Of a DNA stretch of 64,000 nucleotides, positions 1 through 64,000 are shown in pieces. The notes under the pieces were generated by a model. It worked only from the letters and a program-made list of their open reading frames with translations. It had not been told where the DNA came from and did no database searches. Each line of letters opens with the position of its first letter. Within the stretch, counting starts at the first letter, position 1. Where the stretch lies: NCBI RefSeq assembly GCF_014295415.1, contig NZ_CP052909.1:682001-746000 (forward strand). Reading direction: 5' to 3'. This DNA is from Constantimarinum furrinae (lineage in GTDB: Bacteria; Bacteroidota; Bacteroidia; Flavobacteriales; Flavobacteriaceae). A program made the position numbers and the translations under genes.

Positions 1-371
1 CTGGGTTCAAAACTGCCTAATCCACCGGCAATAGCAACCACAGGAGCATGGTGTTTAGTCCCTTTATTGGTGGTTACTATAAAGGTCCCATCGTCGAGTT
101 TCTCGATGGTTTGAGCTCGTTCTCCCAGGGTAAATCCGGGTTGAAAGGGTTCAATTTGCTTTAAAAGATTGTCCACCAATTCGCCTGCAAGTATTTCGGG
201 AAAGGCGGGAATATCGTATATAGGTTTTTTAGGATAGATCTCGGCACATTGTCCGCCGGGTTGTGGCAAGGCATCGATAAGATGGCAGTGCAATTTAAGT
301 AATCCGGCTTCAAAAACGGTAAAAAGTCCCGTAGGACCTGCACCAATAATAAGAATATCTGTTTTAATCAT
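1..371 (-). CDS. NAD(P)/FAD-dependent oxidoreductase, ferredoxin-NADP reductase-like (partial)
   Basis: The gene runs off the left edge, so only about the first 123 residues are visible. The N-terminus has the FAD-binding dinucleotide motif GAGPTG at about residues 10-15, followed by a PGGQCAEIYP segment. Together these are typical of the thioredoxin-reductase-like ferredoxin/flavodoxin-NADP reductases (YumC type). The family moves electrons between NADPH and ferredoxin in the cytoplasm. The ATG at 371 is the natural start because the dinucleotide fold begins a few residues later. The nfu and mrp genes follow upstream on the same strand, which would fit a link to Fe-S metabolism, but the gap between holds a repeat and co-transcription is not certain. 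A thioredoxin reductase is less likely because no CxxC is seen in the visible part, although that motif would lie further on. Confidence 0.85.
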   Translation of the reverse strand, partial: MIKTDILIIGAGPTGLFTVFEAGLLKLHCHLIDALPQPGGQCAEIYPKKPIYDIPAFPEILAGELVDNLLKQIEPFQPGFTLGERAQTIEKLDDGTFIVTTNKGTKHHAPVVAIAGGLGSFEP

Positions 372-387
372 GAATTTTCAACAACTG

Positions 388-495
388 TTTTAGCGGGCAA
401 GGGATTGAGGCAACATACCCCGCCGGCAGGCGTGTATGGCCGAAAGCCCGACTCACCGAAGCACCTGTGGTGCGAAGGCGAGTTGACCCATAATA
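388..495 (-). repeat. Dispersed structured repeat, copy C
   Basis: GC-rich repeat in the nfu/oxidoreductase gap, read on the minus strand. It contains the core CGGGCTTTCGG (plus-strand 440-450) and the 3' block CTCAATCCCTTGC (397-409). Stem 1 pairs ACTCGCC with GGTGAGT (477-483 with 451-457) and stem 2 pairs CATAC with GTATG (434-438 with 414-418). Inside stem 1 there is an extra GCACC-ACA-GGTGC hairpin. It lies just 3' of nfu, in nfu's orientation, as copies A and B do relative to ahcY and rng. The function is unknown. Confidence 0.7.
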
Positions 496-504
496 AAAAG
501 GCAA

Positions 505-747
505 TTAAAGCTCGACATTGATCACCTTTTCGATCTGTGGTGCATGCTTCTTAATCGTCATTTCCACGCCACTCTTTAAGGTCATCTGGTTTACCGTACA
601 GCCCACACAAGCGCCCTGTAACTGAACGCGCACGATGGTGTCATCGTCGATGGACAGTAGCGATATATCGCCGCCATCACTTTGCAAAAAAGGACGAATC
701 TCATCGAGTGCATCCTCTACCTTAGATTTAAGTTCTTTTCCGGTCAT
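505..747 (-). CDS. nfu: NifU-like Fe-S scaffold/carrier protein (Nfu domain)
   Basis: An 80-residue protein made of a single Nfu (NifU C-terminal) domain. The cluster-binding CxxC is seen in GACVGCTVNQMT at about residues 45-56, after the conserved FLQSDGGDI segment. Such proteins bind a [4Fe-4S] cluster between two monomers and pass it to apo-enzymes in the cytoplasm. It starts one base after the mrp stop, so the two Fe-S genes form an operon. The length is normal for a stand-alone Nfu domain. Confidence 0.93.
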   Translation of the reverse strand: MTGKELKSKVEDALDEIRPFLQSDGGDISLLSIDDDTIVRVQLQGACVGCTVNQMTLKSGVEMTIKKHAPQIEKVINVEL

Positions 748-748
748 A

Positions 749-1900
749 TTATTTTTTTATGGCGCTGCAACCTGCCATGGTGGTTATTTTAATTGCTTCG
801 GTAGGCGGAAGCGCATCGTTTCTATTCACGGTTTCCTCGACTACATTTCGGGTTAGCGTTTCGAATGCTTCTTCTAATGGAGTTGCCGTCTGTAAGGCGG
901 CAGGTCTTCCGGCATCGCCGGCTTCCCGTATGCTTTGAACCAACGGAATTTCACCTAAAAAGGGAACTTCCAGGTCTTCGGCAAGGTTTCTGGCACCTTC
1001 CTTTCCAAAAATATAATATTTGTTATCGGGCAGTTCCTCGGGAGTGAAGTACGCCATATTTTCTATGATTCCCAAAACGGGAACATTAATGTTTTCCTGT
1101 TGGAACATGGCCACTCCTTTGCGGGCATCGGCCAGCGCAACTGTTTGCGGTGTGCTTACCACTACGGCACCGGTAATGGGCAGGGACTGCATAATGCTAA
1201 GGTGTATATCCCCTGTTCCGGGTGGAAGGTCTACCAGCATAAAATCCAATTCACCCCAGGCGGCATCGAAAATTAACTGATTGAGTGCCTTGGAAGCCAT
1301 AGGGCCTCTCCAAATCACTGCCTGATTGGGTTTCGTAAAGAATCCGATCGATAATACCTTTACCCCATAACTTTCGATAGGTTTCATTTTACTTTTTCCA
1401 TCCACATTTATGGACAGAGGGCGTTCCATGGCCACATCGAACATGATGGGAATAGAAGGGCCGTAAATATCGGCATCCAGAACTCCAACTTTAAATCCCA
1501 TTTTAGACAAGGTAACCGCAAGGTTTGCCGTTACGGTAGATTTACCTACTCCTCCTTTTCCTGAGGCAACAGCTATAATATTCTTGATTCCCGGGATGGG
1601 CTTACCTTTAATGAGGTTGGGATTTGAAGGGTTGGATTCCTGTTTTGGAGGTGCTTCCACCTGTATATTGACCTGAACTTTAGCCTCGGAAGAGACTTTT
1701 TCCTTGATCGCTGCGATCACATCGGCTTCGGCCCGCTTTTTAATATGCATGGCGGGCGTAGAGATCTTAAGATCTACAACAACCTCATCGGCAAAGCACA
1801 TTACATTCTGAACTGCACCGCTGTCTACCATATTTTTTCCTTCTCCCGAAATGGTGATGGTTTCCAATGCCGCAAGTATCTCTTTCTTATTCAATTTCAT
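749..1900 (-). CDS. mrp: Mrp/NBP35-family Fe-S carrier P-loop ATPase
   Basis: A 383-residue cytoplasmic ATPase of the Mrp/ApbC family, which assembles or carries Fe-S clusters. An N-terminal MIP18-like (DUF59) domain covers about residues 5-80. The deviant Walker A GKGGVGKST is near residue 115, followed by DADIYGPSIP and the DLPPGTGD switch. The family CxxC after the ENM motif is absent: the sequence there reads ENMAYFTPEELPDNKY. The only late cysteine is in AGCSAIKK at the C-terminus. The family assignment is secure, but the cluster-ligand question is open. A TATATTTG -7 box lies about 38 bases upstream, and nfu follows in the same operon. Confidence 0.93.
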   Translation of the reverse strand: MKLNKKEILAALETITISGEGKNMVDSGAVQNVMCFADEVVVDLKISTPAMHIKKRAEADVIAAIKEKVSSEAKVQVNIQVEAPPKQESNPSNPNLIKGKPIPGIKNIIAVASGKGGVGKSTVTANLAVTLSKMGFKVGVLDADIYGPSIPIMFDVAMERPLSINVDGKSKMKPIESYGVKVLSIGFFTKPNQAVIWRGPMASKALNQLIFDAAWGELDFMLVDLPPGTGDIHLSIMQSLPITGAVVVSTPQTVALADARKGVAMFQQENINVPVLGIIENMAYFTPEELPDNKYYIFGKEGARNLAEDLEVPFLGEIPLVQSIREAGDAGRPAALQTATPLEEAFETLTRNVVEETVNRNDALPPTEAIKITTMAGCSAIKK

Positions 1901-1938
1901 TACTCGTATGCTTCTATATTTAGATTCATTCTAAAGTG

Positions 1939-1946
1939 CAAATATA
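1939..1946 (-). promoter_or_regulatory. -7 box (TATATTTG) of mrp-nfu
   Basis: An exact match to the Bacteroidetes -7 consensus TAnnTTTG on the minus strand, about 38 bases before the mrp start. No convincing -33 TTTG is seen at the usual 19-21 nt spacing. The rest of the gap 1901-2042 shows no other feature. Confidence 0.5.
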
Positions 1947-2042
1947 AATAATATAGATTGAAGCAGGAAGGAGGAAGCGGGAAGTTTTGGAGGAGGGTTA
2001 GACGTTAATAGATCGATGAGTTTTTAATGCTTCTTTTACTTG

Positions 2043-2369
2043 CTAAAGTTCCTTTTGAGGATCCCACAGCAGCGCTTCGAAGTGTTGAATTTGATTGTCG
2101 TAAACTTCTATTCCTTCATTTTCCAGTAGTTGCTGCATGAGGTTGGTGCCTTTAAAATGATGCTTCCCCGTTAATAATCCTATTCGGTTTACCACCCGGT
2201 GTGCCGGAACGTCATCGGGAGAAACGTTCATTGCCCATCCTACCATGCGTGCGCTTCCTGCCGCACCTAAATATTTTGCGATGGCACCATAGGTAGTGAC
2301 CCTCCCAAAGGGAATTAACCGTACCACCTCATAAACTTTATTGAAAAAACCCTGATCTGCCATATTCAA
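2043..2369 (-). CDS. Alkyltransferase-like protein (MGMT fold, no catalytic Cys)
   Basis: A 108-residue protein with the DNA-binding domain of O6-alkylguanine-DNA alkyltransferases. It has the helix-turn-helix segment IPFGRVTTYGAIA, the GSARMVGWAMN helix with its arginine finger, and an active-site loop. In the repair enzyme that loop is PCHRV; here it reads PAHRVVN, so alanine replaces the alkyl-accepting cysteine. Alkyltransferase-like proteins, usually with Trp at this place, bind O6-alkylguanine lesions and hand them to nucleotide excision repair. That role is inferred from the family. The start overlaps the stop of the upstream LysE gene by 4 bases, which indicates translational coupling. 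Confidence 0.88.
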   Translation of the reverse strand: MNMADQGFFNKVYEVVRLIPFGRVTTYGAIAKYLGAAGSARMVGWAMNVSPDDVPAHRVVNRIGLLTGKHHFKGTNLMQQLLENEGIEVYDNQIQHFEALLWDPQKEL

Positions 2370-2992
2370 AAATCATTAAAAATTTTTATGGCTGTGATAA
2401 TGGAGATCACTAATGTTATAAAGCCTATGACGTAGTTCATGTTGATGCGTGGTTTGGATCGCTGTTCCTTTTTTCTGAAGTACTGAACATAGATCGCTAA
2501 CATCACGAAAGTCCCTATACCAGAAGCGATTACACAGGACCATAATTCGGGCTGACTAAACTCAAACCAGCCAAAACCGGCAAAAGTGATGCTAATGTAC
2601 ACCCAATAGGGAAAAGGCAACAAGTTTAATGCTCCCAACATCATCCCTGAAAGAAACCTACTGGTTTTCGATTTATTGAAGTCTTTTCTAACTTCCCGAC
2701 GTGTGTCTTTTGCTATAAACAAAAAGTAAATGGTAATACAGATAAAGATTCCTAACGCAACCTGCTGTAGTCTGTCTACGATCTCCGGATGCTTATCGAG
2801 ATATCTGGCAAATAACAGTGCTACATAGGTTTGGATCATCACCGTAGCACAAACGCCGGTGGAAAAGAGTAATCCCTTTTTACGACCTTCTTTCATGCTA
2901 ACTTTAGCAGCGTACATATTGAGAAGACCGGGTGGAATTACACCAACGAATGCAGCTAAAAATCCTATAAAAAAATTAAGAATTAATGACAT
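2366..2992 (-). CDS. LysE/RhtB-family amino-acid exporter
   Basis: A 208-residue inner-membrane protein with about six hydrophobic segments. The N-terminal GVIPPGLLNMYAAKVSMKEG fits the LysE signature (PGP/PGx-N near the end of the first helix). The family exports amino acids or related small molecules; the substrate cannot be told from sequence. It shares a 4-base ATGA overlap with the alkyltransferase-like gene, so the two are expressed together although no shared function is obvious. Confidence 0.85.
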   Translation of the reverse strand: MSLILNFFIGFLAAFVGVIPPGLLNMYAAKVSMKEGRKKGLLFSTGVCATVMIQTYVALLFARYLDKHPEIVDRLQQVALGIFICITIYFLFIAKDTRREVRKDFNKSKTSRFLSGMMLGALNLLPFPYWVYISITFAGFGWFEFSQPELWSCVIASGIGTFVMLAIYVQYFRKKEQRSKPRINMNYVIGFITLVISIITAIKIFNDF

Positions 2993-3028
2993 TCATGGTT
3001 GGTTTGGGTAGTGAATATAAACAAATTA

Positions 3029-3706
3029 TTACGAACGGAATCTAAATTTAATGTAGGTGATCTTCTTGCCAACCTCCAGATACTGACTCTCATAATATGT
3101 TTGAATCTGTGTTACTTCTTCGGGCGAATGGTCATTTCCATATACATCGTGATGTGCATAAATAACCTCTTCATTTCGTCCGTGCAGGAGTCCCAAGGTA
3201 TAGCCGTGCATAAATTCACTGTCGGTTTTTAGGTGGACCACTCCGTCTGGTTTTAGTATTTGCTTGTATTTTTCGAGGAATTCGGCATTGGTGAGCCGGT
3301 GCTTGGTGCGTTTGTATTTTATTTGTGGATCGGGGAAGGTAATCCAGATCTCATCGACCTCATTTTCAGCAAAGAGCAGATCTATTAGTTCAATTTGTGT
3401 TCGTAGAAATCCAGCATTGTGTAAACCGTCTTCCAAAGCTGTTTTTGCCCCACGCCAGAAGCGCGCTCCCTTGATATCGATCCCGAGAAAATTCTTGTCG
3501 GGATAACTTTTTGCCAGATTAATAGTGTATTCTCCTTTTCCACAGCCAAGTTCGAGGATTAGCGGGTGGTCATTTTTAAAGAATTTAGATTTCCAGCTGC
3601 CTTTTAACTGTAGTGAATTCGAGAAAACCTCTTCCCGGGTTGGCTGAATTACATTGGCAAACGTCTCATTTTCTTTAAATCGTTTCAGTTTATTTTTACT
3701 TCCCAC
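3029..3706 (-). CDS. trmB: tRNA (guanine-N7-)-methyltransferase
   Basis: A 225-residue class I SAM-dependent methyltransferase that forms m7G46 in tRNA. The SAM-binding motif ELGCGKGEYT is near residue 52. It is followed by GIDIKGARFWRGAK and the family motif ITFPDPQIKYKRTKHRL, which holds the catalytic and tRNA-binding residues. Near the C-terminus is HLKTDSEFMHGYT. The length is normal for TrmB. The gene stands alone, separated from the LysE gene by 36 bases. Confidence 0.96.
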   Translation of the reverse strand: MGSKNKLKRFKENETFANVIQPTREEVFSNSLQLKGSWKSKFFKNDHPLILELGCGKGEYTINLAKSYPDKNFLGIDIKGARFWRGAKTALEDGLHNAGFLRTQIELIDLLFAENEVDEIWITFPDPQIKYKRTKHRLTNAEFLEKYKQILKPDGVVHLKTDSEFMHGYTLGLLHGRNEEVIYAHHDVYGNDHSPEEVTQIQTYYESQYLEVGKKITYIKFRFRS

Positions 3707-3776
3707 CTTACTTCTGTTTCTAAATAATTAATGATTCGGTAAAATTAAGCAAATAATAATCGGCTGCGAATATGCT

Positions 3777-3784
3777 TACCTTTG
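3777..3784 (+). promoter_or_regulatory. -7 box (TACCTTTG), 4 nt before a GTG start
   Basis: A perfect TAnnTTTG followed by four bases (TTTT) and then the GTG start of the glycosyltransferase gene at 3789. In this phylum transcription starts a few bases after the box, so the mRNA would begin at or next to the start codon. Confidence 0.55.
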
Positions 3785-3788
3785 TTTT

Positions 3789-4871
3789 GTGGAAGGATCG
3801 AAAACAATTTTAGTTGCTCCGTTACACTGGGGATTAGGGCATGCGACGCGCTGCATACCTATAATTCGTGCGTTGATAACAAAGGGGTATGCCGTATGTA
3901 TCGCTTCCGATGGTGCCGCTTTGAATTTGCTTCGGAAAGAATTTCCGAAACTTTCGTGGCTGGAACTACCTTCTTATTCCATAACGTATCCGAAAAAACC
4001 CTCACAGTTAAAATGGAAGCTGCTGAAAAGTTTACCGGGAATTAGGAAAACGATGGCTTCAGAAAAAAAAATGATCGATGCATTGGTTTCTGAAGGCAAA
4101 ATAGATGGTATTATAAGCGATAACCGTTTTGGGATTCATTCAAAAAAGGTGCCTTCGGTCTTTATCACGCATCAGTTAAATGTTTTAAGCGGTAGCACTT
4201 CATTTTTCAGTAGTATGATGCATCAGAAGATCATTCAGAAATTCCATGAATGCTGGGTGCCCGATGTGGATAATGACGAGAACCTTAGCGGAACACTAGG
4301 GCATCCCAAGGTTCACAATCTCAATATAAAATACATGGGACCGGTAAGCAGAATGAAAAAAGCAGAAATACCCATTGTCTACGATGTTCTGGCATTACTT
4401 TCGGGACCAGAACCTCAACGTACCATGCTGGAGGAGAAGATACTTGATGAGCTAACCGGAAAAGACTGTCGCGTATTACTCATACAGGGTATCGTGGAAG
4501 ACGAACAGCAACGAAGCATCCATGACAATATTGAGATCGTAAATTATATGGAAAGTGAAGCGCTCGAAAAGGCAATCAATGAAAGTGGTCTTGTTCTTTC
4601 CCGAAGCGGTTATACCACGATCATGGATCTTGCTACAATGGAGAAGAAGGCTTTTTTTATTCCGACTCCCGGACAATACGAGCAGGAATATCTCGCTTCA
4701 CGATGTACAGAAAAGGGTTGGGTTCCCAGTTGTAAACAAGAGGACTTTACGTATGAAGCACTGGAGAAAGTAAAAGTGTATCAAGGTTTTCACGGACTAA
4801 GATGTGAAGTAGACGGTAGTTCGTTATTTAGCCTTTTCGAGGGTAAAAGAGAACTCGGACCCCACGCCTAA
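3789..4871 (+). CDS. Glycosyltransferase, GT28/MurG-like
   Basis: A 360-residue protein with a two-domain GT-B layout. The N-terminus APLHWGLGHATRCIPIIRAL is the glycine-rich loop of MurG/UDP-glycosyltransferase-like enzymes. The C-terminal half has LVLSRSGYTTIMDLATMEKKAFFIPTPGQ.EQEY (split here), the nucleotide-sugar-binding region of the GT28 C-terminal domain. The sugar and acceptor are unknown. The start is a GTG at 3789, because a perfect -7 box ends five bases upstream and no in-frame ATG precedes it. The 3' end overlaps the end of the convergent histidine kinase gene by 48 bases. Confidence 0.82.
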   Translation: MEGSKTILVAPLHWGLGHATRCIPIIRALITKGYAVCIASDGAALNLLRKEFPKLSWLELPSYSITYPKKPSQLKWKLLKSLPGIRKTMASEKKMIDALVSEGKIDGIISDNRFGIHSKKVPSVFITHQLNVLSGSTSFFSSMMHQKIIQKFHECWVPDVDNDENLSGTLGHPKVHNLNIKYMGPVSRMKKAEIPIVYDVLALLSGPEPQRTMLEEKILDELTGKDCRVLLIQGIVEDEQQRSIHDNIEIVNYMESEALEKAINESGLVLSRSGYTTIMDLATMEKKAFFIPTPGQYEQEYLASRCTEKGWVPSCKQEDFTYEALEKVKVYQGFHGLRCEVDGSSLFSLFEGKRELGPHA

Positions 4872-5867
4872 CTGACTTTCAATATATATTTTTTCATTGT
4901 GCGCTTCTACAATATGTTTTACGATGGCAAGTCCGAGTCCGCTGCCCCCTTCTTTTCTCGATCCGCTTTTATCTACGCGATAGAATCGTTCAAATACTCG
5001 GGGAATATGTTCCCGAGCGATACCTTCTCCATTGTCTGTAACCCGAATGATCACTTTATTTCGTATTAAGTTTTCGATACTTACTTCTACGGTTCCGTTT
5101 TGTTTCCCGTATTTAATAGAATTTATAATTAAATTGGAGAGCACCTGTTCAATTTTCTCCTTATCGCCATTAACCATAACCTTTTCTTCATAATCAATAT
5201 CGAAAGTGAGTGTTATGTTTTTACGGGCGGCCTTCATTTCATAAAGGTCGAATATGGTTTTAAGCAGTTTTATGATATCGAAATTCTCTTTAACCAGATT
5301 GAGATCTCCCACCTCCAGCTTAGTGATCATATCCAGATCCTTAATAATATAAATAAGTCGCTCTACACCCTTACTCGCTCGTTGAAGGTATTTTTTTCGC
5401 ACCGACTTGTCCTTCATGGCACCATCTAACAGTGTTAGAATGTAGCCTTGTACGGTAAATAATGGCGTTTTTAGTTCGTGTGAAATATTCCCAATAAATT
5501 CCTTCCTGTAATTCTCCCGCACTTTTAGCGTTTCAATTTCCAGCTTCTTATTTTGAGCAAATCGTTCTACCTCTCTGGTGAGGGTTTTCATGTCGGTAGT
5601 GATCTGCGGTTTGGCAAAAGAAGTTTTGTCCAACAGGGTTACATCGTCGTAGATCTTCTGAATGCGGGTATAGATCATTCGTTCAACCCTGTATTGAATG
5701 ATCAAAAAACAAACGACATAGGATATTACTACAAATGCGCCGAAATACCAGTAATTGTTAACTTTCGAGAAGAAAAAAAAAACACCCATAGCCAGTGCTA
5801 AAAAAAAGGTGATCGCCCCCGAAGTAATCGCGGCAAACCTGTATGTTTTTTTAAATATTACAGCCAT
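4824..5867 (-). CDS. PhoR-like sensor histidine kinase
   Basis: A 347-residue membrane sensor. Two hydrophobic segments lie at about residues 12-32 and 36-55 with almost no extracytoplasmic loop. A linker follows, then the dimerisation/phosphoacceptor domain with NISHELKTPLFTVQGY (His near residue 130). The ATP-binding domain has the N box (NLIINSIKYG), DNGEGIA and GGSGLGLAIV. With so little periplasmic sequence it probably senses something inside the membrane or a partner protein. Its ATG shares one base with the stop of the response regulator gene (TGATG), so the two are translated together. Overall it resembles PhoR, but phosphate as the signal is only a guess. Confidence 0.92.
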   Translation of the reverse strand: MAVIFKKTYRFAAITSGAITFFLALAMGVFFFFSKVNNYWYFGAFVVISYVVCFLIIQYRVERMIYTRIQKIYDDVTLLDKTSFAKPQITTDMKTLTREVERFAQNKKLEIETLKVRENYRKEFIGNISHELKTPLFTVQGYILTLLDGAMKDKSVRKKYLQRASKGVERLIYIIKDLDMITKLEVGDLNLVKENFDIIKLLKTIFDLYEMKAARKNITLTFDIDYEEKVMVNGDKEKIEQVLSNLIINSIKYGKQNGTVEVSIENLIRNKVIIRVTDNGEGIAREHIPRVFERFYRVDKSGSRKEGGSGLGLAIVKHIVEAHNEKIYIESQLGVGSEFSFTLEKAK

Positions 5868-6550
5868 CAGACTACAAACTTGTACCCTACGCCTTTTACC
5901 GTCTTAAATTTTTCATCACCTATCTTCTCCCTTAGCTTTCGAATGTGAACATCTATGGTTCTCCCTCCAACGACTACTTCATTGCCCCAAATATGATCGA
6001 GGATATCCTCCCGTTTAAATACTTTTCCCGGCTTTGAAGCCAACAGAGAAAGAAGCTCAAATTCCTTTCTCGGCAAAATGATCTCTTGCTTACCCTTCAT
6101 GATCTTGTATTCTTCACGATTGATGGTAAGATTTCCTATACTGAAATTTCCATCCTCTTCCTCTTCTTGTTTAAAACGGCGTAAAAGCGCTTTCACCTTA
6201 CTGTTTAAAACCTTAGGCTTTATAGGTTTGGTAATATAATCATCGGCTCCGGCGTCAAATCCTGCCACCTGAGAGTAATCTTCACCTCTTGCTGTAAGAA
6301 ATGTGATCACTGTATCTGATAATTCGGGGATTGCACGTATTTTTTCACAAGCTTCAATCCCGTCCATAACTGGCATCATGACGTCGAGAATGATAAGATG
6401 CGGCTTATGCTTTTTGGCCTGACTTATAGCTTTAGCTCCGTTTTCGGCTGTAAATACCTGATAGCCTTCAGAAGTGAGATTGTACCCTACAATTTCCAAA
6501 ATATCCGGTTCATCGTCCACAAGTAAGATCTTACTTTCCTTTTTCTTCAT
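5867..6550 (-). CDS. OmpR/PhoB-family response regulator
   Basis: A 227-residue DNA-binding regulator. The receiver domain (residues 5-125) has the acidic pair DDEPD, the phosphoacceptor in LILDVMMPVMDG, and the switch residues around ITFLTARGED and DYITKPIKP. A winged-helix trans_reg_C domain follows, with the recognition region EVVVGGRTIDVHIRKLREKIG. It forms a two-gene operon with the kinase at 4824-5867. A perfect 12-base palindrome lies 68 bases upstream of its start and could be an autoregulatory operator. Confidence 0.94.
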   Translation of the reverse strand: MKKKESKILLVDDEPDILEIVGYNLTSEGYQVFTAENGAKAISQAKKHKPHLIILDVMMPVMDGIEACEKIRAIPELSDTVITFLTARGEDYSQVAGFDAGADDYITKPIKPKVLNSKVKALLRRFKQEEEEDGNFSIGNLTINREEYKIMKGKQEIILPRKEFELLSLLASKPGKVFKREDILDHIWGNEVVVGGRTIDVHIRKLREKIGDEKFKTVKGVGYKFVV

Positions 6551-6617
6551 GACAGTAGTATTTTTCTGGCGATAAATATACTATTATTTAATATTTAGGC
6601 ACTAAATCATAGTCATT

Positions 6618-6629
6618 GTTAACGTTAAC
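6618..6629. promoter_or_regulatory. Palindrome GTTAACGTTAAC, candidate operator
   Basis: A perfect 12-base self-complementary sequence between the divergent response regulator and LuxE-like genes, followed by another GTAAC. It could be read as repeated half-sites for a winged-helix regulator such as the one encoded next door. No binding data are available, and AT-rich gaps give short palindromes by chance. The rest of 6551-6772 shows only a -7 box. Confidence 0.3.
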
Positions 6630-6743
6630 GTAACATGCTTGTTGGCAATGATTCTAAGAATAGAATATTACCCTTTATAGAGAATTGTCATGAAATAATG
6701 GTGTTTATCGCAGATGTATATTTTAAAGGCTGTTTTTATTGAC

Positions 6744-6751
6744 TATTTTTG
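6744..6751 (+). promoter_or_regulatory. -7 box (TATTTTTG) of the LuxE-like cassette
   Basis: A perfect TAnnTTTG, 21 bases before the ATG at 6773. A possible upstream TTG start at 6749 lies inside this box, which argues for the ATG as the real start. Confidence 0.5.
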
Positions 6752-6772
6752 AGGGTATTTCTGAAAAACAAT

Positions 6773-7747
6773 ATGCTCCATTCAAATATTTTTGAAATCT
6801 CATCGACCTCCGAATTCGAATCGGTGGCATTGGATACTTTCAGATACCAATATAAAAATGTAGGTGTCTATCGTGAATTTTGTGACCATTTAAAGCGCAC
6901 TTCAGAAACGGTAAAAACAATAAAGGACATTCCTTTTCTACCTATTGAATTCTTTAAATCGCATAAGGTTATTTCAGAAGAAAAACCTTCCGAAATACTA
7001 TTCACAAGTAGCGGTACCACCGGGAGTGTGTTGAGCAAACACTACGTTGCCAGCAGCAAACTATACGAGCAAAGCTTTTTGGAAGGATTTAAAAAAACCT
7101 ATGGCAACCCCACAAACTTCACCATTTTGGCACTACTGCCTTCTTATCTGGAACGAGAGGGGTCATCGCTTATCTATATGGTAGACCACCTTATTCGCAG
7201 CAGCAAAAATGAGCACAGCGGATTTTTTTTACACAACGTAGAAGCGTTGATCGAAACACTGCATTTTTTGGAGAAAACGGGGCAAAAAACTATGTTGATA
7301 GGAGTTTCTTATGCCTTACTGGATCTAATTGAAAAAGAGCAATTTCATTTAAATCACACCCTCATTATGGAAACCGGCGGGATGAAAGGAAAACGCAAGG
7401 AACTTATTAAAGAAGCGCTACATCAAAAACTTAAAGCCGGCTTTGGGGTGAACTCTATTCACAGCGAATACGGCATGACCGAACTGCTCTCACAGGCCTA
7501 TTCCAAGGGGAAGGGTGTTTTTAATTGTCCGCCATGGATGAAAATCATTACCCGGGATCCTGAAGACGCTTTAAGCCTTTCGGGAAGCAGCGCAGGAGGC
7601 ATTAATGTAATAGATCTTGCCAACCTTTATTCTTGTTCGTTTATCGCAACGCAGGATCTGGGGAAAGTTTACCGTGACGGAAGTTTTGAAATTTTAGGTA
7701 GATTTGATACCAGCGATATTCGTGGGTGTAATTTAATGGTACTTTAA
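6773..7747 (+). CDS. LuxE-like acyl-protein synthetase / AMP-binding protein
   Basis: A 324-residue member of the LuxE acyl-protein synthetase family within the adenylate-forming superfamily. The AMP-binding loop FTSSGTTGS is near residue 79, and HSEYGMTELLSQAY is the adenine-binding/catalytic A5-like motif. LuxE activates fatty acids with ATP in bioluminescent bacteria. No luxCDAB genes occur here, so the acyl substrate is unknown. The ATG at 6773 was chosen over TTG at 6749, which falls within the -7 box. The stop shares one base with the ATG of the next gene (TAATG), so the three genes to 9303 look like one translationally coupled unit. Confidence 0.8.
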   Translation: MLHSNIFEISSTSEFESVALDTFRYQYKNVGVYREFCDHLKRTSETVKTIKDIPFLPIEFFKSHKVISEEKPSEILFTSSGTTGSVLSKHYVASSKLYEQSFLEGFKKTYGNPTNFTILALLPSYLEREGSSLIYMVDHLIRSSKNEHSGFFLHNVEALIETLHFLEKTGQKTMLIGVSYALLDLIEKEQFHLNHTLIMETGGMKGKRKELIKEALHQKLKAGFGVNSIHSEYGMTELLSQAYSKGKGVFNCPPWMKIITRDPEDALSLSGSSAGGINVIDLANLYSCSFIATQDLGKVYRDGSFEILGRFDTSDIRGCNLMVL

Positions 7748-8781
7748 TGGCACAAAAATCTGAAAGATCTCCCAATGGTTGTCTGTGGCTGTTTATCGTA
7801 ATGGTAGTTTGTACGATAAGTTTCGGGATCCTCAAAACACTTTTTCCGCTTCACGACTATCTGGCCTGGGTACTGTCTTTTGGGATTGCAACCTTTTTTG
7901 TGATCAATATCATAGGGCGTCCGGCAGGGATTTCGGTGCTGAAGAATGCTGTGATCATTATAATCGTGTTGGCTATTCTAAAGACATTGGGCGGATTTTT
8001 TCTGGATGTACTCAGCATTAAAACAGAACCCACGACGTTTAGAACTGAAGAAGCCACTCTGCCTACCACCATGATCGAAAATAACGACACTATTAGAGTG
8101 TATAGCACAAAGAGATCGTGGAAGGACAATTACGGCAACCCTTATTCGGGAACCTTAACCGTGCGAGAACCCGATTATCTTAGGCTGAAAGATCATATTA
8201 GCCGCTATATCCCACCCTCCGGGGGAAACTTTTGGGGAGCATTGTACGACCATATCGATCGTACTGATACACCCAGTCTCGACCTGATTATAAACGCCTT
8301 TACCGATATTGAACAGCAACACCAACTCAATAGGATGGAATTCGCCGAAATGATAGTGAGTTGTGTACAGGATATTCCTTATGCCTTTGTGTTTCAGGAG
8401 GAGTGCTTGCCTGCGAGACAATACGAAGCCTCCATTCGAAAAATTCTTGAAAAATGTCCGGAATGCTGTATCGGCAATATTTTGTACGGAATTCAAAATC
8501 CGGTGTCCTTTATTCAGAATTTAAAAGGAGATTGCGACACCCGTACCGTGATGATCTATTCCATTCTGAAACATTTTGGGTACGATGTGGCCATACTTAA
8601 CAGTGATTATTACAGGCACTCCATCCTCGGACTCAATTTGCCGGCTCAAGGGCTGTATAAAATACACAACGGAAAAAAATACGTTCTTTGGGAAACAACG
8701 GCCAAGTATTTTGAGATCGGATACTTATCACCATCATACAACGATGTCACCTATTGGAATGTAGTACTAACCAGTAAATAA
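7747..8781 (+). CDS. Membrane protein with transglutaminase-like domain
   Basis: A 344-residue protein with about three membrane segments within residues 8-85. A soluble domain follows, with a papain-like transglutaminase pattern: GDCDTRTVMIYSIL (Cys near residue 262), YYRHSILGL (His near 291) and LWETTAKYFEIG (an acidic residue near 317). This Cys-His-Asp/Glu order is what the superfamily uses for crosslinking or proteolysis. Because the acid is Glu rather than Asp, activity is not certain. The domain probably faces the periplasm. It sits between the LuxE-like and DUF350 genes, one base overlapping and 6 bases apart respectively. Confidence 0.68.
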   Translation: MAQKSERSPNGCLWLFIVMVVCTISFGILKTLFPLHDYLAWVLSFGIATFFVINIIGRPAGISVLKNAVIIIIVLAILKTLGGFFLDVLSIKTEPTTFRTEEATLPTTMIENNDTIRVYSTKRSWKDNYGNPYSGTLTVREPDYLRLKDHISRYIPPSGGNFWGALYDHIDRTDTPSLDLIINAFTDIEQQHQLNRMEFAEMIVSCVQDIPYAFVFQEECLPARQYEASIRKILEKCPECCIGNILYGIQNPVSFIQNLKGDCDTRTVMIYSILKHFGYDVAILNSDYYRHSILGLNLPAQGLYKIHNGKKYVLWETTAKYFEIGYLSPSYNDVTYWNVVLTSK

Positions 8782-8787
8782 ACCCTT

Positions 8788-9303
8788 ATGAATACGCAAC
8801 TTTTCACCCTCGCCATTATAGAAGTCATTTTTTCGGTGATTATTACCGTTGTAATTATTTATGTCTCTTATGCTATCTTAAAACGGCTTTTCTTCAGAAA
8901 AACTGAAGTTACCGGTAATAATCTTGCCTTTACCATCTTTGCTTCCGGAATTATACTTTCAATAGGGATCATTTTAAGCGAAATACTTCCCTCCATCACG
9001 AATGTTATTCGGCTTTCTGTAACACAAAGCGAAACCATAGACACTGCGACTATCATACAGTATTCAGGACTTTATCTGTTTATAGGATTCTTGATGGCAG
9101 TCTTTATCAATGCCATGGTATTTATCCTTTTTTCTATGCTTACCAGGGGTGTAAATGAGTTTAAGGAGATACAACAGAACAATCTGGCGGTATCTATTCT
9201 GGTAGTGGTAATTCTCATAAGTATAACGCTTATTGCAAAGGAAAGTATAGCGCTGTTAATCAGTTCTTTAATACCCTATCCCGAAGTAACAAATTATATA
9301 TAG
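8788..9303 (+). CDS. DUF350 (UPF0719) family membrane protein
   Basis: A 171-residue inner-membrane protein with four hydrophobic segments at about residues 5-30, 45-65, 85-115 and 133-158. The pattern resembles DUF350 proteins, including the FTIFASGIILSIGIIL segment. The function of the family is unknown. It is the last gene of the LuxE-like/transglutaminase-like cassette, and a hairpin terminator lies about 100 bases further on. Confidence 0.65.
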   Translation: MNTQLFTLAIIEVIFSVIITVVIIYVSYAILKRLFFRKTEVTGNNLAFTIFASGIILSIGIILSEILPSITNVIRLSVTQSETIDTATIIQYSGLYLFIGFLMAVFINAMVFILFSMLTRGVNEFKEIQQNNLAVSILVVVILISITLIAKESIALLISSLIPYPEVTNYI

Positions 9304-9404
9304 CTTATTGTAAGTTTTTGTAGAGAATTCCGACTTACTTAATGTAAGATTCGAACGATTTTCGTTCAATTTTTCATAATTGGTTGGTTAGTTAATTCCG
9401 GAAA

Positions 9405-9426
9405 CCCCACGCCACTAGGTGTGGGG
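9405..9426. terminator. Hairpin terminator between DUF350 gene and tyrS
   Basis: CCCCACGCC and GGTGTGGGG pair over nine bases (one G-T) around an ACTA loop. A short A run flanks the left and a short T run the right, so it can serve both convergent genes. The T run is weak (ATTT). Confidence 0.55.
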
Positions 9427-9435
9427 ATTTCTGGT

Positions 9436-10734
9436 TTATACCAACTTTATAATGAAGTAGTTCTTTTTTCCTCGTTGAAGCAATACAAAGGTGTTATTAA
9501 TAAGGTCTTCGGAAGTGATCGCGTATCCGTCACTAACTTTTTCCTTATTCACCGAAATGGAATTCTCCTTCAACGCCCGGATCGCCTCTCCATTCGATTT
9601 TAAGAAGCCTGTTTTTTCGGCTAAAGCGGAAATAATATCAAGACCATTGTTTACTTCAGATCTGGCTATTTCTGCTTGCGGAACACCTTCAAAAACATCC
9701 AAAAAGGTTTGTTCATTAAGGTTTTTCAATGCTTCGGAAGTCGATTTTCCGAAGAGAATTTCTGAAGCTTTGACAGCATTTTCGTATTCCGATTCATTGT
9801 GAACTGTCGTGGTTACCTCCTGTGCCAGCCTTTTCTGAAGCGTTCGTAAATGAGGTGCTTTTTGGTGTTCTACCACCAAACCTTTTATAGTTTCTTCATC
9901 TAAAAAGGTGAAGATCTTTATGTATTTTTCGGCATCTTCATCACTCGTGTTGAGCCAGTATTGATAGAATTTATACGGTGAAGTGCGTTTGGCATCCAAC
10001 CAGATATTGCCGCCTTCACTCTTTCCGAATTTACTTCCGTCACTTTTAGTGATCAACGGACAGGTAAGCGCATAACCTTTTCCTCCTCCAATACGACGAA
10101 TAAGTTCGGTTCCGGTGGTGATATTACCCCACTGGTCGCTTCCTCCCATTTGTAATGTACAATTGTGATGCTTATACAAATGAAGGAAATCGTATCCCTG
10201 TACCAACTGATAGGTAAACTCTGTAAACGACATACCTTCGGTGTCTTCCCCTTGAATCCTGTTCTTTACCGAATCCTTCGCCATCATGTAATTTACGGTT
10301 ATATGCTTCCCTACGTCACGAATAAAATCCAGAAAGGAAAATTCTTTCATCCAATCGTAGTTGTTCACCATCACCGCCTTATTTTCGGCACCCGAACTGA
10401 AATCTAAAAACTGTGACAACTGTCTGCGAACACATTCCTGATTGTGTCGTAGCGTAGGTTCGTCCAGTAAATTTCTTTCGCTGGATTTCCCTGAAGGATC
10501 CCCTATCATTCCCGTAGCACCTCCAACCAATGCCACAGGCCTATGACCGCAACGCTGATAAAACGCCAGCAGCATGATAGGCACCAGATTTCCAATATGA
10601 AGCGAATCGGCAGTAGGATCGAAGCCCACATAAGCAGACCTCATCGCTGCCATAAGGTGTTCTTCGGTTTCGGGCATGACGTCGTGGATCATTCCGCGCC
10701 AAGTGAGTTCTTCTACAAAATTTTTAAGTTTCAA
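9436..10734 (-). CDS. tyrS: Tyrosyl-tRNA synthetase
   Basis: A 432-residue class I aminoacyl-tRNA synthetase that charges tRNA-Tyr. The HIGH-type motif is HIGNLVPI near residue 42, the tyrosine pocket is seen in [22 protein letters not shown] (split over about residues 175-196), and the KMSKS-type loop is SKFGKSEGG near residue 238. The C-terminal S4-like RNA-binding domain carries [13 protein letters not shown]. Length and domain order are those of the bacterial enzyme. Confidence 0.97.
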
Positions 10735-10759
10735 GCTTCCGGATTTATAAGATTTGGGG

Positions 10760-10767
10760 CAAAGATA
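10760..10767 (-). promoter_or_regulatory. -7 box (TATCTTTG) of tyrS
   Basis: A perfect TAnnTTTG about 25 bases before the tyrS ATG. It is divergent from the -7 box of the SDR gene 35 bases away. Confidence 0.5.
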
Positions 10768-10801
10768 GGCGGATGTGTGAAAAGATAAAAGATTAAAAGC
10801 C

Positions 10802-10809
10802 TATTTTCG
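10802..10809 (+). promoter_or_regulatory. -7 box-like TATTTTCG, 4 nt before an ATG
   Basis: One mismatch to TAnnTTTG. Four bases (CGAT) separate it from the ATG at 10814, the same spacing as at 3777, 53692 and 61908. Confidence 0.42.
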
Positions 10810-10813
10810 CGAT

Positions 10814-11821
10814 ATGATTTTAGTCACAGGAGGCACCGGTCTGGTAGGTTCGCATTTGTTGTACTTTCTTCTGAAAGACGGTAATGCGGTTCGAGCAGTA
10901 CATCGAAGTTCGAGCGATCTTCAGTTGGTAAAAAAAGTGTTTTCCTATTATTCCGAAGAGCCTGAAACCTTATTCAAGCAAATTGAGTGGATTGAAGCCG
11001 ATATAACCGATATTCCCGCACTTTTAGATGCATTTCATGGCGTCACACATGTGTATCATGCTGCAGCTTATATCAGTTTTAATCCGAAGCACTATTACAA
11101 ACTAAAAAAAGCCAATATTGAAGGTACCGCCAATATTGTAAATCTGTGTTTGGCGAATCAGATTCAAAAACTGTGTTATGTGAGTTCGGTGGCAACATTA
11201 GGTAAATCGTTGAACAACCAGTTGATCGATGAAGAAACAGCCTGGAATCCCGAAGAGAAAAACAGTGTGTATGCCATCACCAAATACGGAGCTGAAATGG
11301 AGGTTTGGCGGGGGACGCAAGAAGGTTTGGATGCAGTGATCGTAAACCCCGGAGTCATTCTGGGCTCGGGCGATTGGAATTCGGGAAGTGGCATCATAAT
11401 TAAACTGGGGGCACGAGGAATTCCCTTTTACACCGGTGGGGGGATTGGACTTGTAGATGTGCAGGATGTGGTGCGTGCGATGATAGATCTCATGATTTCA
11501 GGAATAACAAACGAAAAATTTGTACTGGTTGGTCACAATGTCACCTATAAGGACCTTTTAACATCCCTTTCGAGGAAACTAAGTGCAAAACCTCCTAAAA
11601 AAAAGCTTCCAAGATTTATTCTGAACATTTTCGCCTCGGTAGATTGGTTTTTTTCAAAACTCTTGGGTACAAAAAGAAAATTATTGAAGGCTACGGTAAA
11701 GTCCTTGTATAAAAATTCTTTTTACGACAGTTCGAAAATTAAGGAGCGGCTAAATTTTAGCTTTACACCTTTGGAAGAAACTTTAAACAGAGTTGTTGAA
11801 AATTACCGTAAAGAATCCTGA
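10814..11821 (+). CDS. NAD-dependent epimerase/dehydratase (extended SDR)
   Basis: A 335-residue Rossmann-fold protein. The cofactor loop GGTGLVGSH is at residues 6-14, the catalytic serine lies in YVSSVATLG, and YAITKYGAE is the YxxxK pair. The overall pattern resembles dihydroflavonol reductase-like/3-beta-HSD-like extended SDRs. The substrate is unknown. The 3' end overlaps the convergent DUF4296 gene by 19 bases. Confidence 0.85.
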   Translation: MILVTGGTGLVGSHLLYFLLKDGNAVRAVHRSSSDLQLVKKVFSYYSEEPETLFKQIEWIEADITDIPALLDAFHGVTHVYHAAAYISFNPKHYYKLKKANIEGTANIVNLCLANQIQKLCYVSSVATLGKSLNNQLIDEETAWNPEEKNSVYAITKYGAEMEVWRGTQEGLDAVIVNPGVILGSGDWNSGSGIIIKLGARGIPFYTGGGIGLVDVQDVVRAMIDLMISGITNEKFVLVGHNVTYKDLLTSLSRKLSAKPPKKKLPRFILNIFASVDWFFSKLLGTKRKLLKATVKSLYKNSFYDSSKIKERLNFSFTPLEETLNRVVENYRKES

Positions 11822-12252
11822 TCGATCTCAGATTCTACAGGGTCTGTTAACTGAGGAGAAGGAGGCAGTGAATCGACTTCTTCCTCTTTAAATTCGGTCA
11901 CTCTTTTATCGGTAAGGCTGTCTGCTTTTTCCTTTAAGATTTCCAACCGTTGTTGCACTTGTTGAAAGATGCTGCTGTACGTGTTAAGGTTTGAAGTATA
12001 CCATGCATTGCTTCTGGCAAACTGAAGGCTGTCTATGTTGTACTTTTTATAAATAGCCGAATCGAGTTTTATTCCCTGTTCTCTTATAGCGCGATTATTT
12101 ACACTTCTTGCAGCATTTGCGATGTAAACATCGGTGAGAATATTTACCATTTCATCCTTGGAGATAAGATTGTCCGGCTTTTCGGGACGATCTACATCCT
12201 GACAGCTCCAAAACGCCACACAAGCAAGCAGAAATAGTGCTATTTTATTCAT
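11803..12252 (-). CDS. DUF4296 domain lipoprotein
   Basis: A 149-residue protein with a signal peptide ending in a lipobox (VAFWSC, Cys at about residue 17), so it is predicted to be a lipoprotein. The DUF4296 region follows (DEMVNILTDVYIANAA and YNIDSLQFARSNAWY), and the C-terminal tail is rich in Glu, Asp and Ser. The function is unknown. It overlaps pyrC by 4 bases in a conserved flavobacterial arrangement. Confidence 0.85.
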   Translation of the reverse strand: MNKIALFLLACVAFWSCQDVDRPEKPDNLISKDEMVNILTDVYIANAARSVNNRAIREQGIKLDSAIYKKYNIDSLQFARSNAWYTSNLNTYSSIFQQVQQRLEILKEKADSLTDKRVTEFKEEEVDSLPPSPQLTDPVESEIDQDSLR

Positions 12253-13589
12253 CGGTTAAAAGTTAAGCGCTCCCCCTTACTGCGGTTCGGGAATTTACCG
12301 TTTTCATAGGCAAGGACACCGTTTACAATGGTATGAGTCACTCGGTTTTTAAAGGTAATTCCTTCAAAGGGCGACCATCCGCATTTATAGGCAATATTTT
12401 CTTTTTTCACGGTCCACGGCGCCTTGGGGTCGATTAGTACCAGATCTGCCTTATATCCGTGTTTTATATAACCTCTGTCCTTGATCTGAAACAGTATGGC
12501 CGGATTATGAGCTGTTTTTTCGACGATCTTTTCCAGAGAAATTTTTCCTTGATCGTGCATTTCCATTAGTGCTTCCAGCGCATGTTGCACCAAGGGACCT
12601 CCCGAAGGGGCCTTTGTGTAGCTATTTTCCTTTTCTTCCAGCGTATGAGGCGCATGGTCTGTAGCGATCACATCTATTCTACCGTCATTTAGGGCTTTCC
12701 AAAGGCCGTCGCGATCTTTTTTCGACTTCACTGCAGGATTCCATTTAATCTTGGTGCCTCTGGTTTTGTAGTCCTCGTCGGTGAACCATAGATGATGTAT
12801 ACATACTTCGGAAGTAATTTTTTTCTCAGAAAGCGGTTTTTTATTATCGAAAAGATGTGTTTCCTTTTCGGTAGACAGATGAAAAACATGCAAACGTGCG
12901 CCCGTTTTCTTAGCTAGTTCTATGGCTTTTGAAGAAGACAGGTAGCAGGCTTCCTCGCTACGAATTACGGGATGAAGTTCGATAGGGATGTCCTCGCCGT
13001 ATTGAGCGAGATACGTTTCCATATTCTTTTTAATGGTGGCTTCATCTTCACAATGTGCCGAAATTAGAAGTTTGGTTTTACTGAAAATATTTTCCAGTGT
13101 TTTGGGATTGTCAACAAGCATATTTCCTGTTGACGAACCAAGAAATAATTTAAGTCCGGCAACCTTGGTTTCATCCACTTTTAGAATTTCCTCCAGATTG
13201 TCGTTCGTTCCTCCAAACATGAAGGAATAATTTGCCCAGGCCGTTTTTTCAGCAATTGAAAATTTTTCTTCCAAAAGCGCAATCGTGGTAGCTTGAGGAA
13301 CTGTGTTGGGCATTTCTATAAACGAAGTGATCCCTCCGGATACTGCGGCTTTAGATTCTGTTTCTATGGTCGCCTTATGGGTAAGCCCCGGTTCTCTGAA
13401 ATGCACCTGATCATCGATCATTCCGGGCAACAAATACTGGCCATCTGCATCGATCACTTTAGTATCGGATGATTTTACACTTATACTGGTCGAGATCTCG
13501 GCGATTCGATCGCCTTCCACAAGCACATCACCTTGCCGGATCTCCCCCTCATTAACAATATTTGCGTTCTTAATTAGTATGGTCTTCAT
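12249..13589 (-). CDS. pyrC: Dihydroorotase
   Basis: A 446-residue amidohydrolase of the type I dihydroorotase class, step three of pyrimidine synthesis. Seen are FREPGLTHKA near residue 67, EMPNTVPQ, the metal-ligand regions LFLGSSTGN and ISAHCED, FHLSTEKE, and the catalytic ATDHAPHT. The first metal motif, usually DxHxHFREPG, reads DDQVHFREPG, so the first His is Gln. It overlaps by one base with the upstream glycosyltransferase and by 4 with DUF4296. A non-catalytic paralogue is possible but the other catalytic segments are intact. Confidence 0.88.
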   Translation of the reverse strand: MKTILIKNANIVNEGEIRQGDVLVEGDRIAEISTSISVKSSDTKVIDADGQYLLPGMIDDQVHFREPGLTHKATIETESKAAVSGGITSFIEMPNTVPQATTIALLEEKFSIAEKTAWANYSFMFGGTNDNLEEILKVDETKVAGLKLFLGSSTGNMLVDNPKTLENIFSKTKLLISAHCEDEATIKKNMETYLAQYGEDIPIELHPVIRSEEACYLSSSKAIELAKKTGARLHVFHLSTEKETHLFDNKKPLSEKKITSEVCIHHLWFTDEDYKTRGTKIKWNPAVKSKKDRDGLWKALNDGRIDVIATDHAPHTLEEKENSYTKAPSGGPLVQHALEALMEMHDQGKISLEKIVEKTAHNPAILFQIKDRGYIKHGYKADLVLIDPKAPWTVKKENIAYKCGWSPFEGITFKNRVTHTIVNGVLAYENGKFPNRSKGERLTFNR

Positions 13590-14329
13590 TAAATCTCGTT
13601 AAAATCTTTGCTGCCAAAAAGGCTCTTGAATTTCATTTTAATCACTCCAAAAATAGCTTCGGAAATTATCCCCGAGCTCATTTTCGATTCCCCCCTGGTT
13701 CGATCGGTAAAAACCACCGGCACTTCGGTTATTCTGAATTTTGCCAGATAGGCTTTAAATTTCATCTCGATCTGAAACGCATAACCCACAAACTGTATTT
13801 TGTCTAGGTTTATTTTCTGAAGCACTGTTTTCTTATAACAAACAAAGCCTGCTGTCGTATCGTAAATATCCATTCCTGTTATAAAACGAACGTACTTAGA
13901 AGCCAGCCACGACATCATCACTCTGCTCATAGGCCAGTTCACAACATTTACACCTTTTACATACCTCGATCCAATCGCAACATCAAAATTCTCTCTCTGA
14001 CAGGCATTATAGAGACGGATGAGGTCATTTGGGTTGTGAGAAAAATCGGCATCCATTTCAAAAATATAATCGTAATCACATTGCAAGGCCCATTTAAAAC
14101 CGGCAATATAGGCAGTTCCCAAGCCTTGTTTACCTTCTCGTCTTAAAATGGACAGTCGCTTTGGATATTCTTTAATGAGTGACGTAACGGCTTCGGCTGT
14201 ACCATCGGGGGAGTTATCATCTACCACCAGTATATCGAATTCCCTTTGCAACGAAAACACATTGCGAATAAGGCGTTCAATATTCTCAATTTCATTGTAC
14301 GTAGGTATTACTACCAAACCGTTGGGCAT
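13589..14329 (-). CDS. GT2 polyprenol-phosphate mannosyltransferase-like
   Basis: A 246-residue family 2 glycosyltransferase similar to dolichol/polyprenol-phosphate mannose synthase. It has VIPTYNEIENIERLI, the nucleotide-sugar site VVDDNSPDGT, and the DXD-like EMDADFSHNP. No membrane anchor is obvious. It would transfer a sugar from a nucleotide donor to a lipid phosphate at the inner face of the membrane. The ATG at 14329 is preferred to TTG at 14347, which lies inside a perfect -7 box. It heads the run GT2-pyrC-DUF4296. Confidence 0.88.
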   Translation of the reverse strand: MPNGLVVIPTYNEIENIERLIRNVFSLQREFDILVVDDNSPDGTAEAVTSLIKEYPKRLSILRREGKQGLGTAYIAGFKWALQCDYDYIFEMDADFSHNPNDLIRLYNACQRENFDVAIGSRYVKGVNVVNWPMSRVMMSWLASKYVRFITGMDIYDTTAGFVCYKKTVLQKINLDKIQFVGYAFQIEMKFKAYLAKFRITEVPVVFTDRTRGESKMSSGIISEAIFGVIKMKFKSLFGSKDFNEI

Positions 14330-14344
14330 AGTCCGCTTTTTGGG

Positions 14345-14352
14345 CAAATGTA
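14345..14352 (-). promoter_or_regulatory. -7 box (TACATTTG) of the GT2-pyrC operon
   Basis: A perfect TAnnTTTG on the minus strand, 15 bases before the ATG at 14329. It decides the start of the glycosyltransferase gene. Confidence 0.5.
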
Positions 14353-14444
14353 CCTCTTTTTGTCTAAATAATATGTTAGGAAAAATGTAATTGCCCTGCT
14401 TTTTCTCAATTATAAATTCACGTACCTTTACCTTAAATATTCTT

Positions 14445-15098
14445 GTGGATTACGCCGACCGACATCTCGAAAATATCGACTGGATCACGCTTTTGTTATT
14501 CGGTTGCCTTGCATTGTTTGCCCTGGCAAAATATCTTTATCCGAAACGGTTTCAGGAGTTTATTATGCTTCCGCTTACCAACAAGTATTTCTTGATCCAG
14601 GGAAGAAACAATGAAATTAATCATCCCTTTAATATTTTATTGTTTGCGTCACAGGTTATATCTATTTCCCTTTTTATTTATCTGGCCTTTACAGTCTATA
14701 ATCCCGATCTGGTACAGCAAAATTCATGGTTATATGTCCAAATCTGTACGTTTTATAGTGTATTTGTACTCGTAAAGTTTTGTATTGAAAAGATCGTAGC
14801 ACATGTATTTTCTATTGAAACCCTCATAAACAGCTATTTGTACCAAAAACTTAGTTGTCGCAACCTGCTGTCGATGTTTTTTTTTATTGCCAACCTTGTT
14901 TTATTTTACGTAACGACTCCTTCTGAGGTATATATAGTAACGCTTTTCGTCCTATTGTTGCTTCTAAACGGCATCGCACTGTTTTACAGCTATAAAACCA
15001 ATGGAAATTCAATTTTAAAGAACTTCTTTTATTTTATTTTGTATCTTTGCGCACTTGAAATTTCACCTTATATCATTTTATACAAACTGATGGTGTAG
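14445..15098 (+). CDS. DUF4271 membrane protein
   Basis: A protein of about 217 residues with several hydrophobic segments, matching the DUF4271 family found next to hemD in flavobacteria. Seen are NDxWIT-like NIDWITLLLFG at the start and a long run of membrane segments to the end. The frame is open from a TTG at 14391. The GTG at 14445 is preferred because a near-consensus -7 box (TACCTTTA, 14423-14430) lies between the two. The start is uncertain by these 18 codons. The function is unknown; the constant linkage to hemD hints at haem or respiration but is not proof. Confidence 0.75.
   Translation: MDYADRHLENIDWITLLLFGCLALFALAKYLYPKRFQEFIMLPLTNKYFLIQGRNNEINHPFNILLFASQVISISLFIYLAFTVYNPDLVQQNSWLYVQICTFYSVFVLVKFCIEKIVAHVFSIETLINSYLYQKLSCRNLLSMFFFIANLVLFYVTTPSEVYIVTLFVLLLLLNGIALFYSYKTNGNSILKNFFYFILYLCALEISPYIILYKLMV
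15042..15049 (+). promoter_or_regulatory. -7 box (TATCTTTG) of hemD, inside the DUF4271 gene
   Basis: A perfect TAnnTTTG within the 3' end of the DUF4271 gene, about 77 bases before hemD. It would give hemD its own transcript. Confidence 0.42.
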
Positions 15099-15125
15099 TA
15101 TTAAGAATAAAAAAAGGAGCTGCTT

Positions 15126-15872
15126 ATGAAAGTGAAAACTATTTTGGTTTCCCAACCTGAGCCGAAAGTTGAAAATTCACCTTATTTCGATCTTGTAGAA
15201 AGACAAAAGGTAAAAATTGATTTTAGGCCATTTATACATGTGGAAGGTGTTTCGGGTAAAGATGTCCGATCCCAAAAAGTTGATCTCACAAAATATACAG
15301 CAATTATTCTAACCAGCAGAAATGCGGTGGACCATTTTTTCAGAATTGCAGAAGAATTGCGATTTAAGGTTCCCGATACTATGAAATATTTCTGCCAGAG
15401 TGAAGCGGTAGCGTTTTATCTTCAAAAGTATGTGGTATACAGAAAACGAAAGATCTACGTAGGTAAAAGAACTTTTACCGAGCTTTCTCCCCTCATTAAG
15501 AAATACAAGAACGAAAAGTTCTTGTTGCCTTCATCAGATAAATTAAAGCCGGAATGCCCGCTGGTATTGAACGATCTTGGCGTAGACTGGAAGCAGGCTA
15601 CTTTTTACAAGACCGTAGTTAGCGATCTGTCTGATCTGCGGGACGTATACTACGATATACTGGTATTCTTTAGCCCAAGTGGAATCGAATCGTTATTGCA
15701 CAATTTCCCCGATTTTGAGCAAAACGATACCCGAATCGCAGTCTTTGGGAACACCACGGTAAAAGCTGCGACAGAAAGTGGATTACGAGTGGACATACAG
15801 GCCCCAACCCCCGAAACTCCATCTATGACCATGGCCCTTGAAAAGTATATCAAGGAAATGAATAAGAAATAA
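15126..15872 (+). CDS. hemD: Uroporphyrinogen-III synthase
   Basis: A 248-residue HemD-family protein, which closes hydroxymethylbilane to uroporphyrinogen III in haem synthesis. Seen are ILTSRNAVDHFFRI in the first lobe and the second-lobe segment VFFSPSGIESLL followed by IAVFGNTTVKAATESG. The family is divergent in sequence but these segments are typical. A clear AGGAG lies 6 bases before the ATG, which is unusual for this phylum. It follows DUF4271 by 27 bases. Confidence 0.9.
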   Translation: MKVKTILVSQPEPKVENSPYFDLVERQKVKIDFRPFIHVEGVSGKDVRSQKVDLTKYTAIILTSRNAVDHFFRIAEELRFKVPDTMKYFCQSEAVAFYLQKYVVYRKRKIYVGKRTFTELSPLIKKYKNEKFLLPSSDKLKPECPLVLNDLGVDWKQATFYKTVVSDLSDLRDVYYDILVFFSPSGIESLLHNFPDFEQNDTRIAVFGNTTVKAATESGLRVDIQAPTPETPSMTMALEKYIKEMNKK

Positions 15873-15891
15873 ACATCCAACTATATAAAAT

Positions 15892-15922
15892 AAAAAAAGG
15901 CTCCAAAATGGAGCCTTTTTTT
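15892..15922. terminator. Bidirectional terminator between hemD and pckA
   Basis: A seven-base stem, GGCTCCA with TGGAGCC around an AAA loop, is flanked by seven A on the left and seven T on the right. It is a perfect two-way rho-independent terminator for the convergent genes. Confidence 0.93.
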
Positions 15923-15938
15923 ATTTGATCTATCCGGT

Positions 15939-17540
15939 TTAACCAGCGATTGGTGCTCCGGAAAGAATTTCATCATTTGCAAATTCCTCGAATTTCGCAA
16001 AGTTCTCTCTAAAGGAATTTGCCAATTCTTTAGCTTGGATGTCGTAAGCTTTCTTGTTTTTCCAGGTCTCCTTCGGATTTAACACTTCTGAAGGCACATT
16101 TGGACATGACTGGGGCACCATGAGTCCGAATATAGGGTGCTGCTCATAGGCAACATCATCGAGCTGATGATTGAGTGCTGCAGTGATCATCGCACGAGTA
16201 TATTTCAGTTTCATTCGACTACCCACACCATAAGGACCTCCCGTCCATCCGGTATTAACCAACCAAACATTCACGCCAGCCTGTTTCATCTTGGCACTTA
16301 ACATTTCGGCATATTTTGTAGGATGCAACGGCATAAACGGAGCACCAAAACAGGCCGAGAAGTTTGGTAAGGGTTCATTTACTCCTTCTTCGGTTCCGGC
16401 AACTTTTGCTGTATAACCACTTATAAAGTGATATGCCGCCTGCCCCGGAGTCAATTTTGAAATTGGAGGCAGCACCCCGAAGGCATCTGCCGTTAGGAAG
16501 AAAATATTCTTAGGATTTTCACCAATAGAAGGCACCTGAATATTATCGATATGATCTATAGGGTAACTTACCCTGGTATTTTGTGTAATGGAAGTATCTG
16601 AATAATCAACTACCCCATTTTCATCCATGATGACATTTTCAAGAATGGCTCCCGGCTTGATCGCATGATAAATATCCGGCTCATTCTCTTCTGAAAGGTT
16701 GATCACTTTTGCATAACAACCGCCTTCAAAATTAAAGATGGTATTTTCGGAGGTCCAGCCGTGTTCGTCATCGCCAATGAGTCTGCGGTCCGGATCTGCC
16801 GAAAGCGTCGTTTTACCGGTACCTGACAATCCGAAGAATATCGCTGTTTCACCATCATCACCAATATTGGCAGAACAATGCATTGGCATAGTATTCTTGT
16901 CTACCGGGAGAATAAAGTTTAGCGCTGAAAATATTCCTTTCTTGATCTCTCCTGTATATCCTGTTCCGCCAATTAAGGCGATCTTTCTTGTAAAATTGAG
17001 AATGGCGAAATTGTGCTGTCTCGTACCGTCCACTTCAGGATCTGCCTCGAAGCCCGGGGCGTTAATGATAAGCCATTCGGGGTCGAAGTTTTCCAGCTCG
17101 GCTTCAGTAGGTCTTAAAAACATATTGTAGGCAAACATATTGGACCAGGGGTACTCGTTTACCACACGAATGTTTAATTTATATTTTTCGTCGGCACAGG
17201 CATAGCTGTCTCTTACGTATACTTCTTTTTCAGAAAGATAATCGGTCACCTTATTATAAAGGGCGTCGAACATATCTGTTGGAAAAGGAATATTGATATT
17301 CCCCCACCATACTTTATCCCGTGTCACATCGTCTTTTACAATAAACCTGTCTTTGGGAGATCTTCCGGTAAATTCCCCGGTATTTACTGCCAGTGCACCG
17401 CTGCTGGCTTCTGTCCCTTGTTCATTCTGAAGTGTTCTGTTGTGAAGTTCTTGTGAGGATAATTGATAATTAACTTTTGCATTCTTAATTCCGTATTGCT
17501 CTAACGAAATTGCTTTAGCAGTTTGGTTTTTACCGACCAT
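15939..17540 (-). CDS. pckA: Phosphoenolpyruvate carboxykinase (ATP)
   Basis: A 533-residue ATP-dependent PEP carboxykinase that converts oxaloacetate to PEP at the start of gluconeogenesis. Seen are NTGEFTGRSPKDRF (oxaloacetate site), the kinase-1a loop GLSGTGKTTLS, the kinase-2/metal motif RRLIGDDEHGW and the C-terminal NTGWTGGPYGVG with R-rich KLKYTRAMI. Its presence fits growth on peptides and organic acids. A perfect -7 box and a palindrome lie upstream. Confidence 0.97.
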   Translation of the reverse strand: MVGKNQTAKAISLEQYGIKNAKVNYQLSSQELHNRTLQNEQGTEASSGALAVNTGEFTGRSPKDRFIVKDDVTRDKVWWGNINIPFPTDMFDALYNKVTDYLSEKEVYVRDSYACADEKYKLNIRVVNEYPWSNMFAYNMFLRPTEAELENFDPEWLIINAPGFEADPEVDGTRQHNFAILNFTRKIALIGGTGYTGEIKKGIFSALNFILPVDKNTMPMHCSANIGDDGETAIFFGLSGTGKTTLSADPDRRLIGDDEHGWTSENTIFNFEGGCYAKVINLSEENEPDIYHAIKPGAILENVIMDENGVVDYSDTSITQNTRVSYPIDHIDNIQVPSIGENPKNIFFLTADAFGVLPPISKLTPGQAAYHFISGYTAKVAGTEEGVNEPLPNFSACFGAPFMPLHPTKYAEMLSAKMKQAGVNVWLVNTGWTGGPYGVGSRMKLKYTRAMITAALNHQLDDVAYEQHPIFGLMVPQSCPNVPSEVLNPKETWKNKKAYDIQAKELANSFRENFAKFEEFANDEILSGAPIAG

Positions 17541-17565
17541 AACTTGATTTAATTGTTGTGGGATA

Positions 17566-17573
17566 CAAAAATA
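17566..17573 (-). promoter_or_regulatory. -7 box (TATTTTTG) of pckA
   Basis: A perfect TAnnTTTG about 25 bases before the pckA ATG on the minus strand. Confidence 0.5.
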
Positions 17574-17577
17574 ACAA

Positions 17578-17590
17578 ATCTGTCACAGAT
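17578..17590. promoter_or_regulatory. Inverted repeat ATCTGT-C-ACAGAT upstream of the pckA -7 box
   Basis: A 13-base perfect palindrome with a single central base, 4 bases upstream of the pckA -7 box and so within the space between the -33 and -7 elements. A dimeric regulator bound here could block the polymerase. The regulator is unknown. Confidence 0.38.
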
Positions 17591-17617
17591 AGCGTAACTA
17601 AAAAAAAACATTTCTAA

Positions 17618-18010
17618 TTACTTTAACGTAAATGCTCCATACGCCAACCTACACCAGCCCAAAATAAAGAAAATTCCACCAATTGGGGTCACGGGACCCA
17701 ACACTGAAGTATCAAAATCGAGTAAATCATTAATAGATAGAAGATAAATTGACCCGGAAAAGAAGACGATTCCAAAGACAAAAAACCAAAATACCCATTT
17801 GCGGGTAATGGTAGAAAGAGCGTTGGCAAAACCAAGGACAAGAAGGGCGAGAACATGAAACATTTGGTAGCGTACTCCGGTTTCGAAACTCAAAATCGCA
17901 TCGGAGTCAACCAGTTGTTTCAATCCGTGGGCACCAAAGGCTCCGATAGCGATGGTTAACGCACCCAAAATCGCTGCTGTAACTACTATTTTTTTATCGT
18001 ATTTTCCCAT
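17618..18010 (-). CDS. DUF423 family membrane protein
   Basis: A 130-residue inner-membrane protein with four hydrophobic segments and the DUF423 signature AIGAFGAHGLKQ near residue 25. YQMFHVLALL and the late GPVTPIGGIFFILGW also fit the family. The function is not established. It lies upstream of pckA on the same strand, but pckA has its own promoter. Confidence 0.88.
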   Translation of the reverse strand: MGKYDKKIVVTAAILGALTIAIGAFGAHGLKQLVDSDAILSFETGVRYQMFHVLALLVLGFANALSTITRKWVFWFFVFGIVFFSGSIYLLSINDLLDFDTSVLGPVTPIGGIFFILGWCRLAYGAFTLK

Positions 18011-18080
18011 AAGTTCCCACTACATTTTATTACTTTCGTCCTGTTAAAATCAACCTTACAAAGGTACTTAAAAACTGCAG

Positions 18081-19451
18081 ATGAGAAATGTTTTAATTAT
18101 TGGCGCCGGACGTTCCGCCACGAGCTTAATCCGTTATTTACTCGACAAATCGGATGCTGAAGAGCTTTTTATAACAATTGGTGATCTCTCCATCACCAAC
18201 GCTCAGAAGTTTACCGATGGTCATCCAAATGGCCGCGGAATCTTACTCGATGTTTTTAACGAACCTCAACGCAGAGATGCCATAAAGAACAGCGATCTGG
18301 TAATTTCGATGCTGCCTGCACGATTTCATCTTGAAGTGGCCAAGGATTGTATCGAATTCGGAATACATATGGTAACTGCTTCTTATGTGAGTGACCAGAT
18401 GCAGCTCCTGGATGTGAAAGCAAAGTCTAAAGGATTGGTTTTTATGAACGAGATCGGTCTCGATCCGGGAATCGATCATATGAGTGCGATGCAGGTTATT
18501 GATCGCATACGCGCAAAAGGCGGAAAAATGTTGTTGTTCGAATCTTTTACAGGAGGCCTTATAGCTCCCGAGAGTGATGATAACCTTTGGCATTATAAAT
18601 TTACCTGGAATCCACGGAATGTGGTTACTGCCGGTCAGGGTGGTGCGGCCGAATTTATTCAGGAAGGTACCTATAAGTATATACCCTATCACAGACTCTT
18701 CCGAAGAACAGAATTTCTGGATGTGGAAGGTCACGGGCAATTTGAAGCCTATGCCAACAGAAACTCCCTGAAATACCGAAGTATTTACGGATTAAAGGAT
18801 ATTTTAACTCTATATCGGGGAACCATACGTCGCGTTGGTTTCAGCAAGGCATGGAATATGTTCGTGCAATTGGGGATGACCGATGACGGTTATACCATTC
18901 CCAATTCAGAAAACCTGTCGTACCGTGATTTTGTAAATTTATTTCTTCCCTACTCTCCAACAGATTCGGTAGAACTGAAATTACGTCACAGTTTAAAGAT
19001 CGATCAGGATGACCTCATGTGGGGGAAATTGGTAGAACTGGATATATTTAATTCAGAAAAAAAATTAGGAATAAAAGATGCAACTCCCGCCAAAGCGCTG
19101 CAAAAAATACTTGAAGATAAGTGGACACTGGCGCCACACGACAAAGATATGATCGTCATGTATCATAAATTCGGTTACGAAATAGACGGGAAGAAATACC
19201 AGATCGACAGCAATATGGTGATCAAAGGTGACGACCAGACTCACACAGCCATGGCGAAAACTGTTGGGATTCCCGTTGCCATTGCAGCCATAAAGATCTT
19301 AAACGAAGAGATTACCACTCCCGGCGTGCAGATCCCCATAAAAAAAGAAGTCTACGAGCCCATTTTAAAAGAGCTCGAAGACTATGGAATTGTTTTTAAT
19401 GAAAATGATGTTCCTTATTTAGGATATAATCCCAATAACGTTTCCGGTTAA
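18081..19451 (+). CDS. Saccharopine dehydrogenase family protein
   Basis: A 456-residue oxidoreductase with an N-terminal Rossmann motif GAGRSATSLIRYL, then ISMLPARFHLEVAKDC and NEIGLDPGIDHMSAM, both hallmarks of saccharopine dehydrogenase (L-glutamate-forming, Lys9-like) proteins. The C-terminal catalytic domain carries SFTGGLIAPESDDNLWHYKF. It would act in lysine breakdown via saccharopine or in a related aminoadipate reaction. No partner enzyme is in the window. A near-consensus -7 box (TACTTTCG) lies at 18031-18038. Confidence 0.87.
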   Translation: MRNVLIIGAGRSATSLIRYLLDKSDAEELFITIGDLSITNAQKFTDGHPNGRGILLDVFNEPQRRDAIKNSDLVISMLPARFHLEVAKDCIEFGIHMVTASYVSDQMQLLDVKAKSKGLVFMNEIGLDPGIDHMSAMQVIDRIRAKGGKMLLFESFTGGLIAPESDDNLWHYKFTWNPRNVVTAGQGGAAEFIQEGTYKYIPYHRLFRRTEFLDVEGHGQFEAYANRNSLKYRSIYGLKDILTLYRGTIRRVGFSKAWNMFVQLGMTDDGYTIPNSENLSYRDFVNLFLPYSPTDSVELKLRHSLKIDQDDLMWGKLVELDIFNSEKKLGIKDATPAKALQKILEDKWTLAPHDKDMIVMYHKFGYEIDGKKYQIDSNMVIKGDDQTHTAMAKTVGIPVAIAAIKILNEEITTPGVQIPIKKEVYEPILKELEDYGIVFNENDVPYLGYNPNNVSG

Positions 19452-19461
19452 CCACGAACTC

Positions 19462-20148
19462 TTATCGCCTTCCTAAAAAGATACTGATAAAGTAAAGTAA
19501 GGTTGCTAGTGAACCAAGTGCAGCCACCACATAGGTGCGTGCTGCCCATTTTAAAGCATCCTTCGCAGCCGCATGTTCGGGCTGAGTGACCATATTGGCA
19601 CTTTCCAGCCATGCTAATGCCCGTTTACTCGCATCGTATTCTACAGGTAATGTAATAAAGCTGAATAAGGTACCGATCCCAAACATGATAATCCCAACAA
19701 GCAATAAGGTAGGGCCCACATAATTTAGCGCCATTAACGCGAAACCTGCAAAGATCACCCATTGAGATAATTTAGACGCGACATTCACCGCAGGAACTAG
19801 GGTACTTCTCATTTGCAACCAGTTATAGGCTGTAGCGTGTTGTACGGCATGTCCGCATTCGTGCGCGGCAACGGCCGCGGCAGCCGCGTTGCGCTGCATG
19901 TACACTCCTTCACTTAGGTTTACCGTCTTTTTCGCGGGATTGTAATGATCTGTTAGCATTCCGGGTACCGAAATGACCTGTACATCACGAATGCCGTTAT
20001 CTGCGAGCATCTTTTCGGCGATCTCCTTTCCACTCATTCCGTTTTGAAGGTGTAGCTTGGAGTATTTTTTAAATTTGCTTTTCAACCGGTTGCTCACATA
20101 CATGCTTACTATAAAGATGGCACCGGCAATTATATAATATCCTATCAT
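19462..20148 (-). CDS. Zinc metallopeptidase, YugP-like, membrane-bound
   Basis: A 228-residue protein with an N-terminal membrane anchor, the zinc-binding AAHECGHAVQHAT near residue 88, and three further hydrophobic segments. The pattern is that of the DUF2118/YugP-type neutral zinc metallopeptidase family. The substrate is unknown. The convergent saccharopine dehydrogenase gene ends 10 bases away. Confidence 0.9.
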   Translation of the reverse strand: MIGYYIIAGAIFIVSMYVSNRLKSKFKKYSKLHLQNGMSGKEIAEKMLADNGIRDVQVISVPGMLTDHYNPAKKTVNLSEGVYMQRNAAAAAVAAHECGHAVQHATAYNWLQMRSTLVPAVNVASKLSQWVIFAGFALMALNYVGPTLLLVGIIMFGIGTLFSFITLPVEYDASKRALAWLESANMVTQPEHAAAKDALKWAARTYVVAALGSLATLLYFISIFLGRR

Positions 20149-20206
20149 TGTGTGTTCAATTTAAAGTATAAAAGTACTCATTGAAATGCAAAAAGTATGC
20201 TAAAAT

Positions 20207-23032
20207 TTAGCCAACAATATTCACGATCTTTCCGGGTACCACGATCACCTTTTTAGGCGTGCGACCTTCGAGATAATGGGCTGTTTTCTCATGTGTCATT
20301 ACGGCAGCCTCAATGTCAGCCTTACTCATATCTAGTGGCAGTTCTAGGGTAAAACGCATCTTTCCGTTAAACGAAATGGGATATTCCTTGCTGCTTTCCA
20401 CAAGGAAGTTTGCATCAAACTTTGGGAATGGTGCGATCGAAATACTTGTGGTATGCCCCAATTTACTCCATAGCTCTTCTGCTATATGGGGGGCATAGGG
20501 AGAGATAAGAACGATAAGGGGTTCCAGGACTGCTCTGGAATTACATTGTAATGCCGAAAGTTCATTTACTGCGATCATAAAGGTAGAAACCGAAGTATTA
20601 AAACTGAAATTCTCAACATCCTCTTCTACTTTTTTTATCGTCTTATGCAATGTTTTCATACTGTCTTTATCTGCTTCTCCTTCTGAAACAAAAAACGACT
20701 CGTTCTCACCACTGTGGTACAGCTTCCACAATTTTTTCAGGAAACTGTGCACTCCGGTGATCCCGGCGGTGCTCCACGGTTTTGCCTGTTCCAACGGACC
20801 TAAGAACATTTCGTACATTCGCAAGGTATCGGCTCCGTAACGGTCGCAGATATCGTCGGGATTTACAACGTTGTACTTCGATTTAGACATCTTTTCAACG
20901 TCGCGGGAAACCTTGAAGGAACCGTCGGCTTCCGTTATATACTCTGCATCCTTAAATTCTGGGCGCCATTTTTTAAAGGCCTCGATGTCCAATTCGTTGT
21001 GCGTGTTTACAAATGAAACATCTGCGTGAAGTAACTGTGAATTATCCTTATCTGCCTTGCTGGCGCTTACGAGTGTATTTTCATTCTCTCTCCTATGTAC
21101 AAAGGCACTCTCCCCTAGGATCATCCCCTGATTGATTAATTTTTTAAAGGGTTCCTGAACCGGTAAAACTCCCTTATCGAATAGGAATTTCACCCAGAAC
21201 CGGCTGTATAACAAATGCCCTGTGGCATGCTCGCTACCACCCACATACAGATCGACGTTTTTCCAGTAGTTCATCGCCTCCTTAGAAGCCAGTTCAGCGT
21301 CATTATGGGGATCCATATAACGGAACATATAACAACTGCTTCCTGCCCAACCCGGCATGGTATTGAGCTCTAAAGGGAATACGGTTTTATGATCGATATT
21401 ACTGTTAGCAACTACTGTATTTGTTGTGGTATTCCACGCCCATTTGGTTGCTCTTCCCAAGGGTGGCTCACCGTCTTCGGTAGGCAGGTATTTTTCTACT
21501 TCAGGAAGGGTTAACGGCAAGTGTTCCACAGCGATCATTTGAGGTAGTCCGTTTTTGTAATATACGGGAAAAGGCTCGCCCCAATACCGCTGCCGTGAAA
21601 ACACAGCATCACGAAGCCGATAATTGATCTTTCCTTCACCCACTTTTATGGCTTCTAATTTTTCAATAGCCTTCTTAGTCGCTTCAGCATAATTGAGACC
21701 GTTCAGAAAGTCGGAATTTGTTATCACAGTCTTTTCCTTGTCCGAAAAAGCTTCTTCAGAAACGTCCACGCCTTCAAATATATTCGGGATTGGAATTCCG
21801 AAGTGCTTCGCAAAATCGTAATCCCGCTGATCCCCACAGGGAACACTCATCACTGCGCCGGTTCCGTAACCGGCCAACACATAGTCTCCTATCCATACCG
21901 GTATCTCTTCCCCACTAAACGGATGAATAGCATAGGCACCGGTAAAAACGCCGGTAATAGACTTTACATCGGCCATACGCTCGCGTTCACTACGCTTAGA
22001 AGTGGCCTCTATGTACGCCTTCACTTCTTCTTTTTGCGCTTCTGAAGTAATCTTCGAAACCAATTCATGTTCCGGAGCCAATACCATAAAACTCACCCCA
22101 AAAATGGTATCAGGACGGGTGGTAAAGACATCAATATCAACCTTGTGATCCTTTACCTTAAACCGCACCGAAGCACCTTTGGAACGTCCTATCCAATTGG
22201 TTTGAGAATCCTTTAGCGGTTGTGGCCAGTCTATGGTATTTAAGCCGTCGAGCAATCGTTGCGCATAAGCGGTAATGCGCATACTCCATTGCTTCATTTT
22301 TTTACGGATCACCGGGTATCCACCGCGTTCGGAAACGCCATTTACGATCTCATCGTTTGCCAGTACGGTTCCCAGTTCGGGACACCAGTTCACTTCGGTT
22401 TCGGCAAGGTAAGTGAGACGGTATTTTAATAATATTTTCTGTTGCTCTTCGGAAGACATGGCGTTCCACATATCGGCCGTAAAGGATGGGACATCGTCAT
22501 CACAGGCTGCATTGACAACTGTATTTCCTTCCGAAGCAAATATGGAAACCAGCTCCTCAATATTTTTTGCTTTTTCGGTATTCTTATCGTACCAACTATC
22601 AAACAGCTGAATAAAGATCCACTGTGTCCATTTGTAATACTGCGGATCTGAAGTGCGCACTTCTCGGCTCCAATCGAAGGAAAACCCAATGCGATCCATT
22701 TGCTTTCTGTAGCGTGCAATGTTCTCTTCGGTGGTTTTCCGGGGGTGCTGCCCTGTTTGTATGGCGTACTGCTCTGCAGGCAAACCAAAAGAATCGTATC
22801 CCTGCGGATGCAGTACATTAAATCCTTTATGACGTTTATACCGCGCATAAATATCACTGGCGATGTAACCCAGAGGATGACCCACATGCAGCCCCGCGCC
22901 TGATGGGTAGGGAAACATATCCAGAACGTAGTATTTGGGTTTATCGCTAGAATTTGTAGCGTGAAACGTCTTATTTTCTGCCCAGAAATTCTGCCATTTC
23001 TGCTCTATATCGTTAAAATGATAATTGCTCAT
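20207..23032 (-). CDS. leuS: Leucyl-tRNA synthetase
   Basis: A class I synthetase of about 941 residues. The HIGH-type motif is LHVGHPLGY near residue 50, the editing domain has VFTTRPDTIFGVSFM, and the KMSKS loop is EKMSKSKYNVVNPDD. A long anticodon-binding domain and a C-terminal domain follow. The ATG at 23032 (MSNYHFNDIEQKW) is the right start: the longer frame to 23080 would run through a perfect -7 box, and family members begin near this Met. Beyond the usual core, the editing region seems slightly long, as in other Bacteroidetes LeuRS. Confidence 0.96.
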   Translation of the reverse strand: MSNYHFNDIEQKWQNFWAENKTFHATNSSDKPKYYVLDMFPYPSGAGLHVGHPLGYIASDIYARYKRHKGFNVLHPQGYDSFGLPAEQYAIQTGQHPRKTTEENIARYRKQMDRIGFSFDWSREVRTSDPQYYKWTQWIFIQLFDSWYDKNTEKAKNIEELVSIFASEGNTVVNAACDDDVPSFTADMWNAMSSEEQQKILLKYRLTYLAETEVNWCPELGTVLANDEIVNGVSERGGYPVIRKKMKQWSMRITAYAQRLLDGLNTIDWPQPLKDSQTNWIGRSKGASVRFKVKDHKVDIDVFTTRPDTIFGVSFMVLAPEHELVSKITSEAQKEEVKAYIEATSKRSERERMADVKSITGVFTGAYAIHPFSGEEIPVWIGDYVLAGYGTGAVMSVPCGDQRDYDFAKHFGIPIPNIFEGVDVSEEAFSDKEKTVITNSDFLNGLNYAEATKKAIEKLEAIKVGEGKINYRLRDAVFSRQRYWGEPFPVYYKNGLPQMIAVEHLPLTLPEVEKYLPTEDGEPPLGRATKWAWNTTTNTVVANSNIDHKTVFPLELNTMPGWAGSSCYMFRYMDPHNDAELASKEAMNYWKNVDLYVGGSEHATGHLLYSRFWVKFLFDKGVLPVQEPFKKLINQGMILGESAFVHRRENENTLVSASKADKDNSQLLHADVSFVNTHNELDIEAFKKWRPEFKDAEYITEADGSFKVSRDVEKMSKSKYNVVNPDDICDRYGADTLRMYEMFLGPLEQAKPWSTAGITGVHSFLKKLWKLYHSGENESFFVSEGEADKDSMKTLHKTIKKVEEDVENFSFNTSVSTFMIAVNELSALQCNSRAVLEPLIVLISPYAPHIAEELWSKLGHTTSISIAPFPKFDANFLVESSKEYPISFNGKMRFTLELPLDMSKADIEAAVMTHEKTAHYLEGRTPKKVIVVPGKIVNIVG

Positions 23033-23053
23033 TTGTGTTTTTTCAGGAAAAGG

Positions 23054-23061
23054 CAAATTTA
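23054..23061 (-). promoter_or_regulatory. -7 box (TAAATTTG) of leuS
   Basis: A perfect TAnnTTTG on the minus strand, about 22 bases before the leuS ATG at 23032. Confidence 0.5.
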
Positions 23062-23184
23062 CGCCTATTGTACGAAACACAAAACTTTGTGCGTTGTTAT
23101 GTATTAGGTATAAAAATCATTGTATTTTTACACAACCATTGCTTCAAAAAAGATGTTTTTGAAGCCAATAAACAAGTTTTCTCT

Positions 23185-24063
23185 ATGGCCTCATCTTTTG
23201 AAAAGTACCAAAAACGCAGGTTGATCTCTTCGTATTTTTCGGTAGTCATTAGTATTTCTCTGGTATTATTTCTTTTGGGGCTACTCGGACTTTTAGTGCT
23301 GAACACCAAAAAGGTTGCCGATCACTTTAAAGAACAGATCGCTCTTACCGTATATTTAAAGGATACTGCCAAAGAAGTAGAGATCACACAATTACAACAA
23401 AGTCTTGCGTTGGCAGAATACACTAAATCAGCTCAATTTATCTCAAAGGAACAGGCTGCCGAAGAGCACAGCGCAACCATTGGTGAGAATTTTATGGATT
23501 TTCTGGGCTATAATCCGCTACAGAACAGTATCGATGTTCATTTGCTTGCCGATTACGTATCGCCCTCCAAACTGGAAGAGATTACGGTTGAAATTATGAC
23601 CAAGGATTTTGTGGATGAAGTGATCTACGACAAGCCCCTTATCGCTTTACTCAACGATAATGTAAAAAAAATAAGCTTGTGGATCCTCATAATTAGCGCG
23701 TTGTTCACTTTTATCGCAGTGCTGCTCATTAACAGCTCCATCCGACTTTCGGTATATGCCAGAAGGTTTACCATTAAAACTATGCAAATGGTAGGCGCAA
23801 CCAAACAATTTATACGACGTCCTTTTATATGGAAGAGTGTACGACTGGGGATGTTAGGAGCTGTACTCGCAATGATCGGGATGGGATTGGTCTTATATTA
23901 TTTAAACAAAAGTTTTCCAGAATTGCAATTGCTCAATGACCAATTATTATTGGTTTTGTTATTCGCGTTTATCTTTTTTATGGGGCTATTTATCACCTGG
24001 ATCAGTACATTTTTTGCAACGCAGCGCTTTTTAAACCTGCGAACCGATGAATTGTATTATTAA
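23185..24063 (+). CDS. ftsX: Cell division permease FtsX
   Basis: A 292-residue inner-membrane protein. The first membrane segment is at about residues 20-42, an extracytoplasmic domain follows (KEQIALTVYLKD and FMDFLGYNPLQNSIDVHL), and then three more segments include the FtsX/MacB-like permease domain with RFTIKTMQMVGATKQFIRRPF. FtsX works with the ATPase FtsE to activate peptidoglycan hydrolases at the septum. No ftsE is adjacent. The ATG at 23185 is chosen because the open frame from 23035 adds a stretch with no family similarity and runs over the leuS promoter. It begins a tight run that ends at truB. Confidence 0.92.
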   Translation: MASSFEKYQKRRLISSYFSVVISISLVLFLLGLLGLLVLNTKKVADHFKEQIALTVYLKDTAKEVEITQLQQSLALAEYTKSAQFISKEQAAEEHSATIGENFMDFLGYNPLQNSIDVHLLADYVSPSKLEEITVEIMTKDFVDEVIYDKPLIALLNDNVKKISLWILIISALFTFIAVLLINSSIRLSVYARRFTIKTMQMVGATKQFIRRPFIWKSVRLGMLGAVLAMIGMGLVLYYLNKSFPELQLLNDQLLLVLLFAFIFFMGLFITWISTFFATQRFLNLRTDELYY

Positions 24064-24074
24064 AAATTAGACAG

Positions 24075-24452
24075 ATGAAAAGATACCGACTTTTATTTCC
24101 GGGCTTAATTGTATTATTACTTTCTGTTTTTATACTGAAAAGCTGTGTGATAAAAGATCCAAAGCCGGAAGACTGTTTGGTAAAAGAGATCACAGTAAGC
24201 GACATTTATGAAGGAACTTCTTACGATATTGTTTTAAAAGACAATGGTACGGATGCTTATTACATAAATCGCGGACTCGAAAACGGACTCACTATTGAAG
24301 GGCTTAAGGCCACAGTATTAAATAAAAAAGTTACCTTGCACCTACCCAAATTTCCGATAGGAACCTCGGAACACATTGCACAATTAGCCATTGGGAATGA
24401 CCTTATTTATACCGAATTCAATACGTCTGAAACAGCCTTGATAAAAAAATAG
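24075..24452 (+). CDS. Small hypothetical lipoprotein
   Basis: A 125-residue protein with a signal peptide and lipobox-like LKSC at about residue 24. The mature part has no motif I recognise. It is 11 bases after ftsX and 2 before the DUF3098 gene, so it belongs to the ftsX-uppP-truB run. A role in the envelope is likely from its type and neighbours only. Confidence 0.65.
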   Translation: MKRYRLLFPGLIVLLLSVFILKSCVIKDPKPEDCLVKEITVSDIYEGTSYDIVLKDNGTDAYYINRGLENGLTIEGLKATVLNKKVTLHLPKFPIGTSEHIAQLAIGNDLIYTEFNTSETALIKK

Positions 24453-24454
24453 TC

Positions 24455-24715
24455 ATGGGAGAGAAGAAAAGAAAAGAAGCAGCTAAACAAACAGAATTCA
24501 TCTTCGAGAGAAAGAACTATAAATTTATGCTCATCGGGATTGCCTTTATCACCTTAGGGTTTATTATAATGGCCGGAGGGGGTAGTGACGATCCAAATGT
24601 ATTCAATCCCGAGATCTACAGCTGGAGACGCATTAGGCTAGCCCCTGCACTCATCCTTATTGGGTTTGGGTTTGAAGTGTATGCCATTCTTCTTAAACCG
24701 TCCAAGAAAGAATAA
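24455..24715 (+). CDS. DUF3098 family membrane protein
   Basis: An 86-residue protein with two membrane segments. The short family signature ERKNYKFMLIGIAFITLGF is seen, then GGGSDDPNVFNPEIYSWRR between the helices. The function is unknown. It is regularly found between ftsX and uppP in flavobacteria, 3 bases before uppP here. Confidence 0.85.
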   Translation: MGEKKRKEAAKQTEFIFERKNYKFMLIGIAFITLGFIIMAGGGSDDPNVFNPEIYSWRRIRLAPALILIGFGFEVYAILLKPSKKE

Positions 24716-24718
24716 TAC

Positions 24719-25513
24719 ATGGACATCTGGGACGCTGTAATTCTAGGCATAATACAGGGCTTTACCGAATTTTTACCGGTTTCATCAAGTGGCCATCTCG
24801 AATTGGGAAAGGCCATTTTAGGAGACACCTCTGTCCCCGAAGAGAGTCTGCTTTTTACTGTAATTTTGCATTTTGCAACAGCATTAAGTACTTTGCTGGT
24901 CTTTAGAAAAGACGTGGTGGAAATATTTAAAGGACTGCTGAAGTTTTCCTGGAACGAAGAAACAAAATTCACGGTCAAGATCATAATTTCCATGCTTCCC
25001 GCTATAGTGATAGGACTGCTTTTTGAAGAACAATTGGAAGCGTTTTTTGGAGGAAATATTGCTTTCGTAGGTGCCATGCTTATCGTAACAGCCATTTTAT
25101 TGTGGCTTGCAGACCGGGCAAAGCATACTGGCAAGAAAGTTTCTTTTACCAATGCACTCATCATAGGCATCTCACAAGCCATTGCTATGTTACCGGGAAT
25201 TTCTCGAAGTGGTGCCACTATTTCTACTTCGGTACTATTGGGCAATGACAAAAGTAAAGCAGCACGGTTTTCCTTTTTAATGGTAGTTCCACTTATCTTC
25301 GGAAAGATCGCAAAGGATGTGTTAGGCGGTGAATTAACTGTTGAAAACACGAATATAATGGTGGTGGGAGCCGGTTTTGTCGCAGCTTTTATTTGCGGAT
25401 TGATCGCCTGTACATGGATGATCGCTCTGGTGCGAAAAAGCAAACTATCCTACTTTGCCGTATACTGTATTTTAATAGGAATCGCAGCTATTGCCGTAAG
25501 CTTTTTTCAATAA
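24719..25513 (+). CDS. uppP: Undecaprenyl-diphosphatase
   Basis: A 264-residue inner-membrane enzyme that recycles undecaprenyl pyrophosphate for cell-wall synthesis. The two family motifs are seen: GFTEFLPVSSSGHLEL near residue 17 and LPGISRSGATIST near residue 160, which holds the catalytic Ser and Arg. Seven to eight hydrophobic segments. The stop shares one base with the truB start. Confidence 0.96.
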   Translation: MDIWDAVILGIIQGFTEFLPVSSSGHLELGKAILGDTSVPEESLLFTVILHFATALSTLLVFRKDVVEIFKGLLKFSWNEETKFTVKIIISMLPAIVIGLLFEEQLEAFFGGNIAFVGAMLIVTAILLWLADRAKHTGKKVSFTNALIIGISQAIAMLPGISRSGATISTSVLLGNDKSKAARFSFLMVVPLIFGKIAKDVLGGELTVENTNIMVVGAGFVAAFICGLIACTWMIALVRKSKLSYFAVYCILIGIAAIAVSFFQ

Positions 25514-26202
25514 TGACCGCTGAAGACTATAAGGAAGGGCAACTAATACTTATCGACAAACCATTGGAGTGGACCTCATTTCAGGTGGTGAACAAAGTAC
25601 GCTGGCTGCTTAAAAAGGAATTCGGATTAAAAAAAATAAAAGTGGGTCATGCCGGAACGCTTGATCCCCTGGCAAGTGGTTTGTTGATCCTTTGTGTTGG
25701 GAAATTCACTAAAAAGATAGATACCTATCAGGCACAGGAAAAGGAATACACTGGTACCATTACCTTGGGTGCCACTACCCCCAGTTACGATCTGGAAACT
25801 GAAATTGATGAGACCTTCGATATTTCCCAGATCACTGAAGAAAATATCCTGAATACGGCCACCCTTTTTACCGGAGAAATTGAACAGCAACCCCCGGTTT
25901 TTTCAGCCCTAAAAAAAGAAGGAAAACGATTGTACGAATTTGCAAGAGCAGGTGAAGATGTAGAAATCCCAAAAAGAAAGATCCATATTTCGACCTTCGA
26001 AATAACCGATATCAATCTCCCGGATGTAACTTTCAGAGTGGTTTGCAGTAAAGGAACCTACATTCGGTCCCTTGCTCATGATTTTGGAAAGGCTTTAAAT
26101 AATGGCGGCCATCTTTCAGCATTAAGACGCACCCGAATTGGGGACTATACCGTTAATAATGCGCAAACTATAACATCCTTTGAAACGGAACTCAGGCGTT
26201 AA
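25513..26202 (+). CDS. truB: tRNA pseudouridine-55 synthase
   Basis: A 229-residue enzyme that forms pseudouridine 55 in the T loop of tRNA. The catalytic Asp is in HAGTLDPLASGLL near residue 45, after IDKPLEWTSFQVVNKVR. QQPPVFSALKKEGKRLYEFAR and CSKGTYIRSLAHDFG follow. The ATG at 25513 is used because the upstream open frame lies inside uppP and adds 40 unrelated residues. It ends a tight operon that starts with ftsX. Confidence 0.95.
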   Translation: MTAEDYKEGQLILIDKPLEWTSFQVVNKVRWLLKKEFGLKKIKVGHAGTLDPLASGLLILCVGKFTKKIDTYQAQEKEYTGTITLGATTPSYDLETEIDETFDISQITEENILNTATLFTGEIEQQPPVFSALKKEGKRLYEFARAGEDVEIPKRKIHISTFEITDINLPDVTFRVVCSKGTYIRSLAHDFGKALNNGGHLSALRRTRIGDYTVNNAQTITSFETELRR

Positions 26203-26263
26203 ATTACCTATAAAATTGCCTCGTTTTTACGGTTTTTCAGCAAAATTTTCGGTACTTGTGCCT

Positions 26264-26989
26264 ATGAATTTCAATTATTCATATCGTGCCTTTTTGATCA
26301 CGTCCCTTCTTTTTGGCATTTTATTCCTGCTTATGTACAGCATAAAACTCAAGAGTAAAGTGGAGGAGGAAGTGCCTAAATACGATATTGAATATGCCGA
26401 GGAGATCCTTCAGGAGGTACTGGAAGAAGAAGAGAAGGAACTCGCCATTGCTTCAGAAAAAATGAATATTGAGACCAACCGTGCCTATAATGAAGCCGAA
26501 CAATATATTTCGAAGGTAGAAAACGACCGCGAGGACGTTGAAACAACTACCGAAGAAAAACTCACCGAGATCGATGAAGCCATTGGAAGTACTTCGGAAA
26601 ATGAAAACAGCATCGCCGAGGCAAAAGAAAAGATAAGATCTACCCGGGAAAAGCTGGAAGCATTAAAAAAAGCCAATGAAAAAAAGTCCACTGCATCCGG
26701 AGCTAACCGTAAAACTGCAATTAGTTACCGACTTGTAGACCGAAGAGCGATCTATTTACCCAATCCTGTGTACACTTGTGAAGGCGGCGGAAAGATCGTC
26801 CTTAATATGGAAGTAAACGAAAGAGGAAAGATCACCAAACTTACCTATAATAAAAATCTCTCCACAACAACCAATGGCTGTCTTATCGACAGTGCCATGG
26901 AATATGCCAATGAGGCCTCTTTTACCACGGCTCCCGGAAAAGACAAGCAGTTGGGAACCATTACCTATAACTTTCCCGGACAATACTAA
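26264..26989 (+). CDS. Single-pass membrane protein with coiled coil and TonB-like C-terminus
   Basis: A 241-residue protein with a membrane helix at about residues 8-27, then an acidic, Glu/Lys-rich coiled coil (about residues 35-155) and a small folded C-terminal domain. The domain order (anchor, extended linker, C-terminal domain with KIVLNMEVNERGKITKL) recalls TonB-type energy transducers, but the Pro-rich linker of TonB is absent. The ATG at 26264 starts just before the membrane helix. It lies 61 bases after truB. A TonB-like role is a guess. Confidence 0.6.
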   Translation: MNFNYSYRAFLITSLLFGILFLLMYSIKLKSKVEEEVPKYDIEYAEEILQEVLEEEEKELAIASEKMNIETNRAYNEAEQYISKVENDREDVETTTEEKLTEIDEAIGSTSENENSIAEAKEKIRSTREKLEALKKANEKKSTASGANRKTAISYRLVDRRAIYLPNPVYTCEGGGKIVLNMEVNERGKITKLTYNKNLSTTTNGCLIDSAMEYANEASFTTAPGKDKQLGTITYNFPGQY

Positions 26990-27032
26990 CATTTCCCGGT
27001 TTCTCAGTATATTTAGGTGCTAATACTTACCA

Positions 27033-27596
27033 ATGATAAAAAAAAGATGTTCCTGGTGCGGGGATGATCCCTTGTACGTAGCTTATCACGACGAAGAATG
27101 GGGCGTTCCGGTTTTCGATGACCAAATGCTATTCGAATTTTTAATTCTTGAAACCTTTCAAGCCGGACTGAGCTGGATCACTGTTTTGAGAAAACGTGAA
27201 AACTTTAGAAAGGCTTTCGATCACTTTGACTATAATAAAGTAGCCAAGTACAACGAAGGAAAAATAACTTCACTTTTACAAGATGTGGGAATAATTAGAA
27301 ACAAGTTAAAAGTAAGGGCAGCCGTAACTAATGCACAAGCATTTATAAAAATACAAGAGGAATTCGGAAGTTTCAGTGACTATATCTGGGGATTTATAGA
27401 TGGAAAGCCTATAAAGAACACCATTAAAGACATGTCACAAATTCCCGCCAATACACCCCTTAGTGATACCCTTAGTGCAGATTTAAAGAAGCGCGGATTT
27501 AAGTTTGTTGGAACCACTGTGGTATATGCTCATATGCAAGCCACAGGCATGGTAAATGACCATGTCGTGGATTGTTTTCGTTACCATGAGGTCTAA
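27033..27596 (+). CDS. tag: DNA-3-methyladenine glycosylase I
   Basis: A 187-residue helix-hairpin-helix-like base-excision enzyme that removes 3-methyladenine. Zinc ligands are seen: Cys in KRCSWCGDDP, His in AYHDEEWG, and the C-terminal His/Cys in NDHVVDCFRYHE. The substrate pocket lies in ETFQAGLSWITVLRKREN. Length is typical for Tag. Confidence 0.95.
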   Translation: MIKKRCSWCGDDPLYVAYHDEEWGVPVFDDQMLFEFLILETFQAGLSWITVLRKRENFRKAFDHFDYNKVAKYNEGKITSLLQDVGIIRNKLKVRAAVTNAQAFIKIQEEFGSFSDYIWGFIDGKPIKNTIKDMSQIPANTPLSDTLSADLKKRGFKFVGTTVVYAHMQATGMVNDHVVDCFRYHEV

Positions 27597-27597
27597 A

Positions 27598-27948
27598 CTA
27601 ATTGGAGACGCTTACCGATACGTAGTCGTTCGGGCTTTTATCAAGTTTAAGGGCTTTTAAGGTCTGCTTGTAGCGAAACAATAATGTTTCGTCTGTTGTC
27701 TTCTCGATGTCGAATAATTTTTCGAACCACTTTTTTGCCTTAACGTGATTGTTCTTAAAATAATGTGCGTTGGCCAATTCTTTGTAGATATAAGCCGTAC
27801 CATAACCTTCTTTTACCACTTGTTCGTAAACAACGGTAACATCTACATCTTTGTTCACATCTGTTTTTACAGTCGCTTCAGATTGTGAAAAAGATGTCAC
27901 AGAAGTACATAAAAATGCAACTAAAATAAGCAGGGAAAATGTTCTCAT
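27598..27948 (-). CDS. Secreted protein with TPR-like repeat
   Basis: A 116-residue protein with a signal peptide (cleavage after about SFSQ). The mature part has one helix pair resembling a tetratricopeptide repeat: AYIYKELANAHYFKNNHVKAKKWFEKL (split at about residues 52-78). Single-TPR fragments like this occur at the N-terminus of larger flavobacterial OmpA-type proteins, so it might be a short relative. The function is unknown. Confidence 0.62.
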   Translation of the reverse strand: MRTFSLLILVAFLCTSVTSFSQSEATVKTDVNKDVDVTVVYEQVVKEGYGTAYIYKELANAHYFKNNHVKAKKWFEKLFDIEKTTDETLLFRYKQTLKALKLDKSPNDYVSVSVSN

Positions 27949-28194
27949 AATTTGGGGTGTAAGAATTTTCGTATGTAAATATTCTTCTTACACCGATAAT
28001 AATCAAATTTATTCGTTCAAATGCATTTTAATCGGTTGTGTGTCACTTTAAAACAGTAATTTAACAAAACTATTACATTTAAAACGAAAAAAGAGGCGAG
28101 GAGTTTTCTTACTTATGGAATAGAAGCAAAGAAATAACGAATGACTACGGAAAAAACAGCTTCTGTTTACTACTAATTATTTACTAAGAAAATG

Positions 28195-28215
28195 TGTGCG
28201 TTCTAAGCACGCACA
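28195..28215. terminator. Hairpin 3' of the deiminase gene
   Basis: TGTGCGT and ACGCACA pair around a seven-base loop, 11 bases past the stop of the minus-strand deiminase gene. On the minus strand it is followed by ACATTTTC, so the T run is short. The rest of 27949-28225 shows nothing recognisable. Confidence 0.4.
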
Positions 28216-28225
28216 TGATATTTCT

Positions 28226-29968
28226 TTATAGCCGTACTACCTTTTTAGTGACCACTCCAAAATCACCTTCAAACGTCACAAATAGGGTGCCTTTCCAATT
28301 TGCATTGAGGTCCAGTGTGATTGTTCCGTTTCCATTGGCAATCGCTGTTCTATACAGACGCTGTCCCAAAACATTATGCACAGAGATCTGAACTTTTCCG
28401 GGAATATTATTCAAATTAAAGGAAACTCCATCCTTGGTAGGATTAGGAAAAGGTGCCGAAATATTATTATATGCCCATTCAGTTACTGATAAACTACCAA
28501 CATTCATTGTCCAGTATCCGTCCGGAGCCACAATAGGCCGGGACATGGTTTTTCCCGAATTTGCTTCAGCAAAAATATAGTACTCAATACTTCCTGTTCC
28601 TACATTAAGCGCTGCAGTCCAACTATCTCCGCTTACCAAGGTCATAGGTACCTCGGTATACGAAGTCGTCCCCTCATCCCTCCAGAATACACTGGCCTCA
28701 GTAATACCTGAATTGTGCTTGATCATAGCATCTATACTCACTGTACTGTTCACCGCTGCCTCATCTACAGGTTGATGAACGATCCATAAGGGATCGGCAA
28801 CTCCAATGGTATGGGTAATACAGTGAATTGCTCCTAATTGAGCGATTAGATTCTCTCCCGGATTATCCACATCGATCCCAACAATATTATACCCAGGCAT
28901 TAATTCTTCCCAGTATGCCAAGGCAGGAGCATTTACTTCAGGGCGATAGGTGGGCACAAGAATGGACTTATTGATGAAAACGGCATTAGTAAAAGTGCGG
29001 TAATGTCCGCCCGTATCCGGATACGCCCCTCCTGCACTTGGTGGAGCCGGAATCCATTTAACCTCATAGGGAGTTCCGAACGGAGATAAAAAATTACTCA
29101 ACACATAATCAATATTGGCCTCGATCTGAGGTCCGTCGGCAACCCCATCTGGATATTCACTAACCAGCAGCGTTTCTTCATCAAGGAGTTTCATGTGCAT
29201 ATCGATATGATGGATCACGTCATACTGAAGTTTTTCCATTTTTATATACGACTGAATTCCCATATAACTCTCCATGATCGCATCGATCTCGGCTTCGGTT
29301 TTTGCGGATACTCCATATGGATTTCCAGGTTCATTTTCTTCAAGGATCAATTCTGAAGCAAAAGCGTTTCCCAGACCATCCGACATAAAATTACCACCGG
29401 TATTTACAAGATCATTATTGCCAGTATCGGTTACATAAATGGGTAAACCTACCAATCCGGCATGGGCCAGGGGCATTACATTGTCGTTGGGACGCGGCCG
29501 ATTATAGATCCAATCGGTAAGCGCTCTATCGCCAACACCGTCTGAATATATCGTATTTCCTGCATAATCCCGGATCCATATGCTGTCCCAGTCCTCATTC
29601 ATAAATGTAATATTGGTGAGATCTACCCCACCGGCAGTTAAATACGAGGCTACAGAAGCCTGATTTTGAGTGGTGATCACCACCTTACATTCGTTTACAC
29701 CCACAGCTACGATCTGACGTAATATATTCTGAAAAGCCGGCTCCCAGGTAACCAGTAAGTATTCCACTTCTTCCCATTCGGCCATCGTACGAACAGGCCC
29801 TGTGGGAGGTGGCGTTTTCATCGATTGCTTAAACCTAAAGTCGGCAATGAGTCCTTTTTCGGTTTCGGTAAGACCTTTTGGAAGTACGGTGCTTTCCTGA
29901 CCACTTAATTGCGGTGCCGTGAATACGACAAGGAAAATCATTATAAAAGTAGCGTACAAATGCTTCAT
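28226..29968 (-). CDS. Secreted peptidylarginine deiminase-family protein with T9SS sorting tail
   Basis: A 580-residue protein with a signal peptide, a guanidino-group-modifying (PAD_porph/agmatine deiminase-like) domain at about residues 55-400, an Ig-like region and a type IX secretion C-terminal domain. Likely catalytic residues: Asp in DSIWIRDYAG, His and Asp in HHIDMHMKLLD, Asn in FTNAVFINK and the nucleophile in GAIHCITHTIG. The tail SAPFPNPTKDGVSF, a beta-sandwich and KKVVRL at the end fit T9SS cargo. It would be exported and either cell-bound or released. Porphyromonas PPAD has the same layout and citrullinates C-terminal arginines; whether this one uses peptides or agmatine cannot be told from sequence. 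Confidence 0.85.
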   Translation of the reverse strand: MKHLYATFIMIFLVVFTAPQLSGQESTVLPKGLTETEKGLIADFRFKQSMKTPPPTGPVRTMAEWEEVEYLLVTWEPAFQNILRQIVAVGVNECKVVITTQNQASVASYLTAGGVDLTNITFMNEDWDSIWIRDYAGNTIYSDGVGDRALTDWIYNRPRPNDNVMPLAHAGLVGLPIYVTDTGNNDLVNTGGNFMSDGLGNAFASELILEENEPGNPYGVSAKTEAEIDAIMESYMGIQSYIKMEKLQYDVIHHIDMHMKLLDEETLLVSEYPDGVADGPQIEANIDYVLSNFLSPFGTPYEVKWIPAPPSAGGAYPDTGGHYRTFTNAVFINKSILVPTYRPEVNAPALAYWEELMPGYNIVGIDVDNPGENLIAQLGAIHCITHTIGVADPLWIVHQPVDEAAVNSTVSIDAMIKHNSGITEASVFWRDEGTTSYTEVPMTLVSGDSWTAALNVGTGSIEYYIFAEANSGKTMSRPIVAPDGYWTMNVGSLSVTEWAYNNISAPFPNPTKDGVSFNLNNIPGKVQISVHNVLGQRLYRTAIANGNGTITLDLNANWKGTLFVTFEGDFGVVTKKVVRL

Positions 29969-30033
29969 AGTACTATTTTTTTGTGGCGGTACTAATATAC
30001 TTCATTTCTAAATACTCCTAAAACATTAATATC

Positions 30034-30675
30034 TCATGAGTTAAGATACTTCAAAAATTCTCTTCTAGGTATTTCTATGGCTCCTAGTCGTTCCAGGTGT
30101 GCAGTATGAATCTGACAGTCTATCAATTGATAGTTTTCTTCAATTAATTTTGAAACCAAAGCACAAAACCCCACCTTGGAAGCGTTACTTACCTTGCTAA
30201 ACATACTCTCTCCACAAAACACTTTGTGCTGTTCCAGGTCAACACCGTACAAACCGCCTACCAGCTCACCTTGTTTCCATACTTCTACAGATCGCGCATG
30301 TCCCGCTTCATAAAGAATGTAATATTTTTCTATCATTTCAGAAGTGATCCAGGTCCCTTGCTGGCCTTTGCGATTTATTTTGGCACATTGTTCCATCACC
30401 TCCTTAAATGCTGTATTGAACGAAACCTTGAATATATTTTTGTCTATTGTTTTCTGAAGGCTTTTAGAGATTTTGAGTTCCTTCGGAAAAAGCACCATTC
30501 TGGGATCCGGAGACCACCATAAAATGGGTTCATCTTCTTCATACCAAGGAAAGATTCCCGATTCGTATGCCAAAAGCAAACGTTCTGCAGAGAGATCGCC
30601 TCCTATCGCGAGTAATCCTTCTTTGGATGCTGTTTCGGCCGGTGGAAACCAAAGTGCTTCAGTTAGATAGTACAT
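30034..30675 (-). CDS. aat: Leucyl/phenylalanyl-tRNA-protein transferase
   Basis: A 213-residue GNAT-like enzyme that adds Leu or Phe to proteins with N-terminal Arg or Lys, marking them for ClpAP. Seen are GLLAIGGDLSAERLLLAYE, GIFPWYEEDEPILWWSPDPR and VYGGLYG-like LVGGLYGVDLEQHKVFCGESMFS. Length is typical. Confidence 0.95.
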   Translation of the reverse strand: MYYLTEALWFPPAETASKEGLLAIGGDLSAERLLLAYESGIFPWYEEDEPILWWSPDPRMVLFPKELKISKSLQKTIDKNIFKVSFNTAFKEVMEQCAKINRKGQQGTWITSEMIEKYYILYEAGHARSVEVWKQGELVGGLYGVDLEQHKVFCGESMFSKVSNASKVGFCALVSKLIEENYQLIDCQIHTAHLERLGAIEIPRREFLKYLNS

Positions 30676-30819
30676 AACCCAATCAAATTGAAGATGTTAA
30701 AAATTAAGATTGTAATTAAAAATCGAACTTTTTTTTCAATATTTAGGCTGTTAATTCGATACCCAATTATTGCATCATTGTTTATTGCGTACCGAAAAAA
30801 CACCTATCCACTAGACTAA

Positions 30820-30842
30820 CCTCGCTTCTGCGGGGTTTTTTT
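30820..30842 (+). terminator. Orphan rho-independent terminator
   Basis: CCTCGC and GCGGGG pair (one T-G) around TTCT, followed by seven T. It is a good plus-strand terminator, but the nearest upstream plus-strand gene is tag, more than 3 kb away. It may end a small RNA in 30676-30820, where no other feature is seen. Confidence 0.7.
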
Positions 30843-30935
30843 ATATCAATTAGCCGCTTGTTACTGTATTAAAAACGCTATCCGTAACAACAGGTTCTGT
30901 CCACCACACTGCCGGAGAATATAATAAAGTTTCTG

Positions 30936-30963
30936 AAAAAAAAATAACCCGCCATTTGGCGGG
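30936..30963 (-). terminator. Rho-independent terminator of the DUF3127 gene
   Basis: CCCGCC and GGCGGG pair around a four-base loop. On the minus strand the hairpin is followed by TTATTTTTTTTTC. It lies 7 bases past the stop of the DUF3127 gene. Confidence 0.9.
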
Positions 30964-30969
30964 ATAGTC

Positions 30970-31344
30970 CTAAAACGGAAGATCGTCGTGATCTTCTTCG
31001 TTCAGGTCATTCGCAGGCTCGAACGCTTCCACCGGAGGCATTGGAGGCATATCTCCCGAAACTGAATCGGATAGGTTTTCAATTCGCCAGCCTGTGATCG
31101 AATTAAAATATTTGGTTTCACCCTGTGGGTTTACCCATTCGCGACCCCGTAGGTTTATACTAACCTTTACATTCTGACCTTCTTTAAAATTATTTAATAG
31201 ATCGGTCTTGTCCTGAACAAATTCTACCAAAATATGTTGTGGATACTGCTCTTCGGTGGTAATTACCATTTCTCTTTTTCTAAAACCGTTAGTCCCGTAG
31301 GTTTTAGTCTCATCGATCATTTTTATCTTTCCTTGTATTTCCAT
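30970..31344 (-). CDS. DUF3127 family OB-fold protein with SSB-like acidic tail
   Basis: A 124-residue protein. The DUF3127 region (about residues 1-90) has the short strands KIKMIDETKTYG, REMVITTEEQYPQHILVEF and NVKVSINLRGREW, consistent with a small OB-like barrel. The last residues, EEDHDDLPF, match the acidic tip of the SSB C-terminus; the ssb gene in this window ends DDDDLPF. The function is not established. A role near single-stranded DNA or SSB partners is inference. It has its own terminator and no close operon partner. Confidence 0.85.
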   Translation of the reverse strand: MEIQGKIKMIDETKTYGTNGFRKREMVITTEEQYPQHILVEFVQDKTDLLNNFKEGQNVKVSINLRGREWVNPQGETKYFNSITGWRIENLSDSVSGDMPPMPPVEAFEPANDLNEEDHDDLPF

Positions 31345-31379
31345 GGTTAATAAATTATAGTTTAATTAATTATTCGGTA

Positions 31380-32255
31380 TTATTTTTCAGCTAACAATAT
31401 CTTCCAGGCTTCGGAAATTTTTCCGTCGCATAGAAATTGCTGGGCTTTTCTATGAATTGCTTCCGAAGAACCACGCTGTAAAAGCGCTTTTAATTCCTCC
31501 GAAGCTGAAATAAATCTATCAATTGATTCTTTCCCGGGAAGTACTTCAATATTTCCCAACATTCCAAGATCGTTCCCGGTTAACACCGTACTTTTTCTAA
31601 TATTTTCCGGAATAGCATCAACCCCAATTCCAAGGGTGGTTAGCGGTTTTGGCACTTGAAACATTCCGCTTTTGGCTCGGCTGTACCAATTCCCTCCCAT
31701 ACGGGCTACGGTATCTATCTTTTCGGGATCTATATGTCCGTTCTCATCCAGGATTCGTTCATGCATATGCAATTTCACTACTTCACAGATCACCAGATTT
31801 CCTGCTCCGCCCTCTTTCCCCAAAGCAATAACCTCATTCACTTTACATTCAAATTGAACCGGGGCTTCCTTAACACGCGGCGGTTTTACAATATCGGATG
31901 CAATTTCTGTAAATCCTGCCTTTACAAATTCGTTTGTACCTTTTGGATACTCGGTTGAGGACAATGACATCTGCTGGACCATATCGAAACTCACGATATT
32001 GATGACAACTTCCTTTACTTCCAGCACATTTTCATAAGAATGTTTTGTGGTATTATCTCTGCCACGTCGTGCAGGAGAAAATATCATAATTGGCGGATTA
32101 GCACTAAAAACATTAAAAAAACTGAAAGGAGAAAGATTCACATTTCCTTCGCGATCCACAGTACTGGCAAAGCATATCGGTCTAGGTGTAACCGCCCCTA
32201 GGAGGTATCCGTGTAATTTTGGTGTGCTTATTTGCTGTGGGTCAATAGAGATCAT
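31380..32255 (-). CDS. Flavin reductase-like FMN-binding protein
   Basis: A protein of about 291 residues. The flavin reductase-like split barrel covers about residues 10-190, with GAVTPRPICFASTVD, NLSPFSFFNVFSANPP and SPARRGRDNTTKHS, typical FMN-binding segments. The C-terminal 100 residues are an added helical part. It may reduce flavin with NAD(P)H or be an FMN-dependent oxidoreductase. The ATG at 32255 is preferred: a TTG at 32264 overlaps a perfect -7 box that ends 6 bases before this ATG. Confidence 0.85.
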   Translation of the reverse strand: MISIDPQQISTPKLHGYLLGAVTPRPICFASTVDREGNVNLSPFSFFNVFSANPPIMIFSPARRGRDNTTKHSYENVLEVKEVVINIVSFDMVQQMSLSSTEYPKGTNEFVKAGFTEIASDIVKPPRVKEAPVQFECKVNEVIALGKEGGAGNLVICEVVKLHMHERILDENGHIDPEKIDTVARMGGNWYSRAKSGMFQVPKPLTTLGIGVDAIPENIRKSTVLTGNDLGMLGNIEVLPGKESIDRFISASEELKALLQRGSSEAIHRKAQQFLCDGKISEAWKILLAEK

Positions 32256-32261
32256 ATCGTG

Positions 32262-32269
32262 CAAATGTA
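32262..32269 (-). promoter_or_regulatory. -7 box (TACATTTG), 6 nt before an ATG
   Basis: A perfect TAnnTTTG on the minus strand. Six bases separate it from the ATG at 32255, so the transcript may have almost no leader. Confidence 0.48.
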
Positions 32270-32420
32270 CCCAAACTCAATCCCTTCTGAAAATTTGCTT
32301 ACACAATAATATTAACATATTTGCTTTATATTTATCGACCTTAGTCCCGAACCGAAAAATCCCTATCATAAAAACGGTTTTGGCAAAACTGAAAGTTTAT
32401 GTGGTTAAAGATCACGACCT

Positions 32421-33578
32421 ATGCAAAATAAGAAATCGCTTACCCGATGGTTCTTTTTATTGATCTCGGTATTTATTATCAGTTTAATTTTATGGAATAC
32501 CTATTCATTTTTTAATCAATTAAAGGAAAACGAGCGCAATAAAATGAGGATATGGGCCAGTGCGCAATCTGAAGTTGAGCAAATAGGATTGTCTTCCGAA
32601 GGAGTGAGCGAAATGGTGATCGAGGTACTGCAAAGCAATACGACCACTCCAATGATACTCTACACGCATAAAGAGGATAAATACGATGTGAGGAATATTC
32701 AGGAGAAAAAGCTCGATTCGGTAAAGACCCGAAGGAACCGGGAGAAACTGGCACAACAATTCGCTACAGAATATAAACCTCTTGAAATTAGTTATAATGG
32801 CGAACTGCTTCAAACCGTTTACTACGGAAATTCTCCACTTATAAATAAGCTTAAGTTTTATCCCGCCGTGTTAATTCTTATCATCGTATTATTTTTTACA
32901 GCCTTGTATTTCTTTTACCAGACGTCGAAGTCGGCCGAACAAAACAAGCTCTGGGCCGGAATGGCAAAAGAAACTGCGCATCAAATAGGCACTCCGCTGT
33001 CGTCATTGGTAGGTTGGACAGAAATTTTAAAGACTGAAAACGTGGACCAGAGTTATATTGTTGAAATCGAAAAGGACGTGGATCGCCTTCGCACCATCAC
33101 GGAACGTTTTTCAAAAATAGGGTCACTTCCAACGCTGGTTAAAAAAGATCTGATAGCAGAGACCCAGCAGTCATATGATTATCTGTTCCGGCGAACTTCA
33201 AAATTAATTGAGTTTGAGATAAAGTTACCTGCTGAACCTATCTATGTACAACTCAATCCACAGTTGTACAGTTGGACCATAGAAAATCTGGTAAAGAATG
33301 CCATTGATGCCATGAAGGGAAAAGGCAAGATCACCATAGAGATTGAATCCAATTCAAAAAATGCGAGAGTATTAATAAGTGACACCGGTAAAGGAATTCA
33401 GAAAAGAAATTTTAAAAAAGTATTCAATCCCGGTTATACAACTAAAAAGCGCGGATGGGGACTAGGTCTATCGCTTGTTAAAAGGATTATAGAAGAATAC
33501 CATAATGGAAGAATACGTGTTTTACGAAGTACGTTGGGAGAAGGTACTACTATGGAAATAACATTACGCCAGCTTTAA
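32421..33578 (+). CDS. Orphan sensor histidine kinase
   Basis: A 385-residue membrane kinase. Membrane segments lie at about residues 11-30 and 150-172, flanking an extracytoplasmic sensor of about 120 residues. The phosphoacceptor helix has AKETAHQIGTPLSSLVGW (His near 193). The ATP-binding domain has ENLVKNAIDAMKG (N box), SDTGKGIQ and a G2 box GWGLGLSLVKR. No response regulator gene is adjacent; the next gene, one base downstream, is a small zinc-ribbon protein. Confidence 0.92.
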   Translation: MQNKKSLTRWFFLLISVFIISLILWNTYSFFNQLKENERNKMRIWASAQSEVEQIGLSSEGVSEMVIEVLQSNTTTPMILYTHKEDKYDVRNIQEKKLDSVKTRRNREKLAQQFATEYKPLEISYNGELLQTVYYGNSPLINKLKFYPAVLILIIVLFFTALYFFYQTSKSAEQNKLWAGMAKETAHQIGTPLSSLVGWTEILKTENVDQSYIVEIEKDVDRLRTITERFSKIGSLPTLVKKDLIAETQQSYDYLFRRTSKLIEFEIKLPAEPIYVQLNPQLYSWTIENLVKNAIDAMKGKGKITIEIESNSKNARVLISDTGKGIQKRNFKKVFNPGYTTKKRGWGLGLSLVKRIIEEYHNGRIRVLRSTLGEGTTMEITLRQL

Positions 33579-33579
33579 T

Positions 33580-33933
33580 ATGAAACAGACCAAACGTATT
33601 TTACACAGCGCAAAGATCAATAACAACTGTCCCGAGTGTTATGACACAGATGGCCTTCAGTTCACCTTTACTCAGGTAATATCAGAAAATCGACTTTACC
33701 TAAAAATGGATAAAAAGATCGTTGAAGAATTGTATTGTCATAGTTGCAATCAGCAGATCTATCCCATTTCATGGACTCCCGATATCGAGCGGGTTTATCA
33801 ATATCACAAGAAAAAAGCCATCCCAATGGGACTTGGAAGAAATTATAAGACCATGGGGTATCTGGTCTTAGTTGCTGTGCTGATGATTATTTTATTCGGA
33901 ATTGGAGCCGGGATCTTTCTGTTTTTAAACTAA
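33580..33933 (+). CDS. Small zinc-ribbon membrane protein
   Basis: A 117-residue protein with two CxxC pairs (CPEC near residue 18 and CHSC near residue 53) that could hold one zinc, and one membrane segment at about residues 92-116. The ribbon would face the cytoplasm or be near the membrane. It starts one base after the histidine kinase stop, so they are co-expressed; it might tune or accompany that kinase. The function is unknown. The 3' end overlaps the convergent HIT gene by 9 bases. Confidence 0.68.
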   Translation: MKQTKRILHSAKINNNCPECYDTDGLQFTFTQVISENRLYLKMDKKIVEELYCHSCNQQIYPISWTPDIERVYQYHKKKAIPMGLGRNYKTMGYLVLVAVLMIILFGIGAGIFLFLN

Positions 33934-34317
33934 CTTCATTCTAATTTCTGAAGCCAATACCTCAAACTCCTTGGGTGTCATTGAAATTTTGTTCGAAAAG
34001 GTCATATCCTGCATTTCATTGATAGGAATTAAATGAACATGAACATGAGGCACCTCCAGGCCAATCACCGCCATCCCAACGCGCTTACAGGGAACCGTCT
34101 TTTCTAAAGCGATAGCCACCCTTCTCGAAAATTGCATGAGCTGCAGATACATATGTTCTCCCAGATCGAAGATCTTATCAACTTCTTCTTTTGGGACGCA
34201 TAAGGTATGTCCCTTTGAATTAGGGTTAATATCGAGAAATGCTATAAAATTCTCGTCTTCAGCGATCTTATAGCTCGGTATTTCTCCTTCAATTATTTTT
34301 GTAAAAATAGATGCCAT
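33925..34317 (-). CDS. HIT family protein
   Basis: A 130-residue histidine-triad nucleotide hydrolase or transferase. The triad is HVHVHLIP near residue 95, and FTKIIEGEIPSYKIAEDE at the start is typical of HIT/Hint proteins, which hydrolyse AMP-lysine or AMP-NH2-like nucleotides. The start shares one base with the greA stop, so it is co-transcribed with greA. Confidence 0.95.
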   Translation of the reverse strand: MASIFTKIIEGEIPSYKIAEDENFIAFLDINPNSKGHTLCVPKEEVDKIFDLGEHMYLQLMQFSRRVAIALEKTVPCKRVGMAVIGLEVPHVHVHLIPINEMQDMTFSNKISMTPKEFEVLASEIRMKLV

Positions 34318-34793
34318 TAGTCCCTGCTTATTTCAAGAATTTCAAAGAATATTTTTCCGTTGGGCACTTCAATTTCGGCAATCTCCCCAACTTCCTTCCC
34401 CAATAAACCCTTTCCAATAGGAGAATCTACAGAAATCTTCCCGGATTTCAAGTCGGCTTCACTCTGGGCTACCAGCTTGTACTTCATCTCCATCCCATTC
34501 GCGGTATTCTTTATTTTCACATTACTATGCACTAAAACCTTAGACATATCCAATTGCGATTCATCTATCAAACGAGCATTTGCGACAGTCTCTTCCAGCT
34601 TAGAAATTCGCATTTCGAGCATTCCCTGCGCTTCTTTTGCGGCGTCATATTCGGCATTTTCACTAAGATCGCCTTTGTCTCTCGCTTCAGCAATGGCCTG
34701 AGAAGCTTTGGGTCGCTCCACGTCCTTTAACTGATTGAGCTCATCTCTCAGTTTTTTTAATCCTTCGGCAGTATAATAAGATACTTTACTCAT
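34317..34793 (-). CDS. greA: Transcription elongation factor GreA
   Basis: A 158-residue factor that enters the secondary channel of RNA polymerase and triggers cleavage of backtracked RNA. The N-terminal coiled coil holds the tip residues DLSENAEYDAAKE near residue 41, and the C-terminal FKBP-like domain has ISVDSPIGKGLLGKEVGE. The ATG at 34793 (MSKVSYYT) is the usual start; eight extra residues upstream lack similarity. The leader carries a terminator-like hairpin. Confidence 0.96.
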   Translation of the reverse strand: MSKVSYYTAEGLKKLRDELNQLKDVERPKASQAIAEARDKGDLSENAEYDAAKEAQGMLEMRISKLEETVANARLIDESQLDMSKVLVHSNVKIKNTANGMEMKYKLVAQSEADLKSGKISVDSPIGKGLLGKEVGEIAEIEVPNGKIFFEILEISRD

Positions 34794-34865
34794 AACTTCA
34801 TCGTTTGCATTAAACAAACACTTTTAATTAGTTTTAACTGTTGTAGTTGTAGGTTCAGTTTAAAA

Positions 34866-34894
34866 CACAAAAAATCCCATGCGTGACGGGATTT
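34866..34894 (-). terminator. Terminator-like hairpin in the greA leader
   Basis: On the minus strand AAATCCC and GGGATTT pair around nine bases, followed by TTTTTGTGTTTT. It lies between the greA -7 box and the greA start, immediately after the predicted transcription start. It may attenuate greA or end read-through from the TonB receptor gene. Confidence 0.5.
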
Positions 34895-34901
34895 CGTTTG
34901 A

Positions 34902-34909
34902 CAAATATA
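34902..34909 (-). promoter_or_regulatory. -7 box (TATATTTG) of greA
   Basis: A perfect TAnnTTTG on the minus strand, about 109 bases before the greA start. It places the hairpin at 34866-34894 at the very 5' end of the mRNA. Confidence 0.48.
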
Positions 34910-34967
34910 CTAAAAAATTATTTTTCAGCTCTTTTATCGTAAATTCGTCCTCTAATTTTCTCTTTAA

Positions 34968-35402
34968 ATGAAATTATACTATTCTATTTTTCTGTTGATG
35001 TTGCTGATTATATCCTGTAAGAGTGATGACGATGTAAACCAAGACAATCCCAATCTCATCGACCCACTAGTAAATATTACACTCAATTTAAACTTACCGG
35101 AGTACAATTCACTGAAATTTCCGGGAAACAGTATTATCATAAGTCAGCAGGGCATCAGAGGAATCGTTGTTTATAACGTAAACAACAGTTTATATACTGC
35201 CTTCGATCTTAGCGACCCCAATCACATTCCCAATAACTGTTCACGAATGGATATAGTTGGGATCATTGCAAGTTGTCCATGTCCTAACGACAGCAATGAA
35301 TACGATATTGTCACCGGGCAGCACGCAACGAATGAAAACCTATTTCCGATGCAGATGTATCGTGCTCAACGCACCGGCGACAATATTCGCATTACCAATT
35401 AA
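34968..35402 (+). CDS. Rieske-like lipoprotein with altered cluster ligands
   Basis: A 144-residue lipoprotein (lipobox LIISC at about residue 17). The mature part follows the layout of small flavobacterial Rieske-like lipoproteins: GIVVYNVNNSLYTAFDLSDP, then a Cys in NNCSRMD, then SCPCPNDSNEYDIVTGQ and a final MQMYRAQRTGDNIRI. A true Rieske site needs two Cys-x-His pairs. Here no His follows the cysteines, so binding a standard [2Fe-2S] cluster looks unlikely. The function is unknown. A near-consensus -7 box (TAAATTCG) is at 34940-34947. Confidence 0.6.
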   Translation: MKLYYSIFLLMLLIISCKSDDDVNQDNPNLIDPLVNITLNLNLPEYNSLKFPGNSIIISQQGIRGIVVYNVNNSLYTAFDLSDPNHIPNNCSRMDIVGIIASCPCPNDSNEYDIVTGQHATNENLFPMQMYRAQRTGDNIRITN

Positions 35403-35412
35403 CAGTATTGCA

Positions 35413-37590
35413 CTAAAATCTTACCGTAGCTCCTAGTAGAAAATTTGTAGTTGCCTGTGGATAATAGCCGGCACCTTCCACAGTGGTAATGGTACCAGGG
35501 TCTGTAAAATCATCGTCGTAAGTGAAAAAATAACCGTTTGAGACATATTCTACATTAAAAATATTATTGACTAAGGCGGTTAGCACTACAGTTTTAACAA
35601 AAGGGACATTATCTAATTGATATACCACATTAAGGTCATTGATGAAATATGCATCCAGTTTGGATGTTTCACTGTCTATATTTCCCATAAACTGTTCGCC
35701 AACGTATTTAGAAAGCAGTGCCAACTTCAGGTTTTTTACCGGAGTGTATTCCAAACTGTTTCCGGCTATAACTTCGGGAGAGAAGGCAATATTCGTATTG
35801 CCCAAATTAACCAGCTCACCGTCTCTCGAAGTCACAAAATCGACATTTTTATTTGTACTTAAAGTAAAATTGGGGCGAAGTAACAAATTGCTGGCTATTG
35901 GAATTTGAGCATCTACTTCAAGGCCCAGGCGGTAACTTTTCCCACTGGTTGTTCTAATGGGAGCTCCTACATCATCAATGGCGCCGGTTAAGACTAATTG
36001 ATCACTGTAATCCATAAAATAAAGATTGGTATTTACTTTAGCCGCTTCGGAATCATGTCGCCATCCCAATTCAAAATCGTTAAGTTTTTCGGGGGTGAAA
36101 ATGCCTTGTTCGAAATCACTTCGGCGCGGTTCTCGATTTGCCCTTCCGAAGGAAAAATAAAACTGATTCACATTACTTAGTTTATAAGAAATTCCTGCCT
36201 TCGGATTAAAAAAACTATACTGTTCATCCACAATGAGTGGAACCTTCTCTGAAGTAAGTCCGGATGTGGTATAATTGACGAACCTCCCTTGCAGATCCCC
36301 AAAAAAGCTCCACTGTTCGTTCAACCTCCAGGTAGCTTTAGAAAAAACTGAAAATTCACCTTTTTCACCATTTCCGTTGTAATAACGGTCCCTTATTTCA
36401 CTGTTTCCGGCATAACGTGCCCAGATCACTTCGCCGTAATGATCACCATCGTAAAAACTGTAAAAGAGCCCCGAACTAACATCGAAGGCACTGTCCTTAT
36501 AATTTAGGGACGCATTAACCGCATAAAAATCATTGTCCAACCAACGTCGTCGAATTAGATCGGAAGTCGTAATGGTTTCCCCGCCGATCTCTATTGGGTC
36601 GATCCCGTGAAAATCCAGATCTGCATCCTCTGTAAATTGTTCAAAATATCCTCTTCCGTAGGTATAATTCACGGCCATATTGCTACTCCATTGATTGTTA
36701 AATCGCTGATTCCAGATCAGCTGATAATAATCCTGAGCATAATTATCTACTTCGTTATCGTAGAACCGGATAGTTCCGTTTTCATCGGTATACATTCCAA
36801 CCGAGTTAAAAGTGCGATCGTTTTCGAGTGTTTCCGCATCTATCCCGTTCCAGGATTGATAGGTTTCTTCCCGACCTCCAAAGGTTAGAGCCTTAATTAA
36901 GGTATTTCGGTCGAAAAAGGTCGCCTGAAGGAAATACGATTTCAGATCGGAAGTCGCCCTGTCGATATATCCGTCTGAAGCAATATTTGACAAACGCCCG
37001 GAAATTTCAACATGATCCCCCAGCAGACCGGTACTGAACTTCACATTGTGTTTTCGGGTATTGTACGAACCAAATGAGTTATTGATCTCGCCAAAGGCTG
37101 TCTCGGAAACTCCATCGGTAAGTATATTTAAACTGGCGCCAAAAGCACCCGATCCATTAGTAGATGTCCCCACTCCTCTTTGTAACTGAAGGTTCTCGAC
37201 CGATGAGGCAAAATCGGGGAGGTTTACCCAAAAAGTACCCTGACTCTCAGCATCGTTAAACGGAATCCCGTTTAAAGTTACATTCACCCGGGAAGCATCA
37301 CTTCCGCGAACCCTGATATAAGTGTAACCCACTCCGGCCCCTGCGTCACTTGTTGTGACGACAGAAGGCAGGTAATTTAAAAGATATGGAATATCCTGCC
37401 CAAGATTGCGTTCGGCCAGTTCTTCCTTGTCCAGATTGGAGTGAGTGATTGGAGAATCGGCTTTAACGCGGATGGCTTTTACCACCACGGTTTCTAGATC
37501 TTCAACGGCAGTTGAATCTGAAACAGCCTCCTGAGCTTGTAAAATAAAAGTAGATTGAAAAACTAATGCAAGTGTAAATAATCGTTTCAT
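35413..37590 (-). CDS. TonB-dependent outer-membrane receptor, likely for thiamine
   Basis: A 725-residue receptor with a signal peptide (cleavage after about LQAQ), a TonB box region (DLETVVVKAIRVK), a plug domain (about residues 50-160, with IRVRGSDASRVNVTLNGIPF and FWVNLPDFASSVENLQLQRG) and a 22-strand barrel ending in an aromatic residue (LLGATVRF). It imports a ligand through the outer membrane using TonB energy. A TPP riboswitch lies directly upstream, so thiamine or a related vitamer is the likely ligand. The adjacent pnuT-kinase operon supports this. The receptor has its own promoter. Confidence 0.93.
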   Translation of the reverse strand: MKRLFTLALVFQSTFILQAQEAVSDSTAVEDLETVVVKAIRVKADSPITHSNLDKEELAERNLGQDIPYLLNYLPSVVTTSDAGAGVGYTYIRVRGSDASRVNVTLNGIPFNDAESQGTFWVNLPDFASSVENLQLQRGVGTSTNGSGAFGASLNILTDGVSETAFGEINNSFGSYNTRKHNVKFSTGLLGDHVEISGRLSNIASDGYIDRATSDLKSYFLQATFFDRNTLIKALTFGGREETYQSWNGIDAETLENDRTFNSVGMYTDENGTIRFYDNEVDNYAQDYYQLIWNQRFNNQWSSNMAVNYTYGRGYFEQFTEDADLDFHGIDPIEIGGETITTSDLIRRRWLDNDFYAVNASLNYKDSAFDVSSGLFYSFYDGDHYGEVIWARYAGNSEIRDRYYNGNGEKGEFSVFSKATWRLNEQWSFFGDLQGRFVNYTTSGLTSEKVPLIVDEQYSFFNPKAGISYKLSNVNQFYFSFGRANREPRRSDFEQGIFTPEKLNDFELGWRHDSEAAKVNTNLYFMDYSDQLVLTGAIDDVGAPIRTTSGKSYRLGLEVDAQIPIASNLLLRPNFTLSTNKNVDFVTSRDGELVNLGNTNIAFSPEVIAGNSLEYTPVKNLKLALLSKYVGEQFMGNIDSETSKLDAYFINDLNVVYQLDNVPFVKTVVLTALVNNIFNVEYVSNGYFFTYDDDFTDPGTITTVEGAGYYPQATTNFLLGATVRF

Positions 37591-37649
37591 TCGTAAAAAG
37601 GTTACGAATAAAAGGGGTAATTATTCAATTAATGATGTTAGTAAAAGCA

Positions 37650-37752
37650 CGCAAAGAATCTTTGCGCTATATTCCTTGGCAGCATTACCTGCCCAGGTTC
37701 CATGGGTATAATCTCAGCCTGTTTATAGTATACAAGCACCCCTTTGAGACAA
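37650..37752 (-). ncRNA. TPP riboswitch
   Basis: Read on the minus strand the region holds all the conserved TPP (thi box) elements in order: GGGGTGC, CTGAGA followed by TATACCC, GAACCTG, and GGTAATGC near the 3' end. A CGCAAAG/CTTTGCG hairpin (37650-37666) follows, with a short T run, and may be the expression platform. The transcript would start right at the aptamer, from the -7 box at 37755. It controls the TonB-dependent receptor: TPP binding should turn expression down. Confidence 0.95.
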
Positions 37753-37754
37753 TG

Positions 37755-37762
37755 CAAAGATA
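37755..37762 (-). promoter_or_regulatory. -7 box (TATCTTTG) of the TPP riboswitch transcript
   Basis: A perfect TAnnTTTG just past the arfB stop codon, ending about 3-5 bases before the TPP aptamer. Confidence 0.58.
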
Positions 37763-37767
37763 TAGAA

Positions 37768-38172
37768 TCAATCAATTTTAGGAGGCTTTCTGTTCGACTT
37801 TTTTAAAGCTTTTTCACGTTTAGCTTTAAGACGTCGTTCCACGGCTCTTTTGGAGGGTTTCGTCTTATTTCTGGGCTTTGGTTTTTTAAGATTTTGTTTC
37901 AGTAGTTCGAGTAAGCGTTCAAGCACAATGGCTTTGTTTCGGTGCTGACTGCGAGTCTCTCCACATTGTAGCACAAGCAGTCCTTCGGAAGTAATTCGAT
38001 TTGTAAGTTTTTCTGAGAGTCGCTCCTTTTCTATTGCCGAAAGCCCTTCCGAAGCCATCACATTAAAACTCACCTCAACTTTAGACGCTGTTTTATTTAC
38101 GTGCTGCCCTCCCGGACCACTGCTTCTAATTCCCTTAAATTGTAATTCATTTATGACCGTGTGAGTATCCAT
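37768..38172 (-). CDS. arfB: Ribosome rescue peptidyl-tRNA hydrolase ArfB
   Basis: A 134-residue class I release-factor-like protein. The GGQ motif is in GPGGQHVNKTASKVE near residue 21, and the long basic C-terminal tail (KKPKPRNKTKPSKRAVERR and beyond) enters the empty mRNA channel of stalled ribosomes. It hydrolyses peptidyl-tRNA on stalled ribosomes. Its start shares one base with the DUF4301 stop, so it is the last gene of the thiamine-operon run although its job is unrelated. Confidence 0.94.
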   Translation of the reverse strand: MDTHTVINELQFKGIRSSGPGGQHVNKTASKVEVSFNVMASEGLSAIEKERLSEKLTNRITSEGLLVLQCGETRSQHRNKAIVLERLLELLKQNLKKPKPRNKTKPSKRAVERRLKAKREKALKKSNRKPPKID

Positions 38173-39701
38173 TAGGCGTTCGGTCTGTGCTCTTTCTGCA
38201 ACAGGTCGTTTACGGTTTTAACAGGATTGAACGTCTGCAAAGGAATTTCCACAAAGGCAGTATTCCAGTATGCCATAGCACCATTCCAAAGTCCGGGACG
38301 CTCCAAAGCCAGGACAGTCTTTCCGTTTTGTGATTTGGTAGAGATAAATCCGGTTTTCGGGTCACAGTATAGTTCAAGATCGAATTTTTCTCCTTTATGA
38401 TTTCTAAGTGCGCATACGATGTCGACCGGATTAAAATGTGTTGCATCCTTTACGATCGCATTCTGGTGTTTATCATCGGTATCGATCTGAGAGAGTTCTA
38501 CGATCTGAAGTGAGACCGTGCCATCTTCATCCCTTACCCAAAATGGACCACCTCCCGGAGCACCAGTATTTTTAACCACTCCGCAGACCCTTAGTGGTCT
38601 GTCTAGTATTTTGATCATTTTAGGAATATCTTCGGGAATCTCCTTTATACTGAGTGCATTCCACATAAAAGACTTAATTTCCTTTATAGTTTCAGGGTTT
38701 TGATCGTCATTTTTCAGGAATTCGATATAATTAAAGAGCTTTTTCTGGATCCAAAGGATCTTTCCTGCCAGTAACTTCTTGTAAAATGCGATGTCTTCTA
38801 CATATTCGGCTGCCACCACATTGTCTATGTTCTTTAAAAAAACTATATCGGCATTTACATCATTGAGGTTGTCCAATAGCGCACCATGTCCGGAGGGGCG
38901 AAAAATAAGTTGGTCATGCTCATTTCTAAATGGCTTAATTTCTTCGGTTACTGCTATGGTGTCGGTATCTTTCTTCTGAAAGGAATATGATATATGAAAT
39001 TTTTTACGCGTCTTCTTACTTACTCTTTTTTTAATCGCATTAAATTCACGCTCAAAGAACGGAACATGTTTTTCAGAAAAAGTAAAATGCAGATATACAT
39101 CATCTTTTGCAGTCGCATAAAAGGCAGACTCATATAATTGTTCTTCAAAAGCTGTGGTGTAATATTTTGTGTATTTATGGAAGGGGATCAAGCCCTTAGG
39201 AAGGTTGGCAAAGTTGAGTCCGTTTTCCTCCATCATGGTTTTCACAAAATAGTAGCAGCGTTTTCCCTTTTTATAGTGCTTGAAATCGGGGTAAATCTCT
39301 CTTATCTTTTTCCGAACTTCTTTTACAAAGGCAAAGTCCTTAAGGGAGCTGAAAAAAGTAGCTAATTCTTTGTTATCGGTTCTTTTAAGGTATTTATTCA
39401 GGGTTTCGATCTCGGGGTCGTAGTCCTGCAGAAATTCGTGCAGAAACTTAAACATTCGCGTCGCCGCTCCGGAAGCAGGAATAAACCGTACGATATCCAA
39501 TTCCTCCTTTTTCTTTTCGTATAGTTCCACCAATTTCTCCTGAATCTCTTGCGGAATATGCTCTATACCGTTTCCAACCGAAGCCGCTGTTACGACTTCT
39601 GTAGGAGGGATTCCCAGAGAAAAGGTTTCCAGCTGTTTATAAACTAATTGTAAAGTAAGCCCATGCGCCTCTATTTGCTTTACATCTTTTTCCGTTAGCA
39701 T
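38172..39701 (-). CDS. DUF4301 family protein
   Basis: A 509-residue cytoplasmic protein of the DUF4301 family. The start has TPPTEVVTAASVGNGIEH-like sequence; IPASGAATRMFKFL near residue 95 and RPSGHGALLDNLNDVNADIVFLKNID (split, near residue 270) follow. These glycine-rich segments recall the nucleotide-binding loops of UDP-sugar pyrophosphorylases, so a nucleotidyltransferase-like activity can be suspected but not claimed. It shares one-base overlaps with the kinase gene and arfB. Confidence 0.85.
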   Translation of the reverse strand: MLTEKDVKQIEAHGLTLQLVYKQLETFSLGIPPTEVVTAASVGNGIEHIPQEIQEKLVELYEKKKEELDIVRFIPASGAATRMFKFLHEFLQDYDPEIETLNKYLKRTDNKELATFFSSLKDFAFVKEVRKKIREIYPDFKHYKKGKRCYYFVKTMMEENGLNFANLPKGLIPFHKYTKYYTTAFEEQLYESAFYATAKDDVYLHFTFSEKHVPFFEREFNAIKKRVSKKTRKKFHISYSFQKKDTDTIAVTEEIKPFRNEHDQLIFRPSGHGALLDNLNDVNADIVFLKNIDNVVAAEYVEDIAFYKKLLAGKILWIQKKLFNYIEFLKNDDQNPETIKEIKSFMWNALSIKEIPEDIPKMIKILDRPLRVCGVVKNTGAPGGGPFWVRDEDGTVSLQIVELSQIDTDDKHQNAIVKDATHFNPVDIVCALRNHKGEKFDLELYCDPKTGFISTKSQNGKTVLALERPGLWNGAMAYWNTAFVEIPLQTFNPVKTVNDLLQKEHRPNA

Positions 39702-40264
39702 TAGCCCTGTAACAATTTTTCGGTTAGTTGAATTGCTTCATTAAGTCGATTATGCAGGCTTCCCTTTAAAATATGATACGGAAGTCGGTATCGCTTTAAT
39801 TCATTTTCAAAAGTACAAAATAGTGCCGACCTGTCATTGGGTCTGTCCCTTAAATCATCTGCCTCCCATGGCGTGTCTGTAAACGTCAGGAAATAAAGAT
39901 GATAGCTGTTCTCCAGGGCGTATTTTTTTATTTCCGGGGGACAGAAACCGTTGTAATAATATTCAGAATATACCTTGAGTTCCAACAAATTAGTATCGCA
40001 GAAAAGGAGTTTCTTTTCCTGAAGAGCCGCTTTATTTTCGGCTAGCATCTGACCCCTGGCAATAGGCAAAAGATCTTCTTTTGTGCATGTCTTTTTCTCC
40101 TCATTCCATTTTTTCTGAAGGTACTCCCGCATATATTCCGGTACCCATAGGGTATGAAAATGTTCAGATAAAGCTTTAGCCAGGGTCGTCTTTCCGGTAG
40201 ATTCGGGGCCAAACAGAACGATCTTTATACAGTTTGAAGCTTGTTGTTTAAGTGTTTTTTCCAT
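39701..40264 (-). CDS. NadR-like P-loop kinase, candidate thiamine kinase
   Basis: A 187-residue protein of the NadR C-terminal kinase (AAA_28) type. The Walker A loop is GPESTGKTTLAKAL near residue 18, followed by WVPEYMREYL, FCDTNLLELKVYSEYY and the lid RDRPNDRSALF. NadR phosphorylates nicotinamide riboside. Here the gene overlaps pnuT by 40 bases, lies one base from DUF4301 and sits in a thiamine locus. A thiamine kinase role is therefore likely, by inference. A nicotinamide riboside kinase is the alternative. Confidence is high for the fold, moderate for the substrate. Confidence 0.82.
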   Translation of the reverse strand: MEKTLKQQASNCIKIVLFGPESTGKTTLAKALSEHFHTLWVPEYMREYLQKKWNEEKKTCTKEDLLPIARGQMLAENKAALQEKKLLFCDTNLLELKVYSEYYYNGFCPPEIKKYALENSYHLYFLTFTDTPWEADDLRDRPNDRSALFCTFENELKRYRLPYHILKGSLHNRLNEAIQLTEKLLQG

Positions 40265-40857
40265 GCGTAATAACCAAATATGGCAATCACCGTAAAAATA
40301 AGGTATTGAAGACTGGTAAAGGTAAATCCTTTATAAAAATAGAGCGGCACCGAAATGAGATCTCCAACGATCCAATAGATCCAGTTCTCTATTTTTCGCT
40401 TCGCCATAAGCCACATGCCTACAAAAAAGATAGCCGTTGTTAAGGTATCCACCCAGGCCGTCCAGCTTTCCCATTTATCGAAAGCCTTGTAAATTATAAA
40501 AACGAACGCCAGCGTAGCAATAAATATATAGACAGAATGTAATTGCTCTTTTTTTGTGGTTACGCTTATGGGCGTAAAATGAACCGGATCCACTTTTCGA
40601 GTCCAGATATACCAGCCGTAAATACTCATTATAAAATAGTATCCGTTGATCATCATATCCCCCAGCAGCGTCCATTTTAACAGGAGATAGACAAAGATTG
40701 CGGTGCTTATCATCCCGGTAGGAAAGACCCAAACCCGGTTCATCATCGAAAACACCACAGAAAGTAGTCCGAAAAATACTGCCACGATCTCAAGAACGAT
40801 ATCGATGGTATCGTATTCAGAATACTGGCCAAACAGAAAATCAAAAATGGGGCTCAT
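40225..40857 (-). CDS. pnuT: PnuC-family transporter, likely PnuT (thiamine)
   Basis: A 210-residue inner-membrane protein with about seven hydrophobic segments and family segments such as WVFPTGMISTAIFVYLLL and NWIYWIVGDLISVPLYFYKG, where Trp and Asn residues line the vitamin site in PnuC. PnuC imports nicotinamide riboside and PnuT imports thiamine. The TPP-riboswitched receptor and the YkoF-like protein next to it favour thiamine. It overlaps the kinase gene by 40 bases and the YkoF-like gene by 17. Confidence 0.85.
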   Translation of the reverse strand: MSPIFDFLFGQYSEYDTIDIVLEIVAVFFGLLSVVFSMMNRVWVFPTGMISTAIFVYLLLKWTLLGDMMINGYYFIMSIYGWYIWTRKVDPVHFTPISVTTKKEQLHSVYIFIATLAFVFIIYKAFDKWESWTAWVDTLTTAIFFVGMWLMAKRKIENWIYWIVGDLISVPLYFYKGFTFTSLQYLIFTVIAIFGYYAWKKHLNNKLQTV

Positions 40858-41101
40858 ACTCGCTGCGATCAGATTTTACAATCTTTATATAAAGCAGACC
40901 TCGTTCCACAGCCTCCAAAGCAACCTTCATCTCCTTTTGGAGCAAGGTCATAACGCGATCGTAGTCTCCGTACACCTGAGTGCTCAACGGATTTTCCAAA
41001 ACGGTAAGCCCCGAAGAGCGAAGTGACGTTATGAAGTTGATGATAGCAGGTTCGTAATCGTCCTGCAGCGGCGTAAGTGTTAACTCTACTGAAATATTCA
41101 T
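40841..41101 (-). CDS. YkoF/MTH1187-like thiamine-binding protein
   Basis: An 86-residue protein with the ferredoxin-like fold of the MTH1187/YkoF family: VELTLTPLQDDYEPAIINFI, then GLTVLENPLSTQVYGDYDRVM. Members of this family bind thiamine or hydroxymethylpyrimidine. It heads the operon YkoF-like, pnuT, kinase, DUF4301, arfB. It may act as an intracellular carrier or sensor; that is not shown by the sequence. Confidence 0.83.
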   Translation of the reverse strand: MNISVELTLTPLQDDYEPAIINFITSLRSSGLTVLENPLSTQVYGDYDRVMTLLQKEMKVALEAVERGLLYIKIVKSDRSEYEPHF

Positions 41102-41198
41102 TACAATTATTAATTATTTTTTTCTATTCGTTGTTTAATCCTCAATTTATCGTGTAAAAACATCCCTACTAACCTCTCATTAAAAAATGAACAAGTCG

Positions 41199-41930
41199 TT
41201 ATTTTACAATTTTCCTGTCCTGTAAAGCAGAGGGATATTCAAAAGCAGTTCCCATCACCACCAGATCGGCACCCGCATCATAAGCGGCCTGCTTTTGTGC
41301 TTCGGTTCTAATCCCGCCCCCAACCAATAACGGTATGCTAATTGCCTCTTTTACTGCCGCGATGATCTCGGACCGTACAGGATTCAACGCCCCGCTTCCT
41401 GCTTCCAGATATACCAGTTTCATTCCCAAATACTCTGAGGCAGTCGCTGTATCCACTATGCCTGTTATATCATTCTGAGACATAGGTGATGTCCCGGTGA
41501 CCCCTTCCACAGCCGAAATATTCCCGCCGTCTATCAATAAATACGCGGTTGGGATCACTTCCAACTCGGTTTGTTTTAAATGTTGAACCGCTTTGATCTG
41601 CTGCCCTATAAGGTATTCGGGGTTTCTTCCAGAAACCAGCGACAAGAACAACAACCCGTCTGCATTAGGGACGATCTGTGATACATCACCGGGAAACAAT
41701 ACAATAGGCTTTGCGGTAAAAAGCTTCAGCTTATCAATAAGATCCTTTGTCATTCCATAGGGAACGGTACTTCCACCTACAAAGAGCATAGCAGTATGAG
41801 AAGGAAGTTTCCGAAGAAAAGTGGCAGTATTTTCGATATCAAATTTATCGGGATCGATAAGGATCGCAAGACCGTTTTTTATTACGTTTAGCCTGCTTAA
41901 TATGGTTTTTTTCACTGTGTGACTCTTCAT
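41199..41930 (-). CDS. Geranylgeranylglyceryl/heptaprenylglyceryl phosphate synthase-like (GGGPS/PcrB)
   Basis: A 243-residue TIM-barrel prenyltransferase. Seen are AILIDPDKFD near residue 22 (Mg/glycerol-phosphate site), FVGGSTVPYG, LVYLEAGSGALNPV and LLVGGGIRT, all typical of the GGGPS family that makes the glyceryl ether of archaeal lipids. Bacterial group II members, including Flavobacterium ones, are known. What ether lipid is made here is unknown. The gene starts right after the PPTase stop with no gap. Confidence 0.93.
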   Translation of the reverse strand: MKSHTVKKTILSRLNVIKNGLAILIDPDKFDIENTATFLRKLPSHTAMLFVGGSTVPYGMTKDLIDKLKLFTAKPIVLFPGDVSQIVPNADGLLFLSLVSGRNPEYLIGQQIKAVQHLKQTELEVIPTAYLLIDGGNISAVEGVTGTSPMSQNDITGIVDTATASEYLGMKLVYLEAGSGALNPVRSEIIAAVKEAISIPLLVGGGIRTEAQKQAAYDAGADLVVMGTAFEYPSALQDRKIVK

Positions 41931-42569
41931 CTAATTTGCTTCAGAAATTAAGGCATAGGCACAGGTAAACCCGTCAAATTCAAGAAACCACACATTATAG
42001 GTCTCCGATTTGTCTTCATAATTCACGGTAGAAGTCGTTGTCGTCTCATCCAGCGCGAAATCTTCAACATAGATATGCTGTAAAAAGCTAACCCCCTTTT
42101 CCGCAAAACTCTTGTACAATGATTCTTTGGCACACCACACTATGGTGAGCTTCCGCATGATGGCGTCATCGTTGGCCAGCGTGCGATACTCTTCTATAGG
42201 CGTGAACTTATGCGCGATCCTTAAGATCTTAGGGCGTTGTTTTTCTATATCGATCCCAACTTCTGTCGGACTAATAATAATTGCCGAAAAAATAAAAGAG
42301 TGGGTGATCGAAATATGTTTATCATCGGTTAAATGCGGTTTTCCGTTGTCGTCGTAATACAAGTCATGATCTGTATATCCCGCTGCTGCCAATAAATGGC
42401 GTACACTCATAAATCCGCGGCGATGCAGATCACTTTTCATCCCTTCCACCCGTCTCGCGCAGTTTGAGGTAAGGTCAATTCCTTTGCTAAGCGATTCGAA
42501 AGACTCTTCTATCTTCCAAATGAGGACTTTAGTCGAATCGTTAACTGTTATAGTTTTGTAAAGTGGCAT
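41931..42569 (-). CDS. 4'-phosphopantetheinyl transferase
   Basis: A 212-residue Sfp-like transferase. The metal-binding motif VGIDIEKQRP is near residue 108 and WCAKESLYKSF near residue 147 holds the catalytic Glu and Lys. It attaches phosphopantetheine to carrier proteins. The GGGPS gene follows with zero gap, so both share one transcript. Whether it serves fatty-acid or secondary-metabolite carriers is unknown. Confidence 0.92.
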   Translation of the reverse strand: MPLYKTITVNDSTKVLIWKIEESFESLSKGIDLTSNCARRVEGMKSDLHRRGFMSVRHLLAAAGYTDHDLYYDDNGKPHLTDDKHISITHSFIFSAIIISPTEVGIDIEKQRPKILRIAHKFTPIEEYRTLANDDAIMRKLTIVWCAKESLYKSFAEKGVSFLQHIYVEDFALDETTTTSTVNYEDKSETYNVWFLEFDGFTCAYALISEAN

Positions 42570-42589
42570 AAAATGTTGCGGATATTACG

Positions 42590-42597
42590 TACTTTTG
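42590..42597 (+). promoter_or_regulatory. -7 box (TACTTTTG) of ahcY
   Basis: A perfect TAnnTTTG with a leader of about 75 bases before the ahcY ATG. No SAH riboswitch pattern could be recognised in the leader. Confidence 0.48.
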
Positions 42598-42676
42598 CAG
42601 TCTGAAAACCCGAAAAAAAATTCGGACTTTTATAAACAGATGCCCGATAACACGGGTTTAAAACAAATATAATAAT

Positions 42677-43993
42677 ATGTCTACTAAAACAGTGCCTTAC
42701 ACAGCGTATAAAGTAAAAGATATTTCCCTTGCCGATTGGGGGCGTAAAGAAATTGAACTGGCCGAAGCAGAGATGCCCGGATTAATGTCGCTTCGTGAGG
42801 AATATAAGAACGAACAACCCTTAAAAGGTGCGAGAATTGCAGGGTGCCTACACATGACCATTCAAACGGCTGTATTGATCGAAACACTTCAGGCCTTGGG
42901 TGCAGAAGTAACCTGGAGCTCATGTAATATCTTCTCTACTCAGGATCAGGCGGCTGCAGCTATTGCCGCTACCGGAACTCCGGTGTATGCCTGGAAAGGA
43001 ATGACCGAAGAAGAATTTAACTGGTGTATCGAACAAACCTTGTTCTTTGGTGAAGAGCGAAAACCGCTTAATATGATCCTGGACGACGGAGGTGATCTTA
43101 CCAATATGGTATTCGACAAATATCCCGAGCTTGCAAGCGGAATTAAAGGATTGAGTGAAGAAACCACCACGGGAGTTCACCGTTTATACGAAAGAATGAA
43201 CAACGGAACACTGGTAATGCCCGCTATAAATGTGAACGACAGTGTTACCAAATCTAAATTCGATAATAAATACGGATGCCGCGAGAGTGCTGTAGATGCC
43301 ATTCGACGTGCTACCGATGTAATGCTTGCCGGAAAACGCGTTGTTGTGTGCGGATACGGGGATGTTGGTAAAGGTACAGCGGCTTCTTTTAAAGGTGCCG
43401 GTTCTATTGTAACGGTTACCGAGATCGATCCTATTTGTGCGCTACAGGCTGCCATGGACGGTTTTGAAGTGAAAAAACTGGAAACCGTACTGGACAAGGC
43501 AGATATTGTGATCACCACTACCGGAAATAAGGATATCGTAACCGGAGCGCATTTTAAGGCAATGAAAGACAAGACCATAGTGTGTAATATCGGACATTTT
43601 GATAATGAGATCGCCGTATCCTGGTTAAACAAGAACTATGGCGATACCAAAGTTGAGATCAAACCTCAGGTGGATAAGTACACCATCGATGGCAACGACA
43701 TCATTCTATTGGCCGAAGGACGATTGGTGAATTTAGGATGTGCTACGGGACACCCGAGTTTTGTGATGAGTAATTCATTTACCAACCAAACTCTGGCACA
43801 GATCGAGTTGTGGAAGAACAGTGATAAATACGAAAACAAAGTATATATGCTACCAAAACATCTTGATGAGAAAGTAGCCAAGTTACACCTTGAGAAAATT
43901 GGTGTAGAGCTTACCGAACTGCGCAAGGAACAAGCCGATTATATTGGCGTAAATGTTGAAGGACCGTACAAGCCGGAATACTACAGATATTAA
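42677..43993 (+). CDS. ahcY: Adenosylhomocysteinase
   Basis: A 438-residue NAD-dependent enzyme that splits S-adenosylhomocysteine into homocysteine and adenosine. Seen are [22 protein letters not shown] near residue 53 (split), [19 protein letters not shown] with the catalytic Lys/Asp, and the NAD-binding [10 protein letters not shown] near residue 225. The C-terminus KPEYYRY is the usual ending. A strong terminator follows. Confidence 0.98.
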
Positions 43994-44018
43994 TCTAATT
44001 ATTGTTCTAATACGAAAC

Positions 44019-44050
44019 GACCCTCGCAGCGATGTGAGGGTCTTGTTTTT
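44019..44050 (+). terminator. Rho-independent terminator of ahcY
   Basis: A ten-base stem pairs GACCCTCGCA with TGTGAGGGTC around a GCGA tetraloop, followed by TTGTTTTTT. Repeat copy A begins directly after the T run. Confidence 0.93.
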
Positions 44051-44180
44051 TAGGGCAATTACTACTACGGTAAACCTTCGTAGTACCGCGCTTTCCGCTG
44101 TATCTCAGTAGTAATCGTAAAGCGAGCTTCGCGCTACTTTATCGGCACTACAGAGGATGCCGCTGCAATCGCTATTGCAA
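44049..44180 (+). repeat. Dispersed structured repeat, copy A
   Basis: It begins TTTAGGGC, has the core GCGCTTTCCG (44088-44097) and ends with GCTGCAATCGCTATTGC. Stem 1 pairs TACTACG (44063-44069) with CGTAGTA (44079-44085). Stem 2 pairs GTAGT (44108-44112) with ACTAC (44147-44151), and an inner GCGA/TCGC hairpin lies between. It follows the ahcY terminator in the same orientation. The blocks and stem positions match copies B and C. No protein is encoded. Confidence 0.72.
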
Positions 44181-44241
44181 AACAACTTTAACAGGTTTAC
44201 GCTCACTAATTTGAATAAATTTTCGTTATGCTGTTATACTA

Positions 44242-44886
44242 ATGCATTTGACGTTGAAAAAACTAAGTATTTTCCTTTTAATGGTCTTCATCGGCTTTTC
44301 GGCTATGGCTCAGACTTCACGAGCTAATACGAGCAGGAAACAAGTCATTTCAGAAAAGACCACCACCGGAGCTCTGGCACGTGCCATTACAAAAAACAGC
44401 AAATCGGATGCTGAGAAGGTTCAGGCGATTTTCTACTGGATCGCAACAAATATTTCATACGATCACGAATTGCAAAACAGCCGATCCCTCCAACAGGAGA
44501 TCTATCGTTCGGAAGAAAACGTTATTAAAAATGTATTGCAGCGAAAAAAGGCGCTTTGTGGAGGTTATGCTTTTCTGTTTAAGGAATTATGTGAACGCGT
44601 GGGGATTTCTTCCGAAGTAATCCACGGTTACAGTAAAAAATACAGTGGGAAAGTGGCTAAAGACCCAAAAGTGGATCACTCCTGGAATGCCGTTAAACTA
44701 AACGGAAAATGGCAGCTGCTGGATGTGAATTGGGCTGTGAGTCAGAAGTTGAATTCAGGTATCAACACTTACTGGTACTTAACGCGCCCCGAGCATTTTA
44801 TCTACACCCATTATCCCGAAGATCCCAGATGGACCCTCTTAAAACATCCACCATCCCGGTCCGAATTTCTGGGTGCCTCCAAATAA
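44242..44886 (+). CDS. Secreted transglutaminase-like protein
   Basis: A 214-residue protein with a signal peptide (cleavage after about AMAQ) and a transglutaminase-like domain. The catalytic order is complete: RKKALCGGYAFLF (Cys near residue 109), KVDHSWNAVKL (His near 147) and LLDVNWA (Asp near 162). It would act in the periplasm as a protease or crosslinking enzyme; the substrate is unknown. It is monocistronic and not related in neighbourhood to the transglutaminase-like gene at 7747. Confidence 0.85.
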   Translation: MHLTLKKLSIFLLMVFIGFSAMAQTSRANTSRKQVISEKTTTGALARAITKNSKSDAEKVQAIFYWIATNISYDHELQNSRSLQQEIYRSEENVIKNVLQRKKALCGGYAFLFKELCERVGISSEVIHGYSKKYSGKVAKDPKVDHSWNAVKLNGKWQLLDVNWAVSQKLNSGINTYWYLTRPEHFIYTHYPEDPRWTLLKHPPSRSEFLGASK

Positions 44887-44914
44887 AAAACCCTTTCCAC
44901 AATAGTGAAAAGGG
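44885..44914 (-). terminator. Rho-independent terminator of rplU-rpmA
   Basis: On the minus strand CCCTTTTCAC and GTGGAAAGGG pair (one mismatch) around four bases, followed by TTTTTTATTT. It lies about 25 bases past the rpmA stop. Confidence 0.88.
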
Positions 44915-44939
44915 CCTATATCTTAAAGAATAACCCGTC

Positions 44940-45203
44940 TTAAGCTTCTCCGTTAGTAACGATAGAAACGTATGATTTGTTATCTTTTTTCTTAGTGAAT
45001 TTTACAGTACCATCCACTTTAGCGTGCAACGTATAATCCTTTCCGGCATATACATTTTCACCCGGGTGATGTTGTGTACCTCTTTGTCTTACGATGATAT
45101 TTCCGGCAACGGCTGCTTGTCCACCAAAGATCTTAACACCTAAGCGTTTCGATTCCGATTCGCGACCGTTCTTAGAACTACCTACTCCTTTTTTGTGAGC
45201 CAT
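44940..45203 (-). CDS. rpmA: 50S ribosomal protein L27
   Basis: An 87-residue ribosomal protein. The N-terminus [20 protein letters not shown] reaches toward the peptidyl-transferase centre, and [26 protein letters not shown] is the L27 signature (split here at Gln-Arg). There is no N-terminal extension to be cleaved. It follows rplU, the usual L21-L27 order. Confidence 0.98.
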
Positions 45204-45238
45204 TTTCTTTCGGTTTTATAAGTTATACCTAAGCCGGA

Positions 45239-45976
45239 TTATTTTTTGATCCCGCCGTCTAATTTGTCTTGTAAAGCTTGTAACTCATCCCATTTACCGT
45301 CGGCAGCTAATTTTGCCTGCTCCGGCCAAGTGTCGGTTACTAAATGTGCCAATCTTGAACTTGCTTCGGTTAATACCTCGCTAAGCTTTTCAGATTTAGT
45401 CTTTGCTACTTTCGCAAAAGTATCAATTCCCGCATTTACCAATGCTTCCATTGCTTTAGGTCCAACTCCTTCGATCTTTTTCAAATCGTCGGCCTTAGAT
45501 GCTTTAGCTTTGGTTTCAGTTTTCTTAGCTGCAGGCTTTTTTGCTTCAGCTTTAGCCTTAGGGGCTGCTGCTTTAGTCTCAGTCTTAGCTGCTGCTTTTG
45601 GCTTTGCTTCGGCAGGTTTTTTGTCGTCCTTGGCTTTCGCGTCGGCCGATTTCTTCTTAGCTCCTGAAGCGGCAATGCTTTCGATCACGATTTCAGAAAG
45701 AGATTGACGGTGACCATTCTTCACCTGATACCCTTTTCTTCTTTTCTTTTTGAAAACAATAACCTTGTCACCTTTTAGGTGTCTTAAGACTTTAGCTCCT
45801 ACAAGAGCTCCGTCTATAGCCGGGGCGCCAACAGTTACTTTGTCACCATCACCAATAAGAAGGATCTTGTCGAAATCGACTTTTTTGCCTTCCTCAGTAG
45901 CTAAACGGTGTACAAAGACTTTCTGGTCTTTTGCAACTTTAAATTGCTGCCCTGCTATCTCTACAATTGCGTACAT
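45239..45976 (-). CDS. rplU: 50S ribosomal protein L21 with helix-hairpin-helix extension
   Basis: A 245-residue protein, more than twice the usual 103. Residues 1-103 are a normal L21 (MYAIVEIAGQQFKVAKDQ, then KKRRKGYQVKNGHRQ). Residues 104-158 are a Lys/Ala/Glu-rich linker. Residues 159-245 hold a helix-hairpin-helix-like domain, DLKKIEGVGPKAMEALVNAG, then a helical tail. HhH domains bind nucleic acid, so the extension may contact rRNA or tRNA. The frame is continuous with no sign of error, and rpmA follows normally. Confidence 0.95.
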   Translation of the reverse strand: MYAIVEIAGQQFKVAKDQKVFVHRLATEEGKKVDFDKILLIGDGDKVTVGAPAIDGALVGAKVLRHLKGDKVIVFKKKRRKGYQVKNGHRQSLSEIVIESIAASGAKKKSADAKAKDDKKPAEAKPKAAAKTETKAAAPKAKAEAKKPAAKKTETKAKASKADDLKKIEGVGPKAMEALVNAGIDTFAKVAKTKSEKLSEVLTEASSRLAHLVTDTWPEQAKLAADGKWDELQALQDKLDGGIKK

Positions 45977-46034
45977 AGCGTAACGTTTATTAATTAAATT
46001 TATACTTCCCTCAAGGGGTTTTACCCTCCAAAGC

Positions 46035-46049
46035 GAACACGGTTCGCGA
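46035..46049. promoter_or_regulatory. Hairpin in the rplU leader
   Basis: GCGAAC and GTTCGC pair perfectly around three bases, about 60 bases upstream of the rplU start on the minus strand. It sits in a GC-rich patch unlike the neighbouring gap. It could be part of an L21 autoregulatory leader. Alternatively it is a fragment of a repeat. Confidence 0.32.
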
Positions 46050-46101
46050 AGGCGGGTGCAAATATAATTTTAAAAACGGAATTCACAAAGTGTTTTTGCG
46101 C

Positions 46102-46563
46102 TTATTTAGACATGGTATTTCGCTTACCCTCAGGGGTATTCCAGGATTCTTTTAAAAGCTGCATAAATGCCAGGGTGAGCACTAGTGTGGTTGAAAAGCC
46201 CATCATCACAAGAGAAACTATAACGATAAGTGCTCCTTTATTAAAATTTAGCCCCCATGAATCCAGGATAGCATGGGCGAACTGAGTGTCTATCATAAAG
46301 ATATAAACCGACATGAATATTGCGAACAGTATAGTTGCAATACCTCCTGTAAATAGCCCCAGTTGAAATCCTTTTTCATATTTAAAATTGGATTTATTTG
46401 CTTTATATGTCTTCATCGCCAGCAGAATCCCGGCGCCAAAGATCACAGCGTTCGCAGCACTTAAAACCGGGTACTGATGCAACCCCAGAACTTTCGTCAA
46501 TAAAAAGTATGCGATCAAAGCAATGGCTATTCCAATTCCGTATTTTAAATATACTTTTTCCAT
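46102..46563 (-). CDS. DUF4199 family membrane protein
   Basis: A 153-residue inner-membrane protein with four hydrophobic segments and the family pattern YEKGFQLGLFTGGIATILF in the middle. The function is unknown. It is separate from rplU (125 bases) and from the exporter gene. Confidence 0.82.
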   Translation of the reverse strand: MEKVYLKYGIGIAIALIAYFLLTKVLGLHQYPVLSAANAVIFGAGILLAMKTYKANKSNFKYEKGFQLGLFTGGIATILFAIFMSVYIFMIDTQFAHAILDSWGLNFNKGALIVIVSLVMMGFSTTLVLTLAFMQLLKESWNTPEGKRNTMSK

Positions 46564-46633
46564 AGTTATATGATTTCACTACTTAAAATTCGGAAAAAAA
46601 AACAAGAAGTCCTTAAAATTTACAGATTATTAA

Positions 46634-47512
46634 CTATGTACGATTCCGTTTATTGGCCATATAAACCCCTAATAAGATCACAGAAGCCGCAAAAATCTGC
46701 ATAAAACTAAAGGCTTCACCGTCTATCAATCCCCATATTACGGCAATAACAGGCATAGTGTAAGTAACCGAGGACGCAAATACGGGACTGGATATCTGTA
46801 CCAGTTTATTGAAAATGACCTTGGCGATGGCGGTCCCGAATAAAGATAGGATGGCAACAAAGATTGCTGAGCGCTGCATGGCTTCAGATTCGAGGATGCT
46901 CCCAAAAAATCCACTGTAATACAAAATTACGAAGGATGGAATACAGATAAACAGAAAATTCCCCGTGGTTACGGCAAGGGCACTTATATCATTGAGATAT
47001 TTTTTAATGATGTTGACGTTAAGTGCATATCCCAGAGTTGCTATGATAATAAGTACGCTGTACCAATAATTCTGATTAGGGTTAAAGTCGGCACCTACCA
47101 AAATCAGAATTACCGTTCCAACCAACCCGATCACCACCCCGAATATCTGACGCCTCGTACTTAAAATTCTAAAAACTAGAACTCCTATGATCACGGTTGC
47201 CAAAGGAGTTAGCGAATTTAATACCGAAGCTATGGCACTATCGATATGGTTCTGCGCCATCGCGAACAGAAAAGGCGGGAAAAATGAGCTTACAAAGCCC
47301 GAAATCGCAACCCACTTCCATTGCTCCTTCCTAATTTGTTTGAGAGTTTTAAACCCCACCGAAAATAAAAATACAGAGGTCAGTACGATCCGAAAAGAGC
47401 CCACCTGATAGTCGGTGAGACCCACCAATCCCTTTTTAATGAGTATAAACGAACTTCCCCAGATAAGTGATAAAATAAACAGGTAGAGCCACTTTAACTG
47501 ATTGTTGGTCAT
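46634..47512 (-). CDS. EamA-family drug/metabolite exporter
   Basis: A 292-residue inner-membrane protein with about ten hydrophobic segments in two EamA repeats. Segments typical of the family include LIWGSSFILIKKGL at the start and VIWGLIDGEAFSFMQIFAASVIL near the end. The substrate is not predictable. Confidence 0.9.
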   Translation of the reverse strand: MTNNQLKWLYLFILSLIWGSSFILIKKGLVGLTDYQVGSFRIVLTSVFLFSVGFKTLKQIRKEQWKWVAISGFVSSFFPPFLFAMAQNHIDSAIASVLNSLTPLATVIIGVLVFRILSTRRQIFGVVIGLVGTVILILVGADFNPNQNYWYSVLIIIATLGYALNVNIIKKYLNDISALAVTTGNFLFICIPSFVILYYSGFFGSILESEAMQRSAIFVAILSLFGTAIAKVIFNKLVQISSPVFASSVTYTMPVIAVIWGLIDGEAFSFMQIFAASVILLGVYMANKRNRT

Positions 47513-47645
47513 AGGAAGTTCTTAAGGCACAAAAATGGGTAAAATAACTGAATCCTTCGCTTCAGCTTCCATAGATATTTATGATAAAATCATAGGAATA
47601 TCTTTCAGTGACTGAATACTAAAAAGTATTCAATTAACGGCGGGT

Positions 47646-48197
47646 CTACTTCCAGTTAATGGTTTCCATGATACGCCGCATATCGTTCCGAAGATAAATA
47701 ACCGCCGGATAGAGAGAATCGAAATTGGGTTTGGTTTCAAAATACACCGACCCCGTCATAAAGTGACGAAGACTGTCGGTAACATAGAATTGTGACTGAG
47801 TCGCGGCATTACCGTCTATCATATAAAACATTCCGAAGACTTTGTTTATACTGTCAACCCTGGGTTGCTCGAAAATAGCGTCGGCCTTTATATTATGGTC
47901 GTAGGTAAGCTTTTGCGCATCGAATAATAAGGAGTCGAGATTGCTGTTTTGTATGGGCTGATAGGTAAGGTAAACGGTAGCCTGCATTTGAGGGTAATGT
48001 AAATTAATAGCGCAGTTCTTCTTATGAAGCAGCGTTGCCATATTGTTTTTCTCGAATGAAAACGGGCAATCGGAAATGACCGTATCGTAGATCGCTTTAG
48101 GATATTCCAGGCGGAGTTTCGCCGCCGGTTTAACCACCACTTCATCCTTACAACCTAAAACAAAGAATAAAGAAAACAGTAACAGTAAATAGCGCAT
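47646..48197 (-). CDS. gldD: Gliding motility lipoprotein GldD
   Basis: A 183-residue lipoprotein (lipobox FVLGC at about residue 16) required for gliding and type IX secretion in Flavobacterium. Seen are LRLEYPKAIYDTV, CPFSFEKN and NWK at the end, which fit the family. The ATG at 48197 (MRYLLLLF) starts the signal peptide; upstream codons of the open frame overlap gldE. One base separates it from gldE. Confidence 0.93.
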   Translation of the reverse strand: MRYLLLLFSLFFVLGCKDEVVVKPAAKLRLEYPKAIYDTVISDCPFSFEKNNMATLLHKKNCAINLHYPQMQATVYLTYQPIQNSNLDSLLFDAQKLTYDHNIKADAIFEQPRVDSINKVFGMFYMIDGNAATQSQFYVTDSLRHFMTGSVYFETKPNFDSLYPAVIYLRNDMRRIMETINWK

Positions 48198-48198
48198 A

Positions 48199-49518
48199 TT
48201 AGCTTGTGATAGACAGTTTAATTTGTTTGATCCGTTTGTTGTCGAATGCTTCAATAGTAAACGCATAGTGATGAAAGGATATTATCTCATCCTTTTTCGG
48301 GAATCCTTTGGAGATCTCCAAAAGAAAACCGGCCAGTGTTTCAGATTCTCCTTTTTCATCCTCAAAAAGCTGAGGGTCCTCCAGTTTGATCACCTTATAA
48401 AAATCCTTTAGCGGGGTCTTACCTTCAAACACAAAGTTGCTGTCATCCAGTTTTGAGAACACCAGATCTTCATCGTCAAATTCATCACTTATTTCGCCTA
48501 CGATCTCTTCTATAATATCTTCCAGAGAAATTAATCCACTGGTGCCTCCGTATTCGTCCACCACTATAGCGAGGTGCATTTTCATCTCCTTGAATTCGTT
48601 GAGAAGATCGTCCAGCTTCTTGTTCTCCGGCACAAAGTAAGCCTCGCGTTTCAACGAAGTCCAGTCCAGTGTTTTTCTATCGATGTAAGGCATCAAATCT
48701 TTTACATACAATATACCGGTAATGTTATCGATACTATCTTCGTAAACCGGAATTCGAGAATATCCCCTCGCAATGATCTCGGGCATGATCTCCTTATAAT
48801 TCATATCCTCGTTAAGCGCAAAGATCTCCATTCGCGGTTTCATCACCTGTTTGGTGTCCATATTACCGAAGGTAACGATCCCCTGAAGTATCTTCTGCTC
48901 TTCATGGGTGGTATCGGCTTCATTAGTTAAGGCCAGAGCCTGTGATAACTGATCTACACTAATGTTGGATTTTTGTTTCCCGAATTTATCTTGCAGATAG
49001 ATGGTTGCAGAGCGCATAGGCATACTCAATGGCGTAAGCAAAGTATCCAACACGTTTAAGGGATAGGCCATAAAAGACGAAAATGTGAGCTTGTTCCTGC
49101 TGGCATAAACCTTTGGCAGGATCTCTCCAAAGAGTAGTATTAAAAAAGTCACCAATCCAACTTCTACGACAAACCGAAGATTTATTCCGTAGAATACCGA
49201 ATTGATATCGTCAAAAAACACATCGGTTAAAGAGTCGAACAGCAGTACGATGGCAATATTTATGGCGTTGTTGGCGATGAGGATGGTCGCCAATAATTTT
49301 TTGGGTTTTGAAAGAAGTTTCCTAACGATCTGCAGTTTCTTAGGCGGATTCTTTTCTTCAGTGCCTTCGAAGTCTGAAGTAGTCAAGGAAAAAAATGCAA
49401 CTTCGGCACCGGAGATCATTGCAGAACAGATCAATAAGACTACCAACATAACCAGACTGGTGATCTGCGGGAAAGTAAGTAACGCTATTAAGAGTAAACT
49501 TGGAGGTTCTGTATCCAA
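48199..49518 (-). CDS. gldE: Gliding motility-associated protein GldE (CNNM/CorC-like)
   Basis: A 439-residue membrane protein. The N-terminal DUF21/CNNM domain has about four hydrophobic segments (ICSAMISGAEVAFFSLT, then IANNAINIAIVL). Two CBS domains follow (MKPRMEIFALNED, and DEYGGTSGLISLEDIIEEIVGEI), and a C-terminal CorC/HlyC domain ends the protein. In Flavobacterium GldE supports gliding and can partly replace GldD function. The start is a TTG at 49518 (MDTEPPSL); no ATG is available upstream, and relatives begin with the same sequence. Confidence 0.93.
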   Translation of the reverse strand: MDTEPPSLLLIALLTFPQITSLVMLVVLLICSAMISGAEVAFFSLTTSDFEGTEEKNPPKKLQIVRKLLSKPKKLLATILIANNAINIAIVLLFDSLTDVFFDDINSVFYGINLRFVVEVGLVTFLILLFGEILPKVYASRNKLTFSSFMAYPLNVLDTLLTPLSMPMRSATIYLQDKFGKQKSNISVDQLSQALALTNEADTTHEEQKILQGIVTFGNMDTKQVMKPRMEIFALNEDMNYKEIMPEIIARGYSRIPVYEDSIDNITGILYVKDLMPYIDRKTLDWTSLKREAYFVPENKKLDDLLNEFKEMKMHLAIVVDEYGGTSGLISLEDIIEEIVGEISDEFDDEDLVFSKLDDSNFVFEGKTPLKDFYKVIKLEDPQLFEDEKGESETLAGFLLEISKGFPKKDEIISFHHYAFTIEAFDNKRIKQIKLSITS

Positions 49519-49539
49519 AATCAGGCGTTTGGTTAGACT

Positions 49540-49995
49540 TTAAAACGGAAGATCATCATCGTCACCACCTATAGACTCATCGGTTTGTGACTTGGAAGGC
49601 TGAGAAACAGGCTGCTCATTCGCAGCATTGTTTTGAGGAGCACCGGGCGAACTTTCGTTCTTCGGAGTTAAAAAAGTAAAGTCGGTACAATGAATTTCAG
49701 TACTGTATCGATCCTGACCCTGATCATCCTGCCACTTACGGGTTTTTAAACGCCCTTCTATATACACCTTATCGCCTTTGTTCAAATATTTTTCACAAAT
49801 CTCGGCAGCCTTATTCCGAACCACGATATTGTGCCACTCCGTGTTATTTACCCGTTCACCGGTAGTTCGGTTGGTATAACTTTCATTCGTTGCGAGGGGA
49901 AATCTTCCTATACTGCCACCACCTTCAAAATAGTGCATTTTAACCTCATCACCCGTATGCCCAATTAGCATTACCTTATTAAGTGTTCCACTCAT
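49540..49995 (-). CDS. ssb: Single-stranded DNA-binding protein
   Basis: A 151-residue SSB with an OB fold (residues 1-110; NKVMLIGHTGDEVK, EWHNIVVRNKAAEICEKYL, YIEGRLKTRKWQ), a Gln/Ser/Pro linker and the acidic tip DDDDLPF that recruits repair and replication proteins. It is between mutY and gldE on the same strand, a conserved flavobacterial order. Confidence 0.97.
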   Translation of the reverse strand: MSGTLNKVMLIGHTGDEVKMHYFEGGGSIGRFPLATNESYTNRTTGERVNNTEWHNIVVRNKAAEICEKYLNKGDKVYIEGRLKTRKWQDDQGQDRYSTEIHCTDFTFLTPKNESSPGAPQNNAANEQPVSQPSKSQTDESIGGDDDDLPF

Positions 49996-50019
49996 CTCAA
50001 TTAAATTTTAAATAGTATA

Positions 50020-50027
50020 CAAAGGTA
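50020..50027 (-). promoter_or_regulatory. -7 box (TACCTTTG) of ssb
   Basis: A perfect TAnnTTTG on the minus strand, about 24 bases before the ssb ATG, in the gap after mutY. Confidence 0.5.
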
Positions 50028-50063
50028 CTTTTTGTGTTTTAAATATAGGTATTTTTTCAGTTT

Positions 50064-51125
50064 TTAAATAGCGGGGAAGTCGGAAATAAAATTTTCTATC
50101 AGTACAGGCACGGCATACTCTTTTATAGAGCTAATGGGGGTGCCATCGCACGCTATCGTATTGGTTTCGACGATCCAGAATTTTGTGATTAAATGCTGGT
50201 GAGATAATTTATGAACCACCGGCTGCTCATTGTACAGCGTTACAGAGGCAATTTCGAATTTTTTGGAGAAGGATTGAAAATCCCGATGCGAAAGTAGGGA
50301 TTCAATAGCTAATTCTTCGGAAGTTTCTATAAGAGGAAATTCGTAGAGTTGTTGCCATATTCCTTTTTTAGTACGCTGATTTAAAATGGTTTTATCGTCT
50401 TCGGAAAGAATCACCAGATAATTAAAATGGCGCTTTCGCACAGCAGCTTTTTTTAGCTTCACCGGCAATTCAGAAACAGAATTCGTATTGAAGGCGACAC
50501 ATTCCTCCTTAAATATACAGGTACCGCATTCCGGATTTTTAGGCACGCAGTAACGCGCACCAAATTCCATAATGGCCTGATTGTAAGTTCCGGGTTGTTC
50601 AGGATCGAGATAAAGCTGAGCCAGTTCTTTAAACACCCTTATTCCGGAACTGCTGTTTATGGGCAGATCAATTCCCAACACCCGTGACAATACTCTGTAA
50701 ACATTGCCATCGACTACGGCGGTAGGCTCATTATAGCAGATGGATGCAATAGCGCTGGCAGTATAATCACCCACCCCCTTTAGCTTCAGTAACCCCTTAA
50801 AATCCGGAGGAAACCTCCCGTTAAGTTCGCTATGGATGTATTTTGCTGTATGATGAAGATTTCTCGCTCGGGAATAATACCCCAACCCCTGCCATAATTT
50901 TAAAACCTCTGCTTCAGTAGCCATTGCAAGGTCTTTAATTGTAGGAAATGCCTTGGTAAATTTTAAATAATACGGAAGTCCCTGTGCCACACGTGTTTGC
51001 TGCAGTATGATCTCCGATAACCAAATAAAGTACGGATCATTCTTCCCCCGCCATGGCAGATCACGTTTATTGTGTAAATACCAGATTATGAGTTTTTTAG
51101 TAAATAAAGGGAGCTTTTTTGGCAT
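50064..51125 (-). CDS. mutY: A/G-specific adenine glycosylase
   Basis: A 353-residue base-excision enzyme that removes adenine opposite 8-oxoguanine. Seen are WLSEIILQQTR near residue 37 (catalytic Glu), the HhH GVGDYTASAIA with VVDGNVYRVL (catalytic Asp), and the [4Fe-4S] loop CVPKNPECGTCIFKEEC with correct Cys spacing. The C-terminal Nudix-like domain recognises 8-oxoG. Confidence 0.97.
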   Translation of the reverse strand: MPKKLPLFTKKLIIWYLHNKRDLPWRGKNDPYFIWLSEIILQQTRVAQGLPYYLKFTKAFPTIKDLAMATEAEVLKLWQGLGYYSRARNLHHTAKYIHSELNGRFPPDFKGLLKLKGVGDYTASAIASICYNEPTAVVDGNVYRVLSRVLGIDLPINSSSGIRVFKELAQLYLDPEQPGTYNQAIMEFGARYCVPKNPECGTCIFKEECVAFNTNSVSELPVKLKKAAVRKRHFNYLVILSEDDKTILNQRTKKGIWQQLYEFPLIETSEELAIESLLSHRDFQSFSKKFEIASVTLYNEQPVVHKLSHQHLITKFWIVETNTIACDGTPISSIKEYAVPVLIENFISDFPAI

Positions 51126-51170
51126 ATCGCTAAAATAGTGGTTATCTAATTATATTTTAATGCGTTACCG

Positions 51171-51203
51171 TTTGAATATTTGATTTTAAAATCCGTATAT
51201 TTG
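51171..51203 (+). promoter_or_regulatory. Full -33/-7 promoter of the HU gene
   Basis: A -33 TTTG (51171-51174) and a perfect -7 TATATTTG (51196-51203) are spaced 21 bases apart, the canonical Bacteroidetes promoter. The leader to the ATG is about 57 bases and has AAGGAG (51251-51256) at its end. Confidence 0.75.
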
Positions 51204-51264
51204 CCGTCTTGAAAAAAAATTGAAAACCTAAATTAGTATAATTAAATTAAAAGGAGTTAAAGAA

Positions 51265-51558
51265 ATGACGAAAGCAGATATCGTAGCGAAAATCTCAGAA
51301 AAACTAGGAATGGAAAAAGGTGATGTTCAGGCAACTGTTGAAACCTTTATGGATGAGGTAAAAAATTCACTGGAAGGTGGAGACAATGTTTATCTTAGAG
51401 GATTTGGTAGTTTTATCATTAAAACGAGAGCCGAAAAAACCGGAAGAAACATTTCCAAGAATACAACGATCAAGATTCCCGCACACAACATCCCCGCATT
51501 TAAGCCGGCAAAAATATTTGTCGAAGGTGTAAAAACCAATGTTGAAGTAAAGAAATAA
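51265..51558 (+). CDS. hup: HU-family DNA-binding protein
   Basis: A 97-residue nucleoid protein. It has the helical N-terminus (TKADIVAKISEKLGM) and the arm with FGSFIIKTRAEKTGRN and the proline-tipped IPAHNIPAFKP, which insert in the minor groove. A clear AAGGAG lies 8 bases before the ATG, which is unusual for the phylum, and a full -33/-7 promoter is present. The 29-residue basic gene follows 45 bases on. Confidence 0.96.
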   Translation: MTKADIVAKISEKLGMEKGDVQATVETFMDEVKNSLEGGDNVYLRGFGSFIIKTRAEKTGRNISKNTTIKIPAHNIPAFKPAKIFVEGVKTNVEVKK

Positions 51559-51566
51559 TAACATGT

Positions 51567-51584
51567 CCCCGTCTTAGGGCGGGG
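51567..51584 (+). terminator. Hairpin between HU and the 29-residue gene
   Basis: CCCCGTC and GGCGGGG pair (one T-G) around TTAG. The T run after it is poor (TACTTT), so it may only partly terminate the HU transcript or protect its 3' end. Confidence 0.5.
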
Positions 51585-51603
51585 TACTTTAAAAAATTAA
51601 AAT

Positions 51604-51693
51604 ATGCCTAGTGGTAAAAAAAGAAAAAGACATAAGGTAGCAACGCACAAGCGCAAAAAAAGAAGACGCGCTAACCGTCACAAGAAAAAGTAG
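51604..51693 (+). CDS. 29-residue very basic protein, possible ribosomal protein
   Basis: An ORF of 30 codons starting MPSGKKRKRHKVATHKRKKR, with 19 of 29 residues Lys, Arg or His. It is too short for most gene finders, but near-identical peptides occur across Bacteroidetes, so it is a real gene (established from memory of annotated genomes). A ribosomal role is plausible from its composition. I cannot be sure of the name. It lies between HU and RNase G and ends in its own terminator. Confidence 0.8.
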   Translation: MPSGKKRKRHKVATHKRKKRRRANRHKKK

Positions 51694-51710
51694 TTTATCA
51701 CTACTTTTTT
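51685..51710 (+). terminator. Rho-independent terminator overlapping the stop of the 29-residue gene
   Basis: AAAAAGTAG and CTACTTTTT pair over nine bases around seven. The stem includes the TAG stop, and the right arm ends in six T. Confidence 0.8.
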
Positions 51711-51886
51711 CATTTGATACCAAAAGTAAAACGTTCTTTGAAAATGAAATTGCACACTCTACGATGTGAAGTAGTGTAATTTCGACGGGTTTAATACTAA
51801 AACCTGTGATAAATTATTGTTTAATCCATCTGTTCTGTACTATCCAATTAGTAAATGGAAACGGAACGGATAAAAATTAATGAATC

Positions 51887-53431
51887 GTGAACTACGAATT
51901 AATTATCAGATCCAGTTCACAAGAAGTTGATTTTGCCCTTTTAAAAGATGGAAAACTTATTGAATTAAATAAGGAGGAAGAAAACAACAAGTTCGCGGTA
52001 GGAGATATTTATCTTGCCAAGATCAGAAAAACAGTTCCGGGCCTCAATGCCGCATTTGTAAATGTGGGTTACGAGAAAGATGCATTTTTGCATTATCACG
52101 ACCTGGGACCTAAAGTTGCTTCCTTATTGAAGTTCATTAAACGTGTAAGCACAGGTAAACTTAGAGACTATTCTCTAAAAGATTTCCCATTTGAAAAAGA
52201 GATTGATAAAAACGGAGGCATTAACGACGCCCTTAAATCCAATCAATCTATTCTGGTACAAATAGTAAAAGAACCCATTTCCACCAAAGGTCCTAGAATA
52301 AGTTCAGAGCTGTCAATAGCCGGACGATATATTGTTCTGGTGCCGTTTTCGGACCGGATTTCTATCTCTCAAAAAATAGAATCCAAAGAAGAAAAGGACA
52401 GGTTAAAACGCTTAATTACAAGCATAAGACCTAAAGGATTTGGAGTGATCATACGCACTGTAGCAGAGGGCAAAAAAGTAGCAGAACTGGATAGAGATTT
52501 ACAAAATCTCGTGGATCGCTGGACAGCGATGTGCAAAAAGCTACAAGGAGCACACCATCCTTCAAAGGTGTTGAGTGAGTTAAACAGAGGATCATCGATG
52601 ATCAGAGATGTTTTTAATGACAATTTTACAAACATCCATATAGACGACGAAGCTTTGTACTTACAAATAAAAGATTATGTGCAGGAAATCGCACCTAATA
52701 AAGAGAATATTGTTAAGTTATATGATTCTAAAGTTCCCATTTTTGAAAAATTCGGGATCGAAAGACAGATTAAAACTTCCTTCGGAAAAACAGTATCTGG
52801 CAGTAAAGGAGCCTATCTGGTGATCGAACATACGGAAGCCATGCACGTCATTGACGTGAACAGCGGTAACCGTAGTAACAAATCGAAAAACCAGGAAGAT
52901 ACCGCCCTCGAGGTCAATTTAATTGCCGCGAGCGAAGTAGCAAGACAATTACGTTTACGGGATATGGGAGGCATAATCGTTGTCGATTTTATCGACATGA
53001 GTCATGCCGGAAACCGCAAAAAACTCTATAATCACCTTCGTGAAGAGATGAAGGACGACAGAGCAAAACACAAGATCCTACCCCCCAGTAAATTCGGGTT
53101 GATTCAAATTACCCGACAACGCGTAAGGCCTGAAATGAATATTAAAACTCGCGAAGAAGACCCCAACATTGGTGTCGACGGCGAGATTGAAGCGCCTATC
53201 ATCGTTGTACAACGAATTACCGAAGAGCTTAAAAGACTCTTCAAAAAAGACTATAAAAAGATTACGTTAAATACGCATCCTTTTATAGCAGCCTTTTTAA
53301 CAAAAGGATTTCCATCTGTGCGAACCAAGTGGTTCATGGAGCACAAAAAATGGGTTAAAATTCAACCTAGAGACGCTTACACGTATCTTGAATATCACTT
53401 CCTCGATAAAAACGGAGAAGAGATAAAATAA
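51887..53431 (+). CDS. rng: Ribonuclease G/E family endoribonuclease
   Basis: A 514-residue RNase G. An S1 domain covers about residues 38-115 (VGDIYLAKIRKTVPGLNAAFVNVG), and the catalytic centre has IDVNSGNRS near residue 323 and IVVDFIDMSHAGN near 364, holding the metal-binding Asp residues. The zinc-link CPxCxG of E. coli RNase E/G is missing; its place reads RQRVRPEMNIKTREEDPN, and only one Cys exists in the whole protein. The start is a GTG at 51887. The ATG at 51880 is out of frame. A structured leader of about 170 bases precedes it. Confidence 0.95.
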   Translation: MNYELIIRSSSQEVDFALLKDGKLIELNKEEENNKFAVGDIYLAKIRKTVPGLNAAFVNVGYEKDAFLHYHDLGPKVASLLKFIKRVSTGKLRDYSLKDFPFEKEIDKNGGINDALKSNQSILVQIVKEPISTKGPRISSELSIAGRYIVLVPFSDRISISQKIESKEEKDRLKRLITSIRPKGFGVIIRTVAEGKKVAELDRDLQNLVDRWTAMCKKLQGAHHPSKVLSELNRGSSMIRDVFNDNFTNIHIDDEALYLQIKDYVQEIAPNKENIVKLYDSKVPIFEKFGIERQIKTSFGKTVSGSKGAYLVIEHTEAMHVIDVNSGNRSNKSKNQEDTALEVNLIAASEVARQLRLRDMGGIIVVDFIDMSHAGNRKKLYNHLREEMKDDRAKHKILPPSKFGLIQITRQRVRPEMNIKTREEDPNIGVDGEIEAPIIVVQRITEELKRLFKKDYKKITLNTHPFIAAFLTKGFPSVRTKWFMEHKKWVKIQPRDAYTYLEYHFLDKNGEEIK

Positions 53432-53436
53432 GAATT

Positions 53437-53471
53437 ACCCTCCTTGGCGTAACGTTATGGAGGGTTTTTTT
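53437..53471 (+). terminator. Rho-independent terminator of rng
   Basis: ACCCTCC and GGAGGGT pair around fifteen bases, ending in seven T. It begins 5 bases past the rng stop. Repeat copy B starts ten bases later. Confidence 0.92.
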
Positions 53472-53480
53472 ATGTCCTTT

Positions 53481-53600
53481 TTTAGGGCGTTCCAGTGAAG
53501 TAAAACTTCGTTTACTTCCCTGTCGGGCTTTCCGGGCTACACGCTTGCCCGCCAAAGCGAGCGAAGACGAGGTAGCTTCCTTCAATCCCTAACGCAGTGT
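53481..53600 (+). repeat. Dispersed structured repeat, copy B
   Basis: It begins TTTAGGGCGT, has the core CGGGCTTTCCG (53524-53534) and ends with TTCAATCCCTAACGCA. Stem 1 pairs GAAGTAAA (53497-53504) with TTTACTTC (53511-53518). Stem 2 pairs GCTAC (53536-53540) with GTAGC (53572-53576), and CGCTTGC/GCGAGCG forms an inner stem. It lies 3' of rng in the same orientation. The stem sequences differ from copies A and C but keep pairing. No protein is encoded. Confidence 0.74.
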
Positions 53601-53691
53601 TTAAAGAACCTTCAAGTTAAAATCTGAAACCGGCTGCAGAAATATTCTTAAGAAAACACCAATCCACTTCCTTCCTCATATGCGGAATTTT

Positions 53692-53699
53692 TATCTTCG
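53692..53699 (+). promoter_or_regulatory. -7 box-like TATCTTCG, 4 nt before a GTG start
   Basis: One mismatch to TAnnTTTG, followed by four bases (CATA) and the GTG of recX at 53704. Confidence 0.42.
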
Positions 53700-53703
53700 C
53701 ATA

Positions 53704-54180
53704 GTGTCCACTCATACTACATATACCGTTGAAGAAGCCAAACGCCGTATGGAACGCTATTGCGTTTATCAGGAACGGTGTCATAAGGAGGTAAATCAAA
53801 AATTACGGGATATGCGAATGATCCCGGAAGCTATCGATATAGTTATCCATCATCTTTTACAACATGATTTCTTAAACGAATCCCGCTTTTCACAGGCTTT
53901 TGCCAGAGGAAAATTCAGAACAAAGAAATGGGGGAAAAAACGCATCATTCAGGAGCTCAAATTCAGGAATATTTCGCAATACAACATCAAACTGGCACTA
54001 AAAGAGATTACCGATCCGGAATACTTCAACACCTTTCACAGCTTGGCCGAAAAACGCTTTGCAAGTCTTACTTCAGAAAAAGACCTTCAGAAAAAAAGAA
54101 AAAAATTAGCCGATTACCTGCTCTATCGCGGTTGGGAGAGCCATCTGGTGTATGAAAAGATCAAAGAACTCATCGGGTAA
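53704..54180 (+). CDS. recX: RecX-family regulatory protein
   Basis: A 158-residue, all-helical protein that inhibits RecA filaments. It has three-helix repeats with TYTVEEAKRRMERYCVYQ, LLQHDFLNESRFSQAFARGKF (split) and KKWGKKRIIQELKFRNIS. The GTG at 53704 is preferred to the ATG at 53680, because a -7-like box sits between them and relatives start close to the TVEEA motif. No recA is in the window. Confidence 0.9.
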   Translation: MSTHTTYTVEEAKRRMERYCVYQERCHKEVNQKLRDMRMIPEAIDIVIHHLLQHDFLNESRFSQAFARGKFRTKKWGKKRIIQELKFRNISQYNIKLALKEITDPEYFNTFHSLAEKRFASLTSEKDLQKKRKKLADYLLYRGWESHLVYEKIKELIG

Positions 54181-54237
54181 ATAAATCTAAGTAAATCTCA
54201 AACTGCCCACTGCAAACTGTTCTCTGCCAACTGCCTA

Positions 54238-55116
54238 CTACGAACTACCAATCCCCTCCATCTTCAGCTTTCTGTGAGTACGCCTAATAGCCTTTTCATT
54301 CTTGGCATCAATCCAGTCCTGTCCTTTTATGCGCCTCATCATATTATCAAAATGGCGCATAATAAAAATGTTGTAAAGCGCTTTTCCAAGATTCTTCGGA
54401 TTACGCGCAATTGCCCGTAAGCTCATAGAAAACCCCGGAGTGATATAGCGCATATAATGCCAATATCCTTCAGGCATATACAATACATTTCCATGCTCCA
54501 GATGGGTTTTAAAACCCTTCACTTTTTTCAATGCCGGCCACTTATCGTAGTCCGGATCGGCAAAATTGATATCCTCTCGGGTAATAAGTGAATGCGGAAC
54601 TTTATACAGAAAGTCATTTTGGTCCTGATCGAATAATATCACCTCCTTTTTTCCGTGAAAGTGAAAATGAAAGATGTTCGCCAGATCAATATCGTAATGC
54701 ATAAACGTATAGCTGTCTGTCCCGCCAAAGAACAACATAGGCAATCCTTTCATAAGCTTTATACCAAAATCAGGATACGTAAAATCCTTTTGTAATTGTG
54801 GTATTTCCTTTAAAATATTCCACAGGAAGATACGGTATTTGGTAGGTTCGCGTTTTAGCAGCTCTATATAGTCTGCCATTTTCATCTTCGCATGAGGCTC
54901 ATTAAAACCATCCTTATAATCTACGGGTCGGTCGTCGTATAAGGGGACTTCCTTTTCTCCTGCTATGTGAGCCATATAGTCTAGATCCCATTTTACATAC
55001 GCAGGCCAATCCTCAATAAGACGTTCAATAACAACGGGCTTTTGAGGTTTCAAATATTTTTTGCGAAAGTCACCGGGGGTGATCGTTTCAACTCTGTCTA
55101 TTTCCTGTAATTGCAT
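54238..55116 (-). CDS. JmjC/cupin-like (Fe(II)/2-oxoglutarate-type) protein
   Basis: A 292-residue protein of the cupin-like/JmjC-type family. The iron-binding facial triad is seen in FMHYDIDLANIFHFHFHG (His-x-Asp near residue 160) and GYWHYMRY (His near 230). The family includes ribosomal-oxygenase and other 2-oxoglutarate hydroxylases. The substrate is unknown. The ATG at 55116 (MQLQEIDRV) is preferred; the longer frame adds unrelated residues. Confidence 0.83.
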   Translation of the reverse strand: MQLQEIDRVETITPGDFRKKYLKPQKPVVIERLIEDWPAYVKWDLDYMAHIAGEKEVPLYDDRPVDYKDGFNEPHAKMKMADYIELLKREPTKYRIFLWNILKEIPQLQKDFTYPDFGIKLMKGLPMLFFGGTDSYTFMHYDIDLANIFHFHFHGKKEVILFDQDQNDFLYKVPHSLITREDINFADPDYDKWPALKKVKGFKTHLEHGNVLYMPEGYWHYMRYITPGFSMSLRAIARNPKNLGKALYNIFIMRHFDNMMRRIKGQDWIDAKNEKAIRRTHRKLKMEGIGSS

Positions 55117-55197
55117 AAATGGTTTCGATCGCATAAAAATACAAATCTTCACGCATATAACATTCACTTAGCATCGAGGATTCTATAAACACAAAAA

Positions 55198-55220
55198 GGC
55201 CGGTCTTTAGACCGGCCCGT
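55198..55220 (-). terminator. Rho-independent terminator of the Fn3 lipoprotein gene
   Basis: A perfect eight-base stem GGCCGGTC/GACCGGCC around TTTA. On the minus strand it is followed by TTTTTGTG. It lies about 25 bases past the Fn3 lipoprotein stop. Confidence 0.88.
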
Positions 55221-55241
55221 GCAACAATATATGTCAATGCC

Positions 55242-55874
55242 TTATGGAGTGGTCGTAACCACTAGGGCATCCGAATATTCACTGAATCCGTCCGAGCCAC
55301 AATTGGCACGTACGTAGATCTCATAAGTGGTAGAGGGTGATAATCCGGTTATAGTATAAACATTCTGAGAGGTCTCAACTACGGTTCCCGTACCTATGGT
55401 AAATCCGGAAATTCCGTATTCGATCTGCCAGGCCGTTTCGTTATTTTCTAACCAACTAAATTCTACAGTACTCGAAGTAATTAGTCCTAAACTAAGGTCT
55501 GATGGTGCGTTACAATTCGGATTCCCGGTTAAGGTCACAAAACTTATAGAGATATAGTCACTAAATCCATCCGATCCGCAGTTGGAACGCAAATAGACTT
55601 CGTAACCGGTTCCGGGTTCCAGTCCGTTTATTAGATAACTAATTTGTGAGGTCTGGATCACAGTTCCTGTTCCCAGTTCAAAACCTGTTGGCCCGTATTC
55701 GATCTGCCAGGCAGTTTCTCCACCGGTACCCCAGCTTATCTTTACATTGGTACTCCCTAATAGATCGATGACCAAACCATTGGGATCGGCACAATTGGCG
55801 TTTCCATTATCGTCATCCTTATTACAGGAAACTACAGCTACTGCCAACAGTAGCACTAAGACTAAATTTTTCAT
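55242..55874 (-). CDS. Lipoprotein with two fibronectin type III domains
   Basis: A 210-residue lipoprotein (lipobox VVSC at residue 17) with two Fn3-like domains of about 88 residues in tandem. Both carry ETAWQIEYG..GF..GTGTV, TSQ, and a YE.Y.R.NCGSDGFS.Y ending, so they arose by duplication. The domains probably present a binding surface outside the cell. It has no fused enzyme. Similar Fn3 domains often accompany T9SS proteins, but here no CTD is seen. Confidence 0.85.
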   Translation of the reverse strand: MKNLVLVLLLAVAVVSCNKDDDNGNANCADPNGLVIDLLGSTNVKISWGTGGETAWQIEYGPTGFELGTGTVIQTSQISYLINGLEPGTGYEVYLRSNCGSDGFSDYISISFVTLTGNPNCNAPSDLSLGLITSSTVEFSWLENNETAWQIEYGISGFTIGTGTVVETSQNVYTITGLSPSTTYEIYVRANCGSDGFSEYSDALVVTTTP

Positions 55875-55937
55875 AGAATTAACTTTTGTTTGCTTTAAAA
55901 CGAACAGGATTGAAATTTATTTAATAAGATCGAAAAT

Positions 55938-57032
55938 TTATTGAGCCGCCTTTGCTTTTTGCTTGGCTTCTTCGTTACGCTCTATAGTATGTCCCGGACG
56001 GGTCCATTTTGGCTTTTCTCCCATAGGTTGTAATACAGAATGAGCTGCCTCAACTGTTTCAGGTTGTGCCTTTTTCACAAAGGGCGCCATTGGCTGTAGC
56101 CCCAATGTTTTAAACATTTCCATATCCTCATTTACATCGGGATTTGGCGTGGTCAACAATTTATCTCCTGCAAAAATAGAATTTGCCCCTGCAAAGAAAC
56201 ACATGGCTTGTCCCTCACGGCTCATCCCGGTGCGTCCCGCCGACAGTCGAACTTGTGTTTGCGGCATTATGATTCGCGTAGTGGCAACCATTCTTATCAT
56301 TTCCCAAATAGAGACCGGCTCTATTTCTTCCATAGGGGTACCCTCTACGGCCACCAAGGCATTTATGGGAACCGATTCGGGTTGAGGATTTAATGATGCT
56401 AATGCGACCAGCATCCCTGCACGGTCTTCCAGCTTTTCACCCATGCCTATAATTCCTCCGCTACAAACCGTAACATTGGTCTTTCTCACATTTTCAATGG
56501 TGTCCAAACGGTCTTTAAACGCACGTGTGGAGATCACATCCTTATAGTAATCCTCACTGGTATCCAAATTGTGGTTGTAGGCATATAATCCTGCCTCTGC
56601 CAGACGTTTTGCCTGATTCTCGGTGATCATTCCCAAAGTACAACACACTTCCATATCCAGTTTGTTAATGGTACGTACCATTTCCAAAACCTGATCGAAT
56701 TCTTCTCCATCCTTAACATTTCTCCATGCCGCACCCATACATACTCTGGAACTTCCGGAAGCTTTCGCCCGTAAAGCCTGTGCCTTAACCTGCTGCACAC
56801 TCATAAGATCATTTCCTTCAATATTCGTGTGGTAACGAGCCGCTTGCGGACAATACCCGCAATCCTCCGGACAGCCACCCGTTTTGATAGACAAGAGCGT
56901 AGATACCTGCACTTGATTGGGATCGTGGAACTCTCTGTGTATTGTTGCTGCTTCGTAAAGTAACTCCATTAAGGGTTTATTGTAAATTTCCAGTATCTCT
57001 TCTCTGGTCCAGTCGTGTTTTATAACCTTCAT
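55938..57032 (-). CDS. bioB: Biotin synthase
   Basis: A 364-residue radical SAM enzyme that inserts sulfur into dethiobiotin. The radical SAM Cys cluster is GCPEDCGYCPQ near residue 54, followed by CMGAAWRNVKDG and NHNLDTSEDYYKDV. The C-terminal tail is Lys/Ala-rich and slightly longer than usual. A perfect -7 box lies just upstream, so bioB has its own promoter besides the possible read-through from the ketosynthase gene. Confidence 0.97.
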   Translation of the reverse strand: MKVIKHDWTREEILEIYNKPLMELLYEAATIHREFHDPNQVQVSTLLSIKTGGCPEDCGYCPQAARYHTNIEGNDLMSVQQVKAQALRAKASGSSRVCMGAAWRNVKDGEEFDQVLEMVRTINKLDMEVCCTLGMITENQAKRLAEAGLYAYNHNLDTSEDYYKDVISTRAFKDRLDTIENVRKTNVTVCSGGIIGMGEKLEDRAGMLVALASLNPQPESVPINALVAVEGTPMEEIEPVSIWEMIRMVATTRIIMPQTQVRLSAGRTGMSREGQAMCFFAGANSIFAGDKLLTTPNPDVNEDMEMFKTLGLQPMAPFVKKAQPETVEAAHSVLQPMGEKPKWTRPGHTIERNEEAKQKAKAAQ

Positions 57033-57077
57033 AGTTGATCTTGTTTAATTATGGGCCGTAAATCCCTGTGCAGACTT

Positions 57078-57085
57078 CAAAAATA
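57078..57085 (-). promoter_or_regulatory. -7 box (TATTTTTG) of bioB
   Basis: A perfect TAnnTTTG on the minus strand between the ketosynthase stop and bioB, about 45 bases before the bioB ATG. Confidence 0.48.
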
Positions 57086-57105
57086 ATTAAAATAAATACG
57101 AATTC

Positions 57106-58296
57106 TCAAGGTTTGGAAACAATTATACTAACAGCATTTCCACCAAAACCAACTGCGTTTACCATGATCGATCGAAGCTTTTTCTGTTGTCCTATGCTGT
57201 TGTAAAAAGGATTTTCTATCCACCTGTTACGCTGAAGCATCAAGACCGCCATTTCCACACTCATCATCCCACTGGCACCAAAAGTATGCCCAATGAGCCA
57301 TTTGTTTGAAGTGAGTAACGGGCGCTTTCTGTTAAATACAGTATCAATAGCATTTAGCTCTGCCATATCGCCCTTTACCGTTCCCGGAGCATGCATCACA
57401 ATACCGTCTACAGTGTCCATGCCTGCATTCTCGAGTGCCATTTTCATTGACTTCTGTAAACATGCTGCATTTTCTGAAATGGAACTCCCGTGTTCCAGCT
57501 TTTCTGAAGCAAATCCATAGCCGGCGATCACTCCAATGGCTTTAGCATGCTGTCCTTTTGCTAAAACCGCAACTGCCGCCCCCTCTCCTAAAACCATAGA
57601 ATTACGTTTCTTATCAAATTTCATGGACTCACAAGCTATCGCATTACTTTTCCTGGAGTACAATTTTAACGCATCCATCTGCGCAAAAGTAAAGGGTGTT
57701 AGTGCCGCTTCGCTTCCACCTACCAAAAAGACATCGGCCATCCTTGCTTCAAGCCAGGCTATCCCGTTTAACATGGCGTGCATGGCTGTAGAACAGGTCA
57801 CCGAATGTTCAATCTCAACGCCTCTAATTCCCAATTCCTGGCCCACCCATGAGGATATGTTCCCTAATGTGGAAGTCGGGGAAGCATAAGCAGAAACCTT
57901 GCCTTCCAATCTGTACTGATTGTGGTACTGTTCAAATAATGCAGTAGCACCTCTCGAAGACCCGATGTTAACACCCACTCGTTTTTCTGAAAAAGCTTCA
58001 GGCAAAAAAGAACTTTTCGCGGCAGCTATAGCGAGTAAAACGGTGCGATCCAGTTTTTTATATCCAGTATTTTCCTTCTGAAGTTGCTGTAAAGCAGATT
58101 CTCCATCAAAAGTAAGCTTAGAAACCCATCTCGGTTTTTCTGAAAAAGATCCGTCGTTGTCTCTCATTTCGGTAAAAAGGGGAGTTCTTGCGTTATAGGA
58201 TCTCCATATCTCTTCCGAAGAAACTCCTAATGCCGAAATGGATGCAATGGATAAAATACTGATCAAGACACTTGCTTTTTTAGTAATTTGCTGCAA
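57106..58296 (-). CDS. Beta-ketoacyl-ACP synthase II-like, in the biotin cluster
   Basis: A 386-396-residue condensing enzyme of the KAS I/II type. The Cys-His-His triad is seen: VTCSTAMHAM near residue 168, VMHAPGTVKGD near 305 and GHTFGASGMMS near 340. In the biotin cluster it could make or extend a pimeloyl precursor, or serve another acyl chain. The start is unclear. The TTG at 58296 lies within a perfect -7 box; TTG at 58266 (giving MISILSIASISALG) or a rare ATT at 58287 are alternatives. Confidence 0.85.
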   Translation of the reverse strand: MQQITKKASVLISILSIASISALGVSSEEIWRSYNARTPLFTEMRDNDGSFSEKPRWVSKLTFDGESALQQLQKENTGYKKLDRTVLLAIAAAKSSFLPEAFSEKRVGVNIGSSRGATALFEQYHNQYRLEGKVSAYASPTSTLGNISSWVGQELGIRGVEIEHSVTCSTAMHAMLNGIAWLEARMADVFLVGGSEAALTPFTFAQMDALKLYSRKSNAIACESMKFDKKRNSMVLGEGAAVAVLAKGQHAKAIGVIAGYGFASEKLEHGSSISENAACLQKSMKMALENAGMDTVDGIVMHAPGTVKGDMAELNAIDTVFNRKRPLLTSNKWLIGHTFGASGMMSVEMAVLMLQRNRWIENPFYNSIGQQKKLRSIMVNAVGFGGNAVSIIVSKP

Positions 58297-58301
58297 AAAT
58301 A
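58294..58301 (-). promoter_or_regulatory. -7 box (TATTTTTG) of the ketosynthase gene
   Basis: A perfect TAnnTTTG on the minus strand that overlaps the first possible start codon of the ketosynthase frame. Confidence 0.48.
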
Positions 58302-58340
58302 AAGGTAATTAACTTTTAACTCCCCTTAAAATAATTTAAA

Positions 58341-58763
58341 ATGGAAGAAAATCAGCAGCACAAGGGATGGTTTGGTCGAAACTGGAAATGGGCGGTCCCC
58401 ACCGGATGTGGGATCATGCTATTGATCGGTATTATTGCCATCGTAGGCGGCTTATTTTGGGGAGTTACCAGCATAATTCAGGAAAGTGACGGAGTGAAGG
58501 AAGCCATGTCCCGCGTGCAACAAAACGAAATAATAATTTCAGCATTAGGGGAGCCCATAGAAATTAGCGGAATGACCACAGGAAACATACACACTTCAAA
58601 TGGAACTACCTCTTTGGACGTGACCGTACCCATAAAAGGCCCGGATGGAACAGGAGTATTGAAGGTAATTGGAAACGAACAAAACGATGTTTGGAGCTAT
58701 CAATTTATGGAAGTCCATCTTTCAGATTCAAACGAAACCGTCAACTTGTTAGATAACGATTAA
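58341..58763 (+). CDS. Coa1-like membrane protein (DUF1783 type)
   Basis: A 140-residue protein with a short Trp-rich cytoplasmic start (GWFGRNWKWAVPTGCG), one membrane segment at about residues 20-42 and an extracytoplasmic domain with QNEIIISALGEPIEISGM, resembling the cytochrome oxidase assembly factor Coa1 family. A role in membrane protein assembly is possible but unproven. It lies in opposite orientation between the ketosynthase and bioA genes and overlaps the bioA end by 4 bases. Confidence 0.65.
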   Translation: MEENQQHKGWFGRNWKWAVPTGCGIMLLIGIIAIVGGLFWGVTSIIQESDGVKEAMSRVQQNEIIISALGEPIEISGMTTGNIHTSNGTTSLDVTVPIKGPDGTGVLKVIGNEQNDVWSYQFMEVHLSDSNETVNLLDND

Positions 58764-60028
58764 AAGATCTTCAGGGCCTTTAAAATACTGTCATAGATCT
58801 TCTTCAATTCAGAATTCGTAATACAATATGGCGGGAGGATATATATGGTATTCCCGAGAGGTCTAAGATAAATTCCGTCGGTCATAAAGTGATCGTATAA
58901 TCGATTCCTAAGATCACCATATCGCTCCATTTCCGTTTTAAGGTCTAAAGCAAGAATAACTCCCAATTGCCGAACTGCACTGACTTTTGGATGGTCTATA
59001 ATCCGTATTAAAAATTGCTTATGTTGTGCTTCTATACGTTCTATAGCGAGCTGAATCTCCTTAGAGCACAACAGGTCTATCCCGGCAATTGCCGCGGCGC
59101 ATGCTAACGGATTTGCACTATAGGTATGGGCATGAAAAAAGCCCTTCCCAATAGCATCATCGAGAAAAGCATCAAATATATCCTGTGTACAACTCGTAAT
59201 TCCCATCGGCATCATCCCGGCAGTAAGGGCTTTACTAAGACAAATGATATCGGGTTGGGTGTTAAGATGATTGGAAGCAAAATGTTTCCCGGTTTTTCCG
59301 AATCCGGTCATCACCTCATCGGCAATACAAAGAACATTATTCCTTTTACACAGCTTCAGTATTTTCTCAAGTCCCTCCCTCGAATGCATTTTCATACCTG
59401 CAGCACCTTGTACCAAAGGTTCGTAGACGAAGGCAGCACAGTCATTTTCAGAAAAAATGATTTCGAGTCTACTGAGGATCTCATTTTCATTAGCTCCGTT
59501 AGGAACGGGAATGCGCTCTACCTTCAGAAAAAATTCTTCAAATGGCCCGTTATAAACCGATAGTCCCGAAACGCTCATCGCCCCAAAGGTGTCTCCATGA
59601 AAACCTTCCTCAAAGGCTACTAGCGTATTCTTTTTAAACCCCTTGTTGTGGTGGTACTGCAGCGCCATTTTTATTCCTACTTCTACGGCTGTCGAACCGT
59701 TGTCGTTAAAAAAGATCTTTTGCTGGTTCTCAGGTAGAATTGAAATAAGTTTTTCAGAAAGATCAATTGCCGGTTCGTGGGTAAAACCCGTAAAAACAAC
59801 ATGATCCAAACGAAGCATCTGGGCAGCAACTGCCGAAGTGATCTTTTCATTACAATGGCCGTACATGGCCGTATACCAGGAAGCGATGGCATCTATATAT
59901 CCGTTCCCTTTTTCATCGTACAAATAAACCCCTTTGGCCGCAACGATCGCTAGAGCTCCTTCACTGGTCTTGTGCTGGGTTAACGGATGCCAGATGTGTT
60001 TTTTATCCCGGTTCTGAAGCGACATCAT
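58760..60028 (-). CDS. bioA: Adenosylmethionine-8-amino-7-oxononanoate aminotransferase
   Basis: A 422-residue PLP aminotransferase that makes 7,8-diaminopelargonate (DAPA) with SAM as amino donor. Seen are HIWHPLTQHKT at the start, the cofactor region FHGDTFGAMSVSG, FVYEPLVQGAAGM, DEVMTGFGKTG and the PLP lysine in LSKALTAGMMP. Two Met codons open the protein; either could be used. BioD follows upstream (59 bases), BioF beyond it. Confidence 0.96.
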   Translation of the reverse strand: MMSLQNRDKKHIWHPLTQHKTSEGALAIVAAKGVYLYDEKGNGYIDAIASWYTAMYGHCNEKITSAVAAQMLRLDHVVFTGFTHEPAIDLSEKLISILPENQQKIFFNDNGSTAVEVGIKMALQYHHNKGFKKNTLVAFEEGFHGDTFGAMSVSGLSVYNGPFEEFFLKVERIPVPNGANENEILSRLEIIFSENDCAAFVYEPLVQGAAGMKMHSREGLEKILKLCKRNNVLCIADEVMTGFGKTGKHFASNHLNTQPDIICLSKALTAGMMPMGITSCTQDIFDAFLDDAIGKGFFHAHTYSANPLACAAAIAGIDLLCSKEIQLAIERIEAQHKQFLIRIIDHPKVSAVRQLGVILALDLKTEMERYGDLRNRLYDHFMTDGIYLRPLGNTIYILPPYCITNSELKKIYDSILKALKIF

Positions 60029-60087
60029 TCAATTTTATGGTAAAGGTAGCAAACATCACTGTATTCATCAGCTTTAAACGATTCAAC

Positions 60088-60708
60088 TTATATGAGTACC
60101 GGAGTTAAAATTTCAGCATATTCAGCTACCACATTCTTGTCAAAATAGGGTTCTTCATCAATTCTTCCAAGTATAGGAACGCCAGTCATTTTAGCGATGA
60201 CAGATTCGGTACTTTTATGTTCACTACCGCTAAAAATAATTCCGAAGACCTCCAGATTGCGTTGCTTTAACAGTTCAATGGAGAGTAAGGTGTGGTTAAT
60301 ACTTCCCAAATAATGTCGCGAAACCAGGATCACCTTATCATCGGGTTGAATGAGATCTACCATAGTTTCCTTGTCATTTATAGGCACCAACAATCCTCCG
60401 GCACCCTCAATTACTAAGTGATTTGTCGTACTCGGTCTGTGTATCGATTTCAGGGATATTGAAACCCCATCCACTTGGGCCGCAGCATGCGGACTCATAG
60501 GGCTGGTGAGTTCGAAGGCACTTTTATGGAATTCAGATTTGGAATTTGAGATTAGATCCTTCACTTTCCCGCTGTCGGGATTCTCAAGTTCCCCGGCCTG
60601 GACGGGTTTCCAGTAGTCTGCCATCAAGGCCTCAGTTACCATTGCCGAAACTATGGTTTTTCCAACTTCAGTAGAAATTCCGGTAATAAAATAGGTGTTG
60701 TTTTTCAT
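60088..60708 (-). CDS. bioD: Dethiobiotin synthetase
   Basis: A 206-residue P-loop enzyme that closes the ureido ring of dethiobiotin with CO2 and ATP. The Walker-like loop is FITGISTEVGKTI near residue 6, followed by KPVQAGELENPDSG and IEGAGGLLVPINDKET. Within the bioF-bioD-bioA order. Confidence 0.96.
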   Translation of the reverse strand: MKNNTYFITGISTEVGKTIVSAMVTEALMADYWKPVQAGELENPDSGKVKDLISNSKSEFHKSAFELTSPMSPHAAAQVDGVSISLKSIHRPSTTNHLVIEGAGGLLVPINDKETMVDLIQPDDKVILVSRHYLGSINHTLLSIELLKQRNLEVFGIIFSGSEHKSTESVIAKMTGVPILGRIDEEPYFDKNVVAEYAEILTPVLI

Positions 60709-60742
60709 GGAATAAAGTTACGGAAAGCTTGAATGATCGACG

Positions 60743-61903
60743 TTAAAGAGCGATCTCATTTAATTCATCCTTTAAAATATTGCACAAGCTGTTAATCTGT
60801 GCCTCGGTATTATAACTATGGACACAAATTCGCAAACGCTCCTGCCCCATGGGAACCGTTGGGGATAGAATAGGCCTAACATCATAACCCTTTGTTTTTA
60901 GTTTTTCAGAAACCGCCTTAACAACTTCGTTTGTTGGAATAATACATGAATGTATGGCAGAATCGGAGGTCAAAAAACGTTCACTCAGTTGATTGTTCCC
61001 AACCGATGATCGAAACATTTCTATATTGTTTTTTAGTGCTTTCACTCGTTTAATTCCCTCAGCAGAGGAAAGCTGTTCATATGCCGCCAGAATGCTTGCA
61101 ACCGCATGTGGAGGCAGTGCTGTTGTATAAATAAAACTACGGGAGAAATTAACGAGATATTCGATAAGGGTATGACTTCCAAGTATTGCGGCACCATGAC
61201 AACCCAGTGCCTTCCCAAAAGTAAAGACCCGAGCAAAAATGTGCTTCTCCAGACCTTGTTCGTAAATAAGTCCCTTTCCCGTTCCCACAACGCCCAGTGC
61301 ATGGGCTTCATCAACGATCAACCGTAGCTTGAACCGGGTGCAAAGCGCCGTCATTGCTTTTAAGTGCGGAGTATCCCCATCCATAGAAAAAACCGATTCG
61401 GTCACTACATAGATTTCATTATGACTCGCCCTCTCCCTTTCGGCTATTGTTGTCAAATGCTCCAGGTTGTTGTGCTCAAACTTTAAGGCCTTTGCATTGC
61501 TCATCCGTATGCCGTCTCTAATGGATGCATGACAGAATTCGTCATACAGAATAAGATCTCCGCGTTGAGGCACACTGCTTAAGAGACCGAGGTTGGCATC
61601 AAAACCACTATTAAAGATAAGTGCAGCGTCAGCATTGTTAACGTTCGCGAGGTAATTTTCAGCCATTGTGAATACCTTATGATTTCCGGTTAATAAACGC
61701 GAGCCGCTTGCACCATTATATTGCAAGGCGTTTTCTTTTAGGATTTGTAATGCCCTGCTATATATTTCTTCCGAAGTACTAAAACCCAGATAATCATTCG
61801 AAGAAAAATCAATTAATTGAGTTGAAGTACCCAACCGACGCATGGAGTAATCTTTGGTTCTGGAATCCAGTTTTATCTGAAGGTTTTTCGGAAAATCATC
61901 CAT
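60743..61903 (-). CDS. bioF: 8-amino-7-oxononanoate synthase
   Basis: A 386-residue PLP-dependent alpha-oxoamine synthase that joins pimeloyl-ACP/CoA with alanine. Seen are IDFSSNDYLGFS, GASGSRLLTGN, HASIRDGIRMSNA, DEAHALGVVGTGKG and TFGKALGCHGAAILG with the PLP lysine. It is the first gene of the bio run. A perfect -7 box ends 4 bases before its ATG. Confidence 0.96.
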   Translation of the reverse strand: MDDFPKNLQIKLDSRTKDYSMRRLGTSTQLIDFSSNDYLGFSTSEEIYSRALQILKENALQYNGASGSRLLTGNHKVFTMAENYLANVNNADAALIFNSGFDANLGLLSSVPQRGDLILYDEFCHASIRDGIRMSNAKALKFEHNNLEHLTTIAERERASHNEIYVVTESVFSMDGDTPHLKAMTALCTRFKLRLIVDEAHALGVVGTGKGLIYEQGLEKHIFARVFTFGKALGCHGAAILGSHTLIEYLVNFSRSFIYTTALPPHAVASILAAYEQLSSAEGIKRVKALKNNIEMFRSSVGNNQLSERFLTSDSAIHSCIIPTNEVVKAVSEKLKTKGYDVRPILSPTVPMGQERLRICVHSYNTEAQINSLCNILKDELNEIAL

Positions 61904-61907
61904 GGTT

Positions 61908-61915
61908 CAAATTTA
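61908..61915 (-). promoter_or_regulatory. -7 box (TAAATTTG), 4 nt before the bioF ATG
   Basis: A perfect TAnnTTTG on the minus strand with four bases (AACC) to the ATG at 61903. The mRNA for the whole biotin run would start without a leader, which leaves no room for an RNA-based regulator. Confidence 0.55.
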
Positions 61916-62037
61916 AGTATCTTTAACTAAAAGTAGCTATTTGCCACGCCATAAAACGGCTTTTAAAAGTTTGGGATACATCGATTCCAAAGCCGAAAAC
62001 ATCCAAACTAAGAAGAATAAATTACCTTTAAATAAAA

Positions 62038-62066
62038 ATCCCGGACTCTTAAACAGAATCCGGGAT
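62038..62066 (-). terminator. Rho-independent terminator of atpD-atpC
   Basis: ATCCCGGATTC pairs with GAGTCCGGGAT (one mismatch) around seven bases. On the minus strand TTTTTATTT follows. It lies 24 bases past the atpC stop. Nothing else is seen in 61916-62037. Confidence 0.92.
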
Positions 62067-62089
62067 CTTCAGGACTGAGTTACTTAAAC

Positions 62090-62368
62090 TTAATCAGCCA
62101 ATACAATAATGTTATTGTTATTACACTCTACGGTACCACCGTTAATTTCCAGTACCCATTTCCCATCGGCATCCTTAGTGAATTTCTTTTCAAAACCTTC
62201 AGCGATAGTTGGGTTGCCTTTAAATTTTACTTTACCTGCAGTAAGTAATGAAACAATAGCTGCGTGATTATTTAACATCTGAAAAGGCCCTTCAACACCG
62301 GGAACTGTTACCGATTCAACTTCACCCGACACCAATTGGGCTTCTGGAGTTACTATTTCTAAGTGCAT
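62090..62368 (-). CDS. atpC: F1 ATP synthase subunit epsilon (short form)
   Basis: A 92-residue epsilon subunit made only of the N-terminal beta-sandwich: MHLEIVTPEAQLVSGEVESV, GPFQMLNNHAAIVSLLTAG and a final strand. The C-terminal helical domain that inhibits ATP hydrolysis in other bacteria is missing. It follows atpD by 70 bases. Confidence 0.95.
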   Translation of the reverse strand: MHLEIVTPEAQLVSGEVESVTVPGVEGPFQMLNNHAAIVSLLTAGKVKFKGNPTIAEGFEKKFTKDADGKWVLEINGGTVECNNNNIIVLAD

Positions 62369-62438
62369 AGTTTTTAGTTTTCAATACTCAGTTGCGGTAG
62401 GCAGTTCTGTAAACTGCACCTGCATACTGAATACTATT

Positions 62439-63962
<1,524 letters not shown>

Positions 63963-64000
63963 TTAGTTATCTATGGGTGAGAAAAGCACCCTGATTTTCA

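Follow-up and report, generated by a model that had tools for sequence, protein, structure and literature searches.

Three intergenic repeats related to Flavo-1 in Constantimarinum furrinae: architecture, folded strand and dispersal

Flavo-1 was described by Weinberg et al. in 2010 (PMC2864571; Rfam RF01705) and has since been carried in the literature as a probable RNA that lacks an assigned function. Transcriptome work could not explain it: in F. psychrophilum its matches lie sense or antisense to transcripts, with many others outside transcripts, and no consistent relation between both was found (PMC9723704). The Rfam model spans 76 positions, comprises a core and one arm (arm 2 below) and is classed as an sRNA gene ('Gene; sRNA').

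Here we analysed a stretch of 64 kb from Constantimarinum furrinae (the window), in which an earlier note had pointed out three intergenic sites, named A, B and C, as copies of one unknown structured element. The three sites are real copies of one family. Instead of being unknown, they are in all likelihood (probability about 0.95) divergent members of Flavo-1, a repeat scattered between the genes of Flavobacteriales, whose Y-shaped fold belongs to the complement of the strand that had been read. The family is already partly in Rfam; the strand, the homology of the second stem and the idea of a function at gene 3' ends need correction. The features of the three copies are as follows.

44053-44178, folded strand minus: full element of copy A (outer stem, arm 1, core and arm 2)
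44056-44059 paired with 44174-44177: outer stem of copy A, CAAT/ATTG
44063-44085, minus: arm 1 hairpin of copy A, stem TACTACG/CGTAGTA in plus reading (from the sequence)
44088-44104, minus: first core half of copy A, GCGCTTTCCGCTGTATC on plus (from the sequence and column correspondence)
44105-44154, minus: arm 2 hairpin of copy A
44155-44173, minus: second core half of copy A, GGATGCCGCTGCAATCGCT on plus
53485-53595, minus: full element of copy B, outer stem CGTT/AACG
53536-53540 paired with 53572-53576: mid-helix of the core variant of copy B, GCTAC/GTAGC
395-489, folded strand plus: full element of copy C, with a core variant
414-418 paired with 434-438: core mid-helix of copy C, CATAC/GTATG

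Copy A lies between ahcY and a transglutaminase-like gene (window 42677-44883) and copy B between an RNase E/G gene and recX (window 51887-54177), intrinsic-terminator-like hairpins preceding both.

Family membership, covariation and architecture

An Rfam scan of the window at gathering thresholds (42 bits for Flavo-1) gave no match. In a permissive scan copy A matched Flavo-1 with 38.7 bits (E 5.7e-7, 44080-44183 minus), copy B reached only 17.2 bits, its match lying on the corresponding strand, and copy C gave no Flavo-1 match. The kinship with Flavo-1 that the earlier note had raised was borne out by the score of copy A and by a covariance model (R1), derived via RF01705 and built from an alignment of 21 copies, all from other genomes. 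R1 matched the three copies over its full length with 46.1 bits for A (44069-44178 minus; E in 64 kb 7.5e-10), 27.8 bits for B (E 3.9e-5) and 24.6 bits for C (395-466 plus; E 2.6e-4), and had no other match in the window. Through R1 the three copies share with Flavo-1 the core sequence, AGCGGCATCC...GATATAGCGGA with its pairs, and covarying core helices, the Rfam strand being the folded strand found here; copy A also has its arm 2 in common with L002, an RF01705-positive copy of the same genome. Over the 2.99 Mb genome R1 found about 15 credible places, and RF01705 about 9 credible copies, three of them over the gathering score (46.7-55.6 bits); a strict pattern search of the genome returned one match only, the pattern being too strict. 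RF01705 was matched in 30 of the 41 sampled genomes of the family and had no match in 11, copy number ranging from 1 to at least 70 where present. The analysis used the stricter copy sets alone, since early fuzzy searches included chance matches.

Pairing is kept while the bases change, as had been proposed: 99.2% of the pairs in the R1 alignment are standard and 12 of 18 pairs changed on both sides, whereas none of 500 shuffles was equally good and sliding the alignment dropped pairing to 34-61%. The core position pair A12.C5 resembled a wobble when read on the folded strand, but its variation fits independence and it was therefore left out of the pair counts. Folding energies of single copies are weak evidence alone (z of -1.0, -1.4 and -2.4 for A, B and C), thus the case depends on comparison. 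Unremarkable energies of this kind would also fit a chance likeness of unrelated intergenic hairpins, an explanation that we regard as refuted by the covariation, by the matches of R1 in window and genome and by the spread over most of the sampled genomes.

The full architecture, derived from about 200 copies, has a 4-5 bp outer stem, an arm 1 that is optional, and a core in two conserved halves with arm 2 between them; the core helix carries conserved mismatches and arm 2 is hypervariable. Rfam covers just the middle part of the element, to which the outer stem, the optional arm 1 and the core variants are added here. The outer stem shows at least 13 different perfect pairings among 70 copies, such as CGTT/AACG, GCTT/AAGC, TGTT/AACA and CAAT/ATTG, and the consensus ends are GGGCn.../...nGC and TTAGRAGC/GGGCTA. 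In copy A the core halves pair GCG/CGC, at the place where many copies have GGG/CCC, and arm 2 is partly common to own-genome copies at 629834 and 865377. What had been called stem 1 corresponds to the arm 1 stems and was confirmed in the sequence of all three copies, TACTACG/CGTAGTA being replaced by GAAGTAAA/TTTACTTC in B and ACTCGCC/GGTGAGT in C. Stem 2 stood in part: the pairings named for B and C form the core mid-helix, but GTAGT/ACTAC of copy A belongs to the distal arm, a different location, so this stem is not one homologous helix.

Three core variants (CAATC/GGATTTC, CAAGTCCTC/GGGCTTTCC and nnTACC/GTAnn) score poorly with the Rfam model or escape it. Copies B and C, together with own-genome copies at 2545346 and 283960, represent one of them, and its mid-helix nnTACC/GTAnn shows compensated change (GCTAC/GTAGC, CATAC/GTATG, ATTAC/GTAAT). 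A form devoid of arm 1, TTTTTAGRAGCTATTTC-core-arm 2-core-GGGCTA, occurs frequently in Flavobacterium, Polaribacter, Tenacibaculum and Chryseobacterium and often starts about 19 nt past a stop codon; L002 is of this type and sits between homogentisate dioxygenase-like and 4-hydroxyphenylpyruvate dioxygenase-like genes, named from their sequences.

Several copies depart from this plan. In L177 (~7275 minus), L181 (~5310 minus) and L163 (~7474) the second core half contains an additional arm of about 45 nt, always inserted at one and the same position, and another palindrome, TCCCGATAGCTATCGGGA-like, is nested within arms or core in L267, L116 and L166 of Flavobacterium. A second intergenic repeat, CCCCTCTTGAGAGGGGYTAGGGGTGTG, adjoins several copies of genome G033 (L063, L072, L077). 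In L191 (~4436) the reverse complement of the first core half stands in place of the second, making the copy a perfect palindrome that looks like a quasipalindrome correction or an assembly error.

The folded strand and its relation to transcription

A folded strand tolerates G.U or G.T and excludes A.C, its complement showing the reverse. Read on the strand of the earlier note, the 1358 cells of the core comprise 1322 Watson-Crick pairs, 20 A.C and 4 G.T (p 0.0015), and the isolated mismatches of arm 2 are A.C in 28 cases and G.T in 4 (p 2e-5), p values that are optimistic because related copies have some mismatches in common. This excess of A.C over G.T identifies the strand under selection as that of Rfam, thus the strand read previously was the wrong one. 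Accordingly, the C.T mismatches conserved in the core read as G.A on the folded strand, and its loops are of the GNA/GNNA type in 9 cases versus 0, with no GNRA in this small sample. This strand runs antisense to the gene upstream of each of the three copies A, B and C, and it is the one that folds regardless of the direction of neighbouring genes. The asymmetry is strongest in the ++ context (20 A.C, 0 G.T), and its persistence there, where both neighbours run antisense to the folded strand, makes it intrinsic to the element and independent of surrounding transcripts.

At 117 non-orthologous sites the contexts were ++ (49), -- (29), +- (23) and -+ (16), most tandem copies being antisense to their neighbours; the orientation of the element is not linked to transcription. 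The upstream gene had the same orientation at 72 of these sites (p ~0.016) and the opposite one at 38%. A position directly 3' of a gene and in its orientation, ascribed to every copy, thus holds for A, B and C but is only a weak tendency family-wide. These observations bear on the proposal that the repeat acts on the reader's strand as an mRNA 3'-end stabiliser or terminator, which would agree with the placement of the three copies, with the terminator-like hairpins ahead of A and B, and with the distance of the arm-1-less subtype from stop codons. We consider it very improbable: the selected pairing is antisense, a result that largely refutes it, the contexts are mixed, and terminators are not enriched beside the element (15/185 upstream versus 18/185 on the far side). 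A and B had also suggested that the element inserts behind intrinsic terminators, which was likewise rejected for want of overall enrichment.

A structured RNA made from the Rfam strand by its own or nearby promoters, and acting by protein binding or as an antisense at gene 3' ends, is possible though doubtful. The G.U-type wobbles and G.A mismatches of that strand are in keeping with it, the preference for G.T over A.C is equally expected of an RNA, and the structure has long been kept at orthologous sites. Moreover, 28 of 187 copies have a Bacteroidetes-type -7 box no more than 70 nt upstream of the folded strand, compared with 9-11 of 186 for three control regions; nevertheless, these promoter-like boxes concentrate in the -+ context, where the element separates a neighbouring gene from the promoter of that gene. 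Wobbles amount to 1.5% of core pairs, far under the 6.5% of 29 tRNAs encoded at the same loci. Neither strand has a T-run after the structure and the 3' end of the folded strand enters A-rich sequence, which also speaks against the small-RNA guess of the earlier note in a form with its own terminator, and most tandem copies lie antisense to their neighbours. Taken together, the rarity of wobbles, the mixed contexts, the lack of a terminator, the placement of promoter boxes and the published transcripts (PMC9723704) favour DNA over RNA, without proof; the loop types and the L191 palindrome were counted on the same side.

Dispersal, maintenance and exchange in place

The congeneric genomes G033 and G041 are ~82% identical where compared, and some copies of G033 are shared with G041 while others are missing at the syntenic places, although loss in G041 may also account for this. 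Such empty places, together with a copy number from 1 to at least 70 per genome, were counted for dispersal; "mobile palindromic element" was the guess of the earlier note that fared well. No target duplication was seen at the empty G041 sites, whose flanks are too diverged for base-level reading. In G033 a 3 kb block (L073:5366-8460), which has an almost identical direct copy of the element at each end and encodes surface-protein-like products and an AraC-type regulator but no transposase, is absent from G041 (L217:5371), where neither bounding copy remains. Within one three-gene dioxygenase cluster the element comes after the first gene in one genome (L043:1400-2200) and after the second in another genome (L122:2240-3000), each ~20 nt past the stop codon, and the different positions suggest separate insertions.

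Copies common to G033 and G041 keep core and outer stem while their arms are replaced. At a further site (Flavobacterium site 2) the element is present in 15 of 16 species, with flanks ~49% identical and core pairs intact in 100 of 105 cases, the five failures being due to one species' extra hairpin inside the core or to one mismatch. Here L265 and L266 have flanks 94% identical and differ in core variant and arm; L262 and L269, whose flanks are 89% identical, share an identical core and carry unrelated arms; and L262 and L264 have the same arm with coordinated core differences. These comparisons show that contents are exchanged in place. Base-by-base repair of pairing is seen as well, in the arm of L087/L161, where ATGGCG/CGCCAT became ATGGTG/CACCAT.

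Long maintenance at orthologous sites fits a selected site function as well as exchange. A cruciform or hairpin bound by a nucleoid, gyrase-like or repair protein, copied to new places yet kept as a site useful to the host, would be consistent with the compensatory maintenance at Flavobacterium site 2 and in L087/L161, with the independence from transcription, and with the outcome of the phage and plasmid searches (no copies in phage collections, one weak partial match only in plasmid collections). We hold such a host-beneficial structure to be quite unlikely, given a copy number from 0 to at least 70 within one family, 11 of 41 genomes without match and an inconsistent replication orientation (8 of 11 in the own genome, 2 of 9 in G014, i.e. 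opposite directions). A replication-strand bias was rejected on this same disagreement.

A proposed mechanism and comparison with known systems

The ~200 copies suggest a scattered DNA element whose shape is preserved over its sequence and whose parts are swapped in place, and not an ordinary small RNA. For a structure-conserved repeat acting at DNA level and spread by a putative enzyme, the likeliest of the mechanisms considered, we see a little under even odds. In such a scheme the folded strand, when single-stranded, would close into a Y formed by the variable outer stem, the optional arm 1, the core helix with its G.A mismatches and arm 2, and this closed Y would be recognised by its shape by a trans-acting enzyme. 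New copies would arise at A/T-rich intergenic sites flanked by T tracts, recombination or gene conversion between copies would swap arms, or entire elements, at existing sites, and selection for a recognisable shape would preserve pairing during base drift. The structure, its strand, the dispersal, the exchange in place and an orientation not linked to transcription are shown by the copies; the enzyme, the single-stranded DNA intermediate and gene conversion as the form of exchange are what we infer here. Counted against this mechanism are the lack of a linked or co-occurring transposase, the many copy-rich genomes without Y1, the lack of replication-strand bias and the near-absence from phage and plasmid collections. 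The Y1 transposase (PF01797) is absent from this genome and from copy-rich G003, G005, G017 and G039, and was rejected as the mover since it shows no association with copy number; no autonomous or split element with an internal gene was present in 1.2 Mb of loci. It is rather unlikely, on our estimate, that Flavo-1 goes further and is, instead of an RNA gene, a shape-defined DNA element at fixed chromosomal sites, with arms or whole contents exchanged between dispersed copies by an enzyme reading one folded DNA strand; such a recombination system would have no described counterpart in Bacteroidota. If Flavo-1 does belong with structure-recognised DNA elements, the annotation of many Flavobacteriales genomes would change and a new enzyme would be implied.

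The element resembles REP/BIME sequences with their RAYT transposases (IS200/IS605-like), as defined in PMC3733652, in being intergenic, with a high and variable copy number, an imperfect hairpin, conserved mismatches and one strand that matters. However, it is ~100 nt long rather than 20-40, has neither a GTAG nor a CGTC foot, its stem sequence is free, and the genome has no Y1 transposase and the family no correlation with it. MITEs such as ERIC and RUP are likewise non-coding, dispersed, of ~100-130 bp and with inverted ends, whereas here the inverted ends vary from copy to copy with compensation and no parental IS was found. With integron attC sites the element shares the importance of the shape of one folded strand and a variable terminal part, an analogy only, for it occurs as single dispersed copies and not in cassette arrays, and lacks RYYYAAC...GTTRRRY ends, its own being variable and often GTT...AAC, the reverse of attC. 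Together, the transcription-independent strand test, the full architecture, the core variants missed so far and the swapping of arms at fixed positions give a concrete and testable argument for placing Flavo-1 among structure-recognised DNA elements.
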